64,000 nucleotides of DNA from Methanolinea sp. (lineage in GTDB: Archaea > Halobacteriota > Methanomicrobia > Methanomicrobiales > Methanospirillaceae), in the NCBI GenBank assembly GCA_018262855.1, contig JADFDO010000005.1, positions 1 through 64,000 of the forward strand. Direction: 5' to 3'. A program made the position numbers and the translations under genes. Positions within the stretch are counted from its first letter, which is position 1. Each line of letters starts with the position of its first letter. Positions 1-64,000 of this stretch are shown here, piece by piece. Below the pieces are notes generated by a model. The model did no database searches and was not told the DNA's origin. It was given only the letters and a program-made list of their open reading frames with translations.

Positions 1-176
1 AAGAGTTCAGATCTTAAATCCTGGATATCTGTCTTTGAGAATTCAAGGACACTCTCAGACGTTGTTTTTCCAACAAGTGCAGATTCTCCCACAACAATCG
101 CGAGGATAAGTATTGTGATACTGACAATAAACCCCATCATCACTATCCATTGACCATCCTCATTCAACCGCGCCAT
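1..176 (-). CDS. Pilin-like secreted/membrane protein, N-terminal part (runs off the window)
   Basis: Only the first 58 residues are inside the window. The protein begins MARLNEDGQWIVMMGF and continues with a hydrophobic stretch of about 20 residues, then a polar region. A short polar head, a glycine followed by glutamine (DG-Q) and one membrane helix is the arrangement of archaeal type IV pilin-like (class III signal peptide) proteins, where the prepilin peptidase cuts before the glutamine. The start overlaps the end of the upstream gene by 13 bases, so it is translated as the third gene of the same minus-strand operon. Whether it is a pilin or another membrane-anchored exoprotein cannot be told from this fragment. 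Confidence 0.6.
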   Translation of the reverse strand, partial: MARLNEDGQWIVMMGFIVSITILILAIVVGESALVGKTTSESVLEFSKTDIQDLRSEL

Positions 177-691
177 AATAATACCTCGACCAATACTGTC
201 TGATTACGGAGATCAAGCCCGTATGGATTGCTGGTGCTTATTGGATTAACGTATATCCAGCGATTCACTTTTACCGCATTTTCACGATAATATTGAGACC
301 CGTTGAATTGTATTTCGATTACATCGCCTGTTGATTCATCTCTCGAAAACAACGTTGCGTTAAATTTTAAAGTATCATGATCGGATGGATCCACTTTGCT
401 GTTTATAATCCGGGAAAAGTTTTCCCCAAAAGCAGCACCACCATCACTTTCTATTTGCATCTGGAGTTTACTCTTATTTGCTCCTCCAGTTGAATTTAAA
501 ATAGAATAATCTGGTGTATCAAGAATAACAAGAGCATCATTCCCGAGTTGTTCCAGTTGCATGTCGGCAATATGAACATCCTGAGGAGTGAGAACCGTCG
601 TACTGCTGACAATAAGATATGCAGTAACAACCATGAGCAATCCTGCTGCAACACCCTCGATTGTATAGAGTTGCCCCTGGTTATTTACCAT
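164..691 (-). CDS. Pilin-like protein with single N-terminal membrane helix
   Basis: This 175-residue protein starts MVNNQGQLYTIEGVAAGLL, followed by a hydrophobic helix to about residue 30; the remainder is predicted extracellular and contains several N-x-S/T sequons that AglB could glycosylate. The G-Q junction at residues 6-7 and a Glu at the fifth position after the cut resemble the class III signal peptide of archaeal pilins. Small proteins of similar design are widespread in Euryarchaeota, usually as uncharacterised families (DUF7288-like by general resemblance, from memory). It overlaps the preceding gene by 7 bases and the next by 13, so the three are one transcript. Function beyond surface location is unknown. 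Confidence 0.65.
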   Translation of the reverse strand: MVNNQGQLYTIEGVAAGLLMVVTAYLIVSSTTVLTPQDVHIADMQLEQLGNDALVILDTPDYSILNSTGGANKSKLQMQIESDGGAAFGENFSRIINSKVDPSDHDTLKFNATLFSRDESTGDVIEIQFNGSQYYRENAVKVNRWIYVNPISTSNPYGLDLRNQTVLVEVLLWRG

Positions 692-1734
692 ATTTTTACC
701 TCCATGACAGCAATATCAGGTGGTGGAAGTGTGGCGGTATTATAATTGAATTTGTATGGAATTCCATCACTTACTGTCTTATTGAAGGTCATGTTGATCT
801 CAATGATACTATATTCATCCAGACCGATCCGTTTGAAAAATCCTTCTTCCACTCTAAGGTATGACGTGTTTGACATTGAGCAGGATAACGAAGAACAAGG
901 AGTGGGCGAGCTCTCTGTTTCATAGATAAAAACAGTAGGTGATGAGGCTGGTACAAGCAGGGGTGTTGGTGCACCCCCCGTTGCAGGATAAACGTCAATG
1001 AATATCGGTTTTATTAATCCAGTATCAGGAATGGTAAAATTACGTAGTAAAATCGTGGTTTCCTCATTCAGAGGATCAATTCGATAGAGAGGATTCGCGA
1101 GGCTATAGAGCTCATTAAACTCCATCCTGACCACAACATTCTGGCTGGTCCAGTTGATAACCTTCACAACTGAAGAAGCCCCTGGCTGTTTGATTTCAAC
1201 CAATCTCCGGATATACCCATAATGGGGAGGTGGACCTTCTCCTACGCTCTTTATTGTTGATTCGTCTAATTTTCTCAAAGATATGTTAAATGAGTACGGA
1301 TAATCCCCGAATATCAATTTGCTCTTATAATCATCCGGATAACAGAGAGCATCAATCCCCGAACAACCCGCTGATGCATCATGTTGAAAAAATTTATCGA
1401 CTTTCTGTTGTTGTAAATAACCGGGGGAATACCTCTCCAGTGATAGCCCCAATCTCTTCAGACTGTCTCTTTCCAATGGGATTGATAAGTCTAACAGGTG
1501 CCAGTTCACCGTACTTCCAACATAATACCGAGGCTCACCCGGATCCTCCACAAGGACAACACCGGTTCGATACGCTACGGCATCATAATCGACAGTCCGG
1601 CTAAAAAGACTGACAAGAAGCCCTGACAGCATTGTGGCCACAAAGATGAATGCTATCATGAAAATTGTGAATCCAACGATGAAATCAATGGATAATTGAC
1701 CATCATCATGGCCGGTTTTCCGCCGACTGGGCAT
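685..1734 (-). CDS. Class III signal peptide pilin-like surface protein (first gene of cluster)
   Basis: I start this protein at the ATG at 1734 (MPSRRKTGHDDGQLSIDFIV) rather than the longer frame to 1839, because the shorter form puts a basic head, then G-Q-L-S-I-D and a hydrophobic helix of about 22 residues at the N-terminus. That matches the QxSxE-type motif of archaeal pilins processed by the EppA peptidase. The 349-residue product has a long beta-rich extracellular part with several N-glycosylation sequons and two cysteine pairs (CSGIDALC and CSSLSC). It is the promoter-proximal gene of three overlapping pilin-like genes. A pilus or archaellum accessory role is inferred from the signal alone. 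Confidence 0.65.
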   Translation of the reverse strand: MPSRRKTGHDDGQLSIDFIVGFTIFMIAFIFVATMLSGLLVSLFSRTVDYDAVAYRTGVVLVEDPGEPRYYVGSTVNWHLLDLSIPLERDSLKRLGLSLERYSPGYLQQQKVDKFFQHDASAGCSGIDALCYPDDYKSKLIFGDYPYSFNISLRKLDESTIKSVGEGPPPHYGYIRRLVEIKQPGASSVVKVINWTSQNVVVRMEFNELYSLANPLYRIDPLNEETTILLRNFTIPDTGLIKPIFIDVYPATGGAPTPLLVPASSPTVFIYETESSPTPCSSLSCSMSNTSYLRVEEGFFKRIGLDEYSIIEINMTFNKTVSDGIPYKFNYNTATLPPPDIAVMEVKIW

Positions 1735-1807
1735 TATAGATGGTTTATTGAGAGGATTGGATATAAAAGATATGTAATATACCTCTGATTCACGGAGCAA
1801 CACCACC

Positions 1808-2242
1808 ATGTCCCCCGCCACCACTCGCAAGCTCACCACCGCAGAATTCCCGCTCGCAGAAAAAGTCTGGACCCACTACCGGGGCCAGAAGGCTGATCCG
1901 AAGAACGAACGCATATTCGGCGTCTTTGTGAATGGAAAACTCGTTGCGACCTCCCGCTGCACCCGCCATCCCGGGGGGCTCGAGATGGACTGCGTGTTCA
2001 CGCTTGACGAGTTCCGGGGATACGGGTATGCCCGCCATGTGGTCCAGGCACTGATCGACGCCTGCGGGAAGGAGCCGATCTATATCCATTCGACGCTGGT
2101 TCTCAGGTCCTTTTACAAAACCTTTGGATGGAGGCCGATTGGCGAGAAGGAGATGCCGCAGTCGATCCGGGACCGGTTCATTTTCTGCTTCGGCGAGATG
2201 GAAGGATGCAACGCGATCCCGATGGTCCGGGACGGGACGTGA
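1808..2242 (+). CDS. GNAT-family N-acetyltransferase
   Basis: A 144-residue single-domain protein. The acetyl-CoA pyrophosphate loop of the GNAT fold is visible as FRGYGYARHVVQAL near residues 76-90, following a beta strand (LEMDCVFTLDE), and the C-terminal part SFYKTFGWRPIGEKE is the usual strand-helix that closes the acceptor site. The substrate cannot be read from the sequence; an amino group on a small metabolite or protein is the general expectation. It is transcribed away from the pilin cluster across a 73-base divergent gap and followed 42 bases later by the small antitoxin-like gene. Confidence 0.8.
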   Translation: MSPATTRKLTTAEFPLAEKVWTHYRGQKADPKNERIFGVFVNGKLVATSRCTRHPGGLEMDCVFTLDEFRGYGYARHVVQALIDACGKEPIYIHSTLVLRSFYKTFGWRPIGEKEMPQSIRDRFIFCFGEMEGCNAIPMVRDGT

Positions 2243-2284
2243 GAGGGGGAGGGACAATATCGAGAGAGAAGCCATTCCTTTACT

Positions 2285-2539
2285 ATGAGCGGAAACGATC
2301 GCAAAATCAAGCGTATTCCCGTGAAAGAGACGACCTGGAGGAATTTGCACGAACTGAAAGAACCCGGCCAGAGTTGCGATAAACTTCTTGCCGGGATGAT
2401 TCAGCGCGAGCATGATTGGAGAGACTGGAAGATAATCGCTGAGATCGACAGGACCGGCGAGTATGTGGCATTTGATCCGGATGAAATCCTGAGGGAAGAC
2501 TCGCCTGGTCACCCTGTCAAGGAAGGGAATCCCTCTTAG
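2285..2539 (+). CDS. VapB/RHH-like small antitoxin-type protein, orphan
   Basis: This 84-residue protein begins with a basic, strand-forming segment (KIKRIPVKETTWRNLHELK) followed by a helix (CDKLLAGMIQREHDW), the pattern of short archaeal DNA-binding antitoxins that sit upstream of RelE/ParE-type toxins. Here no toxin gene follows: the next frame is the ATPase 240 bases on, separated by its own operators. It may therefore be an orphan antitoxin or a small regulator. The acidic C-terminus (FDPDEILREDSPG) would be the toxin-binding tail in such families. Assignment rests on pattern, not on a diagnostic motif. Confidence 0.55.
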   Translation: MSGNDRKIKRIPVKETTWRNLHELKEPGQSCDKLLAGMIQREHDWRDWKIIAEIDRTGEYVAFDPDEILREDSPGHPVKEGNPS

Positions 2540-2711
2540 GAAAACGCTGGTGGTTAGTGATAACCGAGATCATACTCTGGAAGGATTCTCAATCGGTGTG
2601 TCTTTGGTATGGATGGTGAGGCCAGGCCCGATAGAACGGCCCCGGGTACAGGACACCTGGACTGCCTGTAGATGGATTGGGGAGTGGTAATTCCCGCCAC
2701 ACATTCCAAAA

Positions 2712-2732
2712 TTGTATATTACTAATATATAC
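2712..2732. promoter_or_regulatory. 21-bp palindromic operator 1 upstream of the ATPase gene
   Basis: A near-palindrome centred on 2722 (half-site TTGTATATTA, 8 of 10 positions matched by the other arm). It is followed 33 bases later, centre to centre, by a second copy. The spacing is close to three helical turns, so two dimers could bind the same face of the DNA. It lies 50 bases before the ATPase start, inside an A/T-rich promoter region. Confidence 0.6.
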
Positions 2733-2744
2733 TATAAGCGAAAA

Positions 2745-2765
2745 TTGTATTTTAGTAATATACAA
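2745..2765. promoter_or_regulatory. 21-bp palindromic operator 2 upstream of the ATPase gene
   Basis: The second palindrome, centred on 2755, has half-sites TTGTATTTTA and TAATATACAA, matching at 9 of 10 positions. Both copies share AAAATTGTAT at the left edge. The site ends 16 bases before the chosen ATG at 2782, so a bound protein would block the promoter or the ribosome binding region. Confidence 0.6.
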
Positions 2766-2781
2766 TAAAAGGGACATCCCC

Positions 2782-4035
2782 ATGTTCACAGTAGATCGTC
2801 TGGAAGGGGTGATACTTGATCAGGAGGAGGCATTCCGCAAGAGGGAGGCTGGAATCCCCAGGGAGGTTGACATTGATCGGTATCTTGGCTCAACCCATAT
2901 CATTGTCGTGTCTGGTATCAGGAGATGCGGGAAGTCCACCCTGCTCAGGCAGTTCGCTGAGCGGGTCGAAGAATTTCTCTACGTGAACCTTGACGATGAA
3001 CGCCTTTTCGGGTTTGAATTGGGGGATTTCGAGAACCTGATGCTGGCGTTCCATAAACTGCACCCGGGGGTCAGGGTGCTCCTGATGGATGAAATACAGA
3101 ATGTAGAACACTGGGAACGGTTTGTCCGCAGGATTCATGATGAAGGATATAAGGTGATCCTCACCGGGTCAAACGCGCAATTACTGAGCGCGGAACTTGG
3201 CACCCGCCTTACGGGAAGATATCTGCAGATCGAACTCTTCCCATTCTCGTTCCGGGAATACCTGGATCTCAAAGGCATAACACCGCAGAGAGTGACAACT
3301 GCGAAAAAAGCGGAAATACTGAACCATTTCGACTATTACCTCGAGAATGGGGGATTTCCAGAGTTTCTGAAGACCGGAGACGATGAGCAGTTGAGGAGGA
3401 CATATGAGGACATCCTGTTTCGGGACATCGTGGTACGGTACGGTATCAGGGATGTGAAGATGTTCCGCCAGATGGCCCGTTACCTGTTCAGTAACATATC
3501 AAAGGATGCCAGTTATCACTCTCTCAAGAATGCCCTCGGGATAAAATCGGCGATGTCCGTCAGAAGTTACGTACAGTATATGGAAGAAGCATATCTCATC
3601 TTTGAACTCTGCAATTACAGTCAATCTTTAAAGAAGCAGTACGCTGGCACAAAAAAGTTCTATGTCGCTGATAATGGCATGAGGAATGCAGTTTCACTGC
3701 GTTTCTCTGGTGACTGGGGAAGAATGCTTGAGAACCTCGTCTTCCTCGAACTTAAAAGGAGGGGCATATCCTGTTACTTCTGGAGGGAGAAAGAGGAGTG
3801 CGATTTTCTCCTCGAGAACAAGGGGCAGCTTGTCGCAGCGATACAGTGCTCCTGCAAAGTGAGTGAGGAGAACCGGAAGAGGGAGATATCAGGTCTGGTC
3901 GCGGCTATGGACCGCTGGAGTATCGATTCGGGGACGATCATCACCTACAATCAGGAAGAAGAGATCCGAATACAAGGAAGCAGGGCTGTTCAGCTCGTCC
4001 CTGCATGGAAATGGTTGATTGCGGATATTCCCTGA
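2782..4035 (+). CDS. AAA_14/DUF4143 family ATPase
   Basis: A 417-residue protein of the archaeal/bacterial ATPase family with an N-terminal AAA domain and a C-terminal DUF4143 (restriction-endonuclease-like) domain. Walker A is GIRRCGKSTLL near residue 45, Walker B is VLLMDEIQN near residue 95, and sensor LTGSNAQLLS follows. The C-terminal part has ENLVFLELKRRG and the ExK-like FWREKEECDFLL typical of the nuclease-fold region. I start at 2782 because the longer frame to 2677 would translate through the palindromic operators. Members are numerous in methanogen accessory regions; biological role is not established. The neighbouring MntA-HepT pair suggests a defence or mobile context. Confidence 0.85.
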   Translation: MFTVDRLEGVILDQEEAFRKREAGIPREVDIDRYLGSTHIIVVSGIRRCGKSTLLRQFAERVEEFLYVNLDDERLFGFELGDFENLMLAFHKLHPGVRVLLMDEIQNVEHWERFVRRIHDEGYKVILTGSNAQLLSAELGTRLTGRYLQIELFPFSFREYLDLKGITPQRVTTAKKAEILNHFDYYLENGGFPEFLKTGDDEQLRRTYEDILFRDIVVRYGIRDVKMFRQMARYLFSNISKDASYHSLKNALGIKSAMSVRSYVQYMEEAYLIFELCNYSQSLKKQYAGTKKFYVADNGMRNAVSLRFSGDWGRMLENLVFLELKRRGISCYFWREKEECDFLLENKGQLVAAIQCSCKVSEENRKREISGLVAAMDRWSIDSGTIITYNQEEEIRIQGSRAVQLVPAWKWLIADIP

Positions 4036-4123
4036 GGGGAACTGGCCACAGGATAAACCTTATGTGGTCAAGGGAGTGAATTTACATCGGACACGGTGAT
4101 GGGATATCGACGTATACGAGCTG

Positions 4124-4396
4124 TTGAAAGAAAATAAAAGAGAAATCAGGAAGATTGCGGTACGTTACGGTGTTCGTGACATCAAGGTGTTTGGTTCGGT
4201 CGCGAAAGGGAATGCCACCGAAGCGAGTGATATTGACCTTCTTGTCACGCTTGAACCCGGCCGGACCCTCTTTGACCTTGGCGGTCTTTCGTATGAACTG
4301 GAAGAGCTCCTTGGAAGACATGTCGATGTTGCGACCAGGCCAATTCTTCGAAAGGAAGTGAGGGAGAGAGTCGAAAAAGAGGCAATTCCATTATGA
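4124..4396 (+). CDS. mntA: MntA-type nucleotidyltransferase antitoxin (start disrupted)
   Basis: This is a minimal nucleotidyltransferase: FGSVAKGNATEASDIDLLV carries the G-S-x10-D-x-D catalytic signature, and a third acidic residue sits in HVDVATR. MntA enzymes add AMP groups to the tyrosine of the HepT toxin motif and neutralise it. The hepT gene overlaps its end by 4 bases. The only in-frame starts are TTG at 4124 or CTG at 4121; a stop lies at 4097. Removing one G from the GGG at 4101-4103 would create ATG-led MDIDVYELLKENKREI, which looks like the family N-terminus, so a one-base insertion (or a sequencing error) is likely. Confidence 0.75.
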   Translation: MKENKREIRKIAVRYGVRDIKVFGSVAKGNATEASDIDLLVTLEPGRTLFDLGGLSYELEELLGRHVDVATRPILRKEVRERVEKEAIPL

Positions 4397-4743
4397 GGGA
4401 TGATTCGCTCCGGTTCAGGGACATCATCAGGGCGATCAAACAGATCGAAAGGTATGGGGGTAAGTGCAGTAAGAACGAATTCAAACAAAATGAACTGGTG
4501 CAGGTGTGGGTTGTGCATCACCTCCAGTTGATTGGTGAGGCCGCCAGAGCGATCTCTTCGGAATCGAGGGAGAGGTATCCATCAATTCCATGGGCCAAAA
4601 TTATTGGCCTCCGGAATATTCTTGTTCATCATTATTTTGCGATTGACCCGGAAGAGATCTGGAATGTCCTGGAACATGATCTCCCTGCACTGAAAACAAG
4701 CCTTAAGACCATACAAGGGACAAAAGACGATGAAATTGAGTGA
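4393..4743 (+). CDS. hepT: HepT-like HEPN-domain toxin RNase
   Basis: This 116-residue all-helical HEPN protein contains R74-NILV-H79-H-Y81, an exact match to the R-x4-H-x-Y active motif of HepT ribonucleases; the tyrosine is the residue AMPylated by the partner MntA. The QLIGEAARAIS helix typical of the family is at residues 54-64. It starts inside the end of mntA (ATGA overlap), the usual arrangement. The toxin looks intact whereas the antitoxin start looks damaged, which is odd because an unneutralised toxin would normally be selected against. Confidence 0.85.
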   Translation: MRDDSLRFRDIIRAIKQIERYGGKCSKNEFKQNELVQVWVVHHLQLIGEAARAISSESRERYPSIPWAKIIGLRNILVHHYFAIDPEEIWNVLEHDLPALKTSLKTIQGTKDDEIE

Positions 4744-4792
4744 TGGACCTCTCTTTAGGATATTTCGACCATCCATCTAAAAAAATTGGAAA

Positions 4793-5563
4793 TTACTGCT
4801 CAGTAAGCATTATCCTTATTCCCATTCCTTCCCGCTGAATCCCTTCATCCCGGATCGCCACCGGACGGTTCTCGAGCATCTTCATGGCTTTTTTGAGTTT
4901 TGACTTCAGCCGGAGGTTTTCGACCTCGAGGCGCCGCACGCGGTGGTGAAGGGGTTCGCGTCCCTGCGCCCCGCAGAGGCTTGCGATGTAGTGCTTCAGG
5001 AACCGGTCGGCACGGTTCTCCCTGCGGGGGATCCACTGGATCTCGACCTTTAAATGCCTGGAGGAGATGAGCTCCTCGATCTGCACCTTCTTGTGGAGAT
5101 ACCTTGCATTCCTCCGCGTGTCCTTCGCGGAGAGGTGCCAGACGACCACCTGGCTGTCGGTGCAGATCCTGGCATGGGCTCTTTGAGGAAGGTTCTCGAG
5201 TGCCAGGATGACCGCGTTGAACTCCGCGTCGTTGTTGGATGCCCCACGCTCGTAGGAGAAGAACACGTCTTCGCCGGGGAAGAGGGCGATGCTGTGCCCG
5301 TCGCCGCTCCCGTCCACCAGGATATCATACATGGGTTCCGGCTCCCGCCCGGCCCGGGATCTGCCGGTTCCGTGGGTCTTCGTGCAGGATATGGTGGCGT
5401 ACAGGGATTGATCCCTGCAGGATGAATACAACACCACGTTGTCCTGGATGGACGATTCCGGGGAAAAGTCCTCGGAAAAGAGGGTACAGACAGGACAGAG
5501 GGGGTCGCCGGGATGGTGTAGGAAAACATTTCCGGTCCCGGTGTCTGTGCGTTCCCCGCTCAT
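4793..5563 (-). CDS. RNase H-fold protein with N-terminal extension and C-terminal coiled coil
   Basis: The central domain (from about residue 78, MYDILVDGSGDGHSIALF) has the RNase HI-like acidic residues: D in ILVDGSG, E in NNDAEFNAV, D in CTDSQVV and D in ENRADRFLKHY. RNase H would cut RNA in RNA:DNA hybrids. About 77 residues precede the domain, including CPVC and two further cysteines, and a C-terminal helix (VRRLEVENLRLKSKLKKAMK) looks like a short coiled coil. The ATG at 5563 has AGGTGG just upstream; a GTG two codons earlier is possible. It is monocistronic and convergent with hepT. Whether it is an active RNase HI or a structural paralog is not clear. Confidence 0.7.
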   Translation of the reverse strand: MSGERTDTGTGNVFLHHPGDPLCPVCTLFSEDFSPESSIQDNVVLYSSCRDQSLYATISCTKTHGTGRSRAGREPEPMYDILVDGSGDGHSIALFPGEDVFFSYERGASNNDAEFNAVILALENLPQRAHARICTDSQVVVWHLSAKDTRRNARYLHKKVQIEELISSRHLKVEIQWIPRRENRADRFLKHYIASLCGAQGREPLHHRVRRLEVENLRLKSKLKKAMKMLENRPVAIRDEGIQREGMGIRIMLTEQ

Positions 5564-5793
5564 GCCCACCTGATCGAGTGATTGAACCTTGACTCTATTT
5601 AATGTTTACGCTCGTTTTTTGGATTTTTGAATTATTTATTCAGATATTTTCACGATCCGGGAAGATAAAAGAGAGAAAAATTTATTCTGCGAAAAAGTGT
5701 GGAATCATCGTAGTTACCCTGAAAAGGGCGTTATCATCGTCATTGTATCTACAATGGTCTCGACCAGGGAGTCTTGTGAGTGGAATTCTTGCG

Positions 5794-6666
5794 TTATCGT
5801 ACGATCTTGGTGATCGGGATCTCCAGGATATCCTCCGCACCGGCAGATTTCAGGCACGGGATCAGGGTATTCACGTCAGACTTGTGGACCACGGTCTGCA
5901 CGCTGTAGTAGTCGATCCCGTGCAGCCTGCTCACGGTCGGCTTTTTTAGAGCCGGCAGGGCTCCAACGATGCGCTCCATCGCACTGGTCGGCACGTTCAT
6001 CGAGAGGAGCACCTGCCTCCTGGCCTCCATCACCCCGAGCAGCAGGGTCACGATCTCCTCGATCGCCTTCCGCTTCGCAGGATCTTCGAAGCTCTCCCGG
6101 TTGGCGATGATCATCGTGTAAGACTCCATGATCTGGCCGATGATCTTCAGGCCGTTCTTCCTGAGCGTCGTCCCGGTCTCGGTGAGATCCACGACGACAT
6201 CCATCAGGTCGGGGACCTTGGCTTCGCTTGCGCCGAACGAGTGGAAGAGCTGTACCGGGATGCCAAGACGACCGAAGTACTCGCGGGTCAGCTCAGGATA
6301 CTCGGTCGTCACCCTGGCATCCGGCCGGATATCCTTCGCATCGTTGATCGGCTCGTCCCGATGCACCGCGACGACGATCTTCACGGTGCCCTCGCCGGTC
6401 TTGCTGTAGTTCAGCCGGGCAACCTCGCGGACATGCGCCCCGCTCTCCTTCACCCAGTCGAGGCCGGATATCCCGAGGTCGAAGTACCCCTTCTCGACGA
6501 ACAGCGGGATCTCCTGGGGACGGAGGATCTTCACCTTGGCGATCCGGCTGTCTGCGATCACCGGGTTATAATCACGGTCAGAACGCTTCACCTCGAGGTC
6601 AGCCTCCCTGAAGAGGAGAAGCGTCTGCTCCTCAAGGCTCCCCTTGGGAAGTGCGATATTGATCAT
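5794..6666 (-). CDS. hisG: ATP phosphoribosyltransferase, long form
   Basis: HisG catalyses the first step of histidine synthesis, joining ATP and PRPP. The 290-residue length includes the C-terminal regulatory domain of the long form (from about residue 215, SMNVPTSAMERIVGALPALKKPTVS), so no HisZ is needed and histidine feedback is expected. N-terminal MINIALPKGSLEEQTLLLF, GISGLDWVKE and the PRPP-binding segment VVVDLTETGTTLRKNGL are clear. No other his genes are adjacent, which is common in archaea. An 11-bp perfect inverted repeat lies 40-65 bases upstream of the start and could regulate it. Confidence 0.95.
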   Translation of the reverse strand: MINIALPKGSLEEQTLLLFREADLEVKRSDRDYNPVIADSRIAKVKILRPQEIPLFVEKGYFDLGISGLDWVKESGAHVREVARLNYSKTGEGTVKIVVAVHRDEPINDAKDIRPDARVTTEYPELTREYFGRLGIPVQLFHSFGASEAKVPDLMDVVVDLTETGTTLRKNGLKIIGQIMESYTMIIANRESFEDPAKRKAIEEIVTLLLGVMEARRQVLLSMNVPTSAMERIVGALPALKKPTVSRLHGIDYYSVQTVVHKSDVNTLIPCLKSAGAEDILEIPITKIVR

Positions 6667-6705
6667 GTGCTCATGAGTGCGACCGCAAAGGGAAAAAATG
6701 TGAGC

Positions 6706-6731
6706 ATGAACATCGCATCAGCGATGTTCAT
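6706..6731. promoter_or_regulatory. Perfect inverted repeat upstream of hisG
   Basis: An 11-base arm ATGAACATCGC (6706-6716), a 4-base loop ATCA and the exact complement (6721-6731). It sits 40 bases before the hisG start on the minus strand. It could be an operator or a hairpin in the leader; there is no run of T that would make it a convincing terminator. Confidence 0.45.
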
Positions 6732-6878
6732 TCGCTGAGTGCACAGTGAGCCCGGAACAGTCAGTCAGGAAGGAATAAGATAAGGGTATAGAGTCATTTT
6801 TTCCATCGATCCTGTGAACAAACAACCACGGAGAATTTGAGAGAATCCCCTCAAGAAAATCATGAAAAAGTGAGGAGG

Positions 6879-7036
6879 GTCGGTCTCAAATCCAAGTGCG
6901 ATTAACCCCGCCGCCCCCGAAAATACCGCGGGGCTACCGCCCTCGACCCGGGGCGACCTCCGGTCACCTCCATTTCTTTAGTAAATATTGAATAGTTCTG
7001 GTAGGAGTGATAAGATGGAACGCGGCGGCGGTTCAA
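6879..7036 (+). repeat. Dispersed GC-rich repeat, copy A
   Basis: The 529-base gap between hisG and the DUF1015 gene holds this element and otherwise only A/T-rich sequence. The 64-base core at 6906-6969 differs by 3 bases from the core of copy C and by 3 from copy B. The core is GC-rich with internal pairing (ACCGC with GCGGT, GGGGC with GCCCT). It is followed by a 66-base A/T-richer arm ending CGGCGGCGGTTCA, which partly complements the start of the element, so the whole could fold back on itself. Copies A and C are colinear over about 158 bases. The right end contains TAGGAGTGAT followed by ATG and a 25-codon frame (7015-7092). Confidence 0.85.
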
Positions 7037-7195
7037 CAATATTTCAGAGGGTCCTTTTTAACCGAAATTACCATTTGAAAATCCCAAACTAGCAAGAAAA
7101 CTCACTTCAAAAAAACGGGTGCATTTTAAAAAATCCGAATAGATGTTGGTGGCGGGATTGCCAATATACCCCAGAACCCTCGCATCAGCGATTGT

Positions 7196-8458
7196 TCACT
7201 CAAGGGTATGGACCATCAGGCCAGAGAGGATCTTCGGCTCGAACCACGTGGACTTTGGCGGCATGATCCCTCCGGCATCAGCGATCTCGAGTACCGATTC
7301 GACCTTTACCGGCTGCATCGCGAATGCCACCGCATACCCGCCCCTCTTCACCATCGCCTCGAGGTCTGCGATCGGACGGGCTCCTCCGAGGTATTGCAGT
7401 CGCGGGTCTCCCCTTGGGTCCGTGATGCCAAGGATCTTCGAGAGCACCCCCTGCTGCAGGACAGAGACATCGAGGGCCTCGATCCGGTCCATCCCGGAAG
7501 TGTGGAGTCGGGCGCACTCATACCAGGCACCGTCAAGGAACATGTGGACAATATGCTCTGATTCGGACATTGGGCTCATCGGGGGTATGTGGAATGCGGA
7601 CCTGTCCACTTCTCCGTAGACGTTGACCGAAAAGACGTTCTCGAGCCGCTGGATGAATCCGGCAGGGGTCAGACCGTTCAGGTCGGTCACAAGGCGGCTG
7701 TACCCATGGATCTTCACGTGGTTGTGGGCAAAGAGCACTCCCATGAACCGCATCGACTCGTCGGTAAGCCTTCCCTCGACTTTCCGTGTCATGGCCACGT
7801 TAACGGCCGACTTTGCCCGGTGATGGCCGTCGGCGATATAAAGGCGTGGGACCGGGCGGAATACCCGTTCCAGTGCGGCGAGATCCTCCTCGCGGGTGAT
7901 GCACATCACCTGGTGCAGGGTACCGTCACTCCAGTGCACTTCGGAATCAGGCGCTCCTTTCAGGGTCCAGAGTGACTGGAGATACTCATGGATGCCGTCA
8001 TGGTCCTCGAAGAGGAGTACCACCGCGCCGCTCTGGGCGTTCAACGCCTCGATGTGCCGGGTCCTGTCCTCTTCCTTGTCGTACCGGGTCAGCTCGTGGC
8101 GCCGGATCGTGTTCTCTTCGTAATCCTTCACCTGGACGGTGCAGCCGAGACCCAGGAAATCATGCCCGTTCCCCGTCACCCTGTAGAGGTACATTGAGGG
8201 GGTGCGGTCCCGGGCGAGGAGCCCCTTTTCCAGGAATTCATGGAATGTCTCATTCGCCCGGGCATAGATCCTGGGATCCCCTGGAGGCAGCTTGATGAAC
8301 TCGGCATCCGACCTGCTGATCCGTAAAAAACTCATGGGATTCTTGCGGATACACTCGGCGGCCTCATCGGTGGTCACCACGTCGTATGGAACCGAAGCGA
8401 CCAGCGGTGCGGTTCGGGCTTTTGGCCGGACCGCGGGGAACCGGAAAATTTCCACCAT
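7196..8458 (-). CDS. DUF1015 family protein
   Basis: A 420-residue protein matching the DUF1015 family: N-terminal IFRFPAVRPK, the PYDVVTTDEA segment, and the central YIADGHHRAKSAVNVA motif that is the family hallmark. The family is found in bacteria and methanogens, is related by fold to ParB/sulfiredoxin-like domains, and has been proposed to act as a small-molecule kinase, but no reaction is settled. I start at 8458 because GAGGGAG lies directly upstream (8461-8467); the longer frame to 8560 overlaps the divergent promoter of rimI. Downstream it runs toward repeat copy A. Confidence 0.8.
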   Translation of the reverse strand: MVEIFRFPAVRPKARTAPLVASVPYDVVTTDEAAECIRKNPMSFLRISRSDAEFIKLPPGDPRIYARANETFHEFLEKGLLARDRTPSMYLYRVTGNGHDFLGLGCTVQVKDYEENTIRRHELTRYDKEEDRTRHIEALNAQSGAVVLLFEDHDGIHEYLQSLWTLKGAPDSEVHWSDGTLHQVMCITREEDLAALERVFRPVPRLYIADGHHRAKSAVNVAMTRKVEGRLTDESMRFMGVLFAHNHVKIHGYSRLVTDLNGLTPAGFIQRLENVFSVNVYGEVDRSAFHIPPMSPMSESEHIVHMFLDGAWYECARLHTSGMDRIEALDVSVLQQGVLSKILGITDPRGDPRLQYLGGARPIADLEAMVKRGGYAVAFAMQPVKVESVLEIADAGGIMPPKSTWFEPKILSGLMVHTLE

Positions 8459-8485
8459 TTCTCCCTCAATCATTCTCCCTGACAG

Positions 8486-8494
8486 TATATTATA
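8486..8494. promoter_or_regulatory. TATA element in the DUF1015/rimI divergent promoter
   Basis: The sequence TATATTATA lies between two start codons only 72 bases apart (8458 on minus, 8530 on plus) and reads as a TATA box in both directions. From its centre it is 32 bases to the minus start and 40 to the plus start, where GGAGGA (8514-8519) serves as ribosome binding site. Confidence 0.5.
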
Positions 8495-8529
8495 GCAATG
8501 AAAACCAACGTTTGGAGGACAGCAGATCC

Positions 8530-8988
8530 ATGCTCGAGGATATCGCGATACGAAGAACACGGCCCGGGGACATTGACAGTATCTCCCGGATCGAGCAGGT
8601 CTCCTTCAAGGATCCGTGGAAGGCCGCGGTCTTCGCAGAATCACTCACCTACTTCCCCGAGACCTTCTTCGTCGCCGCCAGGCAGGGAGAAGTGGTCGGT
8701 TTCATTGTCGGCGGTCTCGAGGATACCGGCGAGGAGATCTACGGGCATATCTGCAACCTTGCGGTGGCGCCGGCATGCCGGAAGCAGGGAATTGCCCGCC
8801 GCCTGGTGCAGAGGGAGGAGCAGCAGTTCGCCGTCGAGCTCGCGACCGGGGTGCAGCTCGAGGTCAGGGTCTCCAACCGGGATGCCCAGCGGTTCTACCG
8901 GAGGCTCGGGTACCGCGCGGTGCTCCGGTTCGCCGGCTATTATGCGAATGGGGAAGACGCCCTGGTGATGATGAAGTGGTTCCGGTAG
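8530..8988 (+). CDS. rimI: N-alpha-acetyltransferase, RimI/Ard1 type
   Basis: This 152-residue GNAT protein fits the RimI family: EQVSFKDPWKAAVF near the N-terminus, ICNLAVAPACRKQGIARRLV with the acetyl-CoA-binding R/QxxGxA loop, and LEVRVSNRDAQRFYRRLGY at the C-terminus. Archaeal members acetylate the N-terminal residue of ribosomal and other proteins, with Ard1-like breadth of substrate. The ATG at 8530 is preceded by GGAGGA ten bases upstream. It converges with hmgA, the two stops being 6 bases apart. Confidence 0.88.
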   Translation: MLEDIAIRRTRPGDIDSISRIEQVSFKDPWKAAVFAESLTYFPETFFVAARQGEVVGFIVGGLEDTGEEIYGHICNLAVAPACRKQGIARRLVQREEQQFAVELATGVQLEVRVSNRDAQRFYRRLGYRAVLRFAGYYANGEDALVMMKWFR

Positions 8989-8993
8989 ACTCC

Positions 8994-10199
8994 CTAGCGG
9001 CCCAGTGACTTATGCGCCCTGGCAAGGTGCTGGGCGGCGAGCGCACCCAAAAGCGAGAGCTCCCCAGCGAGGACGCCGGCCGCGACGATCTCGGCCAGTT
9101 TCCTTGCGTGTGCACCCGGAGGGTCCCCTCCACCGGCAACGCCGAGCAGTGACAGGCACTCTGCCTGTGTTCCAACCCCCGTTCCACCTCCGACAGTACC
9201 GACCGGGAGGTCCGGGAGAGTGACCGCCACATACAGCCCGCCAGCTCCCTCGTCCACGGTCGTTATTGCCATGCTCCCCTCGGTGACATGGGCCGGGTCC
9301 TGCCCGCAGGCAATGAACATGGCAGCCACCACGTTGGCGGCCTGGGCGTTGAACCCGAGGGATCCTGCGGCCGCGGATCCCACCAGGTTCTTCCGGCGGT
9401 TCACTTCGGCCATCGTCCTGGCATCGGTCTTGAAGACCGATGAGATAAGGGCGTCATCGAGCCATACCCCTGCGCAGACGCTCCGGCCCCTGCCCCGGAC
9501 CAGGTTCACCGCGGCAGGCTTCTTGTCGGTGCAGAGGTTGCCCGACAGGGCAACAAGCGGCGCTCCCGTTGCGCTGCTGATAAGTTCCGCGGCCTTCTCG
9601 CTCCCGATGGTGACCATGTTCATCCCCATGGCATCCTTGGTATCAAACTCCAGCCGGACAAAGACGGATGTCCCCACCACCGTGGTCACCGCGTCGATGA
9701 ACTTCCCGTGGGACGTGGTAGATTCGGCAGCACGCCCGATCTCGTCCCGATGGGTGGCCACCCAGTCTGCAACTTCTCTTGCGTGGGGAACACTTCTCGC
9801 GGCAAAGACTGGTGCCCTCGTCATCCCGTCGCGGAGAATCCTCGCCTCAGCACCACCCGCCCGGGTGATCGCGCTGCACCCCCTGTTCACGGAGGCGACA
9901 AGTGCTCCCTCCGTGGTTGCAAGGGGGAGGAAGAACTCTCCGAACGCGTATTCCCCGTTCACCCGGAGCGGGCCGGCAACCCCGAGCGGCACCTGGACGG
10001 TGCCTATCATGTTCTCGCAGTTCTTCCTTGCCACCCGGTCTATATCGATGGAGAATGCACCCACCCTGTCAAGGGACACCCCCGATACCCTCTCGATGAA
10101 ACGCCGGCGCACCTTCACCGCCTCCGCGGGAGGAAGCTCCTTCTCGAGGGCATACAGCTTGAGCGAACCCTCCGAGAGGCGTTTTATGTACTCATCCAT
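8994..10199 (-). CDS. hmgA: Hydroxymethylglutaryl-CoA reductase (NADPH), class I
   Basis: HMG-CoA reductase makes mevalonate, the committed precursor of archaeal membrane lipids. The 401-residue protein lacks a membrane anchor, as in archaea, and has the class I signatures: ENMIGTVQVPLGVAGPL near residue 60, the cofactor-region MGMNMVTIGSEKA, the catalytic lysine in NLCTDKKPAAVN, GFNAQAANVVAAMF and the C-terminal GTVGGGTGV. The catalytic histidine is expected near ARKLAEIVAA...AQHLARAH. The HMG-CoA synthase operon lies 1.4 kb downstream but on its own transcript. A perfect 19-base palindrome lies 64 bases before its start. Confidence 0.96.
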   Translation of the reverse strand: MDEYIKRLSEGSLKLYALEKELPPAEAVKVRRRFIERVSGVSLDRVGAFSIDIDRVARKNCENMIGTVQVPLGVAGPLRVNGEYAFGEFFLPLATTEGALVASVNRGCSAITRAGGAEARILRDGMTRAPVFAARSVPHAREVADWVATHRDEIGRAAESTTSHGKFIDAVTTVVGTSVFVRLEFDTKDAMGMNMVTIGSEKAAELISSATGAPLVALSGNLCTDKKPAAVNLVRGRGRSVCAGVWLDDALISSVFKTDARTMAEVNRRKNLVGSAAAGSLGFNAQAANVVAAMFIACGQDPAHVTEGSMAITTVDEGAGGLYVAVTLPDLPVGTVGGGTGVGTQAECLSLLGVAGGGDPPGAHARKLAEIVAAGVLAGELSLLGALAAQHLARAHKSLGR

Positions 10200-10262
10200 A
10201 CTACATCATGGTGGGGCGGGGGAATAACCCTTCTCCGGGAGGATACACTCATCCTCCCGCAC

Positions 10263-10281
10263 TGCCTGAATTATTCAGGCA
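10263..10281. promoter_or_regulatory. 19-base perfect palindrome between hmgA and trm5-like gene
   Basis: TGCCTGAAT-T-ATTCAGGCA is a perfect 9-base inverted repeat around one central base in the 116-base divergent gap between hmgA (start 10199) and the methyltransferase gene (start 10316). A site of this size and symmetry suggests binding by a dimeric regulator. Confidence 0.5.
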
Positions 10282-10315
10282 TAAGAAAAGACTGGCGCTT
10301 GACCAGGGATGGTGT

Positions 10316-11224
10316 ATGGTACAGCAGTGGTGTATCCGGGTTGGGAGGAGACAGGGGGAGCAGAGGAGAAGGGCGCTCCTCGAGCAGGGGGTCCTCGACC
10401 TGACTCTTAAGCCACGGAAGGATGGTGAAAGCGTTCTGTTCCCGGTCCTCGCCATGCTTGAAGGGTGCACCAGGGAGGAGTTCGAGGCCCATCCGGTGAT
10501 CGAAGATCTCCCGAGGCACGAGCTGATCGGGGGAATTGCGATCATGCAGGACCGGGATCCGGGAGAAGCCGAACGGCTCCTTGTGTCAAGGCCATCCATC
10601 CACACGGTGCTGTTCCCGGAGAGCGATGTCGAGGGCGATTTCAGGACCCGGAGGTTCGAGGTCCTCGCCGGGCAACCCACGACGAGGACCCGGTATATCG
10701 AGCACGGGCACCGGTTCGATATCGACCTTTCAGTGGCATATTTTTCGGGCAGGCTCTCCACCGAGCGGCAGCGCATCCTCTCGTCGATGGAGACAGGAGA
10801 GTGCGTGCTTGACATGTTCGCGGGAGTCGGGCCGTATGCGATCACCCTTGCAGGAAAGGCAGGGCTCGTGGTCGCATCCGACCTGAATCCCGGCGCCGTC
10901 CAGCTCCTGGTACGGAACCTCTCCCTCAACAGGACCAGAAATGTCCTCGCGGTGCTCGCAGATGCATCGCATCTTACGCGGGTCTTCCCGCGGAGGTTCA
11001 ACCGCGTGATCATGAACCTCCCGCTCGGTGCGGTCAGGTTCCTGCCCTGCGCGGTGAACCTGTGCCTTCCAGGGGGTGTTATCCACTGTTATGCCCTCCA
11101 GGAGAAGGAGGGGGAATTCCTCCCCGAGATAGAACAATACCCCGTGTCTGACGTATGCGAGCGCTACGTGAGGTCATACTCCCCCGGTCGCTGGCATGCG
11201 GTCTACGATATCACGCGTGAGTGA
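10316..11224 (+). CDS. Trm5/TYW2-family tRNA methyltransferase
   Basis: A 302-residue class I SAM-dependent methyltransferase related to Trm5 (m1G37) and TYW2. The N-terminal region has the D2-like segment HELIGGIAIMQDRDPGEAERLL; TRTRYIEHGHRFDIDLSVAYFSGRLSTER is the family signature before the SAM site, and VLDMFAGVGPYAITLA is motif I, followed by VVASDLNPGAV and FNRVIMNLPLGAVRFL (motif IV, NLP). The preferred start is the ATG at 10316 with AGGGATGGTGT upstream. G37 methylation prevents frameshifting. Distinguishing Trm5a, b and c subtypes needs an alignment. Confidence 0.85.
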   Translation: MVQQWCIRVGRRQGEQRRRALLEQGVLDLTLKPRKDGESVLFPVLAMLEGCTREEFEAHPVIEDLPRHELIGGIAIMQDRDPGEAERLLVSRPSIHTVLFPESDVEGDFRTRRFEVLAGQPTTRTRYIEHGHRFDIDLSVAYFSGRLSTERQRILSSMETGECVLDMFAGVGPYAITLAGKAGLVVASDLNPGAVQLLVRNLSLNRTRNVLAVLADASHLTRVFPRRFNRVIMNLPLGAVRFLPCAVNLCLPGGVIHCYALQEKEGEFLPEIEQYPVSDVCERYVRSYSPGRWHAVYDITRE

Positions 11225-11360
11225 GGGTTCCGGGTACTTGAGGGGCGGCTTCAGGGATCCAGAAAACAGATTCCGATCAGGGAAAATACCAAAAAAAGCC
11301 TCCTCGCTGTTTTATATGGGGAGATTAAAACGAGTTGTTATCTGCTACCAATTCAGCCAC

Positions 11361-11500
11361 TGAACCGCCGCCGTGCTCGCTCAGATATCTCATACCAGTT
11401 TACAAAATAATGATGATGAATCTGAAGGTGACCGCAGGTCGCCCCGGGTCGAGGGCGGAAGCCCCGCGGTATGTTCGGGGGCGGCGGGGTGCATCGCATG
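11361..11500 (-). repeat. Dispersed GC-rich repeat, copy B (inverted orientation)
   Basis: In the 376-base convergent gap between the Trm5-like gene and the DUF35 gene. Read on the minus strand the 64-base core (11489 down to 11426) matches copy A with 3 differences; the flank before it (ATGCGAT) resembles copy C. The 65-base arm after the core is diverged but keeps CTGGTA and the terminal CGGCGGCGGTTCA. Read on, it enters a 22-codon frame (11393 down to 11325) that shares GGGS with the copy A frame. The remaining gap sequence holds no gene that I can see. Confidence 0.8.
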
Positions 11501-11600
11501 TGGGGGTATGGGGGGATAGCCCCCATATAATGTAGTTAGTTCGTCAATCCTGCCCACACCCTATAGCTATAATCCCAAAAAAGAGTGGGAGATCGTCCCT

Positions 11601-11996
11601 TCACTCTGTGGGCACGAACTTCGTCCCGTAATGGATGACGCCCGATTCGCCGTCGGCCGCGATGCGGCGGAAGACCGGCCGGACCCTCATTCCAATCTTT
11701 ACTTCTTCGGGCTTGCAGACCAGTTGGGCGGTAAACCTCGGTCCCTCGTCCAGTTTGACGATTGCAAGGACGTACGGGGTCATCTGTTCGAACTGCTCGC
11801 TCGCGGTCCGGATCACGGTATAGGTCACGACCGTGCCCGTGCCGGCAAACTTGTGATCGACGATCTTTCCTGACCTGCGGCAGTCCGGGCAGAAGGTCCG
11901 TGGGGGGAAGAAGTAATTCCCGCAGGAACTGCAACGGCTCCCGATCAGGTTATACCGCTGGGGTATCTTTCTCCAGAATCTTGCGACTGAGGACAT
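11601..11996 (-). CDS. DUF35 OB-fold/zinc-ribbon acyl-CoA-associated protein
   Basis: A 131-residue DUF35 protein: an N-terminal zinc ribbon (CSSCGNYFFPPRTFCPDC, four cysteines) followed by an OB fold (GTGTVVTYTVIR...PYVLAIVKLDEGPRFTAQLV). In archaea this protein bridges acetoacetyl-CoA thiolase and HMG-CoA synthase in one complex, channelling acetoacetyl-CoA; the gene order here (synthase, thiolase, DUF35) supports the same role. The ATG at 11996 lies one base past the thiolase stop at 11998; the longer frame to 12032 is less likely. Confidence 0.9.
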   Translation of the reverse strand: MSSVARFWRKIPQRYNLIGSRCSSCGNYFFPPRTFCPDCRRSGKIVDHKFAGTGTVVTYTVIRTASEQFEQMTPYVLAIVKLDEGPRFTAQLVCKPEEVKIGMRVRPVFRRIAADGESGVIHYGTKFVPTE

Positions 11997-11997
11997 C

Positions 11998-13161
11998 TTA
12001 CACCTCCAGGATGTGTACGGCCACGGTCGCACCCGTGCCTCCGACGTTGTGCGTCATCCCGATCCGTGCTCCGTCGATCTGCCTCTTCCCGGCCTCGCCA
12101 CGAAGCTGCATGACCACTTCGCAGACCTGCTTGATCCCTGTTGCACCGACAGGGTGACCGCAGGCCTTAAGCCCACCGCTGGTGTTGACCGGGAGGTCCC
12201 CGTGAAGTGCTGTGATCCCTTCCTCGGTGAGGCGGCCGGCCTCCCCCTTTTTGCAGAAGCCAAGGTCCTCGATCGCGCAGATCTCTGCGATGGTAAAGCA
12301 GTCATGCACTTCCACGAGGTCGATATCCTTAGGGGTGAGCCTGCTCATTGAGAACGCCCTCTTCCCGGCCGCAACGCTGGCATCGAGGGTGCTGATGTCC
12401 CGGCGGTCATGGAGCGCGATCGTGTCGCTCGCCTGGGAGCTGGCAAGGACCCTGACAGGGGTATCCGTAAATTTCCTTGCGATATCCAGGGGTGCGAGCA
12501 CGACCGCTGCAGCGCCGTCGGTGATCGGCGAGCAGTCGAAGAGGCGGAGGGGATCGGCGACAAGCGTTGACCTGAGCACCGTCTCGAGCGTGATCTCCTG
12601 CTGGAACTGCGCAATGGGATTCCTCGCACCATTGTAGTGGTTCTTCACCGCAACCTGTGCGAGCTGTTCCCGGGTGAGCGGGTAGCGGTTCATGTAATCG
12701 TTGGCGATCATGGCATAGAGGCCGGGGAACGTGGCGCCGACGAACCCTTCCCATTCCCGGTCCGCCGCGCCTGCAAGGGCATCCACGCTCGCACCCGATG
12801 CCACGTCAGTCATCTTCTCGACCCCTGCCGCAACGACGATGTCCTCGATCCCGGATGCAACCGAGATGAATGCCTGCCGGAAGGAGAGCCCGCCAGAAGC
12901 GCAGGCGGCCTCGACCCTTGTCGACGGGATATGGGTGGTGGCAAGGCCTGCGTAGTCCGCGATCAGGGCACCGATATGCTCCTGCTCGATAAAACGCCCC
13001 GCACTCATGTTGCCGACGTACATCGCCCCGATCGTTTCCCCGGAGATCCCTGCGTCTTCGATCGCCATCGCCCCGGCCTGGACGAAGAGGTCACGGAACG
13101 AGGTGTTCCATTTCTCCCCGAAGGTGGTGCATCCCACTCCAATTACTGCAACATCTCTCAT
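11998..13161 (-). CDS. Acetyl-CoA C-acetyltransferase (thiolase) of the mevalonate complex
   Basis: This 387-residue thiolase condenses two acetyl-CoA to acetoacetyl-CoA. It has the nucleophilic cysteine in [17 protein letters not shown] near residue 85, [11 protein letters not shown], and the C-terminal [15 protein letters not shown] with the conserved histidine and cysteine region. It is the SCP-x/archaeal type rather than the bacterial PhaA type, as expected for the thiolase/synthase/DUF35 complex. It overlaps the end of HMG-CoA synthase by 4 bases and is followed directly by DUF35. Confidence 0.93.
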
Positions 13162-14210
13162 TTCTGCATCACGATCTTTCCCTTGTGCCTGGCATACTGT
13201 GCATAATCGACATAGATGGGGTTTTCCAGCAATTTTTCGACCGATGGAGCCGCATCCCTGCAGAAATCAGCAGACTCGATTGCGTCGGTGACCTCGATAT
13301 CGAATGCGTCGCTCCCGGCCCCTGAACCAAAGGACGCGACAAAGATGCGGTCGCCCGCCTTCGCGCAGTCAAGCGTTGCCGCAAGCCCTATCATCGAGGA
13401 TCCGCTGTAAGTGTTCCCGAGCCGGGGAACAACGAGTCCCGGTTTGATCTGTTCCGGCCCAAAGCCGAGTATCTTTGCGACTCTCTGGGGGAACTTTGCG
13501 TTCGGCTGGTGGAAGACCGCGTAGGTGTAATCTCCCGGAGTCTTTCCTGTCTCTTCGAAGAGGAGCCGGACGGATCCCTCGATATGGCGGAAGTATCCCG
13601 GGTCCCCGGTGAACCTGCCGCCATGCCTGGGGTAATCCTGCCCCTCCCTCCTCCAGAAGTCAGGGGTATCGGTAGTGAATGAGCGGGTGCAGAGGATCTC
13701 AGCGATCGGGTCGGTATTGCCGATCAAGTACGCGGCACCGCCGGCCGCTGCGGTATACTCAAGCGCGTCGCTCGGGGCACCCTGGGCAACATCGGAGCCT
13801 ATCGCGAGGCCGTATTTCACCATGTTGCTCGCCACGAGCCCCATGCAGGTCTGGATCCCCGCGGTGCCTGCTTTGCAGGCAAACTCGTAATCCGCGGCAG
13901 TCATGGTGGGAGTCGCGCCAATCGCCTCGCCGACCGTGCACGCCGTGGGTTTCACCGCGTAGGGGTGCGACTCGGATCCGACGTAGACGGCCCCGATATC
14001 CCTGGGATCGATATTCCTTCTCAGCAGAGCGTTCCGGGCAGCCTCGACCGCGATCGTGGCAGTGTCCTCGTCAAGGTCAGGCACCGATTTCGAGAAGACC
14101 CCGAGTCCTCCGCTGATGTCATCTGGATTTGCACCCCAGACCCGTGCGATCTCCTCGACCTTGATACGAAACCTCGGTATATACACACCGTATGTGATGA
14201 TTCCTACCAT
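13158..14210 (-). CDS. Hydroxymethylglutaryl-CoA synthase
   Basis: HMG-CoA synthase joins acetyl-CoA and acetoacetyl-CoA. The 350-residue archaeal-type enzyme has [20 protein letters not shown] at the start, the catalytic cysteine in [18 protein letters not shown] near residue 111, [17 protein letters not shown] with the catalytic histidine, and [17 protein letters not shown]. It overlaps both neighbours by a few bases (HTH gene upstream, thiolase downstream), so the four genes form one translationally coupled operon feeding HMG-CoA to hmgA nearby. Confidence 0.95.
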
Positions 14211-14914
14211 TGCTCATCCCTCAAAATAGTTACCAGCCTGTCGATCTCCATCCCGGTGCAGAGCACCGTGATCCTGTCCTTTTCTGCCATCTTCGGGACC
14301 AGCGGGTGAACAAGCGCAGGTTCAATCCCCTGGAGGACTACAGCCCTCGGCTTGAACGGAGTGACCCGGATGGCGACCATCGGTGATTTTCCCGACGTGA
14401 CATCAGTGAATATCAGCGCCCGCTCCGTGCTCCAGCCGTAGAGACGGTTGAACTCGTTCGACGAGAGCTGGGTAATCGCGTTGATGCTGTTCACCACGGT
14501 ATACCCGTAGATAGACTGTGCGAGTGACCCGCATACCGTCTGGCATCTCAGGAGTTCGGAAAACCTGGTCAGCGGCACAGGCGACGGGAAATCATGGATA
14601 TCGTAGATGACATCGGCATCCACATCGGAATAGAGGATCTTGGCAAATTTCTTGATGTACTTTCCCCCGGAACTCTCATCGATGGAGAGGATACAATCGA
14701 CGATCTTTCCAACAACTGCAGTCCCGGGACTCTTTCGCCTTCCGCTCTCGTAATCGCTGATCACGGAAGGGGATACAGCCAGGTGCTCGGAGAGTACTGC
14801 CTGGGGGATGTTAAAACTCATCCTCCACTTCTTCAGCGCTTTGCCGGGCGAGTCTGAAAGCGTGATCTCGCCGGCCATTTTTTCAGCCAGGCGATTCCGC
14901 AAATCAGATTTCAT
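14204..14914 (-). CDS. HTH (XRE-like) regulator heading the HMG-CoA synthase operon
   Basis: A 236-residue protein with an N-terminal XRE-type helix-turn-helix at about residues 26-65 ([20 protein letters not shown], then [17 protein letters not shown]) and a C-terminal sensor-like region of some 150 residues ([40 protein letters not shown]). The family is conserved beside HMG-CoA synthase in methanogens, so it probably controls isoprenoid entry and its own promoter. Ligand unknown. The ATG is about 29 bases from a TATA element, suggesting a leaderless or very short leader message. Confidence 0.85.
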
Positions 14915-14936
14915 GGCTCATTATGCGGGCCTTCCT

Positions 14937-14949
14937 GTTATATAATTAA
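14937..14949 (-). promoter_or_regulatory. TATA element of the mevalonate-entry operon
   Basis: On the minus strand TTAATTATATAAC precedes the ATG at 14914 by about 29 bases (centre to start), the expected distance from TATA to transcription start in archaea, so the message probably begins at or within a few bases of the start codon. Confidence 0.6.
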
Positions 14950-15018
14950 CGAAAGGGGATTCGACATTTCACGAAAAAACAGGGCGCCTGCACCGGCTGG
15001 GAATCCCCTGCCGGATAC

Positions 15019-15028
15019 TCATAAATAG
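15019..15028 (+). promoter_or_regulatory. TATA element of ribK-ribB
   Basis: TCATAAATAG lies 26-28 bases before the ATG at 15051, which predicts a leaderless transcript and decides this start over the upstream in-frame ATG at 15030. Confidence 0.6.
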
Positions 15029-15050
15029 TATGCATCTCAATTTTGATATA

Positions 15051-15716
15051 ATGATTTTGCCTGATGAACTCCAGTGCCTGAAAGCAATAGCCCTCATGGG
15101 AGGGTGCAGGGGCCCGGTGAAGGTCTCTTCGCAGTCCCTTTCGCAGACGCTTGGGACCAGCCCGCAGACTGCCGCGCGCCGCCTCCAGTCACTTGAGCGC
15201 CAGCGGCTTGTGACCCGGACGATCGCCCCGGACGGCCAGCAGGTCATGGTGACCGGGCAGGGTGAAGAAGAGCTCAAGAAGGAATTCCAGGAATACAGCA
15301 GGATCTTCTCCGAAAAGAACAGGGGGTATATCCTGACAGGCGTGGTTGTCAGCGGCATCGGGGAAGGCAAATATTACATGAGCCTTCCCGCGTATCGGGA
15401 ACAGTTCGACAGGCACCTGGGGTTCGAGCCATATCCGGGCACCCTCAATATTCGCCTCTCTCCCTCAAGTATTCCTCTTCGCAAGAAGATAGACGCGCTC
15501 GACTGGATCAGGATCAGGGGATTCTCCACGGATGGGAGGACATTTGGCGATGCCAGGTGCATCCCCTGCCGTATCGGAGATATCGCGTGCAGCATTGTCG
15601 TGCCCGGGCGGACGCATTACCCCGAAGATATCATTGAGGTGATTGCACCCATTGCGCTGCGCCGGGAACTTGGTGTCGAGGACAATGACACCGTAAGTGT
15701 CGAGGTGGGGCAGTGA
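15051..15716 (+). CDS. ribK: CTP-dependent riboflavin kinase with N-terminal HTH
   Basis: Archaeal RibK phosphorylates riboflavin to FMN using CTP. The C-terminal kinase domain has GVVVSGIGEGKYYMSLPAYR, then HLGFEPYPGTLNIRLSPSS, the CTP- and flavin-binding segments. Residues 1-85 form a winged HTH (VSSQSLSQTLGTSPQTAARRLQSLERQRLV), so this is the fused regulator-kinase form common in Euryarchaeota and may repress flavin genes. It overlaps ribB by 4 bases (GTGA). The start at 15051 is chosen from the TATA distance. Confidence 0.93.
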   Translation: MILPDELQCLKAIALMGGCRGPVKVSSQSLSQTLGTSPQTAARRLQSLERQRLVTRTIAPDGQQVMVTGQGEEELKKEFQEYSRIFSEKNRGYILTGVVVSGIGEGKYYMSLPAYREQFDRHLGFEPYPGTLNIRLSPSSIPLRKKIDALDWIRIRGFSTDGRTFGDARCIPCRIGDIACSIVVPGRTHYPEDIIEVIAPIALRRELGVEDNDTVSVEVGQ

Positions 15717-16405
15717 TCGAGAAGGCGCTTGCTGCCTTGAGGGACGGGAAATTCATCCTGCTCTACGATTTCGAGGATCGGGAGGGGGAGACAGACTTTG
15801 CGATCAGATCCGATGCCGTGACACCCCGTCACATACTCCGGATGCGGAAGGACGGCGGCGGGCTCATATGCACGGCGGTCCATCCCGTTGCAGCAAGGCG
15901 CCTGGGACTTCCCTTTGCAAGTGACGCACTCAGGGCGATGGCGGTTGCCGAGCGCCAGGGGGATATCCCCTATGACAGGAAAAACCATTCATCCTTCTCG
16001 CTCTGGGTGAACCACCGCGATACCTTCACCGGGATCACTGACAGGGACCGGGCACTGACCGTGAACGCAATTGCCGAGCAGGTGAAATGCGCACTGAACG
16101 GGGGAGGATTACAGTTTCACGAGATATTCCGGACGCCGGGTCACATGGCCCTCTTAAGGGCTGCCGACGGGCTCCTTGATGTCCGGAAAGGGCAGACCGA
16201 GCTCTCGATCGCGATGGCGGAGATGGCGCAGATCACCCCTGCGATCACCATATGCGAGATGCTTGACGACGAGAGCGGGTATGCGCTCTCGAAAGAGGAT
16301 GCGATCGCCTATGCAAAGAGACACGGTCTCATGTTTGTTGAGGGAAAAGAGGTACTCGAAGCCTGGAAGTCACATTCTCCCGGGCAGAATGCCCATGTCC
16401 GGTGA
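15713..16405 (+). CDS. ribB: 3,4-dihydroxy-2-butanone 4-phosphate synthase
   Basis: RibB converts ribulose 5-phosphate into the four-carbon unit of riboflavin. The 230-residue protein carries the acidic metal-binding segment DFEDREGETDFAI, the GGGLICTAVHP loop, and TGITDRDRALTVNAIAE followed by HEIFRTPGHMALLRA, with the catalytic residues of the family. It starts with GTG overlapping the end of ribK, so kinase and synthase are made together. No GTP cyclohydrolase domain is fused, as usual in archaea, which use ArfA for that branch. Confidence 0.94.
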   Translation: MIEKALAALRDGKFILLYDFEDREGETDFAIRSDAVTPRHILRMRKDGGGLICTAVHPVAARRLGLPFASDALRAMAVAERQGDIPYDRKNHSSFSLWVNHRDTFTGITDRDRALTVNAIAEQVKCALNGGGLQFHEIFRTPGHMALLRAADGLLDVRKGQTELSIAMAEMAQITPAITICEMLDDESGYALSKEDAIAYAKRHGLMFVEGKEVLEAWKSHSPGQNAHVR

Positions 16406-16532
16406 ATAATCGAATATGCATGGGATTTATTCCCCTCGAATCAGATCAAGTGGGATCTTCACACCGGTCATCAAGTCAATGAAGGAATAAGGGCAGCCGG
16501 TTCCCGGCGAAGGTGCGTAAAAAAGAGGGGGA

Positions 16533-16694
16533 CTACTTCCCGGCAAGTCTCCGGAGTGCATCCTCTGGGAGCATCTTTGCGATGGAGGTCTTTGTCGGGC
16601 AGCGCCCGGGCTTGACTCCGGCCGCCTTTGCAGCCTCCTTGAGGGCTTTGAGGTCAAGGTTCTTCACCAGTTCTTTGAGTTCTTCATCCTTCAT
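16533..16694 (-). CDS. Small conserved-looking protein, 53 residues, SAP-like
   Basis: A short gene between ribB and the RPA operon. It reads [19 protein letters not shown] and ends [10 protein letters not shown]; the middle, [20 protein letters not shown], resembles a SAP-type helix-turn-helix in which a lysine-rich loop contacts DNA. Charged, helical composition and third-position GC like the neighbours support coding. It points in the same direction as the RPA genes but is their downstream neighbour, starting 68 bases past the end of the rpa3-like gene. A nucleic-acid role is only a guess from the motif and the neighbourhood. Confidence 0.6.
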
Positions 16695-16761
16695 ATGTGA
16701 TCAATTGAGAACTACCGGTTCACCATGGTGATAAAAGTTATTGATCCCGGGGAACCACAGT

Positions 16762-17349
16762 TCAGATCTTCATCTGGGAAAGAGCCTCATACACCACTTT
16801 CCTGAAGAGTGCAGGATCGATATTGTACTCCCGTTTTGCCCTCTCTCCATCGGGGGTCTGGCCTGACTGGTCTATCCTGTCGAGGGTGGCTTTTCCGGTA
16901 TCGAGCACCCACTGGTCCCGGATGTCCTTGTCGACCTGGGTGATCGACTCGCACCGTATGGATATGAGCGCTGCACCGTCGGGTGCCTGGTAGACGTTCG
17001 GTTTTCCCACGACTGCGACAAACGTGGGAGGCTCAAGCCTTGCGATCTGCTGCATGGCCTCCGGCTGGTAACTCCCGGCCATCACAAAGAAGGTACCGGT
17101 GGGATCCACAACCCTGGCACGGTAGAACATATTCTGCTCGCCCTGCCTTCTCTTCTCGGTGAGGGTTCCGGCAAGAAAGACCCTGTTGCACCGCTCACCC
17201 GTGGGAAGGAGGATGTAGGTCGGGCTCTTTTCATCCTGGCCTTCCTTGAAATGGATGCGGCTCTCCTTGAGCTCGACCGCAAAGACCCGCTTTGCGGGCT
17301 CTCTATAAAAGAACCCCTCCCTTTTTCCGCCAGCTGCCCCGCCGATCAT
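16762..17349 (-). CDS. RPA family protein, small subunit (Rpa3/COG3390-like)
   Basis: A 195-residue protein with one OB fold (CNRVFLAGTLTEKRRQGEQNMFYRARVVDPTGTFFVMAG) followed by a helical C-terminus (IDPALFRKVVYEALSQMKI). In Euryarchaeota such proteins are encoded next to the large RPA and form a heteromeric single-stranded-DNA-binding complex. It starts 4 bases inside the end of the large RPA gene, so the two are translationally coupled. The name Rpa3 follows haloarchaeal usage and is by resemblance. Confidence 0.85.
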   Translation of the reverse strand: MIGGAAGGKREGFFYREPAKRVFAVELKESRIHFKEGQDEKSPTYILLPTGERCNRVFLAGTLTEKRRQGEQNMFYRARVVDPTGTFFVMAGSYQPEAMQQIARLEPPTFVAVVGKPNVYQAPDGAALISIRCESITQVDKDIRDQWVLDTGKATLDRIDQSGQTPDGERAKREYNIDPALFRKVVYEALSQMKI

Positions 17350-18575
17350 AGCGATCCCCCTGCCCGGTTCAGGAGATCAGCAAGCTGCTCGGGCTGGTAA
17401 TGGAGGATCTCGCATCCCGAAACCAGCATCCTGTTCTCGATGACACGACCCTGGCAGGCGAGATAGCGACCGAGGAGGGCTTCACGAAACCGCATGAACA
17501 CCTCGTCCATCCCGAGAGGATTGTTCTCTGCGAGTTCACGGGCCTGGTCGAGGCTCATTCCCACGAGACGCTCAGTCTCGCCCCTCTGTACGAGGATCTC
17601 CCTCGTCTCTGTCCCGTTGTCAAGCCAGCCTTTGATCCGCAGATCGTACTGGTATTGAGACTGGATCTCATGCACCGGGCAGTAATTCTGCCGGGAGAGA
17701 ACCCTGTTGCAGCCGTTCACGGGGCAGCGCCTGATCAGCCCGGAACCGGGAGCCAGATGCACAAAAGCCCCCTCGAACGAGGAACTCCCTGTGTTGACCT
17801 GGATATCTCCCTCTTCAGGAACCGTCGTGGCAGAATTCAGGGTGAGCGAGAGTTTGCCGTTGAATTCATCCACCGTGCCATAAAAGATGGTATAGACACC
17901 GCCGGGACTCAGGCGTTCGCGCCCTTCCTCCTTCCACAGCACGAACCGGATGCCCCCGGTCTCATCGGCAATGAGACCCGACTGCAGGATCCTGTCGTGC
18001 GTTGCTTCCCACTCCTGGACGACCTTTCCGCGGATGCATGCCACTCCGGGGGAGAGGTCGTGTATGGGGGTAATTGCCGGTTTGAGTGCGGCCTCGTGCG
18101 GCACTTCGGTGACAGTAGTCCCGGAATGGACTTTCAAGGAGAGCATCCCTTTGTACTGGTCGACCACCGCCGATTCGAACCGGTACCATTTCCCGGACTC
18201 GAGTGCGGGAGCATTGGCCCTCGACCAGACTACGAACCGCATCGCCCCGGAATTGTCTGCGAGTATCCCTGCCTGGGCGATCGAGGGAGAGGGTGCAGAA
18301 GTAAGGGCGACAACCTTGCCCTCTACGGTCACCCATTCACCGTTCGTGACCTGGTTGAGGATTTTCTGATCTCCGGGGCCGCCGCTTCCCTGGAAACCCG
18401 TGATCGAGAACTCCCTTGCGAGCTCATTGAGCACAGTCCTCTCGGCCTCCGCAGCAGGGACCCCGAACTCGTTGACAAGCCGCTTTAACTTGGTCTCAAT
18501 GCCATTCTTGTCCGCCTGATGTCCGCGGGAGGTGATTTTCTGGGAGATTCTTTCTGCTGTTTCGGAAAAATCCAT
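17346..18575 (-). CDS. Replication protein A, large subunit with multiple OB folds and zinc finger
   Basis: This 409-residue single-stranded-DNA-binding protein has at least two tandem OB folds (WVTVEGKVVALTSAPSPSIA and VACIRGKVVQEWEATHDRI), each followed by the GxxRFVxW pattern (GAMRFVVWSRANAP; GGIRFVLWKEEGRE) that is characteristic of archaeal RPA. A zinc-binding segment (CPVNGCNRVLSRQNYCPVHE) precedes the last domain. The N-terminal helical region (AERISQKITSRGHQ) is also family-typical. It protects ssDNA in replication, repair and recombination. First gene of the RPA operon, with a promoter in the 128-base gap to the DUF1858 gene. Confidence 0.92.
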   Translation of the reverse strand: MDFSETAERISQKITSRGHQADKNGIETKLKRLVNEFGVPAAEAERTVLNELAREFSITGFQGSGGPGDQKILNQVTNGEWVTVEGKVVALTSAPSPSIAQAGILADNSGAMRFVVWSRANAPALESGKWYRFESAVVDQYKGMLSLKVHSGTTVTEVPHEAALKPAITPIHDLSPGVACIRGKVVQEWEATHDRILQSGLIADETGGIRFVLWKEEGRERLSPGGVYTIFYGTVDEFNGKLSLTLNSATTVPEEGDIQVNTGSSSFEGAFVHLAPGSGLIRRCPVNGCNRVLSRQNYCPVHEIQSQYQYDLRIKGWLDNGTETREILVQRGETERLVGMSLDQARELAENNPLGMDEVFMRFREALLGRYLACQGRVIENRMLVSGCEILHYQPEQLADLLNRAGGSL

Positions 18576-18703
18576 TCATACATCTCCAGCGGAGTACTCG
18601 GAAACCTGGAGTAATTAAATGATGCGGATGAGCTGTGAAACTATGGTGGGAGCGATTCCGGTTGTTGCAGGTTTATATGCAAAAACCAGTACATACTAAG
18701 TAT

Positions 18704-18895
18704 ATGGAACTCACTGCAGACAGCACAATTTACGATCTCCTGAAAGCAAAACCCGAATCTGCAGAGGTTTTGTTCAAGTTTGGCATGGGATGCGTGGGCT
18801 GCGCCATCGCCAGAGGTGAAACCATCAAGGAAGCAGCAATGGCCCACGGTATCCCGCTCGACGAGCTCGTCTCCGCGCTCGGAATCGCGGCATAG
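18704..18895 (+). CDS. DUF1858 domain protein
   Basis: A 63-residue DUF1858 protein: TADSTIYDLLKAKPESAEVLFKFGMGCVGCAIARGETIKEAAMAHGI, with the conserved CVGC pair. Stand-alone DUF1858 proteins occur widely in anaerobes, often linked to hybrid-cluster or disulfide metabolism, but no reaction is proven. The ATG at 18704 is 28 bases after TTTATATG (18672-18679), a good leaderless promoter; the longer frame from 18635 would begin upstream of that TATA and is unlikely. Confidence 0.85.
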   Translation: MELTADSTIYDLLKAKPESAEVLFKFGMGCVGCAIARGETIKEAAMAHGIPLDELVSALGIAA

Positions 18896-18903
18896 TAAGG
18901 TGG

Positions 18904-19782
18904 CTAGCCCGTACTCTTTTTTCGCTTCAGTTCGGTGAGCGAAGCTTCCGGGTGTGCCAGGAGGTAATCCGCGATAACCGGCTCGTGGAGAAGCGTACAC
19001 CCGCTGCAGTTCCACACAGGACCGTTTTTCGAGGAGCTTTTTGCCCACTCCCCGAGGCTTTCATCCCCGCACGGGTAAAACGGGCAGTAACAGAACTCGC
19101 ACCGCTGCCCGGGGAAGTGGCAGGGATAATAGGGGCACTCTTCCGGGATCCACTCGACCCAGTGTTCACCCTGGTACCGGCTGAAGATAAAGAACGATGG
19201 CCGATCCCTCGTTCCCTTCTCTTCAACCCTTGCAAGGGCTTCCCGTACCCCGAAGAGGACCGCGTGTCGGATCTTTTCACCGATCGCGGTGGAGATCCCC
19301 GCATCTCTATGCACGACCTCTCCTTCTGAGGCGACAATCACCCCATCAGCAGGGTCACCAGAAAGAGGCCTTCCCAGAGCCTGCATCGCCTCCATCCTGG
19401 CTGCAGTCGCGGTCATGATGGATTCAAGGAGTGCGGAATCGGACATGCCCTCCCGGCTGTGCACTACCATGGTGACAGGACCGGAAGATCCCCGGTCGCG
19501 ACCCGGTGCCCCCGCGCTTATGAAAAGAGTGAGAAAATCGTGCTGGAGTATGCAGAGACTGGTGATCGGATGCCCTGACACTAGGCCAAAAAAATCCGGA
19601 GGAAGACCCTCCCGGTGGAGAACCCGGTCGAATACACGGGACGGATCCTGTACATTACCATTTTCTGCAGGATGATGAATAAGGATAGTTGGGACCTTTC
19701 CCAGGCCCCCGGGGATGCCTGTGCAGGCAGCACGGAACTCCCCGCGAAGAATGAGCGTCTGGCCGCGGCGGTAATACCTCAT
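18904..19782 (-). CDS. cbiZ: CbiZ adenosylcobinamide amidohydrolase fused to a cysteine-rich domain
   Basis: The N-terminal 190 residues match CbiZ: MRYYRRGQTLILRGEFRAA, LFISAGAPGRD, MVVHSREGMSDSALLESIM and GVIVASEGEVVHRDAGISTAIGEKI. CbiZ removes the aminopropanol side of cobinamide or pseudocobamides to give cobyric acid, which allows salvage and remodelling of corrinoids. The C-terminal 70 residues form a cysteine-rich small domain (CPYYPCHFPGQRCEFCYCPF, then NCSGC) found fused to CbiZ in several archaea, presumably metal binding. Methanogens need corrinoid for the Mtr complex. Downstream of thiC on the same strand after a 200-base gap. Confidence 0.85.
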   Translation of the reverse strand: MRYYRRGQTLILRGEFRAACTGIPGGLGKVPTILIHHPAENGNVQDPSRVFDRVLHREGLPPDFFGLVSGHPITSLCILQHDFLTLFISAGAPGRDRGSSGPVTMVVHSREGMSDSALLESIMTATAARMEAMQALGRPLSGDPADGVIVASEGEVVHRDAGISTAIGEKIRHAVLFGVREALARVEEKGTRDRPSFFIFSRYQGEHWVEWIPEECPYYPCHFPGQRCEFCYCPFYPCGDESLGEWAKSSSKNGPVWNCSGCTLLHEPVIADYLLAHPEASLTELKRKKSTG

Positions 19783-19981
19783 GCCTGGAGGAGACCGGAA
19801 GCAGGATCGTGCGGCTCACCCTTGGAGAAAAGGGGGGCTCTCTGTAATGTCAGTACGTCAAATAAAGAGAACATAGCGATTCTTCCCATCAGGTTGCATG
19901 GTATTCAATCCTTTCCTGAAATATCTTTGCGATGGGGTGGTACGTGCGTCATGGGAATGAGACAGCTGGTCATTCTGCGCC

Positions 19982-21220
19982 TCAAGCCCCGGGTCCCTTC
20001 AGGTAGCGCCCCATCAGTCGCAGGGCACAGAAATCTCCGCACATGGTGCATATATCCCCGTCTCCTCCACGTTCCCGGGCCATATCCGGATCCAGAGCCA
20101 GAGCCAGTTGTCCTTTCCTGTCCATGTGTGCCCTCCTGCAGGCCATCACCCGGTCAGGTTGGTCCATGCCTAACCTTGCCAGGTCTCCGATATGTGCAGC
20201 GATTCTCCACGTGATAAGCCCTTCCCTGACCTGATCGGGGGTGGGGAGTCCTAGGTGCTCGGCAGGGGTGATGCAGCAGAGGTAATCAGCCCCTGCAGCC
20301 CCTGCAGCACTGGCGCCGACGCATCCCGCGATGTGATCGAATCCAAGGGCTATGTCCGTAGGCAGGGGCCCGGCAACAAAGAGGGGAAAGCGGGAGGAGT
20401 CCTTGTAATGCTGGATACAGGGTGCAATCCTGTCATACCGGATGTGCCCGCCCGCACCCTCGATGATGACCTGGACTCCGGCCCTGTGTGCCTGCTCTGC
20501 AAGCTCGATGTTGGTCCGCAACTCCTCCCTCTGGGCAGCATCCCACGCATCCTCTATGCAACCGCTCCGTGCCGCATTTCCGAGGGAAAGCACCACATCG
20601 TGCTTTTTCATAACATCGAGTATTTCAGGGAAATATTCGAGGAATGGGTTCTGGCAGTCATTGTGTAGCATGAATGCTGCAGTGATAGACCCTCCTTTGG
20701 AGACAATGCCCATGGTCCTTTTTTTCTGCCTGCAGAGTTCCAGGATACCGGGGGTGATGCCATGAACCACCATGGAACTCACCCCTTCAAGGGCCTGTTC
20801 CCGTATCGTTGCGATGATGTCCCTCGCAGTCATGGCCTCGATCCCCGTCTCGGCCGCGGTCTGGTAGATGGGGACAGTAGTGATCGGAATTGAAGTATGT
20901 TCAAAAATAAGGCGCCGGATCTCCCCCACGCGATCACCCATCGAGAGATCCGAGATGGTGTCTGCGCCTGACCGCTCGGCCACGATCGCTTTTTCCACCT
21001 CGTCCCGTGGGAATGAACGGACATTCGAGGTGCCGATATTCACATTCACCTTGATCCGCAAGCCCTTCCCGATGCCAATGCAGCGGTCTTCCCTGCACAT
21101 AATGACCGCACTCCCGTCGTTGATGTCCCGTAAGAGCTTTATCGGATCGATATGCTCGGCATCGGCCACAGTCTGGACGAGGTCCGGTACCCGACTATGA
21201 TCGGATAGGCGATATCGCAT
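19982..21220 (-). CDS. thiC: ThiC-family radical SAM pyrimidine/benzimidazole synthase
   Basis: A 412-residue member of the ThiC family, with NVNIGTSNVRSFPRDEVEKA, GADTISDLSMGD, the GxxEx substrate region, and the C-terminal C-x2-C-x4-C cluster motif CTMCGDFCALR that binds the radical-SAM iron-sulfur cluster. Classical ThiC converts AIR to HMP phosphate for thiamine. The paralog BzaF uses the same substrate to make 5-hydroxybenzimidazole, the lower ligand of methanogen corrinoids. The cbiZ gene beside it makes the second option worth testing; sequence reading alone does not decide. No TPP riboswitch is visible upstream. Confidence 0.88.
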   Translation of the reverse strand: MRYRLSDHSRVPDLVQTVADAEHIDPIKLLRDINDGSAVIMCREDRCIGIGKGLRIKVNVNIGTSNVRSFPRDEVEKAIVAERSGADTISDLSMGDRVGEIRRLIFEHTSIPITTVPIYQTAAETGIEAMTARDIIATIREQALEGVSSMVVHGITPGILELCRQKKRTMGIVSKGGSITAAFMLHNDCQNPFLEYFPEILDVMKKHDVVLSLGNAARSGCIEDAWDAAQREELRTNIELAEQAHRAGVQVIIEGAGGHIRYDRIAPCIQHYKDSSRFPLFVAGPLPTDIALGFDHIAGCVGASAAGAAGADYLCCITPAEHLGLPTPDQVREGLITWRIAAHIGDLARLGMDQPDRVMACRRAHMDRKGQLALALDPDMARERGGDGDICTMCGDFCALRLMGRYLKGPGA

Positions 21221-21360
21221 CAGTTGATCCCTCTGATACTCATCTGCCAGCTTTCAATGCGGGATGATAAGATAGTATATGCGATTTGTCACAGGGAAAA
21301 GAAAGGAACCTGGCTGTTGAGAAAAGGAGATCCTCCTGGAAGGGAGATGGGCATGATACC

Positions 21361-21747
21361 TCATGCGACTGTGTAGCGGACCCGGTCCTTCAGCTCCTGC
21401 TGCTTCCCGGCATTCCAGCCTGAGACTTCCTGGAGATACCCGGTCACCCTGCTGATCTGGACCACGTCATGGCTCCCGCATTCGGGACATACCGGTGCCC
21501 CACAGAGAGGGCAGTACTCGATTGTGGAAAGGATTTCGTGAGAACAGTGACAATGGTCAAGGGGACACATGATCTGGAGATGCGTATCGCCGCACTTCGG
21601 GCAGGGATTCTCGTCCACGATCAGGTGGCAGGTATGGCATTTGTATTTCCTCTCAGAAACAGGGATATCCTCGAGGCGGCGCACCGATCTGGCCATGTTA
21701 AGCTGTTCTTCACTCCAATGCATACAATACCATCGATATTTTCCCAT
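21361..21747 (-). CDS. Stand-alone NrdD-type C-terminal zinc/glycyl radical domain protein
   Basis: A 128-residue protein packed with CxxC pairs: CHTC (37-40), CPKC (49-52), CPLDHCHC (61-68), CPLC (79-82) and CPEC (87-90). The last part, CPECGSHDVVQISRVTGYLQ followed by a GWNAGKQQELKDRVRY tail, reads like the extreme C-terminus of anaerobic ribonucleotide reductase, where zinc ribbon and glycyl radical loop (R-V-T-G-Y, candidate Gly103) lie together. No NrdD catalytic barrel is adjacent. It may be a spare-part domain, a split NrdD subunit, or a zinc protein that kept only the loop. Start MGKYRWYCMHW is the only ATG near the frame's beginning. Confidence 0.7.
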   Translation of the reverse strand: MGKYRWYCMHWSEEQLNMARSVRRLEDIPVSERKYKCHTCHLIVDENPCPKCGDTHLQIMCPLDHCHCSHEILSTIEYCPLCGAPVCPECGSHDVVQISRVTGYLQEVSGWNAGKQQELKDRVRYTVA

Positions 21748-21830
21748 TTAAACCTTTAGATTAAGTCTGTTTCGCCTCAGCCGACTCATAGGGGTCATCA
21801 TGGGGAGGACCCTCAGGTCAAATTTACTCA

Positions 21831-22466
21831 TCATCGGCGAACATGGGCCAGGGAGAGTGCCTCAGTGCCGGGATTTTCCGCCTCGTATATCTGTCTTCCT
21901 ACAATTATCGCGTCAACCAGGGATGCGATTGAGTCTGCGTTCCCGCCCTGGGCACCAACTCCCGGGGACCAGATCAGCCGGGAACCGATGAGATCCCTGA
22001 GGACCCTTACCCTGTCAGGCCTCGTTGCGGGTGCGATGATCCCATCAGCATTGCAGGAGACTGCCAGTCTGGCGATCCGTTCAGCGACCCCGTGCCCGAA
22101 GAACTCGACTGCCCCAGGATGGCTCATCTCGGCGACCACCATGCATGTCCCACCCATCGAGTGTGCGGTCTCCACGCAGGCGTTGATCGCATCTTCGCCC
22201 GTGAACCCCTGGCATATCAGGGTCTGGAAGCCCGAAGAGAAGACCTGCTCTGCGATGAGGCGGTTGGTGTTGGGGATGTCTGCAACCTTGAAGTCAGCGA
22301 TAAGGGGGAGGCCAAGATCTTCCAGGCGGGACGCGATCGAGAGTCCTGCTGACAGAACGAGGGGATACCCGATCTTGATCCTGTCGATGTGGGGAGCGCA
22401 TTCACCTGCAACCTGAAGTGCATGGTCCTGGTCCATCACGTCAAGGGCGAGTATGAGTTCTGTCAT
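21831..22466 (-). CDS. pyrF: Orotidine 5'-phosphate decarboxylase
   Basis: PyrF makes UMP by decarboxylating OMP. The 211-residue archaeal-type protein has LILALDVMDQDHA at the N-terminus, the catalytic D-x-K-x2-D array in DFKVADIPNTN near residue 60, and the phosphate loop SPGVGAQGGNADS with VGRQIYEAENPG at the C-terminus. The ATG at 22466 overlaps the end of the deoxyhypusine synthase gene by 4 bases; the longer frame to 22568 lies entirely inside that gene and is not used. Confidence 0.95.
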   Translation of the reverse strand: MTELILALDVMDQDHALQVAGECAPHIDRIKIGYPLVLSAGLSIASRLEDLGLPLIADFKVADIPNTNRLIAEQVFSSGFQTLICQGFTGEDAINACVETAHSMGGTCMVVAEMSHPGAVEFFGHGVAERIARLAVSCNADGIIAPATRPDRVRVLRDLIGSRLIWSPGVGAQGGNADSIASLVDAIIVGRQIYEAENPGTEALSLAHVRR

Positions 22467-23392
22467 TTCACCAACCGCTCCATGACTGCTGCAACAAGCA
22501 TCGGGAAGGTGATCGTGGCATCCCCGTACACCGTCACGGCGCTTGCGGATTCGTTGAGCTTGCCCCACGAGCGGGCTTCATCGAGCGTTGCACCCGAGAG
22601 CCCCCCGAGGTCCGGGCGGTCCCCTGTCAGCTGGACCGCATAGTCAAATCCCCGAGGTGTCATCAGCATGCTCTGGAGGATGAAGTTCTTCGGCACTCCG
22701 CCTCCGATGAGGAGGGCACCTGCCCGTTCAGCCTCGAAACAGGTCGAGAGGAGGGGATTCATATCCTGGAACGCATCGACATTGATCCGGTGCGTCTGGG
22801 AGAAGAGCCAGAACTGGAGCCCAATCATGGAATCAGCAAGTGCCGGGCAGTAGACCGGAACATCCTTTCGTGCGGCCGTGGCGAGGATCCCCGACGGCAG
22901 GGCGCGCCCAAGTGTTCCGAGCAGCTCCCGTATGGTCATTGGTGTTCCGGCGGGAAGGCCGGCATACGCCTCCTGCATGAACTCTTCGAACCGGATGAAG
23001 GCCTCGTTCGGGAGGAACACATCATAAATCCTGTTGATCTCCTCTTCACGGAGTTCCACATCAGAGCAGCAGGCAGATCCATGGTAATGCCTGCAGCCGA
23101 GCGCCTCGATAATATCGTGGGTGAGGTTCGCACCTGTGGAGACAAGCACATCGACATGGCCGCCTTCGATAAGATCACTTACGATCCTGCCCATCCCGGC
23201 TGGAACCATCGCCCCGGCAAGACCCATGAACTTCACCGCACGGTCATCGCGGAGCATGGCCTCGTAGATATCTGCAGCCCTCGCAAGCGCACCCCCGTTA
23301 TACGCTCCTGCCCTTGATAACGCGCTGACAAGCTCGCCCACGGTCATTCCGGGGCGAAGTGAAACCTGTTCAACCGGCTCCCCGCATTGCAT
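22463..23392 (-). CDS. dys: Deoxyhypusine synthase
   Basis: Deoxyhypusine synthase transfers aminobutyl from spermidine (or acts with agmatine in archaea) to a lysine of aIF5A. The 309-residue protein has RPGMTVGELVSALSRAGAYNG, the NAD-binding segments MGLAGAMVPAGMGRIV and VLVSTGANLTHDI, DSMIGLQFWLFSQ, and the catalytic lysine in LIGGGVPKNFILQS. The start at 23392 (MQCGEPVEQVSL) avoids overlap with tiaS; a frame open to 23533 would run inside that gene. Coupled to pyrF by a 4-base overlap. Confidence 0.92.
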   Translation of the reverse strand: MQCGEPVEQVSLRPGMTVGELVSALSRAGAYNGGALARAADIYEAMLRDDRAVKFMGLAGAMVPAGMGRIVSDLIEGGHVDVLVSTGANLTHDIIEALGCRHYHGSACCSDVELREEEINRIYDVFLPNEAFIRFEEFMQEAYAGLPAGTPMTIRELLGTLGRALPSGILATAARKDVPVYCPALADSMIGLQFWLFSQTHRINVDAFQDMNPLLSTCFEAERAGALLIGGGVPKNFILQSMLMTPRGFDYAVQLTGDRPDLGGLSGATLDEARSWGKLNESASAVTVYGDATITFPMLVAAVMERLVK

Positions 23393-23430
23393 ACAGGTAC
23401 CTATGGTGACGGAACCGAAATAGTCCTTCG

Positions 23431-24684
23431 TCAGGTCCCTTGAGGTGGCACCTCTTCTAAGAGGTCCTCCCTGAACCCCCGGCAGAGGGGCATCGCAAGG
23501 TGGCGGCGGGCCGATGGGGGAACTTCGAACCACCCGGGAATGATATCCCTCTTACTCCTGCAAGTCTCCGGGTTCCCTGCCCGCCCTCCGCACCGCCGGC
23601 ACTTGTACCCTTTGCCGGTTCCTGCACTGGTCATCCTCTTCCCGCAGCGTTCGCATACAGGAGGCCTGGAGAGAATGGCCTCAGGGGCAGAGATCACCTG
23701 TATCTTTTCCAGGTTGATACTGCCTCTCCGGGAGCTCCCGGCAACCCTGATGCGGTCTCCCGGGACCAGTGCTCTTACCACATCCCTGAACCCTTTCGTG
23801 GGCTCGTAGGCCAGGCAGGTCACCGGCTGTCCCATGTGGCTGATGGGCAGGATGACATGGCCGCCTTTCATGGTCACCGGGAGCGATTCGACGGTCCCGG
23901 CAAGAAGATACGAGCACCCATCTATGAGTTCGGGAGAACGCGCAGCGAGCAGGTGCGCATCAGTCCCCTGGTTGGTGATCCAAACCTGCTCGAAGCCAGG
24001 TTTCTCAGACAGAACCTCTTCCCGTGCGAGAGTAACCCACCCGGGACGTTCCCCCCGCATGCCGAAGAGTACGGGATCCGGGGTATGGGGGACACACACG
24101 ACCAGGTTGTTCTCGCGGTCGACGGTATCCCAGGTGTGCGGAAAGGTATGTGCGTCGGCAGTAAAGAGACTCTTCCTGTCGACAGACCGGGGTGTCCCCC
24201 ATAGGCTGCGGTCGCGGTACACGAGCACTTCGAAGGTGGAATCATTAAACCGCGATCCCGCTGCAGCAGTTGCGCCGATGAGACCCCGTTTCAATTTATA
24301 GCCCTTGTAGCGCGCACCGGCGTCGGCGAGGATTGCTATTGCCTCGTCAAGCGTGCAGAACCCCTGAACTGCTTTCTGGTAGAACGTCTCCGGGAGCATG
24401 TTTTCCGAAACGACCACCCCCGGATGGGTGTTCTCATGGGCGAGGTCTGCATATTCCTCCACGGCAGTGCAGGCCAGCCTGAATGCCTCGCGGGGAGATC
24501 CATCCGCGTCCAGGCATACTGCAGCATTCCCCCGGGTCTTCCACGGCACATTCGGATTCAGCCGCACCAGCCTGGCTTCCCGGACTGCAATTCCTGCCCG
24601 GTTCAACTTCCTGATAAGCAATGCTCCGAGGTAGGTCGTGCACATCCCGCGTGGAGAGTCGGTATCATCGATGCCGATGCGCAT
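23431..24684 (-). CDS. tiaS: tRNA(Ile2) 2-agmatinylcytidine synthetase
   Basis: TiaS attaches agmatine to C34 of tRNA-Ile2 so that AUA is read as isoleucine; the enzyme is specific to archaea. The 417-residue protein shows the N-terminal kinase-like domain with MRIGIDDTDSPRGMCTTYLG and HENTHPGVVV, the RGLIGATAA loop, an OB-type domain (VRALVPGDRIRVAGSSRRGS) and a C-terminal zinc ribbon (CERCGKRMTSAGTGKGYKCR). Head of the tiaS-dys-pyrF minus-strand group and divergent from the HTH regulator across 49 bases. Its use of agmatine parallels the archaeal hypusine pathway next door. Confidence 0.95.
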   Translation of the reverse strand: MRIGIDDTDSPRGMCTTYLGALLIRKLNRAGIAVREARLVRLNPNVPWKTRGNAAVCLDADGSPREAFRLACTAVEEYADLAHENTHPGVVVSENMLPETFYQKAVQGFCTLDEAIAILADAGARYKGYKLKRGLIGATAAAGSRFNDSTFEVLVYRDRSLWGTPRSVDRKSLFTADAHTFPHTWDTVDRENNLVVCVPHTPDPVLFGMRGERPGWVTLAREEVLSEKPGFEQVWITNQGTDAHLLAARSPELIDGCSYLLAGTVESLPVTMKGGHVILPISHMGQPVTCLAYEPTKGFRDVVRALVPGDRIRVAGSSRRGSINLEKIQVISAPEAILSRPPVCERCGKRMTSAGTGKGYKCRRCGGRAGNPETCRSKRDIIPGWFEVPPSARRHLAMPLCRGFREDLLEEVPPQGT

Positions 24685-24733
24685 GGGTACCCCATTATTT
24701 ATACCTGGTCAGGGTAAATCCATTCGTAGTGGA

Positions 24734-25651
24734 ATGTCACAGGAACGCCTCCTCTCCACGGTCACGAGCGTCCTCTTGATGGCGGGATTCCGGGTCTCGG
24801 AAAGGTTCAGCATGAGGCCACGAAGTTTCGACCTCATAGCCCGCCACAGGGAGATGATCCTCGTGATCAAGGTCGTCTCACATATCGACAGTGTGAGCGA
24901 GGATGTAGCCCGGGACCTTGACCACATTGCCAGGTATCTCAGGGGAGCCCCCCTCATCATAGGCGACCGTGCACGGGATGCCGATCTCGAGAGGGGAGCC
25001 GTGTATGTCAGGTATGGTATCTTTGCAATCAGCGCGGCAACCCTGTACGATGCATTCGTGGAAGGAACCCCTCCTCTTGTCTACGCATCACCAGGAGGTC
25101 TTTATGTGAATATCAACGGCAAAGTTCTCCGGGATTTGCGGGAGACGATGAACCTCTCGCTGGGGGATATGGCAAACCTCCTCGGCGTCTCGCGAAGGAC
25201 GATTAGCAAGTACGAGGGTGGCATGGGGACCACGCTCGAGGTAGCCCAGAAGATCGAAGAGATATTCGATGCCCCTCTGGTCAGGAGCATCGACCTCCTG
25301 GAATATTCGTCCGTATTTGAGAAAGAGCCCGAATCCGCAGAGGAAGTTGCGCCGATGGGCTTCCTCCAGAGGATCGGGGTCACGCTGCATGCCATGCACC
25401 GTGCGCCTTTCCAGGCCCTGATCGAGATATCCGGACAGTCTATTCTCACGGGATATGGATCGTCCCAGAAGGTCGTGAAGCGCGCAGCCCTGATCGGGAA
25501 CATATCGCAGATCGCGGGCATGCATGCGATGTGTGTGCTCACGGATTACGCCAAGCAGAAGAAGATAGGAAAGACCCTTGTCATCGGCGAGGAGCGCCTT
25601 TTGGCCCTGGAAGACGGGGAAGAGCTGATCCAGCTCGTCAGTAAATCGTAG
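24734..25651 (+). CDS. Archaeal HTH-type regulator (COG1395 family)
   Basis: A 305-residue archaeal protein with an N-terminal nuclease-like or ligand domain (RPRSFDLIARHREMILVIKV, related to restriction-fold dimers) and a central XRE-type HTH (LRETMNLSLGDMANLLGVSR, then RTISKYEGG) at about residues 140-175, followed by a conserved C-terminal domain (RAALIGNISQIAGMHAMCVL). This two-part design is the widely conserved archaeal transcriptional regulator family COG1395. Target genes unknown. ATG at 24734 lies about 33 bases after a TATA element (TATTTATA, 24695-24702). The thermosome gene follows on the same strand with its own promoter. Confidence 0.85.
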   Translation: MSQERLLSTVTSVLLMAGFRVSERFSMRPRSFDLIARHREMILVIKVVSHIDSVSEDVARDLDHIARYLRGAPLIIGDRARDADLERGAVYVRYGIFAISAATLYDAFVEGTPPLVYASPGGLYVNINGKVLRDLRETMNLSLGDMANLLGVSRRTISKYEGGMGTTLEVAQKIEEIFDAPLVRSIDLLEYSSVFEKEPESAEEVAPMGFLQRIGVTLHAMHRAPFQALIEISGQSILTGYGSSQKVVKRAALIGNISQIAGMHAMCVLTDYAKQKKIGKTLVIGEERLLALEDGEELIQLVSKS

Positions 25652-25653
25652 CG

Positions 25654-25662
25654 TTTATATAG
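25654..25662 (+). promoter_or_regulatory. TATA element of the thermosome gene
   Basis: GTTTATATA between the regulator stop and the thermosome ATG at 25703. Transcription would begin near 25686, leaving a short leader with GGTGA (25692-25696) as ribosome binding site. Confidence 0.55.
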
Positions 25663-25702
25663 AACCAATAACCAATTTTAGTGCTACACGTGGTGAATAG
25701 CA

Positions 25703-27367
25703 ATGTCGCAGCAACTTGGAGGACAACCAATTCTTATCCTTAAAGAAGGAAGTTCACGCACCCGTGGACGTGATGCACAGGGCATGAACATTACCGCGGC
25801 CAAGGCCGTGGCAAGTGCGGTAAGGACAACACTCGGTCCGAAGGGTATGGACAAGATGCTCGTCGATACCATCGGCGATGTCGTCATTACCAACGATGGT
25901 GTGACCATCCTCAAAGAGATGGATATCGAGCACCCCGCCGCAAAGATGATGGTGGAGATCGCGAAGACCCAGGACGACGAGGTCGGTGACGGTACCACCA
26001 CCGCAGTCGTCATCGCAGGGGAGCTCCTGAAGAAGGCGGAGGATCTTCTTGAACAGGACGTCCACCCGACCGTGATTGCCCATGGTTACAGGCAGGCTGC
26101 CGAGAAAGCCCAGGAGATCCTGCAGGGCATTGCAGTGACCATCAAGCCGAAAGACGCAGCCATGCTGAAGAAGATCGCCGAGACCGCCATGACCGGCAAG
26201 GGAGCAGAGGGGTCAAGGGAGAAGATCTGTGACCTTGTGGTAAAAGCTGTCACGATGGTCGCCGAAGCAGATGGTACTATCGACAAGGATTACATCAAGG
26301 TGGAGAAGAAGGTGGGCGGATCGATCGATGACTGCGAGATCATCGAGGGAGTGCTCATCGACAAGGAGCGTGTCCACCCGGGCATGCCCCGCAAGGTAAA
26401 GAACGCCAAGATTCTCCTCCTGAACGCAGCGGTCGAGTTCAAGAAGACCGAGGTTGACGCCGAGATCAACATCACGAGCCCCGACCAGCTCCAGGCATTC
26501 CTTGACGAGGAAGAGCGGATGATCAAGGGCATCGTCGACAAGATCGTTGCATCGGGCGCAAACGTCCTCTTCTGCCAGAAGGGTATCGACGACATCGCCC
26601 AGCACTACCTGGCAAAGGCCGGGATCTTTGCGACCCGCAGGGTCAAGAAGAGCGACATGGAGAAGCTCGCACGTGCGACCGGTGGGAGCATGGTCTCGAG
26701 CATCGACGCCATCAGCAAGGAGGAGCTTGGGTTTGCCGGTCTCGTGGAGGAGCGGAAGATCTCAGGCGAAGAGATGATCTTTGTCGAGGAGTGCAAGAAC
26801 CCGAAGGCAGTCTCCATGATGGTCAGGGGAGGTACCGAGCACGTGGTTGACGAGCTCGAGCGTGCCATCGAAGACGCGCTCCGGGTGGTCTCGGTGGTCT
26901 TCGAGGACAAGAAGCTGGTTGCCGGCGGCGGTGCACCCGAGATTGAACTCTCCCTCCGCCTTCGCGAGTATGCCCAGAGCGTGGGAGGTCGCGCCCAGCT
27001 GGCAATCGAGGCCTTTGCAGGAGCCCTCGAGATCATCCCGCGGACCCTTGCGGAGAATGCCGGTCTCGATCCCATCGATATGCTGGTTGAGCTGCGGGCA
27101 GCCCACGAGAAAGGCAAGAAGACCTACGGCCTCAACGTATTTGAGGGGAAGGCCGAGGACATGCTCAAGGCAGGCGTTGTCGAGCCGCTCCGGGTAAAGA
27201 CCCAGGCTGTTGCGAGTGCTGCAGAGGCTGCCACCATGATCCTTCGTATTGACGATGTGATCGCCGCGTCCAAGACCGCAGCCCCGCAGGGCCCGCCGGG
27301 TGGCATGGGCGGCGGCATGGGTGGCATGGGCGATATGGGCGGTATGGGCGGGATGGGAGACTACTGA
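25703..27367 (+). CDS. thsB: Thermosome subunit (group II chaperonin)
   Basis: A 554-residue CCT/thermosome subunit that folds proteins in an ATP-driven double ring. Signatures include [23 protein letters not shown], the ATPase motif [15 protein letters not shown], helical protrusion region residues in the apical domain, [19 protein letters not shown], and [15 protein letters not shown]. The C-terminus is a Gly-Met-rich tail ([16 protein letters not shown]...DY) that lines the chamber. Strong TATA and a good ribosome site agree with high expression. A run of pyrimidines with T6 near 27400 may end the transcript. Confidence 0.97.
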
Positions 27368-27460
27368 GTCCCTCCCGTTCATCGACCAGGTTATCCCCCT
27401 TCTTTTTTCGTCACTTTTCTGCACAGGACATCTTTTATCAGGCGTGACTGATACTGGTAC

Positions 27461-27829
27461 ATGGACGAGCAGTTCATCTTCACCACCTACCGGACCTCCT
27501 GCTATCACTGTGGCAATGATGCGGACCAGGTCATCAAGGCAGTTCCCTACCAGGCCCAGGTCGCCTGCAGTCACTGCGGCGCCACGCGGATCTTTATCCC
27601 GCGGATCGAGGATGTGACAAAACCAGGTGCCTTTACCAAGATCGGGTGCTATGATCTCTGGACCCTGGTTTCAGAAGCACGTTGCCGGAATTGCAATGTG
27701 TTCGGGTCGCATGACCTCTCGATCGGGTGCAGCCATTTCACGGTTCGGTGCAGGAACTGCGGCTTCACCCATTTCTACAAGTTCAACCTTGAGTATATTG
27801 CCCAGTGCCCGATCGAACAGGAGGAATAA
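27461..27829 (+). CDS. Cysteine-rich multi-zinc-ribbon protein of unknown function
   Basis: A 122-residue protein with at least three CxxC knuckles: CYHC (14-17), CSHC (32-35), CRNC (75-78) and CRNC (97-100), plus isolated cysteines at about 63, 90 and 115. The pairs would make two zinc ribbons arranged in tandem. No known enzyme motif is present. It starts at the ATG at 27461, 94 bases past the thermosome stop, and runs toward repeat copy C. Conserved spacing of the pairs suggests a genuine metal-binding protein; nucleic-acid or protein binding is possible. Confidence 0.65.
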   Translation: MDEQFIFTTYRTSCYHCGNDADQVIKAVPYQAQVACSHCGATRIFIPRIEDVTKPGAFTKIGCYDLWTLVSEARCRNCNVFGSHDLSIGCSHFTVRCRNCGFTHFYKFNLEYIAQCPIEQEE

Positions 27830-27991
27830 TGCTGCGAGGAGCGATCCGGTGCAGGTAAAGTCCATTCAGCGAACGGTTGCGTGAACAAAAGAGGGTAAAA
27901 TGTCATTGTTACCACCACTCTCGGTCACAAATCACGATGACCGATTACGGAAAATACAGTTACAAAAATACTGGGGAAAGAAGTGCAGGTT

Positions 27992-28150
27992 GTCGGTCTC
28001 ATATCGCATATGCGATTGACCTCGCCGCCCCCGGAAATACCGCGGGGCTACCGCCCTCGACCCGGGGCGACCTGCGGTCACCTCCATTTCTTCACTAAAT
28101 GTTGAATAGTTCTGGTAGGAGTGATACGATGGAACGCGGCGGCGATTCAA
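27992..28150 (+). repeat. Dispersed GC-rich repeat, copy C
   Basis: In the 491-base convergent gap between the zinc-ribbon gene and porD. The core 28020-28083 matches copy A with 3 differences in 64 and the two copies stay alignable over about 158 bases, including GGTAGGAGTGAT and the ATG after it. The flanks outside the repeat are A/T-rich and unrelated between copies, so the element has a defined end close to GGCGGCG[A/G]TTCA. Confidence 0.85.
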
Positions 28151-28269
28151 AAACTATTCACATCAACCATGAAAACGAAATTATCGTCCGATACTCACAA
28201 AACAACATGGAAATTAACCTCAATTTAACACGAGTCTATTCACCATTTGACAAACAGTTCGGTGGTTAG
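28129..28269 (+). CDS. Short A/T-rich open frame beginning inside repeat copy C
   Basis: A 46-residue frame starts at an ATG placed three bases after GGAGTGAT, a very good ribosome binding site, within the repeat. It begins MERGGDSKTIHIN and continues with a protein-like, hydrophilic segment (EIIVRYSQNNMEINLNLTRV). In-frame ATG also at 28099. Base composition is much lower in GC than neighbouring genes. It may be the remnant of a gene cut by the repeat, or a real small protein. Copy A has a comparable 25-residue frame (7015-7092). Low confidence. Confidence 0.3.
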   Translation: MERGGDSKTIHINHENEIIVRYSQNNMEINLNLTRVYSPFDKQFGG

Positions 28270-28320
28270 ATTGTCACTATACCCTAAAAGAAATAATTTG
28301 GGGGAAGAGTGTGAACCACC

Positions 28321-28572
28321 CTATTTCTCTTCCCTGACCATCTCTATCGCCTTCTTGGGACATTCGTGTGCACAGATCCCGCAGCCCTTGCAGAAATCGA
28401 GGTCGATCTCGAGATTCTCGGAGATCGCGTTGTCAGGGCAGAACATTGCACATATCCCGCAGGCGTTGCAGAGATCCCGGTTCACCCGGGGCTGGAAAAC
28501 CCGCCATGATCCGGTCTTCCCGCAGGCACCCTGCACGGGCCTGCTTATCGCCAGGCGCACCCTTTGGGTCAT
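28321..28572 (-). CDS. porD: Pyruvate:ferredoxin oxidoreductase delta subunit (2[4Fe-4S])
   Basis: An 83-residue ferredoxin-type subunit with two C-x2-C-x2-C-x3-C-P motifs: CNACGICAMFCP and CKGCGICAHECP, binding two [4Fe-4S] clusters that carry electrons from the thiamine site to ferredoxin. An N-terminal extension (MTQRVRLAISRPVQGACGKT) is typical of PorD. It overlaps porC by 4 bases and is the last gene of the por operon. Confidence 0.93.
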   Translation of the reverse strand: MTQRVRLAISRPVQGACGKTGSWRVFQPRVNRDLCNACGICAMFCPDNAISENLEIDLDFCKGCGICAHECPKKAIEMVREEK

Positions 28573-29102
28573 ACCGTCAGCTCCTTATATGCTGTTTCAG
28601 CAGCAGTAATATTCCTCTCATCTGAGAACATCTCCCTGATCGCAGCCTTTGCAGAATCCAGGGTTATGATTCCCATTTTTGCAAGAGCCCCCAGGACAGG
28701 GGTGTTGAGAATGGGGTTTCCTGCAACCACGAGTTGTTCGCGGAGGGCAATCCCGGTGAGATCCACTGCCAGCGTGGGAAATCCCTTCATATCCCGGGGT
28801 TCAGACCCGTTGAGGAGCACCCTGCCTTCCGGTTTCATCCCCTGCAGTACATCGACGACATCCATGACGCTCGGGTCGAGGACAAGGATGAGGTCCGGAT
28901 TCCTGATCTGGCTGTAGACCCGTATCGGATGATCATCTATCCTGACATACGATACCACGGGTGCCCCGCGGCGTTCGGCGCCGTAAAAGGGGAAGGCGAC
29001 TGCATATTTCCCGTCACGTATGGCCGCAAGAGCCAGGAGGCGGGCAGCGGTGACCCCGCCCTGGCCACCCCGTGAGTGAATCCTCACTTCAAACATTGCC
29101 AT
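28569..29102 (-). CDS. porC: Pyruvate:ferredoxin oxidoreductase gamma subunit
   Basis: The 177-residue gamma subunit has FEVRIHSRGGQGGVTAARLLA, AFPFYGAERRGAPVVSYVRI and GNPILNTPVLGALAKMGII, the standard POR/IOR gamma features that form the interface near the CoA site. In methanogens the enzyme makes pyruvate from acetyl-CoA and CO2 using reduced ferredoxin. The start (ATG at 29102, with a second ATG two codons in) overlaps the end of porA by 14 bases. Confidence 0.94.
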   Translation of the reverse strand: MAMFEVRIHSRGGQGGVTAARLLALAAIRDGKYAVAFPFYGAERRGAPVVSYVRIDDHPIRVYSQIRNPDLILVLDPSVMDVVDVLQGMKPEGRVLLNGSEPRDMKGFPTLAVDLTGIALREQLVVAGNPILNTPVLGALAKMGIITLDSAKAAIREMFSDERNITAAETAYKELTV

Positions 29103-30201
29103 TCACCCCGAACCAGAGTTCTTCCCCGGGTCTCCTGTCCCGTACAAACCCGGCGATATCATCGTAGGTGACCTCCTGGCCTCCAAGGCCGGCTATTACG
29201 GAAAATGGAGTGACTCTCTCTGTCGCCGCGAGACTGCGGGCAATCACCCCTCCGAAACCGAAGGAATAGTCCCTGTCGATCACTACGACATCCCTCCCTG
29301 AAAGGTCAAGGTGGGGGAACGGGCGGAACCACCGGATCCTCATGCTCCCTGCCTTGAGCCCTTCCTTCCTGAGAAGATCCACCGCAACCTCGGCCTCCTT
29401 CCCGAGCGTCCCCATTGCGATCACCACGACATCGGCATCGTCGCACCGGTATTCCTCGACAAAGTCGTACTTCCTCCCGAACCTCTTCGCGAAATCTTCC
29501 TGGGTTTCCCTGATGACAGCAACTGAGTCCCGCATGGATCTCTCCATGTCCCAGCGAAGGCGGAAATAGTCCTCCGGTCCGGTAAGGGTGCCATATCCGG
29601 CAGGATGCGATGTATCAATCGCATGCGGAAGATGGATCGGAGGGATGAAATCACCAATATCGACGTTCTGCAGTGGCTGCATGCTGTGGGACAGGAGGAA
29701 TCCGTCCATGTTGACCATCACAGGAAGGAGGACCGACTCATGCTCCGCGATCCTGAATGCCATGAGCGTCGCATCATACGCTTCCTGGACGGATGCAACG
29801 TAGACCTGGAGCCATCCGGTGTCCCTCTCCTGGAATGCATCGGTGTGCTCTGCCCAGATGTTCCATCCCGGCCCGAGCGCCCTGTTCACATTGGCCATAA
29901 CGATCGGGAGCCTTGCACCGGCAGCCCAGTTGACCATCTCGTGCATGTAATGGAGCCCGTGGGAACTCGTCGCGGTGAAGGTGCGGACCCCCGTGACGCT
30001 CGCGCCTATGCAGGCAGCCATGGCCGAATGCTCGCTCTCGACGGCGATATACTGACTTTTCAGTTCCCCCGAGGTGACGTATTCGGCAATCTGCTCCACA
30101 ATCTCTGTCTGGGGAGTGATGGGATAGGCTGCCACGACAGACGGGCACGCCTGCTTTACTGCCGAGGCGACGGCTTTATTTCCTGTGGCAACCGTCAGCA
30201 T
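29089..30201 (-). CDS. porA: Pyruvate:ferredoxin oxidoreductase alpha subunit
   Basis: The 370-residue alpha subunit contains the pyrimidine-binding domain: PSVVAAYPITPQTEIVEQIA, YIAVESEHSAMAACIGASVT, and the substrate-loop HTDAFQERDTGWLQVY characteristic of pyruvate-type rather than ketoisovalerate-type enzymes. The C-terminal domain (VVVIAMGTLGKEAEVAVDLL, RIRWFRPFPH) completes it. It overlaps both porB upstream and porC downstream. The order here is beta-alpha-gamma-delta, not the gamma-delta-alpha-beta order known from several other methanogens. Confidence 0.94.
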   Translation of the reverse strand: MLTVATGNKAVASAVKQACPSVVAAYPITPQTEIVEQIAEYVTSGELKSQYIAVESEHSAMAACIGASVTGVRTFTATSSHGLHYMHEMVNWAAGARLPIVMANVNRALGPGWNIWAEHTDAFQERDTGWLQVYVASVQEAYDATLMAFRIAEHESVLLPVMVNMDGFLLSHSMQPLQNVDIGDFIPPIHLPHAIDTSHPAGYGTLTGPEDYFRLRWDMERSMRDSVAVIRETQEDFAKRFGRKYDFVEEYRCDDADVVVIAMGTLGKEAEVAVDLLRKEGLKAGSMRIRWFRPFPHLDLSGRDVVVIDRDYSFGFGGVIARSLAATERVTPFSVIAGLGGQEVTYDDIAGFVRDRRPGEELWFGVNGNV

Positions 30202-31076
30202 ATCCCGTCAGCCTCCTTCTTCAGGCGCCCGGCATTTCGTTCGGCCTGTGATTTGAGCTGGGCAATTGCCTCCTTGCTGATCCCCTTGAACCGTCCCTGC
30301 GGTGCAAGATACTCCTCGAGAGGCACCGGTTTGATCATGGCCGCCTTGGACGGTCCGCTGATGGTGACCTTCCCGAACTCGCGCTCGTACAGGATCCACA
30401 TCCCCGATCTCACCGCGAGCTTGCCCATCTCGACGCTCATCTCGGATGAATACCGCCACCCGGGAGGGCAGGGAGCGAGCACATGGATGAATTTCGGTCC
30501 GCGAAGAGAGAGCGCCTTCTGCACCTTGGAGAAGAGATCCTTCGGATACGCCGCACATGCAGTTGCCATGTAAGGCGGGTTATGCGCAGCGACGATCGCA
30601 TCAAGATCTTTCTTGTTCTCTTCCTTTCCGGCAGGGGTGGTGGTGGTCTTTGCACCTGCGGGGGTAGCCCCTGACCGCTGCATCCCGGTATTGCCGTAGG
30701 CCTCGTTGTCGTAGCAGATATAGAGAAAGTCCGTACCACGCTCGAATGCTCCTGAAAGGGCCTGGATCCCGATGTCAACGGTGCCTCCGTCGCCCGCGTA
30801 CACGATGACGTGGGTCTTTTTCCCTGCGGCCCTGAAAGCCGCGCTCATCCCCGATGCACAGGCAGCCGCCGCCGCAAATGCAACATTGTATACAGGGACG
30901 TTCATGGCGGTATTGGGGTATGCCCCCTGTATCACGCTTGTGCAGCAGGCAGGGATTACCAGCACGGTCTCCGGTCCTGCTGCCTTCAGGACATACCGGA
31001 GCGCGAGGGAATCGCTGCAGCCCGCACATGCCGAGGTGCACTTGAAAATATACTCATCCTTGGGAATTTCTGTCAT
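30195..31076 (-). CDS. porB: Pyruvate:ferredoxin oxidoreductase beta subunit
   Basis: The beta subunit binds thiamine pyrophosphate and one [4Fe-4S] cluster. It has the cluster cysteines CTSACAGC near residue 14, IPACC, the TPP-Mg motif VIVYAGDGGTVDIGIQALSG with YDNEAYGNTGMQRSG, and LAPCPPGWRYSS near residue 200 for the fourth cysteine. I take the ATG at 31076 (MTEIPKDEY); a start four codons earlier is possible. First gene of the operon; the 160-base gap to atwA should hold its promoter. Confidence 0.94.
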   Translation of the reverse strand: MTEIPKDEYIFKCTSACAGCSDSLALRYVLKAAGPETVLVIPACCTSVIQGAYPNTAMNVPVYNVAFAAAAACASGMSAAFRAAGKKTHVIVYAGDGGTVDIGIQALSGAFERGTDFLYICYDNEAYGNTGMQRSGATPAGAKTTTTPAGKEENKKDLDAIVAAHNPPYMATACAAYPKDLFSKVQKALSLRGPKFIHVLAPCPPGWRYSSEMSVEMGKLAVRSGMWILYEREFGKVTISGPSKAAMIKPVPLEEYLAPQGRFKGISKEAIAQLKSQAERNAGRLKKEADGIC

Positions 31077-31237
31077 CAAACTCAGCACAAAAGCTTGTTC
31101 GCCATCTGTAATAAGGCTAATTTTCGCGGGAAATCGCCAGAATCAGGGATTATTCATGTAATCCTTGCAGGCATTGAGAAAAGAGAGGAAAAAAGAGCGT
31201 TCCGGATGGAGCAGTCATGGACAAGATCTGTCGATCT

Positions 31238-32866
31238 TCAGACTGCCGGGGATGTCTGGCTGCTTGCAACCTGGATTCCCCTGTCCTCAGGGGGCATCGT
31301 GCCAAGGACTTCTGCGGTATCGCCCATGGCCACCACCTTTCCTCCCTTCATCCAGGCAACCCTGTCGCATACTTCGTGGACAAATTCCATGTCATGCGAG
31401 ACCAGGATGAATGTCTGGTCCATCTCCTTTCTGGCATGGAGGATCGAATGTTTCACATCCCTTTTGGTGAGCGGGTCCATGGTCCCGGTCGGCTCATCAA
31501 GGATCACGAGGCTGGGTTCGCGAATAAGGACCTGCGCGAGGGCCACCCTGTGGCGCTCACCTTCCGAGAGCTGGTCGGGATACTGTGAGAGGATGGTTGC
31601 GCTTCTCTCCGAGATGAATCCTGCCATCGAGAGAGTGATCTGGGCCTTTCTCATTGCCAGTTCCTTGGGAAACTCGAGACCTATTGCATCGGTGAGGTTA
31701 TCGAGTACGGTCCTGTGAGGATACAGATCGTATTCCTGGTGCAGGAGACCGATATAGCTCTTGGCACGGCCACGCTGATCGATACCGGGCTTGGTCATGT
31801 CAACCCAGTCGTCACCAACAAGGAAGTTCATCTCTCCGGCAGTAGGTTCAATAATACCTGCAATGATGCGGGAGAGGGTGGTCTTGCCGGCCCCGCTCTT
31901 TCCGATGAGCCCGAATATCTCTCCACGGTTGACCTTGAAGGTCACTCCGTTCACAGCCCGGATAAGCCCGCGATCCGGAGACATGTAGCGCTTCGCCACA
32001 TCGCGTGCAACGAGGATCTCTTCACCAAGTTCCACGCCAGAGATCTCCTCCTCCTCGTGGAAATCACGTAAAAAGTGGTTGATCACGGTGTCCGGAGCTC
32101 CAATCTTCTCTATCCGGCCCGCCTCAAGGAGCATGGCTCTTGATGCGATATCCTGGATGACCCGGGAGAAATGGGAGGTGACCACTATCCCCATATGGGT
32201 ACTTTCTGCAGCAGAGAGCAACATCTGATGGACCAGCCGCGCGGTATCAGGGTCAAGGGTTCCTGTTGGTTCATCGGCAAAGAGGAGTCTGGGTTCCTTC
32301 GCAAGTTGCCTTGCGAGCACCACCCGCTGCTTTTCCCCTCCTGAAAGGTCCCTCGCGATATGCATCATGCGGTGTGCGAGGCGGACCTGGTCCAGCAGAT
32401 CTGCAGCCCTGTTGACCGCCGCGTCGGGAGGATATCCCACATCGTCGAGGGACCGCATGACATTCTCAATGACCCTGTCATCGCCATAAAGAGCAAAGGT
32501 CCTCTGGAACATGATCGCCGTCCGGCGCATGATGAGTGACTTCAATTTTTCATTCTCCGGGTTCCAGAAGTCGACATCGATCGCTTTGAGATTCTCGTCA
32601 CAGCGAGGACATGGTTTGCCCTCTTCGCTGCGTAACCCGATGTACTGGCATTCCGGGCATATGGAGAGGTGATAGAAAATGGATCCCCCGGTTGGAGCTT
32701 CATCCACACCGCGAAGAAGATGCATAAGCACGCTCTTGCCCGCCCCGCTCCTCCCGATTATCCCGATGATCTCACCTTCAGGAATATCAAATGAAAGGTT
32801 GTCCAGGACTGGCTTTCCGGAAAATGACATCGAGAGGTTCTTGACTGATATAAAGGGGTGATTCAT
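31238..32866 (-). CDS. atwA: Methyl-coenzyme M reductase activation component A2
   Basis: AtwA is an ATPase that supplies ATP-dependent reductive activation of the Ni(I) F430 in methyl-CoM reductase. The 542-residue protein has two ABC domains in tandem: Walker A GRSGAGKS with signature LSGGEKQR in the first half and GKSGAGKT with LSEGERHR in the second. A zinc-knuckle insert [20 protein letters not shown] lies between Walker A and signature in domain 1, a known feature of component A2. Its promoter carries a CTCATATGAG palindrome 108 bases upstream of the start, shared with a gene beyond the DUF134 regulator. Confidence 0.93.
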
Positions 32867-32973
32867 AACATCCTCAATACGTCTAAATTACCCTGGTTTG
32901 GGGACTGACGCCAGGAGACCTGGGAAAGGATAAGCGCCTGTTCGCGAGCTCCTACTGGCGTTCTCTATTATTT

Positions 32974-32983
32974 CTCATATGAG
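32974..32983 (-). promoter_or_regulatory. CTCATATGAG palindrome in the atwA promoter region
   Basis: On the minus strand the order is TTTATTTCTTTCTACTCATA then TGAG: an A/T-rich TATA-like stretch (32985-32996) followed at once by the palindrome. If transcription starts about 27 bases downstream, the atwA leader would be around 95 bases. The same arrangement occurs at 33950-33965. Confidence 0.5.
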
Positions 32984-33147
32984 TAGAAAGAAATAAAGAT
33001 GATGTATGTGTCAAAAGCCAGGCATCTTTCAGCAGAATCCGGAAGATTCGTAATAATTGGAAAAAAATCACATGATTCCCATCGAGATATACGCAAACAC
33101 AATGAAAATCGCGAATGCGATTTTCGTATAAAAAAGCGGGATAGTAT

Positions 33148-33522
33148 TCAATAGATCTTCGGGAAGCGTGGACAGGTCCGAGGGCACAACCCTTTGGCTG
33201 CCCGGGGGCATCCCCCAATCTGGATGCCTTTCCCCGTAGTCAGCGCCTCCGCCACTTTTTTCCGCGCGGCATGAAGGTCACGCCATACAGTCCTGCGGGA
33301 AACGCCAAGGACCTGGGCGGCCTCCTCCTGTTCCATGTCTTCGAGATCCACGAGACGCAGCAGCTCGACCTCCTCGTGGAGAAGGGTGATAATCAGCCTC
33401 TCTTCATCAGGGCAGCACTGCGGGGAATAACACCGGGAGGGGACAGTATCATCGACAGAACGCGGGCTCCTTGGTCTCCCTCGCCGGCGCCGTATGACTG
33501 GCTCTGCAGGATCCTGATTCAT
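33148..33522 (-). CDS. DUF134 family HTH DNA-binding protein
   Basis: A 124-residue protein of the DUF134 family. It has a sigma-70 region 4-like HTH at about residues 55-90 (DLEDMEQEEAAQVLGVSRRT then VWRDLHAARKKVAEALT) and a cysteine-rich C-terminus (CPRAAKGLCPRTCP), plus a pair of cysteines near residues 31-37, which could bind metal or a cluster. Such proteins in methanogens are presumed regulators of redox or metal genes. It sits between two copies of the CTCATATGAG palindrome and is the obvious candidate to bind them. Monocistronic, minus strand. Confidence 0.85.
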   Translation of the reverse strand: MNQDPAEPVIRRRRGRPRSPRSVDDTVPSRCYSPQCCPDEERLIITLLHEEVELLRLVDLEDMEQEEAAQVLGVSRRTVWRDLHAARKKVAEALTTGKGIQIGGCPRAAKGLCPRTCPRFPKIY

Positions 33523-33643
33523 GCGTTCGTGGTACTATCAGTCAGGGTCGTAATTAGGCATTCGTATCCGATGTGCAGGCTCGCGATTGATACGAAGAAT
33601 CAAAAAAGATGCAGGATGACCTGGATTCTGCCCTGGAGCACCC

Positions 33644-33913
33644 TTATTCGGTTTTAACCTCTTTCATCAGGTTGACAATATCGAGATACCGTTCGGGTTC
33701 TTCCCGGAATATTTTCCTCCGGGAGGATTTTGACCTCTGCCTTTCCCTGGCAATCCTGAGTGCAGTCCTGAGAGGGATTGAGGTGACCTGCCCGTTATGG
33801 CCACCACGTGAATTTTCGGTGCGACGGGTCGCGTCTCCCGCGTGCACCACCCCCGCCCCGTCGCAGGCTGCCATGGGGTCATCACCCTCTTTCTCTCTAT
33901 AAAATGCTGACAT
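33644..33913 (-). CDS. Small hypothetical protein with operator-bearing promoter
   Basis: An 89-residue frame starting MSAFYREKEGDDPMAACDGA and ending with a basic helix (RIARERQRSKSSRRKIFREE) and YLDIVNLMKEVKTE. The ATG at 33913 is preceded by GGAGAG, and a TATA-like TTTATTTTT (33966-33974) with an adjoining perfect palindrome lies upstream, so it is very likely expressed. I do not recognise the family. The basic C-terminal half suggests nucleic-acid or acidic-protein binding. It lies immediately upstream of the DUF134 gene on the same strand, 121 bases apart. Confidence 0.5.
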   Translation of the reverse strand: MSAFYREKEGDDPMAACDGAGVVHAGDATRRTENSRGGHNGQVTSIPLRTALRIARERQRSKSSRRKIFREEPERYLDIVNLMKEVKTE

Positions 33914-33949
33914 GTCTCTCCACAATCCTACCACGGTCTTCTTGTATAA

Positions 33950-33965
33950 TTACTCATATGAGTAA
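33950..33965 (-). promoter_or_regulatory. 16-base perfect palindrome TTACTCATATGAGTAA
   Basis: A perfect palindrome centred between 33957 and 33958, directly downstream of the TATA-like stretch for the minus-strand gene starting at 33913. Its 10-base centre and A/T-rich neighbour are the same as in the atwA promoter (32974-32983). Confidence 0.6.
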
Positions 33966-34094
33966 AAATAAATCAACTTGATGGTAAAGGCAACCTGACA
34001 GAACCTGTTCCCGACAGCAACAGAGAAGGAGGTATGGAATTCCCCGAAGGGATATCCAGTTTCCTGTGTGTGGTATTATCACCGGGTTATAGGT

Positions 34095-34586
34095 TCATGG
34101 GTCGAATATTTCGCACACATACCCGCGTGTTGCGAGGATCGACTGGCAAAGGGGAAAGAATTCATCGTCAGGGATGGTCGAATGCGGTGCGATCTCCACA
34201 GTCCAGACCTTTTCGAGGAGGGCATCATCAGTCGAGAGGGAGTGTCGTCCCTTCACCCTCCCCCTCTCCCGTCCTTCCCTGTCTAGGATCCGCATGGTGC
34301 AGCACCGAAACGAACGGCATATCGCAGGGCGGGAAGAGTATACCGTGCACACAAACATACCCTCTGCAGTTCTCCTGAGAAACGGGCACCATCCTTCCTC
34401 GTATGCCGGGGCTCCCTTCAAAAGAAAAAGATCACGAAGTTCAGGATTCACCTGGACAGGGCGCGTCTCCCCGGTGACCTTCACAGAAAGGGTGTGCGAG
34501 AACTGGGATGAACTCCGGGTGATACGCATATGACGCCCCAGGCTGATGCAGCACTTGCCGCAGCGGGTACAGGTGAATTCAGTCAT
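34095..34586 (-). CDS. YkgJ family cysteine-cluster protein
   Basis: A 163-residue YkgJ/FliB-like protein: CTRCGKCCISLGRHM at the N-terminus, WCPFLRRTAEGMFVCTVYSS and PAICRSFRC further on, the cysteine pattern of the family that probably binds a metal or iron-sulfur cluster. Function unknown in general; some members are linked to flagellin lysine methylation. The ATG at 34586 follows GGAAGTGAT at a good distance. The longer frame to 34700 has no ribosome site and is not used. Confidence 0.82.
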   Translation of the reverse strand: MTEFTCTRCGKCCISLGRHMRITRSSSQFSHTLSVKVTGETRPVQVNPELRDLFLLKGAPAYEEGWCPFLRRTAEGMFVCTVYSSRPAICRSFRCCTMRILDREGRERGRVKGRHSLSTDDALLEKVWTVEIAPHSTIPDDEFFPLCQSILATRGYVCEIFDP

Positions 34587-34803
34587 GCGCATATCACTTC
34601 CTGGACGAAAATGCCAGGGGAAACCCGCAGGGTAAGGTGCAACCGCACACCCATACGGTATGGATATCTGGTGATGTGTATAAAGTAAAACCTGTGGCAT
34701 GATGGGTCTTGAGAGTGATTATGAAAAACAGTGGATTCTCTCAACCTAGAGGCGCAGGCTCTATTCATGAATGGTAAAGGTAGGGGTATCTCCTGAGATT
34801 TTG

Positions 34804-35625
34804 TCACTCATCCGATACGGCATCAAGCATGAGCGACATTCTCCTGTGATACAGGCGCCGTTTCATGAGGTCTTTCCCGGTCCGGGGATCAAGACCAAGG
34901 GGGAGGAACTGCACATCGGACCCGATATCCCAGAGAACCAGGCCTTCTGGGGGAGCCGGGGATATCCTTCCGGTCCTGTCACCGTTCAGGCGTGATCGGA
35001 TCATCTCATCAGTTTCAGTTCCGGTTCCCACAAGGAGAAGAGAGGATGCCATGTTTCTCACCATATGCCAGAGGAAACTTTCTGCAGTAACCTCGAAGAC
35101 GGCATACCCCTGCTCCACGAATACCTTTGAGGATAGGACATTCCTGACAGGGTCCTTTCCCTCGATCCTGGCAAAGAGCGAAAAGTCATGGGTGCCCTCG
35201 AACTGGCGGGACGCGCCGTCCATCGCCTGCACATCGAGATCCGGTTCACTGAAGTAATACCGGTACGTTCGGTTTTTCGCCTGGTGCCTGGGATTGAACG
35301 CAGGATCAACTCGCGCAAACCCGGTCACCCAGATATCCGGAGGCAGCTGCCAGTTCATGGCAGCCACAGCCCGGTCCGGATACTGGGTTGAGAAGGAAAA
35401 GATCTGGGATCTCGCGTTCACACCGCGATCCGTGCGGCCGGCGGCCTGGAAGCGGCCATCCCGGAAACTCGAGAAGAGATCCATGCGGAGGCATGCAGCC
35501 ACAAATTCGCCTTCTACGGTCCTGGCCCCCGCCTGTACCTGGGACCCGAAGAAACGTTCACCGAGATACCCGGTCCGGAACGCAAGTCTTACCTGGGATG
35601 CATCCCGCGGGTGAATTTCTTCCAT
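34804..35625 (-). CDS. truA: tRNA pseudouridine(38-40) synthase
   Basis: TruA isomerises uridines 38-40 in the tRNA anticodon stem. The 273-residue protein contains the catalytic aspartate in QAAGRTDRGVNARSQIFSF, the NRTYRYYFSEPD segment and SFLWHMVRNMASSLLLVGTG near the C-terminus. The ATG at 35625 is chosen because VRLAFRTGYLGERFFGSQVQ, the usual N-terminal strand, follows directly; this start lies 37 bases inside the PHP gene, so the two are coupled. Confidence 0.93.
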   Translation of the reverse strand: MEEIHPRDASQVRLAFRTGYLGERFFGSQVQAGARTVEGEFVAACLRMDLFSSFRDGRFQAAGRTDRGVNARSQIFSFSTQYPDRAVAAMNWQLPPDIWVTGFARVDPAFNPRHQAKNRTYRYYFSEPDLDVQAMDGASRQFEGTHDFSLFARIEGKDPVRNVLSSKVFVEQGYAVFEVTAESFLWHMVRNMASSLLLVGTGTETDEMIRSRLNGDRTGRISPAPPEGLVLWDIGSDVQFLPLGLDPRTGKDLMKRRLYHRRMSLMLDAVSDE

Positions 35626-36257
35626 GTATTCCTGAGTGACTGGCGGGTGTAGGTCCGGAGAGGGGTCATCTTCCCGGTCGCAACCGTCCTCCCTCTTCTG
35701 ATTCCATCCAGGATCGATACGGGATCGCACGATGCATCGACAAGAGTCCTCCCGTATCCCACAAATCTTGCATTATGGGCGTCGGATCCCCCCACGCATG
35801 GTTTTCCCAGCCTGCGGGCAATTCGCTCGGCCTTCCGGTTTGCCGAACCTACGATGTACCTGCTATTGAATACCTCGATTGCATCCACCTCTGTGAGAGG
35901 CGAATGCTTCTTCCTTCCAACTCCGTGCCGCCAGATATGGTATGGGTGCGGAAGTACCACAAGTCCTCCAATCTCACGGGCGATCCGAATCGTCTCCCCG
36001 ACTCCGAGTCCCCTGGGGATTCCGGCAGTCACACCAAGCACGAGGAGATGCCCCTCCAGGGTGGAGACTTCGATCCCGGGAATGACGACAACGCGGGAAG
36101 GGATGCTCATGGCATAGAGGGCACCCTCAATGGTATCATGGTCCGTGACAGCGATGGCATCCAGCCCTACGTATTCCGCCCTCCTTAAGATCTCTTCCAC
36201 GCTGCTTTCCCCGTCCCGTGAAAAATTCGTGTGGATGTGAAGATCGCAGTTCAGCAT
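35589..36257 (-). CDS. PHP-domain metal-dependent phosphoesterase
   Basis: The 222-residue protein is a single PHP domain: DLHIHTNFSRDGESSVEEIL (metal motif HxH), AVTDHDTIEGALYAM, IPGIEVSTLEGHLLVLG, VVLPHPYHI and VGGSDAHN are the four conserved metal-binding motifs. Related proteins hydrolyse phosphodiesters such as 3',5'-bisphosphates or short oligonucleotides. It is divergent from the DHPS-like gene with only 42 bases between starts and overlaps truA downstream. Confidence 0.88.
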   Translation of the reverse strand: MLNCDLHIHTNFSRDGESSVEEILRRAEYVGLDAIAVTDHDTIEGALYAMSIPSRVVVIPGIEVSTLEGHLLVLGVTAGIPRGLGVGETIRIAREIGGLVVLPHPYHIWRHGVGRKKHSPLTEVDAIEVFNSRYIVGSANRKAERIARRLGKPCVGGSDAHNARFVGYGRTLVDASCDPVSILDGIRRGRTVATGKMTPLRTYTRQSLRNTWKKFTRGMHPR

Positions 36258-36299
36258 CTGATCATACCCTTTTTGACCTCCGTGATATTAAGAAGATTT

Positions 36300-37712
36300 A
36301 TGCGAATCCTCCTTCCCACGGGGAGAGCAACCCGGCAGATAGTAACCGAGGCTGCAGAAGGGCTTGACGCCAGGGTTGTGGTCACCGGAGAGATAGCATC
36401 ATTCCTCACCCCTGCCCAGCTCTCAGCGCTTCTTTCAAGGGAAAAATATGATATGGTGATCGTTCCCGGGATGTGTACAGCATCGTTTGCTTCTGTCGAA
36501 GAAGCATCCGGTGTCCCGGTATTTCGTGGGCCGAGGCATGCTGCAGACCTTGGGTGCATCCTTGCCCTCCTCCCGGATGTGCACCTCTCAAGGACCGTTC
36601 CCGCTGACGACTTTCTTGCTGAAAAAAAGGAAAAAGAGGCGCTTTCGCGCATCTTGAGAGCGGAGAGGGAGGCCAGCTTTCTCTACTCTGTAAGGGGGGT
36701 GAAGATCGGTGGCGAATCCAGGATGAAGGTTCTGGCCGAGATCATGGATGCGCACCGGGTCACCAATCTCCCGGAAATGGTTCAGGATTATTTCAGCAGG
36801 GGTGCCGATATCGTGGATCTCGGATTTGGATTCGATGCTACCCCTGCCCAGGTATCGTCCGCGTTCTCTTCCCTCGGCGATATCGATGGGCCTATCGCCG
36901 TGGACACTCAGGATCCCGCGCTCATTTCCGCAGCGCTTCACCGGGCTGATATTGTTTTGAGCCTTCAGGAAGAGAACATACCCCTAGTTGGTGATGCAGT
37001 GGCATCCGCAGGCGTGGCTGCCGTGGTGGTCCCCGGGAAGGCGGGACTTCCATCGAACCTTGCGATGGCCAGGAAGCGCGGGATCGAATGCCTCCTTGCA
37101 GATCCGCTCATTCCTCCGGCAGGGTCAGGCCTCGTAGAGTCTCTGGCGCACTTCTCAGGATACGGTGAACCGCTCTTTTTCGGAGCGGGAAACGTGGTGG
37201 AACTCCTTGATGCAGATTCGGTCGGCATGAATGCACTCCTGGCGGCGATGGCTGCGGAACTCGGTGCGGCTGTGATCTTCACGAGCGAGCACAGCGATAA
37301 AACAAAAGGCTCTGTCAGCGAGATGCGGAGAGCCACCGAGATGCAGGTGCTCGCGATGGGCAGGCCATACGCAAAGGATCTTGGCATCAGCCTCCTTGTC
37401 ATCAAGGAGAAACGGAGGAGGAGAGAGCCCCCTGTTGAATACAGGGAATGTATCCCTGCCAATCCGCCACCTGAGGATATCGAGTATGATCCATGTGGAA
37501 ATTTCCGGATCGGGATATCCGGAGGTGAGATCATCGCGGCCATCGGAGGACGGGCATACCGTGGCACATCCTGGACGGCCGTATTCTCCACGATCCTTGC
37601 GGCTGGTGAGGTCTCCCTCATGGATCACGCGGCATACCTAGGAAAGGAACTCTACAAGGCTGAAATGGCGATACAGTTTGGGAGAAGTTTTGAGCAGGAC
37701 GGACCGTTCTGA
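36300..37712 (+). CDS. Dihydropteroate synthase-related protein (methanopterin pathway)
   Basis: A 470-residue protein of the archaeal DHPS-related family. The central TIM barrel has GADIVDLGFGFDATPAQV, IAVDTQDPALISAALHRADI and LLADPLIPPAGSG, paralleling the pterin-binding motifs of DHPS, while the N-terminal 150 residues (MRILLPTGRATRQIVTEAAE) and C-terminal extension are particular to methanogens. It is thought to act in tetrahydromethanopterin assembly, coupling the pterin to the arylamine, but this is by family inference. The ATG at 36300 is chosen; the longer frame overlaps the PHP start. Confidence 0.85.
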   Translation: MRILLPTGRATRQIVTEAAEGLDARVVVTGEIASFLTPAQLSALLSREKYDMVIVPGMCTASFASVEEASGVPVFRGPRHAADLGCILALLPDVHLSRTVPADDFLAEKKEKEALSRILRAEREASFLYSVRGVKIGGESRMKVLAEIMDAHRVTNLPEMVQDYFSRGADIVDLGFGFDATPAQVSSAFSSLGDIDGPIAVDTQDPALISAALHRADIVLSLQEENIPLVGDAVASAGVAAVVVPGKAGLPSNLAMARKRGIECLLADPLIPPAGSGLVESLAHFSGYGEPLFFGAGNVVELLDADSVGMNALLAAMAAELGAAVIFTSEHSDKTKGSVSEMRRATEMQVLAMGRPYAKDLGISLLVIKEKRRRREPPVEYRECIPANPPPEDIEYDPCGNFRIGISGGEIIAAIGGRAYRGTSWTAVFSTILAAGEVSLMDHAAYLGKELYKAEMAIQFGRSFEQDGPF

Positions 37713-37805
37713 TGAACCTTCGGGCTCAACGCGTCACTCCATTTCCGTCCGGCTATTCCTTCCCATGGTTTAATGCCATCTCCTGTACAATAAGAAGGAC
37801 GCACT

Positions 37806-38177
37806 ATGCAGATTCGGGGTATCAGGATGGATCTCCTTGATCTCCTCCTGGAGATGGGGAAAGACCGGCACCCGTACGAGTTCGCAGGCGTGATCATGGA
37901 GGAGGGGGGACTGATGGAGGAGTTCTTCCTGCTCCCCGGAACGGTCAGCAGCAGCGAGAGTGCCAGCCTTTCGTATGATATGATGCCGCTCGATACCCAC
38001 GTCGCAGGCAGTGCCCACAGCCATCCGAACGGGAACCTTTTACCATCAGATGCCGATCTCTCTTTTTTCCCGAGGATCGGCCGCTATCACCTTATTGTGG
38101 GATATCCCTATACGCGTGATGACTGGCGGTGCTACCGCGCCGACGGGACACCATGCGCAATGGAGGTGGTGGAATGA
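37806..38177 (+). CDS. JAMM/MPN metalloprotease-like protein
   Basis: This 123-residue protein contains a complete JAMM site: E25 in YEFAGVIM and H71-S-H73-x7-S81-x2-D84 (HSHPNGNLLPSDAD). Archaeal proteins of this kind remove ubiquitin-like SAMPs from targets or process sulfur-carrier proteins. Length and motif match single-domain JAB1/MPN enzymes. It overlaps ribL by 4 bases (ATGA), an odd pairing with FAD synthesis. Confidence 0.87.
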   Translation: MQIRGIRMDLLDLLLEMGKDRHPYEFAGVIMEEGGLMEEFFLLPGTVSSSESASLSYDMMPLDTHVAGSAHSHPNGNLLPSDADLSFFPRIGRYHLIVGYPYTRDDWRCYRADGTPCAMEVVE

Positions 38178-38632
38178 GACGGGTGGTGGCGACAGGGACC
38201 TTTGACATCCTCCACCCCGGCCATCTCTACTATCTTGAGGAATCAGGAAAGTACGGTGACGAGCTCTATGTAATTGTTGCACGCGACCAGAACGTACGCC
38301 ACAAGCCCCGCCCGGTCCTCCCCGAGGAGCAGAGGGTGAAGATGGTCGCAGCCTTAAAGCCGGTGGACCACGCAGTGCTCGGCGATCTCCACGACATGTT
38401 CAGGCCGATTGAGGAGATACGGCCGGCGGTCATCACATTCGGGTTCAACCAGCATTTCAACGAGGAGAAGATACGATCCGAACTCCTGAAGAGGGGACTT
38501 TCTGCAGAGCTGGTCAGGATAGGAAGTTACAGGGGAGATCGCTACTGCAGTTCGAGCGAGATCGTCAGGCAGGTCATCGAACGTTACCCCTGTGGAAAGG
38601 ATTTCCCTCCTGGGGAAACATCAAAGGAATAA
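38174..38632 (+). CDS. ribL: FAD synthase, archaeal RibL type
   Basis: RibL transfers AMP from ATP to FMN to give FAD. The 152-residue nucleotidyltransferase has VVATGTFDILHPGHLYYLEE with the HxGH motif, RDQNVRHKPRPVLPEEQRVK, and the C-terminal SSSEIVRQVIER replacing the ISSTxIR motif. Cysteines near the C-terminus (RYCSSS, PCGKD) are typical of archaeal RibL. Together with ribK and ribB elsewhere in the window this supplies three steps of flavin synthesis. Confidence 0.92.
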   Translation: MRRVVATGTFDILHPGHLYYLEESGKYGDELYVIVARDQNVRHKPRPVLPEEQRVKMVAALKPVDHAVLGDLHDMFRPIEEIRPAVITFGFNQHFNEEKIRSELLKRGLSAELVRIGSYRGDRYCSSSEIVRQVIERYPCGKDFPPGETSKE

Positions 38633-38695
38633 CGCGAAACCCTGAGAGAATATCCCCCCTCGATTCGGCACGGTACATGCATGATCCGGGAGAGG

Positions 38696-38753
38696 AATAA
38701 TATTAATCTGGCAGGGTAACGTAAAGCATGTGCCGGGTTCATGAATGGAACCC
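38696..38753 (+). promoter_or_regulatory. Promoter and leader hairpin of the encapsulin operon
   Basis: An A/T-rich TATA candidate (AATAATATTAAT, 38696-38707) is followed by an inverted repeat GGGTTC (38735-38740) and GAACCC (38748-38753) with a 7-base loop, which would lie at the start of the leader. The ferritin-like gene begins at 38778. The hairpin may be an operator or an RNA structure. Confidence 0.45.
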
Positions 38754-38777
38754 AAGTCATGTGAGGATAGGATACAT

Positions 38778-39149
38778 ATGCCTGAATTTGCCACGGCATT
38801 CTCTGGAATGAACAGTGACCGGAAGCTGACCCACAGTGAGCTGGTCAGGGCTATCCGGCTGATGATCGCTGATGAGTATGAAGCCATCCAGGTCTATACC
38901 CAGCTTGCCGAGTCTATCGACCACGAGCTGGCACGGGAGGTGCTCCTGGATATTGCCGACGAAGAACGGGTGCATGCCGGGGAATTCTTGAGACTTCTCC
39001 AGGAACTTGCCCCCGATGAGGTAGAGTTCTATGCCCAGGGAGCAGCCGAAGTAGAAGCAGAGATCGCAAAAACCTCACCCGGAAAGAAGGACACGGTGGC
39101 TGAAGTGAAATCATCCGGGCCGATCACAATCGGATCCCTGAAGGAGTGA
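38778..39149 (+). CDS. Encapsulated ferritin-like cargo protein (EncFtn)
   Basis: A 123-residue two-helix ferritin-like protein. Residues E33, E63 and H66 (IADEYEAIQVY and DEERVHAGE) match, with an offset of one, the ferroxidase ligands E32, E62, H65 known from Rhodospirillum EncFtn, and Y40 matches its Y39. Such proteins form open annular decamers that oxidise iron. The last residues, GPITIGSLKE, are a typical encapsulin targeting peptide linked by a flexible segment (KTSPGKKDTVAEVKSS). The shell gene follows 10 bases later. Start at 38778 (MPEFATAFSG) after GTGAGGATAGG. Confidence 0.92.
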   Translation: MPEFATAFSGMNSDRKLTHSELVRAIRLMIADEYEAIQVYTQLAESIDHELAREVLLDIADEERVHAGEFLRLLQELAPDEVEFYAQGAAEVEAEIAKTSPGKKDTVAEVKSSGPITIGSLKE

Positions 39150-39159
39150 ACCTGATACT

Positions 39160-39957
39160 ATGACCAATAATTACCTTGGAAGGGAGGACGCTCCCATACA
39201 GGCCGGGACCTGGGAACTCCTGGACCGGACAATGGCAGATGCCGCAAAGAGTATCCTTGCTGGCAGGCGGCTTTTGCATATCGAAGGCCCCTTTGGTCTT
39301 GGACTCAAATCGGTCCCGCTGGAAGATTGCCAGGTAAGTGAATGCATGGCCGTTAGCCAGTTTGTGCCTGTTCATCTCGTGAGCACCACGTTTACCCTTG
39401 GAATAAGGGATCTGATGGCGTTTGAACAGAACGGCCTCCCGTTCTCAGCGGCTGCAGCCTCAGAAGCTGCGGTTGAGTGCGCCAGGAACGAGGACACACT
39501 GGTATTCGAGGGCGCCATGGGAAACCCTGGCCTGCTTACGATGGAAGAGACCAATTCACTCAAGCTCTCATCATGGAGCACGGTTGGGAAAGCAGCAGAC
39601 GATATTATCCAGGGCATGATACGGCTCGACGAGGCAGGATTCCACGGGCCATACTGCCTTGCACTGGCCCCATCCAGGTACAACCTCCTCTTCCGGCGCT
39701 ACCTGCAGGGGCAGAGCACGGAACTGGAGCACATAAAAAGCATCGTGACAGACGGGGTCTTCAAGGCACCCACTCTCAAGAGCGGGGGTGTCCTGCTGGC
39801 CTCCGGGAAGCGCTACGCATCGATCGTCATCGGGCAGGATATGACCATTGGATATATCGGTCCGATCGGCGACAGCCTCGAGTTCTCCATCACAGAAAGC
39901 CTCGCGCTTGTCGTGAGAGAGCCGGCTTCAATCTGCGTGCTCAAAGACAAGGAATGA
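39160..39957 (+). CDS. Encapsulin shell protein, family 1 (HK97 fold)
   Basis: A 265-residue family 1 encapsulin (linocin M18/CFP29 type). Recognisable segments are LGREDAPIQAGTWELLDRTM at the N-terminus, ILAGRRLLHIEGPFGLGLKS, LRLMAFEQNG-like DLMAFEQNGLPFSAAAASEA, NPGLLTMEE, GPYCLALAPSRYNLLFR, and VIGQDMTIGYIGPIGDSLEF followed by the E-loop region ITESLALVVREPASI. Family 1 shells assemble into 24-32 nm icosahedral compartments and load cargo through the tail seen in the upstream protein. In a methanogen this would store iron or guard against oxidative iron chemistry. Confidence 0.95.
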   Translation: MTNNYLGREDAPIQAGTWELLDRTMADAAKSILAGRRLLHIEGPFGLGLKSVPLEDCQVSECMAVSQFVPVHLVSTTFTLGIRDLMAFEQNGLPFSAAAASEAAVECARNEDTLVFEGAMGNPGLLTMEETNSLKLSSWSTVGKAADDIIQGMIRLDEAGFHGPYCLALAPSRYNLLFRRYLQGQSTELEHIKSIVTDGVFKAPTLKSGGVLLASGKRYASIVIGQDMTIGYIGPIGDSLEFSITESLALVVREPASICVLKDKE

Positions 39958-39962
39958 GAATC

Positions 39963-42239
39963 TCACTCATTTTTTCCGGAGACTCCCCCTGAGACGAGGG
40001 AGATCAGGTTAAGGGTTGCAGCCTTGTCAAGGGGCTGGTTATCACTCCCGCATTTCGGCGAGAGTATGCATGAGGGACACCCGTTCTCGCACCTGCATTC
40101 AGAAACAAGCGTTCGGGCAGTATCCATGAGTGTTTCACAGATCTCGTATCCTTTCTCTGCCAGCCCAATTCCTCCTTCGTACCCATCGTAGATGAATACG
40201 GTCGGGTCTCCCGAGTCCCCCGCGCATGGAGTCGAAAGACCGCCAAGATCCCAGCGATCACAGAGAACATGGAAGGGCATCACGGCGATCATCACGTGCT
40301 CCATCCCGTGCAGTCCACCGGCAAGATCACCATCCTGGAGGGATATTTCCCGGGTTACATCGGGAGGTACTGTGATCCAGAGCGCAGTCGTGGAAAATTG
40401 GAGTGGAGGCAGGTCCAGGGGCTCTATCCCGATGATCGTTTCGGCCTTCAGCAGCTTATACGAAGTATACTGCTCGGTCACCTCGACATCACCAAAGCAG
40501 AGGCATCCACCGGGAAGAGGCCGCTGATTTCTGCAGGTTTTTATTGTTATCCTGACACTATTCAGGGGGCGCGTATAATAGTCAACCTCAACAGGTGTTG
40601 CCTGGATCGTCCTTGTCTCAAGGCTGAAAGAGTCAATACGGTACTGTTCACCCTGGTGGAGCAGGATTGCACCGGGATGCGCCTCCCGGAATGCCTGTGA
40701 CCGGTCCATGGTCTCAAGCACCCTTCCCCCTGAAAGGATTCTGAAAGTTTCCCGGGAACCCCCATCAAGCCCCACCAGGTCCTGCGCACGCCTGCTTCCC
40801 GAGTAAATCCATCCCCTCCTGGTCTTTCCGAGGAGCGATTCGCGAGCGTGGGCAGCAACGATTCCAGGAAGGGCAGGCCCGAAGAATTCCAGGTCTCTTT
40901 TGCAGTCAAGAGGAAGTTCTGCGCCGGCACAGAGCACCTGCCCGGAGAGGATATAGGGGTTCTCCAGGTCAATGATGGCGTGTTCATGGGACGACTGGAA
41001 GAATGATTCAGGGTGATGCATGAAATACTGGTCAAGGGGGTTGGAATACGCCACAAGAAGGGCAAGTGATTCCCTGCCGGAACGGCCCGCCCGTCCCGCC
41101 TGCTGCCAGGCAGCCATCATAGTCCCGGGAAACCCGGATAGTATCACCCCGTCAAGCGAACCGGCGTCTATTCCAACCTCAAGGGCATTTGTGGAGACCA
41201 CGCCCCTGAGCATGCCTGTTCTGAGATCGCTCTCTATCTGGCGCCTCTCTTCCGGGAGGAACCCGGCGCGGTATGCACTGATCCGGGGTCCGCCGGTTCT
41301 CCCTCCGCCAGATACTATCTCACCTGCCCTGAGTGCGACCAGTTCCGCGATCTTCCTTGAACCGGTGAAGCACAGGGTCTGGAGGCCTCGACTCACGCAT
41401 TGCGCCGTGAGGGTTGCAGTATCCTGGTGCACGGAGCGGGTGTTGGGCCAGGAACGGTAAGGATTGTAGAACAGGAAGATCCTGGAACCGTGGGGTGAGC
41501 CATCCTGCGTAATCTCCCTGCAGGACTTTCCGCAGAGCCGGGAAGCAAACTGGCCCGGGTTCGCAAGTGTTGCGGTTGAGAGGAAAAAAAGAGGATCTGA
41601 TCCGTAGTGCCTTGCAATCCTCGTGAGGCGCCGTACCAGGAGGGCTACGTGGGACCCGAAGACACCCCTGTAACGGTGCGCCTCGTCGATGATTACACCC
41701 TCAAGCCCGGAAAAGAACCTGCTCCACTGGTGATGCCATGAGAGTATGTGGTGGAGTTCGTGTGGGTTTGTGAGGATGATCCTGGCAGTACGCCGAATAT
41801 GCGATCTACGGCCTGTCTCTGTATCGCCATCATACACCGCGGTGAAAGAACCCGCGTGGAGGTTCCCGTCAAGGGACTGAAGGGTCCTCAGCTGATCATG
41901 GGTCAGGGCTTTTGTCGGGTAGATGAAGAGGAAGGTCGATTCGGGATCGTCGAGTATCCGCTCGAATACCGGTAATGCGAAGGCAAGGGTCTTTCCGGAT
42001 GCAGTGGGGGTGGTAAGAACGATACTCTCTCCCGACCGGAACGCTTCGATCGCATCGCACTGGTGAGAGTATAGTTGGATTCCGCCGGAATCAAGGTACT
42101 GCCTGATACGGAGTGGGAGATCACGCCCCAGCGAACCGTAGCATGCGCTGCGGGCTGCGATCTCTTCCCTGTGCACGAAACCCGGTCCAAGGTCCGGATC
42201 ATCGGAGAGCAGGGCGGAGAGATCCCGGACTTCCATCAA
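39963..42239 (-). CDS. MrfA/Hrq1-like SF2 DNA helicase with DUF1998 zinc domain
   Basis: A 758-residue helicase: Walker A TTPTASGKTLAF, DEAH in VIIDEAHRYRGVFG, SAT-like LSTATLANP, motif IV-VI residues EVGIDAGSLDGVILSG and QQAGRAGRSGRES. The C-terminal DUF1998 region has the four-cysteine cluster CRCENGCPSCILSPKCGSDN, which in Bacillus MrfA and fungal Hrq1 binds zinc and is needed for repair. MrfA unwinds DNA 3'-5' to remove mitomycin adducts. A coupled exonuclease gene precedes it with a 4-base overlap, as in mrfAB. Repair function here is inferred. Confidence 0.9.
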   Translation of the reverse strand: MMEVRDLSALLSDDPDLGPGFVHREEIAARSACYGSLGRDLPLRIRQYLDSGGIQLYSHQCDAIEAFRSGESIVLTTPTASGKTLAFALPVFERILDDPESTFLFIYPTKALTHDQLRTLQSLDGNLHAGSFTAVYDGDTETGRRSHIRRTARIILTNPHELHHILSWHHQWSRFFSGLEGVIIDEAHRYRGVFGSHVALLVRRLTRIARHYGSDPLFFLSTATLANPGQFASRLCGKSCREITQDGSPHGSRIFLFYNPYRSWPNTRSVHQDTATLTAQCVSRGLQTLCFTGSRKIAELVALRAGEIVSGGGRTGGPRISAYRAGFLPEERRQIESDLRTGMLRGVVSTNALEVGIDAGSLDGVILSGFPGTMMAAWQQAGRAGRSGRESLALLVAYSNPLDQYFMHHPESFFQSSHEHAIIDLENPYILSGQVLCAGAELPLDCKRDLEFFGPALPGIVAAHARESLLGKTRRGWIYSGSRRAQDLVGLDGGSRETFRILSGGRVLETMDRSQAFREAHPGAILLHQGEQYRIDSFSLETRTIQATPVEVDYYTRPLNSVRITIKTCRNQRPLPGGCLCFGDVEVTEQYTSYKLLKAETIIGIEPLDLPPLQFSTTALWITVPPDVTREISLQDGDLAGGLHGMEHVMIAVMPFHVLCDRWDLGGLSTPCAGDSGDPTVFIYDGYEGGIGLAEKGYEICETLMDTARTLVSECRCENGCPSCILSPKCGSDNQPLDKAATLNLISLVSGGVSGKNE

Positions 42240-43342
42240 TCCCTCTCCCTGAAGAGGCAGAAGAGCCTTGCGAGTGAGACAAGATCCTGGCAGTTGTGTT
42301 CGACAATGGGAATCAGCGGGCCGGGGTTCTGTGAGGTGAGAAAAGCCTCGTAGAACTCGGGGACCATCATCGAGGGTACATCCTGATGACGATAGACTGA
42401 GAAGAGACGTTGTTCAAGGGTCATAAGGCGGCAGTCAGAAAAGGCATCGCGGAAGCGCCTTCTGGAGGGGTGGAGGAGATCGTAGTGGGGATTCCCGATT
42501 TCACAGTCTTCCCCATACAGTGCATAACGCTCCTTCAGGTATGGGACGTCAAAGGTCCTGCCGTTGTAGGTGACCAGTACCGTATCCCGGGAAAGGTGTT
42601 CCCTTGTAGCATGGAGTGCAGGGAGTTCCTCCTCCATGTCCCTTACCAGGTACTGGGATGTAACGAGGTGGCCATCCTGGACAAAAGCGAGGCCGATGAG
42701 GATTATCGGCCGCTGATAGATACCGAGTGTCTCAAGGTCAAGGAAGAGGAACCTGTTATCGTCATAAAGCCCGCTCGTGCAGAGGCACCGCGGATCGGAT
42801 GCCTGGTGCCACCGTGCCACGAGAAAGTGGATATCCTCAGGAGATCCTTCCTGCAGGACCTCGAGGACGTCCTTCGCAGGATCCCGGAACCTCCTGTGGA
42901 GGAGGAGATCGGGAATCGTCCGGTATCCCATTCGTTTCAGGTCTCTCTCTTTCCGCCTGCCAATACCGTACACAAGGGTTAGATCATGTTCAAGCTGCTG
43001 AATCACCCCGTCAGTGTCTCTCCCTGGGAGGTGCAGGTTGTGACTCCTGGTGATGCAATAGACAGGGCCATCCGGGGTTTCAACGATACAGCCTGGAAGG
43101 GCATCCTCAACCGGGATTCCGCTGTATCTTTGCAGGAGTGCATGTTTCAGCCGCTGGATATCGTGGTACTCAGATTCAAGAACGGGTGCACCTGAGAGAC
43201 CTGCCCGGAATATCCTGTCGTTCCTGACCACATTGTACTCAGGAGCCTGGACGATGCGTTCCCGCCAGAGTCTGCTGGCAGTTTCAAAGGCCAGGGGCGG
43301 GGTCATGGTCTTGTCAGGAATCTGTATCGGGAGATACCACAT
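42236..43342 (-). CDS. MrfB/YprB-like DEDD exonuclease
   Basis: The C-terminal domain has an RNase H-type exonuclease core: FLFLDLETLGIYQRP (D-x-E), VTYNGRTFDVPYLKERY and EHNCQDLVSLARLF (third and fourth acidic residues), the four carboxylates of DEDD exonucleases. The N-terminal part includes a helix-hairpin-helix-like segment (LTLVYGIGRRKERDLKRMGY, IPDLLLHRRFRD). B. subtilis MrfB is a protein of this kind paired with MrfA. I use the ATG at 43342 (MWYLPIQIP); the frame is open to a TTG at 43477, which would give a product of MrfB-like length, so the start is uncertain. First gene of the pair. Confidence 0.82.
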   Translation of the reverse strand: MWYLPIQIPDKTMTPPLAFETASRLWRERIVQAPEYNVVRNDRIFRAGLSGAPVLESEYHDIQRLKHALLQRYSGIPVEDALPGCIVETPDGPVYCITRSHNLHLPGRDTDGVIQQLEHDLTLVYGIGRRKERDLKRMGYRTIPDLLLHRRFRDPAKDVLEVLQEGSPEDIHFLVARWHQASDPRCLCTSGLYDDNRFLFLDLETLGIYQRPIILIGLAFVQDGHLVTSQYLVRDMEEELPALHATREHLSRDTVLVTYNGRTFDVPYLKERYALYGEDCEIGNPHYDLLHPSRRRFRDAFSDCRLMTLEQRLFSVYRHQDVPSMMVPEFYEAFLTSQNPGPLIPIVEHNCQDLVSLARLFCLFRERD

Positions 43343-43512
43343 TTTAAGCCTGACTGTGCGTTGCGAAAGTGGAGCAACCTCATGGCTTATCCTTTCAGAC
43401 ACCAACCGATCGATAAGAGATAAGTTCCGAACACCGGAACCATACGTGGATAGTTCAGCGCAAAGGATCAGGTACAACCAGTCGATGAGCGTCGTGATCA
43501 GGGATCGGGAAC

Positions 43513-44298
43513 ATGGACATACAGGGATTTCTCATTGATCTTGACGGGGTGGTTTACACCGGCGGAAAACCCGTGCCCGGGGCACAGGAAACACTTTCCT
43601 GGCTTTCTATGGAAGGATATCCCTTCCGGTTCGTCTCAAACACCACCCGGGTATCCCGACAGGGCATCTCCCGCAGGCTGGCTGAAATGAATCTGGACAT
43701 CAAGCCGGAAACGATCTTTACCCCGGCAATAGCTGCAGCCTCCCAGGTACGCAGACGAAATTTATCAAGGATATTTCTCCTATCGACCGGGGATCTCCAT
43801 TCCGATTTTGAGGCAGCAGGTCTTGTGATATCGTGGGATGATGCAGATATCGTTGTCGTAGGTGATGCAGGGGATAACTTTACGTATAGGGCGATGAACC
43901 AGGCGTTCCGCCTCATCAACAGGGGTGTCCCTTTCCTTGCGCTTGAGAAGGATCGCTCCTGGATGGATACCGGGGGGCTCTCGCTCTCGGCAGGTCCATT
44001 TGTCGCGGCGCTTGAGTATGCCACAGGGAGAACTGCTGAACTTGTCGGAAAGCCTTCGCCAGTTTTTTTCCAGATGGCGCTCGATTCCATGGGGATTGCC
44101 GCCCGGCAATGTGCAATGATCGGCGACGATGCCTATAGCGATATACTGGGTGCAATGGACATGGGAATGGCCGGATTTCTGGTCCAGACCGGAAAATTCA
44201 GGCAGGAGATCCTCACAGCGTTGCCAAAGCCCCCGACCGCACTGCTCCCCTCTCTGGCAGCCCTGCCTGCAATCCTCAAAAATAGGGATCATTCATGA
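43513..44298 (+). CDS. HAD superfamily IIA hydrolase (NagD/LHPP-like)
   Basis: A 261-residue HAD phosphatase with the cap of subclass IIA: nucleophile motif IDLDGVVYTGGKPVPGA, motif II RFVSNTTRVS, motif III and IV in GKPSPVFFQMALDSMG and CAMIGDDAYSDILGAMDMGM. Members dephosphorylate small substrates such as UMP, glycerol phosphate or pyridoxal phosphate; the substrate is not predictable here. Its end overlaps the transglutaminase-like gene by 4 bases. Confidence 0.9.
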   Translation: MDIQGFLIDLDGVVYTGGKPVPGAQETLSWLSMEGYPFRFVSNTTRVSRQGISRRLAEMNLDIKPETIFTPAIAAASQVRRRNLSRIFLLSTGDLHSDFEAAGLVISWDDADIVVVGDAGDNFTYRAMNQAFRLINRGVPFLALEKDRSWMDTGGLSLSAGPFVAALEYATGRTAELVGKPSPVFFQMALDSMGIAARQCAMIGDDAYSDILGAMDMGMAGFLVQTGKFRQEILTALPKPPTALLPSLAALPAILKNRDHS

Positions 44299-45449
44299 AC
44301 ATCCTGCGACACTTACCCTCTATTCTCCTTCTATCTGTCGCGGTCCTGTCGATCTGCAGTTCAGGGTGCTTTGAAGGAATACCGTTCATAGGTCCTGCGG
44401 TGGTATATCCCCACATCGTTCCTGCCATCGGGGGGACCATGCCTGCCCCTCCAACGTATTTATTCGCATTCCAGGACAGGAAAATTGAGGTGGGCATTCC
44501 GGTAGATGCATCTGTCTACGCCGGGGCGAAGGCAACCGACAAGAGTGCCCGTGTGTATGACAGTGCCCTTCCTGAGCAGGAATGGAGGGAGGGGATATAC
44601 CGGGCACTCATCAATGATCCGGCACAGGATGGATTTTATTCGGAAATTCTCGCCAATATGAGAGCTGAACGGAGTCTTCACAGCCTTGACTCTGACGAGT
44701 ATGCCGAACTTATGGCAGTATTTGTCCAGTCAATCCCGTACGAGAACCAGAACCTCACAAGCCCAAGGTTCCCGGTCGAGACATTCGTTGACGGGATGGG
44801 CGACTGCGATGACAAGAGCCTCCTCCTTGCAGGGCTTCTCAGCCATGAAGGGTACCGGGCAGCACTCCTCTATTTCGAGTCCGAACGGCACATGGCAGTT
44901 GGTGTGGGCTGCCCTGATGGTGGATACAGAAATACCGGGTATGCCTATATTGAGACCACCAACGTGAGCCTGGTGGGAATCCCTCCCGACACACTAGCAG
45001 GAGGGACAACACTCTCATCAAACCCGGATGTGATCCCTGTTGGGAACGGGACATTCAACTATACCCTCTGCCGCGAGACTGCCGCGATGTGGCACACCAA
45101 GCATGAAATGGAGCATATCCTTGCAAGGTCCGAGGCCGAAATAAGGGATATGGAGAACCAGCTCGATGAAAAGAAGAGATCTCTTGATACCCAGAGATCC
45201 TCCCTGGAGAATCTGCTCTCCGCCGGTGATATCGGGGGATATAACAGGAGAGTTGCTGCGTATAATGCAGAGGTCAGCGAATACAACCGGGTCAGGGCCG
45301 ATCTCTTACGAATGGTGGAGAAATTTAACCAGATTGCAGAGATCCATAATTACTTGGTAACCCACCAGCACGATAGGAAAGGGACCTGGGAGTGGTATTC
45401 AACCCTTCCCGGTTTTGAGGGGATCATGGAGAGATCAGGAACACTATAA
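44295..45449 (+). CDS. Transglutaminase-like lipoprotein with coiled coil
   Basis: The 384-residue protein has a lipoprotein signal (hydrophobic LLLSVAVLSICSSGC, cysteine at residue 25 as lipid site), a transglutaminase-like catalytic core with Cys in DGMGDCDDKSLLLAGLL and His in ESERHMAVGV, and a C-terminal coiled coil (HILARSEAEIRDMENQLDEK, DLLRMVEKFNQIAE). Secreted transglutaminase-fold proteins act as proteases or amidases; in archaea some modify cell-wall or S-layer proteins. The product is probably anchored outside the membrane. Gene overlaps the HAD gene and converges with the methyltransferase. Confidence 0.82.
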   Translation: MNILRHLPSILLLSVAVLSICSSGCFEGIPFIGPAVVYPHIVPAIGGTMPAPPTYLFAFQDRKIEVGIPVDASVYAGAKATDKSARVYDSALPEQEWREGIYRALINDPAQDGFYSEILANMRAERSLHSLDSDEYAELMAVFVQSIPYENQNLTSPRFPVETFVDGMGDCDDKSLLLAGLLSHEGYRAALLYFESERHMAVGVGCPDGGYRNTGYAYIETTNVSLVGIPPDTLAGGTTLSSNPDVIPVGNGTFNYTLCRETAAMWHTKHEMEHILARSEAEIRDMENQLDEKKRSLDTQRSSLENLLSAGDIGGYNRRVAAYNAEVSEYNRVRADLLRMVEKFNQIAEIHNYLVTHQHDRKGTWEWYSTLPGFEGIMERSGTL

Positions 45450-45546
45450 ACCAGCCTTTTTCACTACAATTATGGCTTCGCCATTTTCATTGTGCATGCA
45501 TGCGTTCCAACTGAACAGCCACTTTTTTTTCAACGAATGGTCATCA

Positions 45547-46482
45547 TTACCAATCCAGGACCCTGGTTCCTGGTAACACAGCCCCGGGATATTCAGGGGA
45601 CGAGGTGATGCGCCTGAGTGCGCATTCACAGTATTCCCGTGCCGAGTCGATTCCTATGAACCTGCGCCCCAGCCGCCATGCTGACAGGGTTGTCGTCCCA
45701 GCACCGTTGAAAGGGTCCAGTATGAGATCTCCCCGGTAACTGAAAAGTTTGAGAAGTCTCCGGGGAAGTTCCTCTGGGAACATGGCAGGGTGGCCATAGT
45801 CCCGCATCCTGATCTCCGGAGGAAAGGTCCATTTCCCCATCACCCATTCCTTAAACTCGGAATCGGTGATGTCGATATCCTCCCTCCTGCCCACCTTCTT
45901 GTGGGATTCCTTGTCAAAGACCTCGATGAACTCCCAGGTATACTTCAGATATGGCATGGAGGGAGATTTCCAGCTTCCCCATGCAGTAAATTTGGCATTG
46001 TAATTGTTCTTTTCCCAGAGGATCTCAGCCTTCCATAAAAATCCGATCTGCTGGAGTTGGGTGGAGATGATGTGGTGTGTTGGTATATAATCCGAGAACA
46101 GGGGCTGGATATTGACGGCGAGCCTCCCCCCGGGTTTGAGAACCCTGTAACATTCGGTAAAGATCCTGTGAAGTTTGGAGAAATATTCATTCCATTCCCG
46201 AGTATCAATCCTGGGATCGCTCGCGTACGCATGACCGAAATTATAGGGTGGCGATGTGATCACCATGTCGATGCTCCCCGTGGGAAACGCTGGGAGGACA
46301 GCCTCGGCATCTCCGCAGATGATCTGGTTTAAATAGGGTAGGATTTCCGGAGGTTCTTCGTGGGGTATTGCCGCCTTTGCCCCCTTGCTTCCCCTGCGTA
46401 TCCTCTCTTTTCCAGCCTTGTCATCGATCTTCGGCATACGGGTGGAACGGGGAACCATGCGTACCAGAGTATTGAACTGCAT
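45547..46482 (-). CDS. Orphan DNA methyltransferase (N4-cytosine/N6-adenine, beta type)
   Basis: The 311-residue protein carries the catalytic motif IV TSPPYNFGHAY near residue 82 and the SAM motif I DPFNGAGTTTLSAWR near residue 265, in the order IV-then-I that marks the beta class. Substrate is DNA; SPPY favours N4-cytosine but adenine specificity cannot be excluded. KTxxW-like WKAEILWEKNNYN lies between. No restriction endonuclease is adjacent, so it is an orphan methylase that may have an epigenetic or protective role. Convergent with the transglutaminase-like gene and divergent from sufC. Confidence 0.87.
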   Translation of the reverse strand: MQFNTLVRMVPRSTRMPKIDDKAGKERIRRGSKGAKAAIPHEEPPEILPYLNQIICGDAEAVLPAFPTGSIDMVITSPPYNFGHAYASDPRIDTREWNEYFSKLHRIFTECYRVLKPGGRLAVNIQPLFSDYIPTHHIISTQLQQIGFLWKAEILWEKNNYNAKFTAWGSWKSPSMPYLKYTWEFIEVFDKESHKKVGRREDIDITDSEFKEWVMGKWTFPPEIRMRDYGHPAMFPEELPRRLLKLFSYRGDLILDPFNGAGTTTLSAWRLGRRFIGIDSAREYCECALRRITSSPEYPGAVLPGTRVLDW

Positions 46483-46595
46483 CGTGAAAAAGGGGAGTGC
46501 TGCAGGATATTGCGTACAGGTGGGGATGTGAACGTCACAAGCGTTTAATCCTTGCGCTCCGAGATATTGTGGTATCAGACTTCTGGAGAATTACC

Positions 46596-47327
46596 ATGCT
46601 GGAACTCAGGGATCTTCAGGTAAAAATAGGCGAGCGGAAGGTTCTCCGCGACATCAATCTCCACATCAAGGAAGGGGAGACACACGTCCTGATGGGGCCC
46701 AATGGATCGGGAAAGACCACCCTTTTACGCACGATCATGGGTTTTGCCGGTCTGGAAGTGACAGGCGGACAGATCTTCTTCAAAGGCAGGGATGTGACGG
46801 ACATGCCTATCCATGAACGGGCAAAACTCGGCATGGGGATGCTCTTCCAGAGACCCCCCACCATCGCCGGACTCAAGCTCGGAAAACTCCTCGCGGTTAC
46901 CTCAGGGGAGCGTGCAGGGCTTGTCAGCGAGTACACCCGGTATCTCCACATGGATAATTTCATGGACCGGGCAATAAACCTCGGATTCTCTGGTGGCGAG
47001 ATCAAGAGGAGCGAGGTTCTGCAGCTGATGGTCCAGCAGCCGGATTTCGTGATGCTTGACGAGCCTGAAAGCGGGGTCGACCTCGAAAACATCAGTCTCA
47101 TCGGGAACGCAATCGCAAGACTGCTTGAGAAAGACGTGCACATTGTGAACAGGAAGAAGAGCGGGCTTGTGATCACCCATACCGGCTATATACTCGATTA
47201 TCTCGATGCAGATTACGGACATGTCATGTGCGATGGCGTGTTCCGCTGCCACGGGAATCCAAGGGAAATTCTCCGCGTGATCAAAACATCAGGGTACAAG
47301 GAGTGCCTGGCATGCCAGAAGATATGA
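46596..47327 (+). CDS. sufC: SufC-like ABC ATPase of a minimal SUF (SmsC) system
   Basis: A 243-residue soluble ABC ATPase with SufC features: Walker A MGPNGSGKTTLLRTI, signature FSGGEIKRSEVLQLM, Walker B FVMLDEPESGVDLENISL and the IThTGYILDYLDADYG switch region. SufC powers SufB scaffold remodelling in iron-sulfur cluster assembly. The ATG at 46596 has TGGAG before it; the longer frame to 46497 is not supported. In archaea only SufB and SufC occur together, and the pair was described as a minimal SUF (SMS) system. sufB overlaps by 16 bases. Confidence 0.93.
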   Translation: MLELRDLQVKIGERKVLRDINLHIKEGETHVLMGPNGSGKTTLLRTIMGFAGLEVTGGQIFFKGRDVTDMPIHERAKLGMGMLFQRPPTIAGLKLGKLLAVTSGERAGLVSEYTRYLHMDNFMDRAINLGFSGGEIKRSEVLQLMVQQPDFVMLDEPESGVDLENISLIGNAIARLLEKDVHIVNRKKSGLVITHTGYILDYLDADYGHVMCDGVFRCHGNPREILRVIKTSGYKECLACQKI

Positions 47328-48427
47328 AACAGATGGCGGATCTCTCCTCCACCGAAAAGGATCGGCTCACCCAGACCGGACTGGAGGTGGAGATGAAGAA
47401 CCGTTCCGGAAGCTTCTTCCAGGTTGACCAGGAGATCCGGCAGACTGCGTCGCTTGAGAAAGGGATAGAGGTCCTCTCAATCAGGGAAGCACTTCAGAAA
47501 TATGACTGGCTCGAGGACTTCTCATGGAAACTGGTTTCAAAAGACAAGGACCAGTATACCAGGTACGTTGCCGACCAGCCAGATCCCAGGGGTTTTGTGA
47601 TCATCGCAAGGAAGGGGAGCAAGACGGTGTATCCTCTCCAGACCTGCCTTTTCCTTGCAAAAACTCCCATCCAGCATGTCCACAATATCATTATCGCAGA
47701 AGAGGGTGCAGAACTCCACCTCATCTCAGGGTGCGCAAGCGCCTCCTACACGAAGACCGGTTCGCATATCGGGATATCTGAGTTCTATATCGGGAAAAAT
47801 GCCCGGATCACTTCGACCATGATCCATAACTGGGGCAAGGAGATCAGCGTGTTTCCGAGGAGCGCATCGAAGATCGAAGAGAATGGTATCTTCCTCTCCA
47901 ATTATGTATGCATGCAGCCGGTACGGAAGATCCAGATGTCTCCCGTTGCAGACCTCGCAGGGAAAAATTCCATTGCGAGGTTCTCCAGTATCGTCGTATG
48001 CACCCCGGGGTCCTTTATGGACCTTGGATCTGTAGCCCGTCTGTCGGCAGAGGGTGCAACCGCAGAGCTGCTCACCCGGGCCATCACCACGGGTGGCACA
48101 ATCATCTCGCGCGGAATGATCGAGGGAACAACCGGTCATACAAGGGGACATATCGAGTGCAAGGGCCTTATTCTTAAGGATGGGATTATTCACGCGATTC
48201 CTGAGATAAAGGGGGACGTCGTTGACACCGAACTGTCCCACGAGGCCGCAGTCGGCAAGATTGCCAGGGATGAGATAGAGTACCTGATGTCCCGGGGCCT
48301 TGACGAGGATGTAGCCACATCGACTATCATCCGGGGATTCCTTGATGTGAAGATCGCCGGGTTGCCACAGTCCCTCCAGGACCAGATCGATGCAGCAATC
48401 GACTCAGCAGAGAAGAGTGGGTTCTGA
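47312..48427 (+). CDS. sufB: SufB-like scaffold protein (SmsB)
   Basis: The 371-residue protein matches the SufB/SufD family beta-helix core: ISGCASASYTKTGSHIGISE, HNWGKEISVFPRSASKI, then the long repeated strands to TTGHTRGHIECKGLIL and EIEYLMSRGLDEDVATSTIIRGFLD at the C-terminus. Shorter than bacterial SufB (about 490 residues) and without the N-terminal extension, as in archaeal SmsB. SufD and SufS/SufU are absent nearby, fitting a methanogen that takes sulfide directly. Translation is coupled to sufC. Confidence 0.92.
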   Translation: MPEDMKQMADLSSTEKDRLTQTGLEVEMKNRSGSFFQVDQEIRQTASLEKGIEVLSIREALQKYDWLEDFSWKLVSKDKDQYTRYVADQPDPRGFVIIARKGSKTVYPLQTCLFLAKTPIQHVHNIIIAEEGAELHLISGCASASYTKTGSHIGISEFYIGKNARITSTMIHNWGKEISVFPRSASKIEENGIFLSNYVCMQPVRKIQMSPVADLAGKNSIARFSSIVVCTPGSFMDLGSVARLSAEGATAELLTRAITTGGTIISRGMIEGTTGHTRGHIECKGLILKDGIIHAIPEIKGDVVDTELSHEAAVGKIARDEIEYLMSRGLDEDVATSTIIRGFLDVKIAGLPQSLQDQIDAAIDSAEKSGF

Positions 48428-48456
48428 GAGGAGCCTTCGATCAGGAAGGGCGTGTG

Positions 48457-49107
48457 ATGGCTGAAGATTCCCGAGAAAGAGAGAGGAATGCCATGGTTGA
48501 AACCCAGCTTGCTGCCAGGGGGGTGAGAAATCCCCTGGTACTGGAAGCCATGCGAAAAGTACCCCGGCATCTCTTTGTCCCCTCAATATACCAGGGTGCG
48601 GCCTACAGGGACAGCCCGTTGCCAATCGGATCCGGCCAGACCATTTCACAACCATTCATCGTTGGTCTGATGACAGAGATTCTGGATATATCTCCGGGCG
48701 ATCATGTCCTCGAAATAGGAGCCGGGAGCGGATACCAGGCTGCAATACTACGCGAGATCGGGGGTTCTGTCATCACTATAGAACGGTTACCCGAGGTCGC
48801 AAGGCTGGCCCGCGAAAACCTGGAAAGGGCGGGAATTTCAGGTGTCAAGGTGATTATCGGGGATGGGACTGAGGGGTATCCCCCTGCAGCACCCTACAAT
48901 GCGATACTTATCACTGCCGCAACGCCGGAAGTGCCTGAGCCTCTGATATCCCAGCTCGACGAGGGTGGCCGTCTTGTGGCCCCCGTCGGATCCCGCGACA
49001 TCCAGCAACTCGTCAGACTGGAGAAGTCCGGCGGACGTATTACCCGGTCCACGTTTGGAGGGGTGGTCTTCGTTCCCCTCCTGGGTCGCCATGGCTGGGA
49101 GGTGTAA
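48457..49107 (+). CDS. pcm: Protein-L-isoaspartate O-methyltransferase
   Basis: PCM methylates isoaspartyl residues in aged proteins to start their repair. The 216-residue protein has MVETQLAARGVRN, VPSIYQGAAYRDSPLPIGSG with QTISQPFIVGLMTEILDI (the substrate pocket), SAM motif I DHVLEIGAGSGYQAAILREI and LDEGGRLVAPVG. The ATG at 48457 follows AGGAAGGGCGTG; a GTG one codon upstream is possible. The cyclase-family gene follows 4 bases after the stop. Confidence 0.94.
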   Translation: MAEDSRERERNAMVETQLAARGVRNPLVLEAMRKVPRHLFVPSIYQGAAYRDSPLPIGSGQTISQPFIVGLMTEILDISPGDHVLEIGAGSGYQAAILREIGGSVITIERLPEVARLARENLERAGISGVKVIIGDGTEGYPPAAPYNAILITAATPEVPEPLISQLDEGGRLVAPVGSRDIQQLVRLEKSGGRITRSTFGGVVFVPLLGRHGWEV

Positions 49108-49111
49108 CCCG

Positions 49112-49723
49112 ATGGCCTGGTACGACGTGACCCGTCCTCTCAACGAGTGCGTGGTGGTCTACCCGGGGGACCATGTACCAAAGATCGTCCAGGAGGATCG
49201 CGGGAGATACCTGCTCTCGAGCCTGCACCTTTCCACCCATTCGGGAACGCATATCGATGCACCGTCCCATTACATCCCTGGAGCTGCATCCATCGATATC
49301 ATTCCTCCGGAGAAGATGACCGGTGAGTGCAGGGTTATCGAGATCGCGGGAAGAGATCCTGAAATCAGCGCACGGAATCTTGAACCGGCACTCAAGGATA
49401 CGAAAAAAATTCTCCTGAAGACATGGTTCTCGGGAGAGGAGGCATTCCGCGAGGATTATCCCGGACTTTCTCCTGACGCAGCAGACGCAATTGTCCGGGC
49501 AGGCATAGAATGCGTAGGAATCGACTCCCCTTCAATCGAGCCGTATTCCGGCGATGGCAGTGTCCACCGGACACTCCTCTCCAGGGGGGTGGTGATCATC
49601 GAGCTTCTTTCACTTGAAGCCGTAAGGGAAGGGCACTACTGGATGGTGGCACTCCCGCTGCGGCTCGAGGGACTGGACGGCTCCCCGTGCCGTGTGCTCC
49701 TGCGTGACGTCGATTCAGGGTGA
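49112..49723 (+). CDS. Cyclase/kynurenine formamidase-like hydrolase
   Basis: A 203-residue protein with the metal motif H-x-G-T-H-x-D-x-P-x-H (HLSTHSGTHIDAPSHYIPG) of the putative cyclase family, which includes bacterial kynurenine formamidase and isatin hydrolase. YDVTRPLNECVVVYPGD is the family N-terminal pattern and GIDSPSIEPYSGDGSVHRTLL the second metal and substrate region. It probably hydrolyses a cyclic or N-formyl amide; substrate unknown. Part of the pcm transcript. Confidence 0.85.
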   Translation: MAWYDVTRPLNECVVVYPGDHVPKIVQEDRGRYLLSSLHLSTHSGTHIDAPSHYIPGAASIDIIPPEKMTGECRVIEIAGRDPEISARNLEPALKDTKKILLKTWFSGEEAFREDYPGLSPDAADAIVRAGIECVGIDSPSIEPYSGDGSVHRTLLSRGVVIIELLSLEAVREGHYWMVALPLRLEGLDGSPCRVLLRDVDSG

Positions 49724-49728
49724 TAGGT

Positions 49729-50331
49729 ATGGATTGTATTCTAAGTGCAGTGAAAAAGCTCCAGGAACTATCCCGGCATTCAGGATGTGAAGACGGAACG
49801 ATTGTTCTTTCTGTAAATCCAGACCGGAAGGTTTGCCAGTTTGAGAAAGGTGCCTGCATGGAAGCATTCTTCGGGGGAAGGATCGCCGAGTTCGTCACCT
49901 TTGAACCTACCCGTGCAACCACGAGGTTGGGTTTTCTGTTCGATGCCACGCTCGAAAAGACCGTGCACCGGGCGGCAGCATGCGTGATCATCAATGTAAT
50001 TGCCGGTTTTTTTTGTATCACCAGGGTCAGGAGATCATGCCCCGGCGAATGCCATGCCGCATGCAGGGCAGAACTGATCCAGAAGATAGGAAATGGTCGT
50101 GTTGCGGGAATTGGAATCCCGGGGCCGGTACTCGAATCGTTCCCATCCCATAATTCCGGCAGTGCAGACGGAGAGGTGGTATTCATATCGGGTGAAGGCC
50201 TGATCTCCCCGGAAGGAACTGCCATACTGGATGGACCTTCGGCGGACAGGGTCCTGCTGGTGGGCCCTTCAACGGCAGGGGTCGCGGCGCTCGAGAAGAT
50301 CCCTCACTGGTGCCCATACGGTAAAGGATAG
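49729..50331 (+). CDS. Conserved-looking protein of unknown function
   Basis: A 200-residue protein I do not recognise. Sequence features are a nucleotide- or substrate-binding-looking glycine-rich middle (VAGIGIPGPVLESFP), a second one near the end (DRVLLVGPSTAGVAALEKIP), a cysteine pair region CPGECHAAC and a final PHWCPYGKG. The ATG at 49729 follows GGTGAT at good distance. It lies between the cyclase gene and glmM on the same strand, 31 bases from the latter. I see no known domain. Confidence 0.55.
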   Translation: MDCILSAVKKLQELSRHSGCEDGTIVLSVNPDRKVCQFEKGACMEAFFGGRIAEFVTFEPTRATTRLGFLFDATLEKTVHRAAACVIINVIAGFFCITRVRRSCPGECHAACRAELIQKIGNGRVAGIGIPGPVLESFPSHNSGSADGEVVFISGEGLISPEGTAILDGPSADRVLLVGPSTAGVAALEKIPHWCPYGKG

Positions 50332-50362
50332 CTCTATTTTTTTTCCAGTTCGATTCATACCC

Positions 50363-51640
50363 ATGCGTTTCGGTTCTTCCGGGATCCGCTCCCGCTACGG
50401 GAGTGAACTTGTGTCAACGTCATTGGCACTCGGGCAGATTCTGGGTAAAAAATACCGTGAGGTGCTCGTGGGGAGAGACACCCGGACCACTTCCCGGATC
50501 ATCGAGAACGCGTTCATCGCGGGAGTGCTCTCTTCGGATTGTTCTGTACGCTCAGCGGGACTCGTGCCAACCCCTGTCGTTGCATACTCCGTTCCAAAGC
50601 GTGGTTCCGGGTGCATGGTCACCGCTTCACACAATCCCGAGGAATACAACGGACTCAAGGTCTTCAACCACGGGGGCGCTTCCCTTTTTAAAGCACAGCA
50701 GGAAGAGATCGAAGAACTCCTCAAGAACGGGAGCACGAATGAAGATCATCGAGTAATCCCCCGCCATTCTGGGAAGGCGACCGATTCCGCGTTTCTGGAT
50801 ACCTATATCAGGGGAGTCACCAGTGCAATCCATTGCGGAAAAAGAGGGAGGATAATTCTTGATTGTGGCAATGGCGCAGGCAGCGTGGCAAGTCCCGCGA
50901 TACTTGGAGCAGCAGGAGTTGAACTTCGCTGTCTCAATTGTTCGCCTTCCGGCATTTTTCCCAGGCCGTCTGAACCTCTTGAACAGCACCTTCTGTACCT
51001 GCCACCCCTTGTGAAGGCATGGGGTGCAGACGGTGCGGTTGTTCACGATGGCGATGCTGATCGTATGATGGCGTTTGATTCTCGTGGCCGGTTTATCACG
51101 GGCGACCAGATGCTGATACTCTTCACGAGATACCTTGATGCCCGGAGGGTGGTGACCACCACCGACGCCAGTATGGCAATCGAGGAATGGGCCGAAGTAA
51201 GACGGACTCCCGTGGGTGACAGTTTTGTCTCCGAAGCACTGAGCGGATGGGGTGACTTTGGTGGTGAACCCTCCGGAGCCTGGATCTTTCCCCGCCAGTC
51301 TCTCTGCCCTGACGGGCCATACGCCGCGGCTCTCTTTTGCGAGATGGCATCCGAATGGGATATCGCAGAGGAACTCGACAGGATCCCTGTCTATCCCGTC
51401 CGGCGCTCTTCACTCCCATGCCCCCATGCGCGTGAGGTGATGACAGCTCTTGGGGCTGCTGAACCAACCGAGGGGATCAGGATATCAAGGGATGACGGCT
51501 GGATCCTTATAAGGGCATCCGGGACCGAGCCGAAGATCCGCATCACCTCCGAAGGAAGGACTGCGACGACGGCAGATACCCTCCTCGATGAAGGCATCCG
51601 TGCCGTCCTCCAGTGGAAAAGCACAAGAAAGAACCGGTGA
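50363..51640 (+). CDS. glmM: Phosphoglucosamine mutase (GlmM-like phosphohexomutase)
   Basis: A 425-residue alpha-D-phosphohexomutase. The phospho-serine motif is TASHNPEEYNG (Ser89), the metal loop VVHDGDADRMM, the sugar loop GGEPSGAW and the phosphate loop RASGTEPKIRI. It converts glucosamine 6-phosphate to glucosamine 1-phosphate; phosphomannomutase activity cannot be ruled out, but the neighbours GlmU-like and GlmS make glucosamine most likely. The ATG at 50363 is used; the longer frame overlaps the upstream gene. Confidence 0.92.
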   Translation: MRFGSSGIRSRYGSELVSTSLALGQILGKKYREVLVGRDTRTTSRIIENAFIAGVLSSDCSVRSAGLVPTPVVAYSVPKRGSGCMVTASHNPEEYNGLKVFNHGGASLFKAQQEEIEELLKNGSTNEDHRVIPRHSGKATDSAFLDTYIRGVTSAIHCGKRGRIILDCGNGAGSVASPAILGAAGVELRCLNCSPSGIFPRPSEPLEQHLLYLPPLVKAWGADGAVVHDGDADRMMAFDSRGRFITGDQMLILFTRYLDARRVVTTTDASMAIEEWAEVRRTPVGDSFVSEALSGWGDFGGEPSGAWIFPRQSLCPDGPYAAALFCEMASEWDIAEELDRIPVYPVRRSSLPCPHAREVMTALGAAEPTEGIRISRDDGWILIRASGTEPKIRITSEGRTATTADTLLDEGIRAVLQWKSTRKNR

Positions 51641-51653
51641 AAGGATATTCTGT

Positions 51654-52853
51654 ATGCAATGCGTCATCCTGGCTGCAGGGGAAGGAAAGAGGATGAGACC
51701 GCTCACTGTCACTCGGCCAAAAGTGATGCTCCCTCTTGTGAACCGCCCCATGCTTGAGCACCTGATCCTCGCAACCCGGGATGCAGGTATCCCGGAAATA
51801 CTCCTTGTTACGGGATACATGGAATCGGCGATAAGGAATCACTTTGGAGACGGAAGGGGCTTCGGGGTCGGCATCGAATACGTCGTCCAGCGCCACCAGC
51901 GCGGAACTGCCGATGCACTCAACAAGGCAAGAGAGTGGCTTTGCGGAGATTTTCTCCTCATGAATGGCGATATGGTGCTGACGGCACCCGATATCAGGAA
52001 GATCCTTGCAGCAGGACCCTGCTGCATGGGGATCTCTCCTTCGGATCACCCGGAGGACTACGGGGTGGTCCGGGTCGAGGGTGAAAAAGTGACCGGCTTA
52101 AAGGAGAAAACGGGTCAGCCTGAAGGAAACCTTGTGAATGCAGGTATCTACCACCTGAATCAGGATTTTTTAGAACTGGTTGATAGGATCGGGATCTCAC
52201 CCCGGGGCGAGCTTGAAATCACCGATGCCCTCTCCATCCTTATCGCCGAAGGAGGGCTTAGGGCCCTCATGCTTGATTCCTGGACCGATGTAGGGTATCC
52301 CTGGGATCTCCTTCAGGCACATGAGACCATGATGCGGAGCCTGCATTCAGATGTGCAGGGTTCGGTCGAAGAAGGGGTTGTGTTGAGGGGCCCGGTCTCG
52401 GTAGGCCAGGGATCGGTCATCCGGGCAGGCACCTACATCGAAGGGCCATGCTGCATTGGCAGGGACTGCCGGATCGGTCCCCACGCATACATCCGGGGTT
52501 CCACCGCGATTGGGGATGGCTGCCATATCGGGCATGCAACCGAAGTGAAAAATTCGATCATCATGTCCGGGACCAACCTCCCCCATTTCAACTATCTCGG
52601 GGATTCTGTCGTGGGAAGCGGGTGTAACTTCGGGGCAGGGACCAAGGTAGCCAACCTCCGGCATGACGGTGCAGAAGTGCGCGTGCAGGGGATCTCCACC
52701 AAGAGGAGGAAACTTGGTGCAATAGTGGGCGATAAGGTACTGCTCGGGATCAACTGCTCCGTTAATGTCGGCGCGGTGATTGGGTGCGGCGTACAGGCAG
52801 GCCCGAACGCAAGGGTGGATGGTTATATCGCCGACGGGGCAAAGGTTAGGTAG
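51654..52853 (+). CDS. GlmU-like sugar-phosphate nucleotidyltransferase/acetyltransferase 1
   Basis: A 399-residue bifunctional-type protein: N-terminal nucleotidyltransferase (LAAGEGKRMRPLTVTRPKVM, the GxGxR...PK motif, and MNGDMVLTAP) followed by a left-handed beta-helix of hexapeptide repeats (GSVIRAGTYIEGPCCIGRDC onward). Archaeal proteins of this kind acetylate glucosamine 1-phosphate and make UDP-GlcNAc. GGTGAAAGG precedes the ATG at 51654. A close paralog follows after 9 bases, implying that one enzyme may have taken another sugar nucleotide or that the two form a hetero-oligomer. Confidence 0.88.
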   Translation: MQCVILAAGEGKRMRPLTVTRPKVMLPLVNRPMLEHLILATRDAGIPEILLVTGYMESAIRNHFGDGRGFGVGIEYVVQRHQRGTADALNKAREWLCGDFLLMNGDMVLTAPDIRKILAAGPCCMGISPSDHPEDYGVVRVEGEKVTGLKEKTGQPEGNLVNAGIYHLNQDFLELVDRIGISPRGELEITDALSILIAEGGLRALMLDSWTDVGYPWDLLQAHETMMRSLHSDVQGSVEEGVVLRGPVSVGQGSVIRAGTYIEGPCCIGRDCRIGPHAYIRGSTAIGDGCHIGHATEVKNSIIMSGTNLPHFNYLGDSVVGSGCNFGAGTKVANLRHDGAEVRVQGISTKRRKLGAIVGDKVLLGINCSVNVGAVIGCGVQAGPNARVDGYIADGAKVR

Positions 52854-52862
52854 GTGTACACG

Positions 52863-54020
52863 ATGCAGGCAGTGATTCTTGCTGCGGGTGAAGGGAAGAG
52901 GCTCCGGCCTCTCACAAGAAGCAGGCCCAAGGCCATGATCCCGGTGGGCAACATACCGGTGATGGATTATGTGATATCCTCCCTCAAGACCTGTGGAATC
53001 AGGGATATCATCGTTGTCGTGGGGTATCGGAAAGAACAGGTGATCCGGCATCTCAATACCCTCGATATGGGAGTGACTGTTGCGGTCCAGGAAAAACCCC
53101 TGGGGACAGCGCACGCACTTCTCCAGGCAAAAGAGTACATCAAAGACAGGTTCCTCGTGCTTCCCGGGGACAATTTCATCAACAGTGCATCGATAGCCCG
53201 CATCATGGACAAACGGAATGCCATCCTCGTGAAAGAGCATCCCTATCCCTCAAATTTCGGTGTCGTCACGACAAGGAAGGGATTTGTCACGAACATCGTC
53301 GAAAAACCAGCCCAGTCTCCCAGTTTCACCATCTCGACGGGGGTTTTCTCCCTTGACATGGAATTCTTTGAAACTCTTCGCGAGAACGATATGACTGATG
53401 CCATCGGGACCTTCCTTGAATCAGGGAAAAAAATCAGGGCTGTTCCTGCAGATGACTGGCAGGATGCCATTTATCCCTGGGACCTCCTCCAGATGAACCA
53501 GTATCTCCTGCGATCAGTGCAGGCGGAGAAATCGGGGGAAGTCTCCGAGCACTGTACCATACAGGGGCAGGTCAGGATAGGGAACGGGAGCAGGATCAGC
53601 CCCTTGACCAGCATCACCGGTCCGGTAGTGATAGGCCCCGAGTGCGAGATCGGGCCATATGCGTGCATTAAGCCGTATTCAAGTATCGGTGCGAGGGTCC
53701 GGATCGATCCCTTTACCCTTGTTGAGAATTCCATCCTGATGGACGACTCAGAGATCGGGTCGCATTGCAGGGTAAGGGACTCGGTCATCGGTGAAGGAGC
53801 GCGACTTGATGATCATGTGACCATGGTCACTGCCTCCCCGCTGATGGAGATCCAGGGAGAACAGATCCGGGGAAGGTATGGTGCGATTTTAGGGGAGGAA
53901 GTCCGTGCAGGGCCTTTCACACTCCTTGAGGGAGCCATTGTCGGTAACAACGCGAAAATACGAGGGAATTCCCGTATCCACTCCACAATCGCCTACGAAG
54001 ACGGGAGCCTGGTGGTATAG
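52863..54020 (+). CDS. GlmU-like sugar-phosphate nucleotidyltransferase/acetyltransferase 2
   Basis: A 385-residue paralog of the preceding gene: LAAGEGKRLRPLTRSRPKAM, LPGDNFINSASIA and a hexapeptide-repeat C-terminus (GQVRIGNGSRISPLTSITGP and following). It may be glucose-1-phosphate thymidylyltransferase-like or the second GlmU partner. The ATG at 52863 is used; a GTG three codons earlier is possible. Its stop is 2 bases before the glmS start, so glmS is translationally coupled. Confidence 0.87.
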   Translation: MQAVILAAGEGKRLRPLTRSRPKAMIPVGNIPVMDYVISSLKTCGIRDIIVVVGYRKEQVIRHLNTLDMGVTVAVQEKPLGTAHALLQAKEYIKDRFLVLPGDNFINSASIARIMDKRNAILVKEHPYPSNFGVVTTRKGFVTNIVEKPAQSPSFTISTGVFSLDMEFFETLRENDMTDAIGTFLESGKKIRAVPADDWQDAIYPWDLLQMNQYLLRSVQAEKSGEVSEHCTIQGQVRIGNGSRISPLTSITGPVVIGPECEIGPYACIKPYSSIGARVRIDPFTLVENSILMDDSEIGSHCRVRDSVIGEGARLDDHVTMVTASPLMEIQGEQIRGRYGAILGEEVRAGPFTLLEGAIVGNNAKIRGNSRIHSTIAYEDGSLVV

Positions 54021-54022
54021 AC

Positions 54023-55762
54023 GTGTGCGGCATCTTCGGGTATTGTGGGCAGCAGAGGGCAGCCCCCATCATCATCGAAGGATTGAAACGCCTGGAATAC
54101 CGGGGATACGACTCATTCGGGATCGCAGTTGCGGACAGGAATATCACGGTGAGAAAGAAAGAGGGGAGGATCTCACAGGGTATGCCGAATATCCCCAGGC
54201 TGAAGGGTACAACAGGAATCGGGCATACACGGTGGGCAACACACGGGATCCCGAGTGACGGGAATGCTCATCCCCACCTTGATTGCCACGGTGCGATCGC
54301 AGTGGTCCATAATGGCATCATCCAGAATTATGCATCTCTGAAACGTGAACTCGAAGAAAGAGGCCATACTTTCTCTTCCGATACCGATACCGAAGTGATC
54401 CCACATCTCCTCGAAGAGGAGTTCAAGGGCGACCTGGCCGCAGCGGTCGCAGCAATTCTTCCAAGGCTTGAAGGGAGCTATGCGATCCTCGCAATCGCAG
54501 AGGGGCACAGGGAGATCATCGCAGCGAGGTGTAGAAGCCCGCTGGTGCTCGGGATCGGCGACCGCGCAAGCCTGGCAGCATCCGATGTCAATCCGCTTCT
54601 GGAGCATACCGAGAGGGTCATATTCCTTGAGGATGGGGACATTGCCGCCATGTCTGCTGAAAAAATCCGGATCTGGCACGAAGGAACACCAGTCGAACGG
54701 CCGGTCAGCAGAATTGACTGGTCGGTCGAGGAAGTCAAAAAAGGCGGGTTTCCGCACTACATGCTCAAGGAGATCTACGAGCAGCCTGAGGTATTCTCAT
54801 CCACCATCCGGGCACTCAAGGAGGAAGAGCCACCAGAGATCGTGAACGGCATTCGCGGAGTCACTATCGTCGCCTGCGGGACCTCATACCATGCTGCCCT
54901 GCTGTTCCGCTACCTCGTCGAAGCGCATTGTGGTTTTCCTGCAAGAGTTGAACTGGCATCCGAGTTTAAGTATACCTCCCCCCCAAAAGGCGACCTTGTG
55001 ATCGGTGTAAGCCAGTCAGGGGAGACCGCCGATACTCTTGCTGCCATCCAGAAAGCCAGCATGTCAGGTCACCCAACCCTTGCAGTCACGAACGTACTGG
55101 GAAGTACCATAACCAGGATTGCAGATGATACTCTCTTCATGCGGGCCGGTCCTGAGATCAGTGTCGCAGCCACGAAATCTTTTATCGCCGAACTGGCGGT
55201 CTTCTCTCACCTGGTTGACCTGATGAGCGGGGGTGTCCTTGGGAAAGACCTTCCCAGAGTTCACCTGGCGATCAGCGAGGCTCTTCTCGTCGATCTTTCT
55301 CCTGCGGTAGAACTCTGCAGGGATGCAGGATCCATGTTCTTTGTAGGGAGGGGTCCGTATTTCCCACTGGCACTGGAGGGGGCCCTGAAGATGAAGGAGA
55401 TCACCTACATCCATGCAGAAGGGTATGCAGCAGGGGAGATCAAGCACGGCCCATTCGCACTTCTTTCAGCGGAGACTCCCGTCGTAGCACTCTGCCCCCC
55501 TGACGATGCGTATCCCGTGATGTTCTCGAACATAAGGGAGATGAAGGCACGCGGGACACCCATGATCGTGGTAGGGGTCTCAGGGAACCGGGATCTTCGT
55601 GATGTCGCAGATGTATTCATTTCCCTCCCGGAAGGAAGCTCCCTCTTCCATATCCTTGGCTCAACCACCGTGATGCAGCTCCTTGCCTACAGGACGGCCG
55701 TCGCTCTCGGCCGCGATATTGACCAGCCCAGGAATCTCGCAAAGAGCGTCACGGTTGAATGA
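54023..55762 (+). CDS. glmS: Glutamine:fructose-6-phosphate aminotransferase (isomerizing)
   Basis: GlmS makes glucosamine 6-phosphate and begins amino-sugar synthesis. The 579-residue protein starts with GTG followed by Cys2 (M-CGIFGYCGQQ), the glutaminase nucleophile, has EYRGYDSFGIAV and GHTRWATHG in the amidotransferase domain, and two SIS domains in the isomerase half (VIGVSQSGETADTLAAI and the catalytic region to NLAKSVTVE). It is the last sugar gene before the glycosyltransferases. Confidence 0.96.
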   Translation: MCGIFGYCGQQRAAPIIIEGLKRLEYRGYDSFGIAVADRNITVRKKEGRISQGMPNIPRLKGTTGIGHTRWATHGIPSDGNAHPHLDCHGAIAVVHNGIIQNYASLKRELEERGHTFSSDTDTEVIPHLLEEEFKGDLAAAVAAILPRLEGSYAILAIAEGHREIIAARCRSPLVLGIGDRASLAASDVNPLLEHTERVIFLEDGDIAAMSAEKIRIWHEGTPVERPVSRIDWSVEEVKKGGFPHYMLKEIYEQPEVFSSTIRALKEEEPPEIVNGIRGVTIVACGTSYHAALLFRYLVEAHCGFPARVELASEFKYTSPPKGDLVIGVSQSGETADTLAAIQKASMSGHPTLAVTNVLGSTITRIADDTLFMRAGPEISVAATKSFIAELAVFSHLVDLMSGGVLGKDLPRVHLAISEALLVDLSPAVELCRDAGSMFFVGRGPYFPLALEGALKMKEITYIHAEGYAAGEIKHGPFALLSAETPVVALCPPDDAYPVMFSNIREMKARGTPMIVVGVSGNRDLRDVADVFISLPEGSSLFHILGSTTVMQLLAYRTAVALGRDIDQPRNLAKSVTVE

Positions 55763-55771
55763 GGCATCCTG

Positions 55772-56971
55772 ATGGAGACTACGGAAAGACAGCAGGGTGA
55801 AGGTCAGGGTAAAAATATCACTCTTCATATCTGCGTCTTCGGTCCTTCAACCCGGTTCCTATCAGGAATCACGTACTTCACTATCAGGCTCGCGAATGCA
55901 CTTGTTTCCATAGGCCGGGTCGATGCAATACTATTCCGGCATATGCTCCCCAAAAAACTCTTTCCGGGCTGGAAAAGAGTGGGGAAGCCCCTTACCGACG
56001 TATGTTTTGATCCGCAGGTGAGAGTGGATGAATTGCTGGACTGGTATAACCCGCTCACCTGGATGAAAGCATATGCAGGTTCGAGGAAGGCCGACGTACT
56101 CATCCTCCCCTGGTGGACCTCGAGCGTGGCACACATGTATCTCTTTGTCCAGGTCTTCATCCGGAAGACGCGATTCGTCGTGATAGAGTTCCATGAACCT
56201 GTCGATCCCCTTGAGGATGCATCCCTTCCGCTCAGGGTCTATGCACGCATATCGGGATGGCTGGTGCGAACACTTGCCCGCGGATATATCACACATACCG
56301 GGTATGACCGTGACCTCATCGTCAGGCGTTACCACATACCTGCGGAGAATATCCATATCATCCCTCACGGTTTGTACGATCAGTACGCACATATCGATCC
56401 CCAGAAGGCCAGGGAAATTCTCGCAATCCGGGAACAATTCGTTATTCTCTTTTTCGGACTCCTGCGAAGGTTCAAGGGTGTGAGGCATCTTATCGAGGGA
56501 TTTGAGATGCTTCCCGCCGAGATAAAGGAAAATTCCAGGCTGTGTATCGTCGGAGAAGCATGGGAAGACCAGGAATCCGTGACAAAAGTCAAAAAATCTC
56601 CCGACAGGCACAAGATTACGATGGTTGACCGTTATGTGAGTGACGAGGAGGTCGCACTCTATTACTCTGCCGCCGACGTCTTTGCCGGACCATATACCCG
56701 GGAATCCCATGATCCCTGTGCAGTATGCCATATTGCCATGTCATACGGTCTCCCGGTGATTGCGTCTCACACGGGAGGGATGATCGAGAGTTTGGGTGCC
56801 TACGAGGGTGTCTGGTTCGTCCCTCCGGAAAACCCGGCAGCAATCAGGGACGTCCTCGTAAAGATTTTTGAGGAAAGGAAGAAGAGATACCCCGTCCCGG
56901 AATCCCTCAGGTGGGACCGGATTGCTGCCCAGTGGCATGAATACCTGGTTCAGGGAGTGGAGAAAGGATGA
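55772..56971 (+). CDS. GT4-type glycosyltransferase 1
   Basis: A 399-residue GT-B fold glycosyltransferase of the GT4 type. The C-terminal nucleotide-sugar domain shows LFFGLLRRFKGVRHLIEGFE, and the acidic loop RESHDPCAVCHIAMSYGLPVIASHTGG corresponds to the E-x7-E region (first glutamate kept, second replaced). It likely adds a sugar to the lipid-linked glycan in this locus. Acceptor and donor are not readable from sequence. Confidence 0.88.
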   Translation: METTERQQGEGQGKNITLHICVFGPSTRFLSGITYFTIRLANALVSIGRVDAILFRHMLPKKLFPGWKRVGKPLTDVCFDPQVRVDELLDWYNPLTWMKAYAGSRKADVLILPWWTSSVAHMYLFVQVFIRKTRFVVIEFHEPVDPLEDASLPLRVYARISGWLVRTLARGYITHTGYDRDLIVRRYHIPAENIHIIPHGLYDQYAHIDPQKAREILAIREQFVILFFGLLRRFKGVRHLIEGFEMLPAEIKENSRLCIVGEAWEDQESVTKVKKSPDRHKITMVDRYVSDEEVALYYSAADVFAGPYTRESHDPCAVCHIAMSYGLPVIASHTGGMIESLGAYEGVWFVPPENPAAIRDVLVKIFEERKKRYPVPESLRWDRIAAQWHEYLVQGVEKG

Positions 56972-57017
56972 AAAAGCCTGCAAGTGCCGGTCAACAAAGA
57001 CCTAGAGGAGCACTACC

Positions 57018-58088
57018 ATGAGGGTGGCCATTCTCACATCGTACGAATTTTCAGTGCTGGGGGGTGCCGAACGGCTTATCCTTGATCTTGCGAGGGCTCT
57101 TGACGCCGAAGTGGTGGTCCCTCACTTTAATGAGAATATACTCTCGCTCTATGATCCGGGCAGGGAGGTGTCATTCCGGTCCCTGGACACCCCCCTTCCA
57201 GCTGAGCCAGCTCGCCAGATTGCTGGCATGCGCCTCTTCAGGCGGACATCCCTTGAGTATGATTTTTTCATCTGTATTGATGACATTGCAGCCAGGTATC
57301 TCGTTCATCCTGTTCCCCATCTCTATTACATACTTACTCCGAGGAGGGCGCTCTATGACATGTATTACCATTTTCTCGCCCAGAAAAGCCTCGGAGGACA
57401 GATTGCGTATATTCCGGGCCTTGCCCTGGCCCGTTTTTCAGACAGGCGCTTCGTGAGGCGGTACGTCAAAAATATTGCCTGCATCTCCCATACCGTGCGC
57501 AACCGTATCCAGAAGGTATACCTTCGTGAGGCTGCCGTTCTGTATCCCCCCGTGCACACCGATCGTTACACCTGGAAGCCATCTGAGGGGTACTGGCTCT
57601 CACTGGGAAGGGTGGACAAGTGGAAGCGGGTTCAGCTCCAGGTTGCGGCATTCTCGCAGATGCCCGAAAAGAAGCTGGTCGTGGTAGGAAGGGTATACCC
57701 GGGATTCGAAGACCTGGTGAAGAAGGCGCCGCCCAACGTTCTCTTCTACCATACCCGGACCGAGGAGGAGTTGCGTGATCTCCTCTCCCGGTGCGAGGGA
57801 TTCATCACCACGGCGATTGATGAAGACTTCGGGATCACCCCACTGGAGGCTATGGCAAGCGGCAAACCGGTGGTTGCCACCAGGGAAGGCGGGTACCAGG
57901 AGACCGTGGTTGACGGGGTATCCGGCAGGCTCGTCGCCCCAGAACCAAACGCCATCCAGGACGCTATCCATGAAGTGGGTCAGGATCCGGATCGATTCAG
58001 GGATGAATGCCGGCAGAGGGCGGAACTCTTTGATTACCGGGAGTTTGCAGTCAAGGCCCGTGATCTTCTCTCCCGTTCTTTACTATAA
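57018..58088 (+). CDS. GT4-type glycosyltransferase 2
   Basis: A 356-residue GT4 family enzyme: N-terminal TSYEFSVLGGAERLILDLARAL with the GGAE acceptor-side motif, and C-terminal LSLGRVDKWKRVQLQVAAF plus DEDFGITPLEAMASGKPVVA, the E-x7-E donor site. It is 46 bases downstream of the first glycosyltransferase and 156 bases upstream of aglB. Order of action in the glycan cannot be told. Confidence 0.9.
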   Translation: MRVAILTSYEFSVLGGAERLILDLARALDAEVVVPHFNENILSLYDPGREVSFRSLDTPLPAEPARQIAGMRLFRRTSLEYDFFICIDDIAARYLVHPVPHLYYILTPRRALYDMYYHFLAQKSLGGQIAYIPGLALARFSDRRFVRRYVKNIACISHTVRNRIQKVYLREAAVLYPPVHTDRYTWKPSEGYWLSLGRVDKWKRVQLQVAAFSQMPEKKLVVVGRVYPGFEDLVKKAPPNVLFYHTRTEEELRDLLSRCEGFITTAIDEDFGITPLEAMASGKPVVATREGGYQETVVDGVSGRLVAPEPNAIQDAIHEVGQDPDRFRDECRQRAELFDYREFAVKARDLLSRSLL

Positions 58089-58244
58089 GCAATCCCGGAA
58101 GGCTGCCACCATACCCGGGTACCGGGAAGGATTGATCAATGCCATGTGCCAATCTCTTCGATTATTCCCCTGTATCCCGAAAAGCCCAAAGAATATTAAT
58201 AGAAGGGTTCCAACATGTGCTAAAGTATACGGGGATAGGAGAAC

Positions 58245-60818
58245 ATGGATATACCCGGATTTTTGCGACACAGGAATTACCTGATAATCATATTTCTGGT
58301 AATTCTTGCCATTTTCATGCTGTGGATACGGATGCTCCCATCAGCGAGCCTTGCATCAACCGACATCCTGAACCTGGTTGGGAGCGACGATCCGCTCTAT
58401 AACCTGCGACAAATTGAGCAGATGAACGTGAACTTCCCGAATTACAGCTGGTTCGAGGCCATGACCCTCTTTCCCACCGGGCAGCTCATTCACTGGGGGC
58501 CACTCTTCATATGGATAATCTCAGGGCTCTGCCTTTTGACCGGTGCAACCACCCGGCCCGAGATCATCTCCCTCGCCCTCACAATCCCTCCCATCATGGC
58601 TGCCCTTATGGTCCCTGTCATGTATCTCCTTGGAAAGAAGATCTCAGGAGTTCCATGCGGCCTCTTTTCGGCCTTTTTTATCGCGGTAGTCAGCGGGCAA
58701 TTCTTCTTCCGTTCCCTGTACGGATACCTCGATCACCATATCGCAGAAGTGCTTTTCAGCACGGTATTCTGCCTCTGTTACATCTGGGTCCTCATATATA
58801 CACGAGAGCACCCTGTTGATTTTACCAGGAAAGAGACACTCCGGATCCCCCTCATCATGTCAGTGGTATGCGGGATTGCATATGTCCTGGGCCTCCTCGT
58901 TATGCCCACAATGGTTCTCTTTGCCCTCATTGTGGCTTTTTTCACCTTCATACAGTGTATCTGGGATTTTATCCGGGGTATCAAGGCAGATTCTCTCCTT
59001 CTCATCAACACCGTGACATTCGGGATCGCAGCAATAAGCTTCCTTATCTTCGGTATTCACAAGGAGGGCCTTCAGTTTGACTATTATACGCTGGGCCATC
59101 CACTTGCTTACATTCTCATCATAATCGCGACTGCCCTCCTTTTTCTGTTCTCGCGGCTCTTCGAGAAGAAGGGACCCTTACAGTATGCAGGTGCCCTGCT
59201 AGGACTTATTGTCGTGTTGTTCGGGGTCTTTGCCCTTGCGCTCCCGGGAGTATTTACCGTCTTAACAGAGAGTACAATCCAGTTCTTTGGCCAGAATCCC
59301 CTCTATTTGACTATTCAGGAAGCACGGTCCTGGACATTGGGGGAGGCATGGGACAGCTTCAATATAGGGCTCATCCTTATGGCACTGGGGGTTCTTTTCC
59401 TCCTTTACGTGCTGTGGAAGGAGAAGAAGGCCGAGCATCTTTTTGTCCTGATATGGGCTCTCCTTATCATCTATTCTACCTGGCAGCACATCCGGTATGA
59501 GTACTATTTTGCGGTACCTCTGGCGCTCTTCTCGGGGGTCTTCGCAGGTGCAGTCGTTGAATGGGCGAAGCGGGATCTCCTTGCGCTCGTCTCGGGAAAG
59601 ACCGGGAAACAGGTGGAGTCTGCAGATACCAGCAACCCGAAGGAAAAACCGAAGGGGAAGAAAATTTCAAAGGGAGCACCTGCAAAGAAGAAAGTGGATT
59701 ACCTCCCGGTCGGGGTGGTTGTCCTGGTGCTGGCTCTCACAGGCATTTTTGCATATTTGTCAGTCTCATATGAATATACTGTATCAGGGTCGGGGGGTAT
59801 CCGCATGAACCCCGACTGGAGGGAATCTCTCGAATGGATGGAGATCCACACACCGGATCCGGGTGTGAATTATTATAGAATCTACGATGGCAACACCTTC
59901 GAATATCCGGATCAGTCTTACGGCGTGATGTCGTGGTGGGATTATGGCCACATGATCACCTACATTGCGAAGAGGATACCGAATGCAAACCCGTTCCAGT
60001 CAGGTGTCTCAGGTGAGAATGGTGCTGCATCGTTCTTCATGGTTGACAGCGAGGAGAAGAACACTGCGATTGCCGATGCTCTCGGTGTCCGCTATGTGAT
60101 AACAGATATCGAGATGGATGTAGGGAAGTTCTGGGCCATGGCAACATGGTACAATTCGAGTGCCGGGCAGGATCCCTATACGGAACTCCTCCTCGTGCCG
60201 GATGAATCCCATTCAGGGAGTTACGATCCATACACCCTCTATGAAGGCCCGTATTTCCGGACCATGGTCTCAAAGTTGCACAACTTTGACGGCTCGATGT
60301 TCGAGCCCGGCCAGGTCTACTATGTCGAGATAAATGATGGCCTCTCTTCGACCCCGGTGGCCACAAAAGCCCTTGTCATGAATCCAGCAGAGGCGAGGGC
60401 AGCGGCGGATGCATACAACAGGAATAAAGCGCCCGGAACAAGGGCAATGGTTCTCTCGACCGGAATTCTCTCACCCCATGATCCGATCCCGGCGCTCCGG
60501 CACTACCGCCTGGTCCATGAATCGCCCACCAACATCATGGCTCAGTCTCCCCCAGATATCAAGTACGTGAAGATCTTCGAATACGTTCCCGGGGCAAGAA
60601 TAAAAGGGAGCGGCATCATTGCAGTCGACCTCGTGACCAATACCGGGAGGAAGTTCACGTACCGACAGGCGAGTATCGGGGATGAATTCATCGTTCCCTA
60701 TGCAACTTCCGGCAGCACGTCTGAGGTGAAAGCACAGGGCAAGTATCGTCTAGAGGGAACGGGGCAGGAGTTTGACGTCTCCGAGCAGGCTGTCATGCAG
60801 GGACTGCAGGTCGGGTGA
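58245..60818 (+). CDS. aglB: Oligosaccharyltransferase AglB (STT3 family)
   Basis: AglB transfers the lipid-linked glycan to asparagine of N-x-S/T sequons on surface proteins. The 857-residue protein begins with a dozen or so membrane helices, has the SDDP metal motif in LVGSDDPLYNLRQ (residues 46-50), the catalytic WWDYG at about residues 564-568 and a C-terminal globular domain. A lysine-rich linker (KPKGKKISKGAPAKKKVDY) separates helix bundles. Downstream of the sugar-nucleotide and glycosyltransferase genes and upstream of an HDAC-like gene whose start lies immediately after its stop. The pilin-like proteins at 1-1734 carry sequons that could be its targets. Confidence 0.96.
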   Translation: MDIPGFLRHRNYLIIIFLVILAIFMLWIRMLPSASLASTDILNLVGSDDPLYNLRQIEQMNVNFPNYSWFEAMTLFPTGQLIHWGPLFIWIISGLCLLTGATTRPEIISLALTIPPIMAALMVPVMYLLGKKISGVPCGLFSAFFIAVVSGQFFFRSLYGYLDHHIAEVLFSTVFCLCYIWVLIYTREHPVDFTRKETLRIPLIMSVVCGIAYVLGLLVMPTMVLFALIVAFFTFIQCIWDFIRGIKADSLLLINTVTFGIAAISFLIFGIHKEGLQFDYYTLGHPLAYILIIIATALLFLFSRLFEKKGPLQYAGALLGLIVVLFGVFALALPGVFTVLTESTIQFFGQNPLYLTIQEARSWTLGEAWDSFNIGLILMALGVLFLLYVLWKEKKAEHLFVLIWALLIIYSTWQHIRYEYYFAVPLALFSGVFAGAVVEWAKRDLLALVSGKTGKQVESADTSNPKEKPKGKKISKGAPAKKKVDYLPVGVVVLVLALTGIFAYLSVSYEYTVSGSGGIRMNPDWRESLEWMEIHTPDPGVNYYRIYDGNTFEYPDQSYGVMSWWDYGHMITYIAKRIPNANPFQSGVSGENGAASFFMVDSEEKNTAIADALGVRYVITDIEMDVGKFWAMATWYNSSAGQDPYTELLLVPDESHSGSYDPYTLYEGPYFRTMVSKLHNFDGSMFEPGQVYYVEINDGLSSTPVATKALVMNPAEARAAADAYNRNKAPGTRAMVLSTGILSPHDPIPALRHYRLVHESPTNIMAQSPPDIKYVKIFEYVPGARIKGSGIIAVDLVTNTGRKFTYRQASIGDEFIVPYATSGSTSEVKAQGKYRLEGTGQEFDVSEQAVMQGLQVG

Positions 60819-61799
60819 ATGGCACCCCGGTGCTCGGTCATTTTTGGAGAGGAATTTACCCGCCATGACCTGAGCTGGCATGATGAGAACAGCCAGCGCC
60901 TTGTCAGGGCACTCGAATCTGTCCCACACTATGTTACGCGGAGGCCTGTGGAGGTGGCAACCTATGAGGATCTTGCCCGCGTCCATCATCCCCGGCACAT
61001 AAGGATGATTGAGGAGTTATGCGCGTATGGTGGCAGGCGTTACCTCGATATGGATACCTACGTCACTGAAGATTCCTACCAGGTGGCGCTCTTTGCAGCA
61101 GGATCTTCGATTGCAGCAGCCCGCATTGCTCTCGGAGGGGAACACTGTTTTGCCCTTATCCGCCCCCCGGGGCATCATGCCGAGCCTGACAGGGCCATGG
61201 GATTCTGCCTCTTCAACAATGCAGCGGTTGCCGCAGCATGGGCCCTTGAGCGGGTTGAAAGGGTCGCCATCGTTGACTGGGATCTCCACCACGGAAACGG
61301 GACACAGAAGATCTTTTACCAGAGTGACAGGGTGCTCTTCTGCTCAATCCACCAGAATAACACGTTTCCATGGAGTGGCTGGATCGACGAGATAGGTGAA
61401 GGCCGGGGACGCGGTTTCAACCTGAATGCGCCCATCCCCCCGGGTGGACGGATTGTTGATTATGCCACGGTATTCTCGGAGGTTTTTGCAGAGGCAATCA
61501 CCCATTTCGGCCCTGATCTCGTGATCATATCAGCAGGCCAGGATCCCCTTGGAGACGATCCCAAGGGAGGGATGCGGCTCTGTCCGGCTGATTTCGGGGT
61601 GCTTACCATTCTCATAAGAGATGTGAGCCGATGTCCCCTGGCCCTGGTCCTTGAGGGGGGTTATGGCCCATCTCTCGGCGCGGCGATCGGATGCATTCTT
61701 GATGCATTGGTGGGAAAAAAATGCCCTGAACCGCCTGAATCTCTTCCAAAGGAGAGTACCCGAAGGATTGTACGTCGCCTGAAAACTGTGATGGTGTAA
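60819..61799 (+). CDS. Histone deacetylase family amidohydrolase
   Basis: The 326-residue protein belongs to the HDAC/acetoin-utilisation/acetylpolyamine amidohydrolase superfamily: RPPGHHAEPDRAMGFCLFNN with the catalytic tandem histidines, VDWDLHHGNGTQKIFY with zinc ligands D and H, and SAGQDPLGDDPKGGM with the third ligand. The substrate may be an acetylated protein lysine, a polyamine or an N-acetyl sugar. Its ATG starts right after the aglB stop, so it belongs to the glycosylation transcript; an acetyl-sugar deacetylase role is a possible but unproven reading. Confidence 0.9.
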   Translation: MAPRCSVIFGEEFTRHDLSWHDENSQRLVRALESVPHYVTRRPVEVATYEDLARVHHPRHIRMIEELCAYGGRRYLDMDTYVTEDSYQVALFAAGSSIAAARIALGGEHCFALIRPPGHHAEPDRAMGFCLFNNAAVAAAWALERVERVAIVDWDLHHGNGTQKIFYQSDRVLFCSIHQNNTFPWSGWIDEIGEGRGRGFNLNAPIPPGGRIVDYATVFSEVFAEAITHFGPDLVIISAGQDPLGDDPKGGMRLCPADFGVLTILIRDVSRCPLALVLEGGYGPSLGAAIGCILDALVGKKCPEPPESLPKESTRRIVRRLKTVMV

Positions 61800-61820
61800 G
61801 CCCGTGGAAGGATAAAGAGA

Positions 61821-62996
61821 TCAGCCCGGATTTTTTATCTTCCTGTCTTTGTGCAGGTGCGAGACCTCAAGACCCGGTACCACCACTCTCACAACCGGGA
61901 CTGGTGTCAAAGAGAGATCGACTACACATACTCTCTCCACGGTTGGCCGTAATTCATCAAGAATGAGGTGGATATCCTCGTCGATCCAGGATGAACTAAC
62001 ATTGCGGAGACTGGAAATGGGTCTTTCCGGAGCCTCGATGAACCATTCCCTGTTGATCCGCTTCATCCGATCATACCCGACCCTGGACAGGAACATCTCC
62101 CTGCTTTTCGTAACAGTGTCTCCATGAAGATAAGAAGCCCGGGTAAATGCAACATCCGTCAGCGCCCTTATTGTGGCAATTTCAGGATCGGTGTGGCACC
62201 CGGATCCCATGGTCAGGAGACCGGGATCCCTTTTTTCCGGATCGTCTGACGCGGCGGCTATCACCGGTACTTTTGTCCTTCCCTCGAGATGCCAGAGGTG
62301 GATTGCAATGCCTTCTGATCTGAACTTCTCATGGATACTACCTGCCGGCCCTTCTGGTTCGATCGAGATCTTGGTTCCCAGGTCCCGGAGCCTCTCCGCG
62401 CGGCTCATTGCATCGCATTCGAGCAGTTCGAGAAGACCGTGGAGAATGGCTTCCTCCCTGACGTTCCCAGTGGCCAGGCCTACAGGATCGCTCTGGAACA
62501 GCGGCATCGTCATCCCAAGCGAGTCATAAGGGAAATAGACTGTATTACTCGGGAGAAGGATCTCTTCGTTGTTCAGGATGTCAATACCGCGGGTCCAGTG
62601 GAGTTTCTCCCCCTTCTCAAGGGGCCTGGGAAGGATCAGTGTCTCCGGATCGACTGCCCTTGCGGGTCCTATCTCCTCAAAACTTGCATACGTCATCTGT
62701 TCCCCATGATACTGCCCAAAATGGCGTTCAATTGCGGCCATCATCGAAGAAACACGGGCCAGTAAAGGATCTATTCCTTTCCCGGGATGCTCTTTCAATC
62801 CGCCACGTGGAACCCTTTCACGGACACAATAGCAGCAGGGAATCCCCACTCTGTCACTCCTTGTAATATCCTGAACAGGACCTGCCCCGATGGTATTCAT
62901 GAGGGGAAGGGCCAGCTTCTCGGTTTCCTCCGGTGGTTGTGTCCTGTGGGTGCCGTTGAAAAAGTGCTTCTCTACCCGATTCAGTTCGGAGGCCAT
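61821..62996 (-). CDS. ycaO: YcaO-type McrA-glycine thioamidation protein (methanogenesis marker 1)
   Basis: A 391-residue YcaO-domain protein resembling methanogenesis marker protein 1. YcaO with ATP and sulfide converts a glycine backbone in the alpha subunit of methyl-CoM reductase to thioglycine. The N-terminal segment HFFNGTHRTQPPEETEKLAL and the ATP-binding acidic pattern (EEAILHGLLELLECDAMSRA, with glutamates of the YcaO ATP site) are visible. No TfuA gene is nearby. The ATG at 62996 is chosen since a TATA element (63021-63027) lies 28 bases upstream; the frame is open to a TTG at 63035. Confidence 0.9.
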   Translation of the reverse strand: MASELNRVEKHFFNGTHRTQPPEETEKLALPLMNTIGAGPVQDITRSDRVGIPCCYCVRERVPRGGLKEHPGKGIDPLLARVSSMMAAIERHFGQYHGEQMTYASFEEIGPARAVDPETLILPRPLEKGEKLHWTRGIDILNNEEILLPSNTVYFPYDSLGMTMPLFQSDPVGLATGNVREEAILHGLLELLECDAMSRAERLRDLGTKISIEPEGPAGSIHEKFRSEGIAIHLWHLEGRTKVPVIAAASDDPEKRDPGLLTMGSGCHTDPEIATIRALTDVAFTRASYLHGDTVTKSREMFLSRVGYDRMKRINREWFIEAPERPISSLRNVSSSWIDEDIHLILDELRPTVERVCVVDLSLTPVPVVRVVVPGLEVSHLHKDRKIKNPG

Positions 62997-63020
62997 GTAT
63001 AGCGGATAAGCCGGGATTAG

Positions 63021-63027
63021 TTTTATA
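63021..63027. promoter_or_regulatory. Possible shared TATA element between ycaO and the DUF2098 gene
   Basis: TTTTATA on plus reads TATAAAA on minus. It lies 28 bases from the minus ATG (62996) and 29 bases from the plus ATG (63053), within the distance expected from a TATA box to a transcription start, so one box may serve both genes. The plus gene also has GGTGAT seven bases before its ATG, which would be outside a leaderless message, so another TATA for it cannot be excluded. Confidence 0.45.
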
Positions 63028-63052
63028 GTTTCCAAGCGCCGGTGATTGGTGT

Positions 63053-63346
63053 ATGCAGGAAGAGGAAGTGCAGATAGGGATGCGGGTCAGGTATCCACGT
63101 ACAGGGACAACCGGGCGCGTAGTAGCCCTGGAGAAGGAAAGGGGGGAACTATACGCCGAGCTGGACAATACCAATCTCTTTTACCGTGTCGACCAACTGG
63201 TCCCTGCAAGGGATTCCGGTGGAAAAGCCATAAAGTCAGGTGATGACCTTATCGAGCAGATAAAAAAGGAACGGGAGTACCTTACAGGAGCCGGCTTCCA
63301 GGAAGCAATAACCCATACGGACCAGAGCTGCGAGGGAGGAGGTTAA
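63053..63346 (+). CDS. DUF2098 family protein
   Basis: A 97-residue protein of the methanogen-associated DUF2098 family: VQIGMRVRYPRTGTTGRVVALEKERGELYAELD forms an SH3-like beta-barrel pattern, followed by a helix (LIEQIKKEREYL). Family members are nearly confined to methanogens, often beside methanogenesis marker genes, so a link to MCR assembly has been suggested. It is divergent from ycaO and its stop overlaps the end of nikR by 4 bases. Confidence 0.85.
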   Translation: MQEEEVQIGMRVRYPRTGTTGRVVALEKERGELYAELDNTNLFYRVDQLVPARDSGGKAIKSGDDLIEQIKKEREYLTGAGFQEAITHTDQSCEGGG

Positions 63347-63765
63347 TCAGTTACAGGTATCGTGGTGAGTTTTACTGATTCAACCCCTTTCTGGGACATG
63401 AGGCGTTCTGCCAGGCTTTTCAGTTCGGATCCGTCTCCCCGCACGAGAACGATCTCAAGGCACTTTTCATGGGTAACGTGCGAGTGGAGGGACGACTGGA
63501 TGATCCCCATGAACTCATGCTGGATATCAGTGAGCGTCGCAAGGAGGTTCCTCTGTCCATGGTCATAGATCATCGTGATAACTCCCTGGCGCTCGCCTTT
63601 TACATCGGACATCCATTTGTAATAGGTGATATAGTTGCGGATGGCATCGCGGATTCCTTCAGACCTGGATGAGTATCCACGATAATTGATGATCTCATCA
63701 AATTTATCGAGTAAATTCTTCGGAAGGGATATTCCTATCCGCGAGAGCTCGGTTTCCATTGTCAT
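63343..63765 (-). CDS. nikR: Nickel-responsive transcriptional regulator NikR
   Basis: NikR senses nickel and represses nickel uptake. The 140-residue protein has an N-terminal ribbon-helix-helix (LSRIGISLPKNLLDKFDEII) and C-terminal ACT-like domain with the nickel ligands in SSLHSHVTHEKCLEIVLVRG (His, His, His, Cys). ATG at 63765 is used with GAGGAAA upstream and a TATA candidate near 63805-63816. Nickel regulation beside ycaO and DUF2098 matches the nickel-containing MCR cofactor F430. Converges with the DUF2098 gene. Confidence 0.94.
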   Translation of the reverse strand: MTMETELSRIGISLPKNLLDKFDEIINYRGYSSRSEGIRDAIRNYITYYKWMSDVKGERQGVITMIYDHGQRNLLATLTDIQHEFMGIIQSSLHSHVTHEKCLEIVLVRGDGSELKSLAERLMSQKGVESVKLTTIPVTD

Positions 63766-63932
63766 GGTAAATTTCCTCTTTTCAAAGGGATCTCTGTCAT
63801 TAGAATAATAAATACTTCTGAAAAAAAACCAGATCATGTGATACTTCGTGTTATTAGAGGCTGCCTGGTATCACCATGGCACAGCAGTCAGGTTTTTATG
63901 AGTTCCTTCCCACACAATGTAAGAAATAATTC

Positions 63933-64000
63933 ATGTCGACTCCATCCTTCGCTTCATTTTCAGAAAAAGGCCTCCGTGAAAAGAACGAGGATGCATCCCT
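63933..64000 (+). CDS. PP2C-type serine/threonine phosphatase, N-terminal fragment
   Basis: Only 22 codons are in the window. The frame starts MSTPSFASFSEKGLREKNED, which matches the first metal-binding motif of PP2C phosphatases (SxxGxxRxxNEDA). ATG at 63933. The call rests on this motif alone. Confidence 0.6.
   Translation, partial: MSTPSFASFSEKGLREKNEDAS

Follow-up and report, generated by a model that had tools for sequence, protein, structure and literature searches.

The DNA analysed here, referred to below as the window, is a 64,000-nucleotide stretch from a Methanolinea genome of 2.29 Mb in 31 contigs. On its plus strand, a gene for an encapsulated ferritin-like protein (EncFtn) is followed directly by one for an encapsulin shell protein, and the following features were assigned to the pair and its leader:

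38696-38707, plus strand: TATA-box-like stretch AATAATATTAAT, a putative archaeal promoter element (sequence, and A+T-rich stretches in relatives)
38735-38753, plus strand: inverted repeat GGGTTC-N7-GAACCC, a possible operator or RNA hairpin (sequence)
38763-38766, plus strand: GAGG, likely ribosome-binding site of the cargo gene (sequence alone)
38778-39149, plus strand: EncFtn-type encapsulated ferritin-like cargo, 123 aa, ATG to stop (open reading frame, family models, PDB, conservation)
39126-39146, plus strand: coding sequence of TIGSLKE, the targeting peptide at the cargo C-terminus (a tail of this type occurs in all 35 relatives; unique DNA-pattern match in the genome)
39141-39146, plus strand: AAGGAG, the Lys-Glu codons of the cargo end and likely ribosome-binding site of the shell gene
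39160-39957, plus strand: family 1 encapsulin shell protein with predicted HK97 fold, 265 aa (Linocin_M18, encap_f1, EncA in the PDB)
39298-39393, plus strand: codons of a short E-loop segment, 32 residues between the GPxG and TF anchors (anchored alignment)

Upstream of the pair and on the same strand (36231-38632) are genes for dihydropteroate synthase-like (TIGR00284), Prok-JAB and cytidylyltransferase-like proteins, the order of which is preserved in Methanolinea relatives. Downstream, on the minus strand (39963-43477), are genes for an MrfA/Hrq1-like helicase (DEAD, MZB and WHD_HRQ1 domains) and an RNase H-like nuclease, which also stay together in relatives. The closest named relatives at the locus are Methanolinea MAGs, whose shells are 86-94% identical to this one; gene order is conserved in the close relatives, and farther loci are flanked by UvrC, chaperonins, ArgJ/ArgB and similar genes. 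Four relatives have, upstream of the cargo gene, a gene for a predicted metal-binding protein of the DUF2284 family (L034:4734-5372, L060:8097-8735, L061:5461-6099 and L062:7956-8594). The window lacks this gene; a more distant member of the family is encoded near an Archaeoglobales-type encapsulin (L077:7326-7751).

To identify the two proteins, family models and PDB sequences were compared with each. The cargo scored 106 bits against NF058679, the NCBIfam model for EncB-family encapsulin cargo (cut-off 90), 86 bits against TIGR04535, which is under that model's cut-off of 125, and 35 bits against Pfam Rubrerythrin. Its best PDB sequence match was the encapsulated ferritin domain of Pyrococcus furiosus (5n5e, 4.9e-14), followed by Myxococcus xanthus EncC. 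An alternative cargo start lies 11 codons upstream, at 38745, where the frame remains open, and the 123-residue reading is the better one because the alignment with relatives begins at the 38778 ATG (MPEF/MAEF). For the shell, Pfam Linocin_M18 gave 236 bits (4.9e-70, cut-off 24.3) and NCBIfam encap_f1 (NF041155) gave 218 bits (cut-off 100), placing it in family 1; its nearest PDB sequence was M. xanthus EncA (2.2e-37), and solved shells aligned over the full length. The first-pass annotation had proposed a 123-residue ferritin-like cargo directly before a 265-residue family 1 shell, and both genes are found at those places, each with a family model over its cut-off. Since standard NCBI models recognise both proteins, the class is one already known.

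A structural model of the cargo (mean pLDDT 74) contained helices at residues 19-45, 50-77 and 79-97 followed by a disordered tail with pLDDT below 50, which is the arrangement of an FLP-TP monomer, with two long helices, a short third helix and a disordered tail. Its top fold matches were EncFtn structures, 5n5e and 7s8t, with large rmsd values, and trust in these matches is therefore limited to the helical core. The AlphaFold model of the shell, built from six close sequences, reached a pLDDT of 33 and was discarded.

The cargo stop codon and the shell start are separated by 10 nt on the same strand. In all 35 related loci, the cargo gene is likewise immediately upstream of the shell gene, with 2-15 nt between the cargo stop and the aligned shell start, an adjoining EncFtn gene being the mark of a dedicated-cargo operon for a family 1 encapsulin. 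The AAGGAG at the cargo end doubles as the likely ribosome-binding site of the shell gene, and a similar Shine-Dalgarno-like overlap recurs in many relatives, suggesting coupled translation; cargo and shell are probably co-transcribed and translationally coupled.

The cargo ends in PITIGSLKE, and a tail of the form T[IV]G[SA][LM][KR] is present in all 35 relatives, which bears out the targeting tail proposed in the first-pass annotation. Encapsulin targeting peptides follow the consensus L(F)x V(I)x x L(I) (PMC11202242), often with GS, and ITIGSL is near to it, the first position (L/F) being Ile here and variable among relatives. When the genome was searched with a DNA pattern for T-I-G-[S/T-like]-L-K, which would miss divergent tails, the pattern occurred once, at this cargo, and no second cargo with the same tail was found. 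Taken with the family models, the PDB search, the cargo fold match and the 35 loci, the claim of a family 1 shell with a tail-bearing EncFtn cargo in a methanogen holds, and the Methanolinea pair is a complete two-gene set and an ordinary member of a known encapsulin family.

A+T-rich stretches like AATAATATTAAT precede the cargo gene in close relatives. A hairpin had been proposed at 38735-38753, and the inverted repeat is exactly there, but its stem does not rise above chance: 62% of shuffled leaders reached the same stem size and the RNA folding z-score was -0.96. Methanolinea relatives have comparable stems between -43 and -49, about the same place as here, and AAGGGTT...AACCCTT is found in the leaders of three loci of a second genus. 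An Rfam search of the leader gave no match at a meaningful score, and the leaders aligned poorly in MAFFT. The inverted repeat may be a regulatory site.

To place the shell among its relatives, 393 genomes of the phylum were surveyed, taking more than 160 bits as a strong match. Strong shell matches were seen in 40 of 199 Methanomicrobiales genomes (about a fifth), including 10 of 11 in the same genus, and none was found beyond the Methanomicrobiales, an exclusivity that holds within the sampled genomes of the phylum. The weaker hits that were inspected included Archaeoglobales-type shells with a fused ferritin-like (Flp) domain (L040, L042 and L044) and one split Flp/shell pair (L041). Two capsid-like PF04454 matches in other Halobacteriota (L039:1491-2322 and L043:1473-2343, minus-strand offsets) lay amid virus-like genes; these were the two Methanosarcina-type hits inspected, and such hits were rejected as encapsulins. 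Because of these surroundings, a Linocin_M18 hit taken alone overcounts archaeal encapsulins.

The virus-associated matches raise the question of whether the Methanolinea shell is itself a domesticated or remnant virus capsid, the adjoining ferritin-like gene then not being its cargo. Encapsulins and phage capsids have the HK97 fold in common, and the shell does match a phage major head protein family weakly (phrog_264, 4.5e-6); however, its score against the encap_f1 equivalog is twice the cut-off, ordinary cellular genes flank the pair in the window, and both the pairing and the targeting tail are kept at 35 of 35 loci, making a viral origin of this kind very improbable. No relatives of the shell were found in viral contigs, and the plasmid matches were DyP-type shells of about 30% identity.

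EncFtn-like sequences were also seen in viral contigs. Two IMG/VR contigs (L050:5001-5295 and L051:5001-5310), which do not differ in the 300 nt compared, have an EncFtn-type reading frame 63% identical to the cargo, between genes for a tail protein (phrog_376) and an internal virion protein (phrog_308). This frame stops at 79 aa, homology resuming in the next frame past an A5 run, and it has no targeting tail; it gave no match in an annotated phage collection. On a third IMG/VR contig (L049:4995-5618), an EncFtn-like protein of 207 aa (Pfam Rubrerythrin; EncFtn-like under the cut-off) is encoded beside one of 1049 aa that matches phage families weakly.

The first-pass annotation had noted that family 1 encapsulins are best described in bacteria. 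Archaeal encapsulins as a group are already known: Pyrococcus and Sulfolobus have Flp-fusion encapsulins that form T=3 shells, and Flp cargo systems have been reported from two archaeal phyla (PMC8346489). In those archaeal fusions the ferritin-like domain is joined to the N-terminus of the shell, whereas cargo and shell are separate reading frames in all 35 loci examined here. The P. furiosus system (5n5e, 2e0z), also archaeal, provides the nearest cargo by sequence and by fold and differs from the Methanolinea pair in its layout, the cargo here being a separate gene with a targeting tail. This two-gene layout with a free tail is an arrangement described mainly from bacteria. The nearest solved shell belongs to M. 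xanthus EncA/EncB/EncC (7s20, 4pt2, 7s5c and 7s8t), in which the cargo is again free and bears its tail at the C-terminus; that species has several cargos, against the single tail-bearing gene detected here by DNA pattern. Thermotoga maritima encapsulin with its Flp cargo (3dkt, identical to the T. maritima shell sequence in our comparison) also has a 265-residue family 1 shell and a C-terminal cargo tail. The Trp of its TFTLDLW segment, which is linked to flavin binding, is Arg in the Methanolinea shell.

The shells also differ in the E-loop, the arrangement of which influences the triangulation number (PMC11202242, PMC6668986). In the anchored alignment, the E-loop segment was 32 residues long in all Methanomicrobiales shells measured, the shortest among those compared; it was 34 residues in Archaeoglobales-type shells, 38 in T. 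maritima (T=1) and two DyP-type shells, and 47 in M. xanthus EncA (T=3) and two virus-like capsids. A short E-loop could alter or weaken shell assembly. It does not lead us to claim T=1, or to predict any T number, since the Archaeoglobales fusion shells have a similarly short segment and the related P. furiosus fusion, an archaeal shell of this short-looped type, is reported to be T=3. An archaeal-type cargo signature, a free-tailed cargo encoded apart from its shell and a very short E-loop segment make a somewhat unusual mix.

Ferroxidase ligands E33, E63 and H66 had been proposed for the cargo, and they are present and invariant at 35 of 35 loci (33 distinct rows), as are E35, Y40, D58 and E62, so that the cargo carries the expected Glu, Glu-x-x-His and Tyr on two helices. 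In Rhodospirillum rubrum EncFtn, the di-iron site consists of Glu32, Tyr39, Glu62 and His65, which have been mutated and seen crystallographically as iron ligands (PMC5012862). That protein (5da5) is about 15% identical to the cargo in the fold alignment, and its four ligands match E33, Y40, E63 and H66. Other positions differ: the entry-site residue Glu31 of R. rubrum corresponds to Asp32, the partner of E35, a position at which 18 of the 35 loci have Ala, Gly or Ser, and His57 of the outer site corresponds to D58. Asp in place of His57 is described for archaeal fusion FLPs (PMC11202242), and P. furiosus has it as well.

Ferritin (PF00210) is encoded in this genome and in most of the encapsulin-bearing genomes, being weak or absent in a few (G023, G109, G166, G169 and G192). 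This rules out the encapsulin as a replacement for ferritin, and since a normal ferritin is present, the compartment is not the sole candidate iron store.

By analogy with the characterised relatives, we consider it likely that the Methanomicrobiales encapsulin packages EncFtn rings and mineralises iron, giving the cell a reserve or an emergency sink in addition to ferritin. EncFtn would dimerise, with a symmetric di-iron ferroxidase site where the two subunits meet, and would assemble into a ring of ten (a D5 decamer). The disordered tail ending in TIGSLKE would dock these rings on the inside of the HK97-fold shell. Fe(II) would enter through the shell pores, be oxidised at the ferroxidase site and form mineral inside the shell, since the cargo by itself is unable to retain one. 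In a strict anaerobe, the likely benefit would be an iron reserve, or an emergency sink when iron is in excess or the cell briefly meets oxygen or peroxide. From the same relatives we infer expression, assembly, loading, ferroxidase chemistry, mineralisation and physiology; the role given to the compartment in the first-pass annotation, iron storage or oxidative protection, is inferred in this way as well.

Two variants of this function were weighed. The same compartment might act mainly in removing O2 or peroxide, the di-iron site using Fe(II) on H2O2 or O2 and the stored iron being a by-product. The additional match of the cargo to Pfam Rubrerythrin is consistent with such a role, as are the proposal that Flp encapsulins serve both stress resistance and iron homeostasis (PMC8346489) and the fact that storage is already covered by ordinary ferritin, but the operon has no rubredoxin domain or peroxidase partner and its neighbours are unrelated. 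The sequence cannot separate this role from storage, and we regard it as possible but rather unlikely. Alternatively, the compartment might assemble but have no O2-dependent ferroxidase, storing ferrous or mixed-valence iron or using another oxidant. O2-dependent storage is a stated puzzle for methanogen ferritins (PMC8351635), and the variable entry-site position 32 could fit such chemistry; with every ligand of the characterised ferroxidase site invariant, however, we find it doubtful, and less probable than a main role in oxygen or peroxide removal.

Packaging of EncFtn rings with iron mineralisation remains the preferred reading of the pair. A further and improbable proposal is that the Methanomicrobiales encapsulins form a class of their own, with a short E-loop, an unseen geometry, a free ferroxidase and an O2-independent iron reserve. 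If true, it would mean a second iron compartment beside ferritin, working with another oxidant or holding a ferrous or mixed-valence mineral.

A published survey of iron storage covered 326 genomes from methanogens and related archaea; ferritin, bacterioferritin and IssA were sought, and the main text does not mention encapsulins (PMC8351635). With the conserved EncFtn-encapsulin pair, present in about one fifth of the Methanomicrobiales genomes sampled, there is a further candidate compartment for storing or detoxifying iron in strictly anaerobic methanogens.
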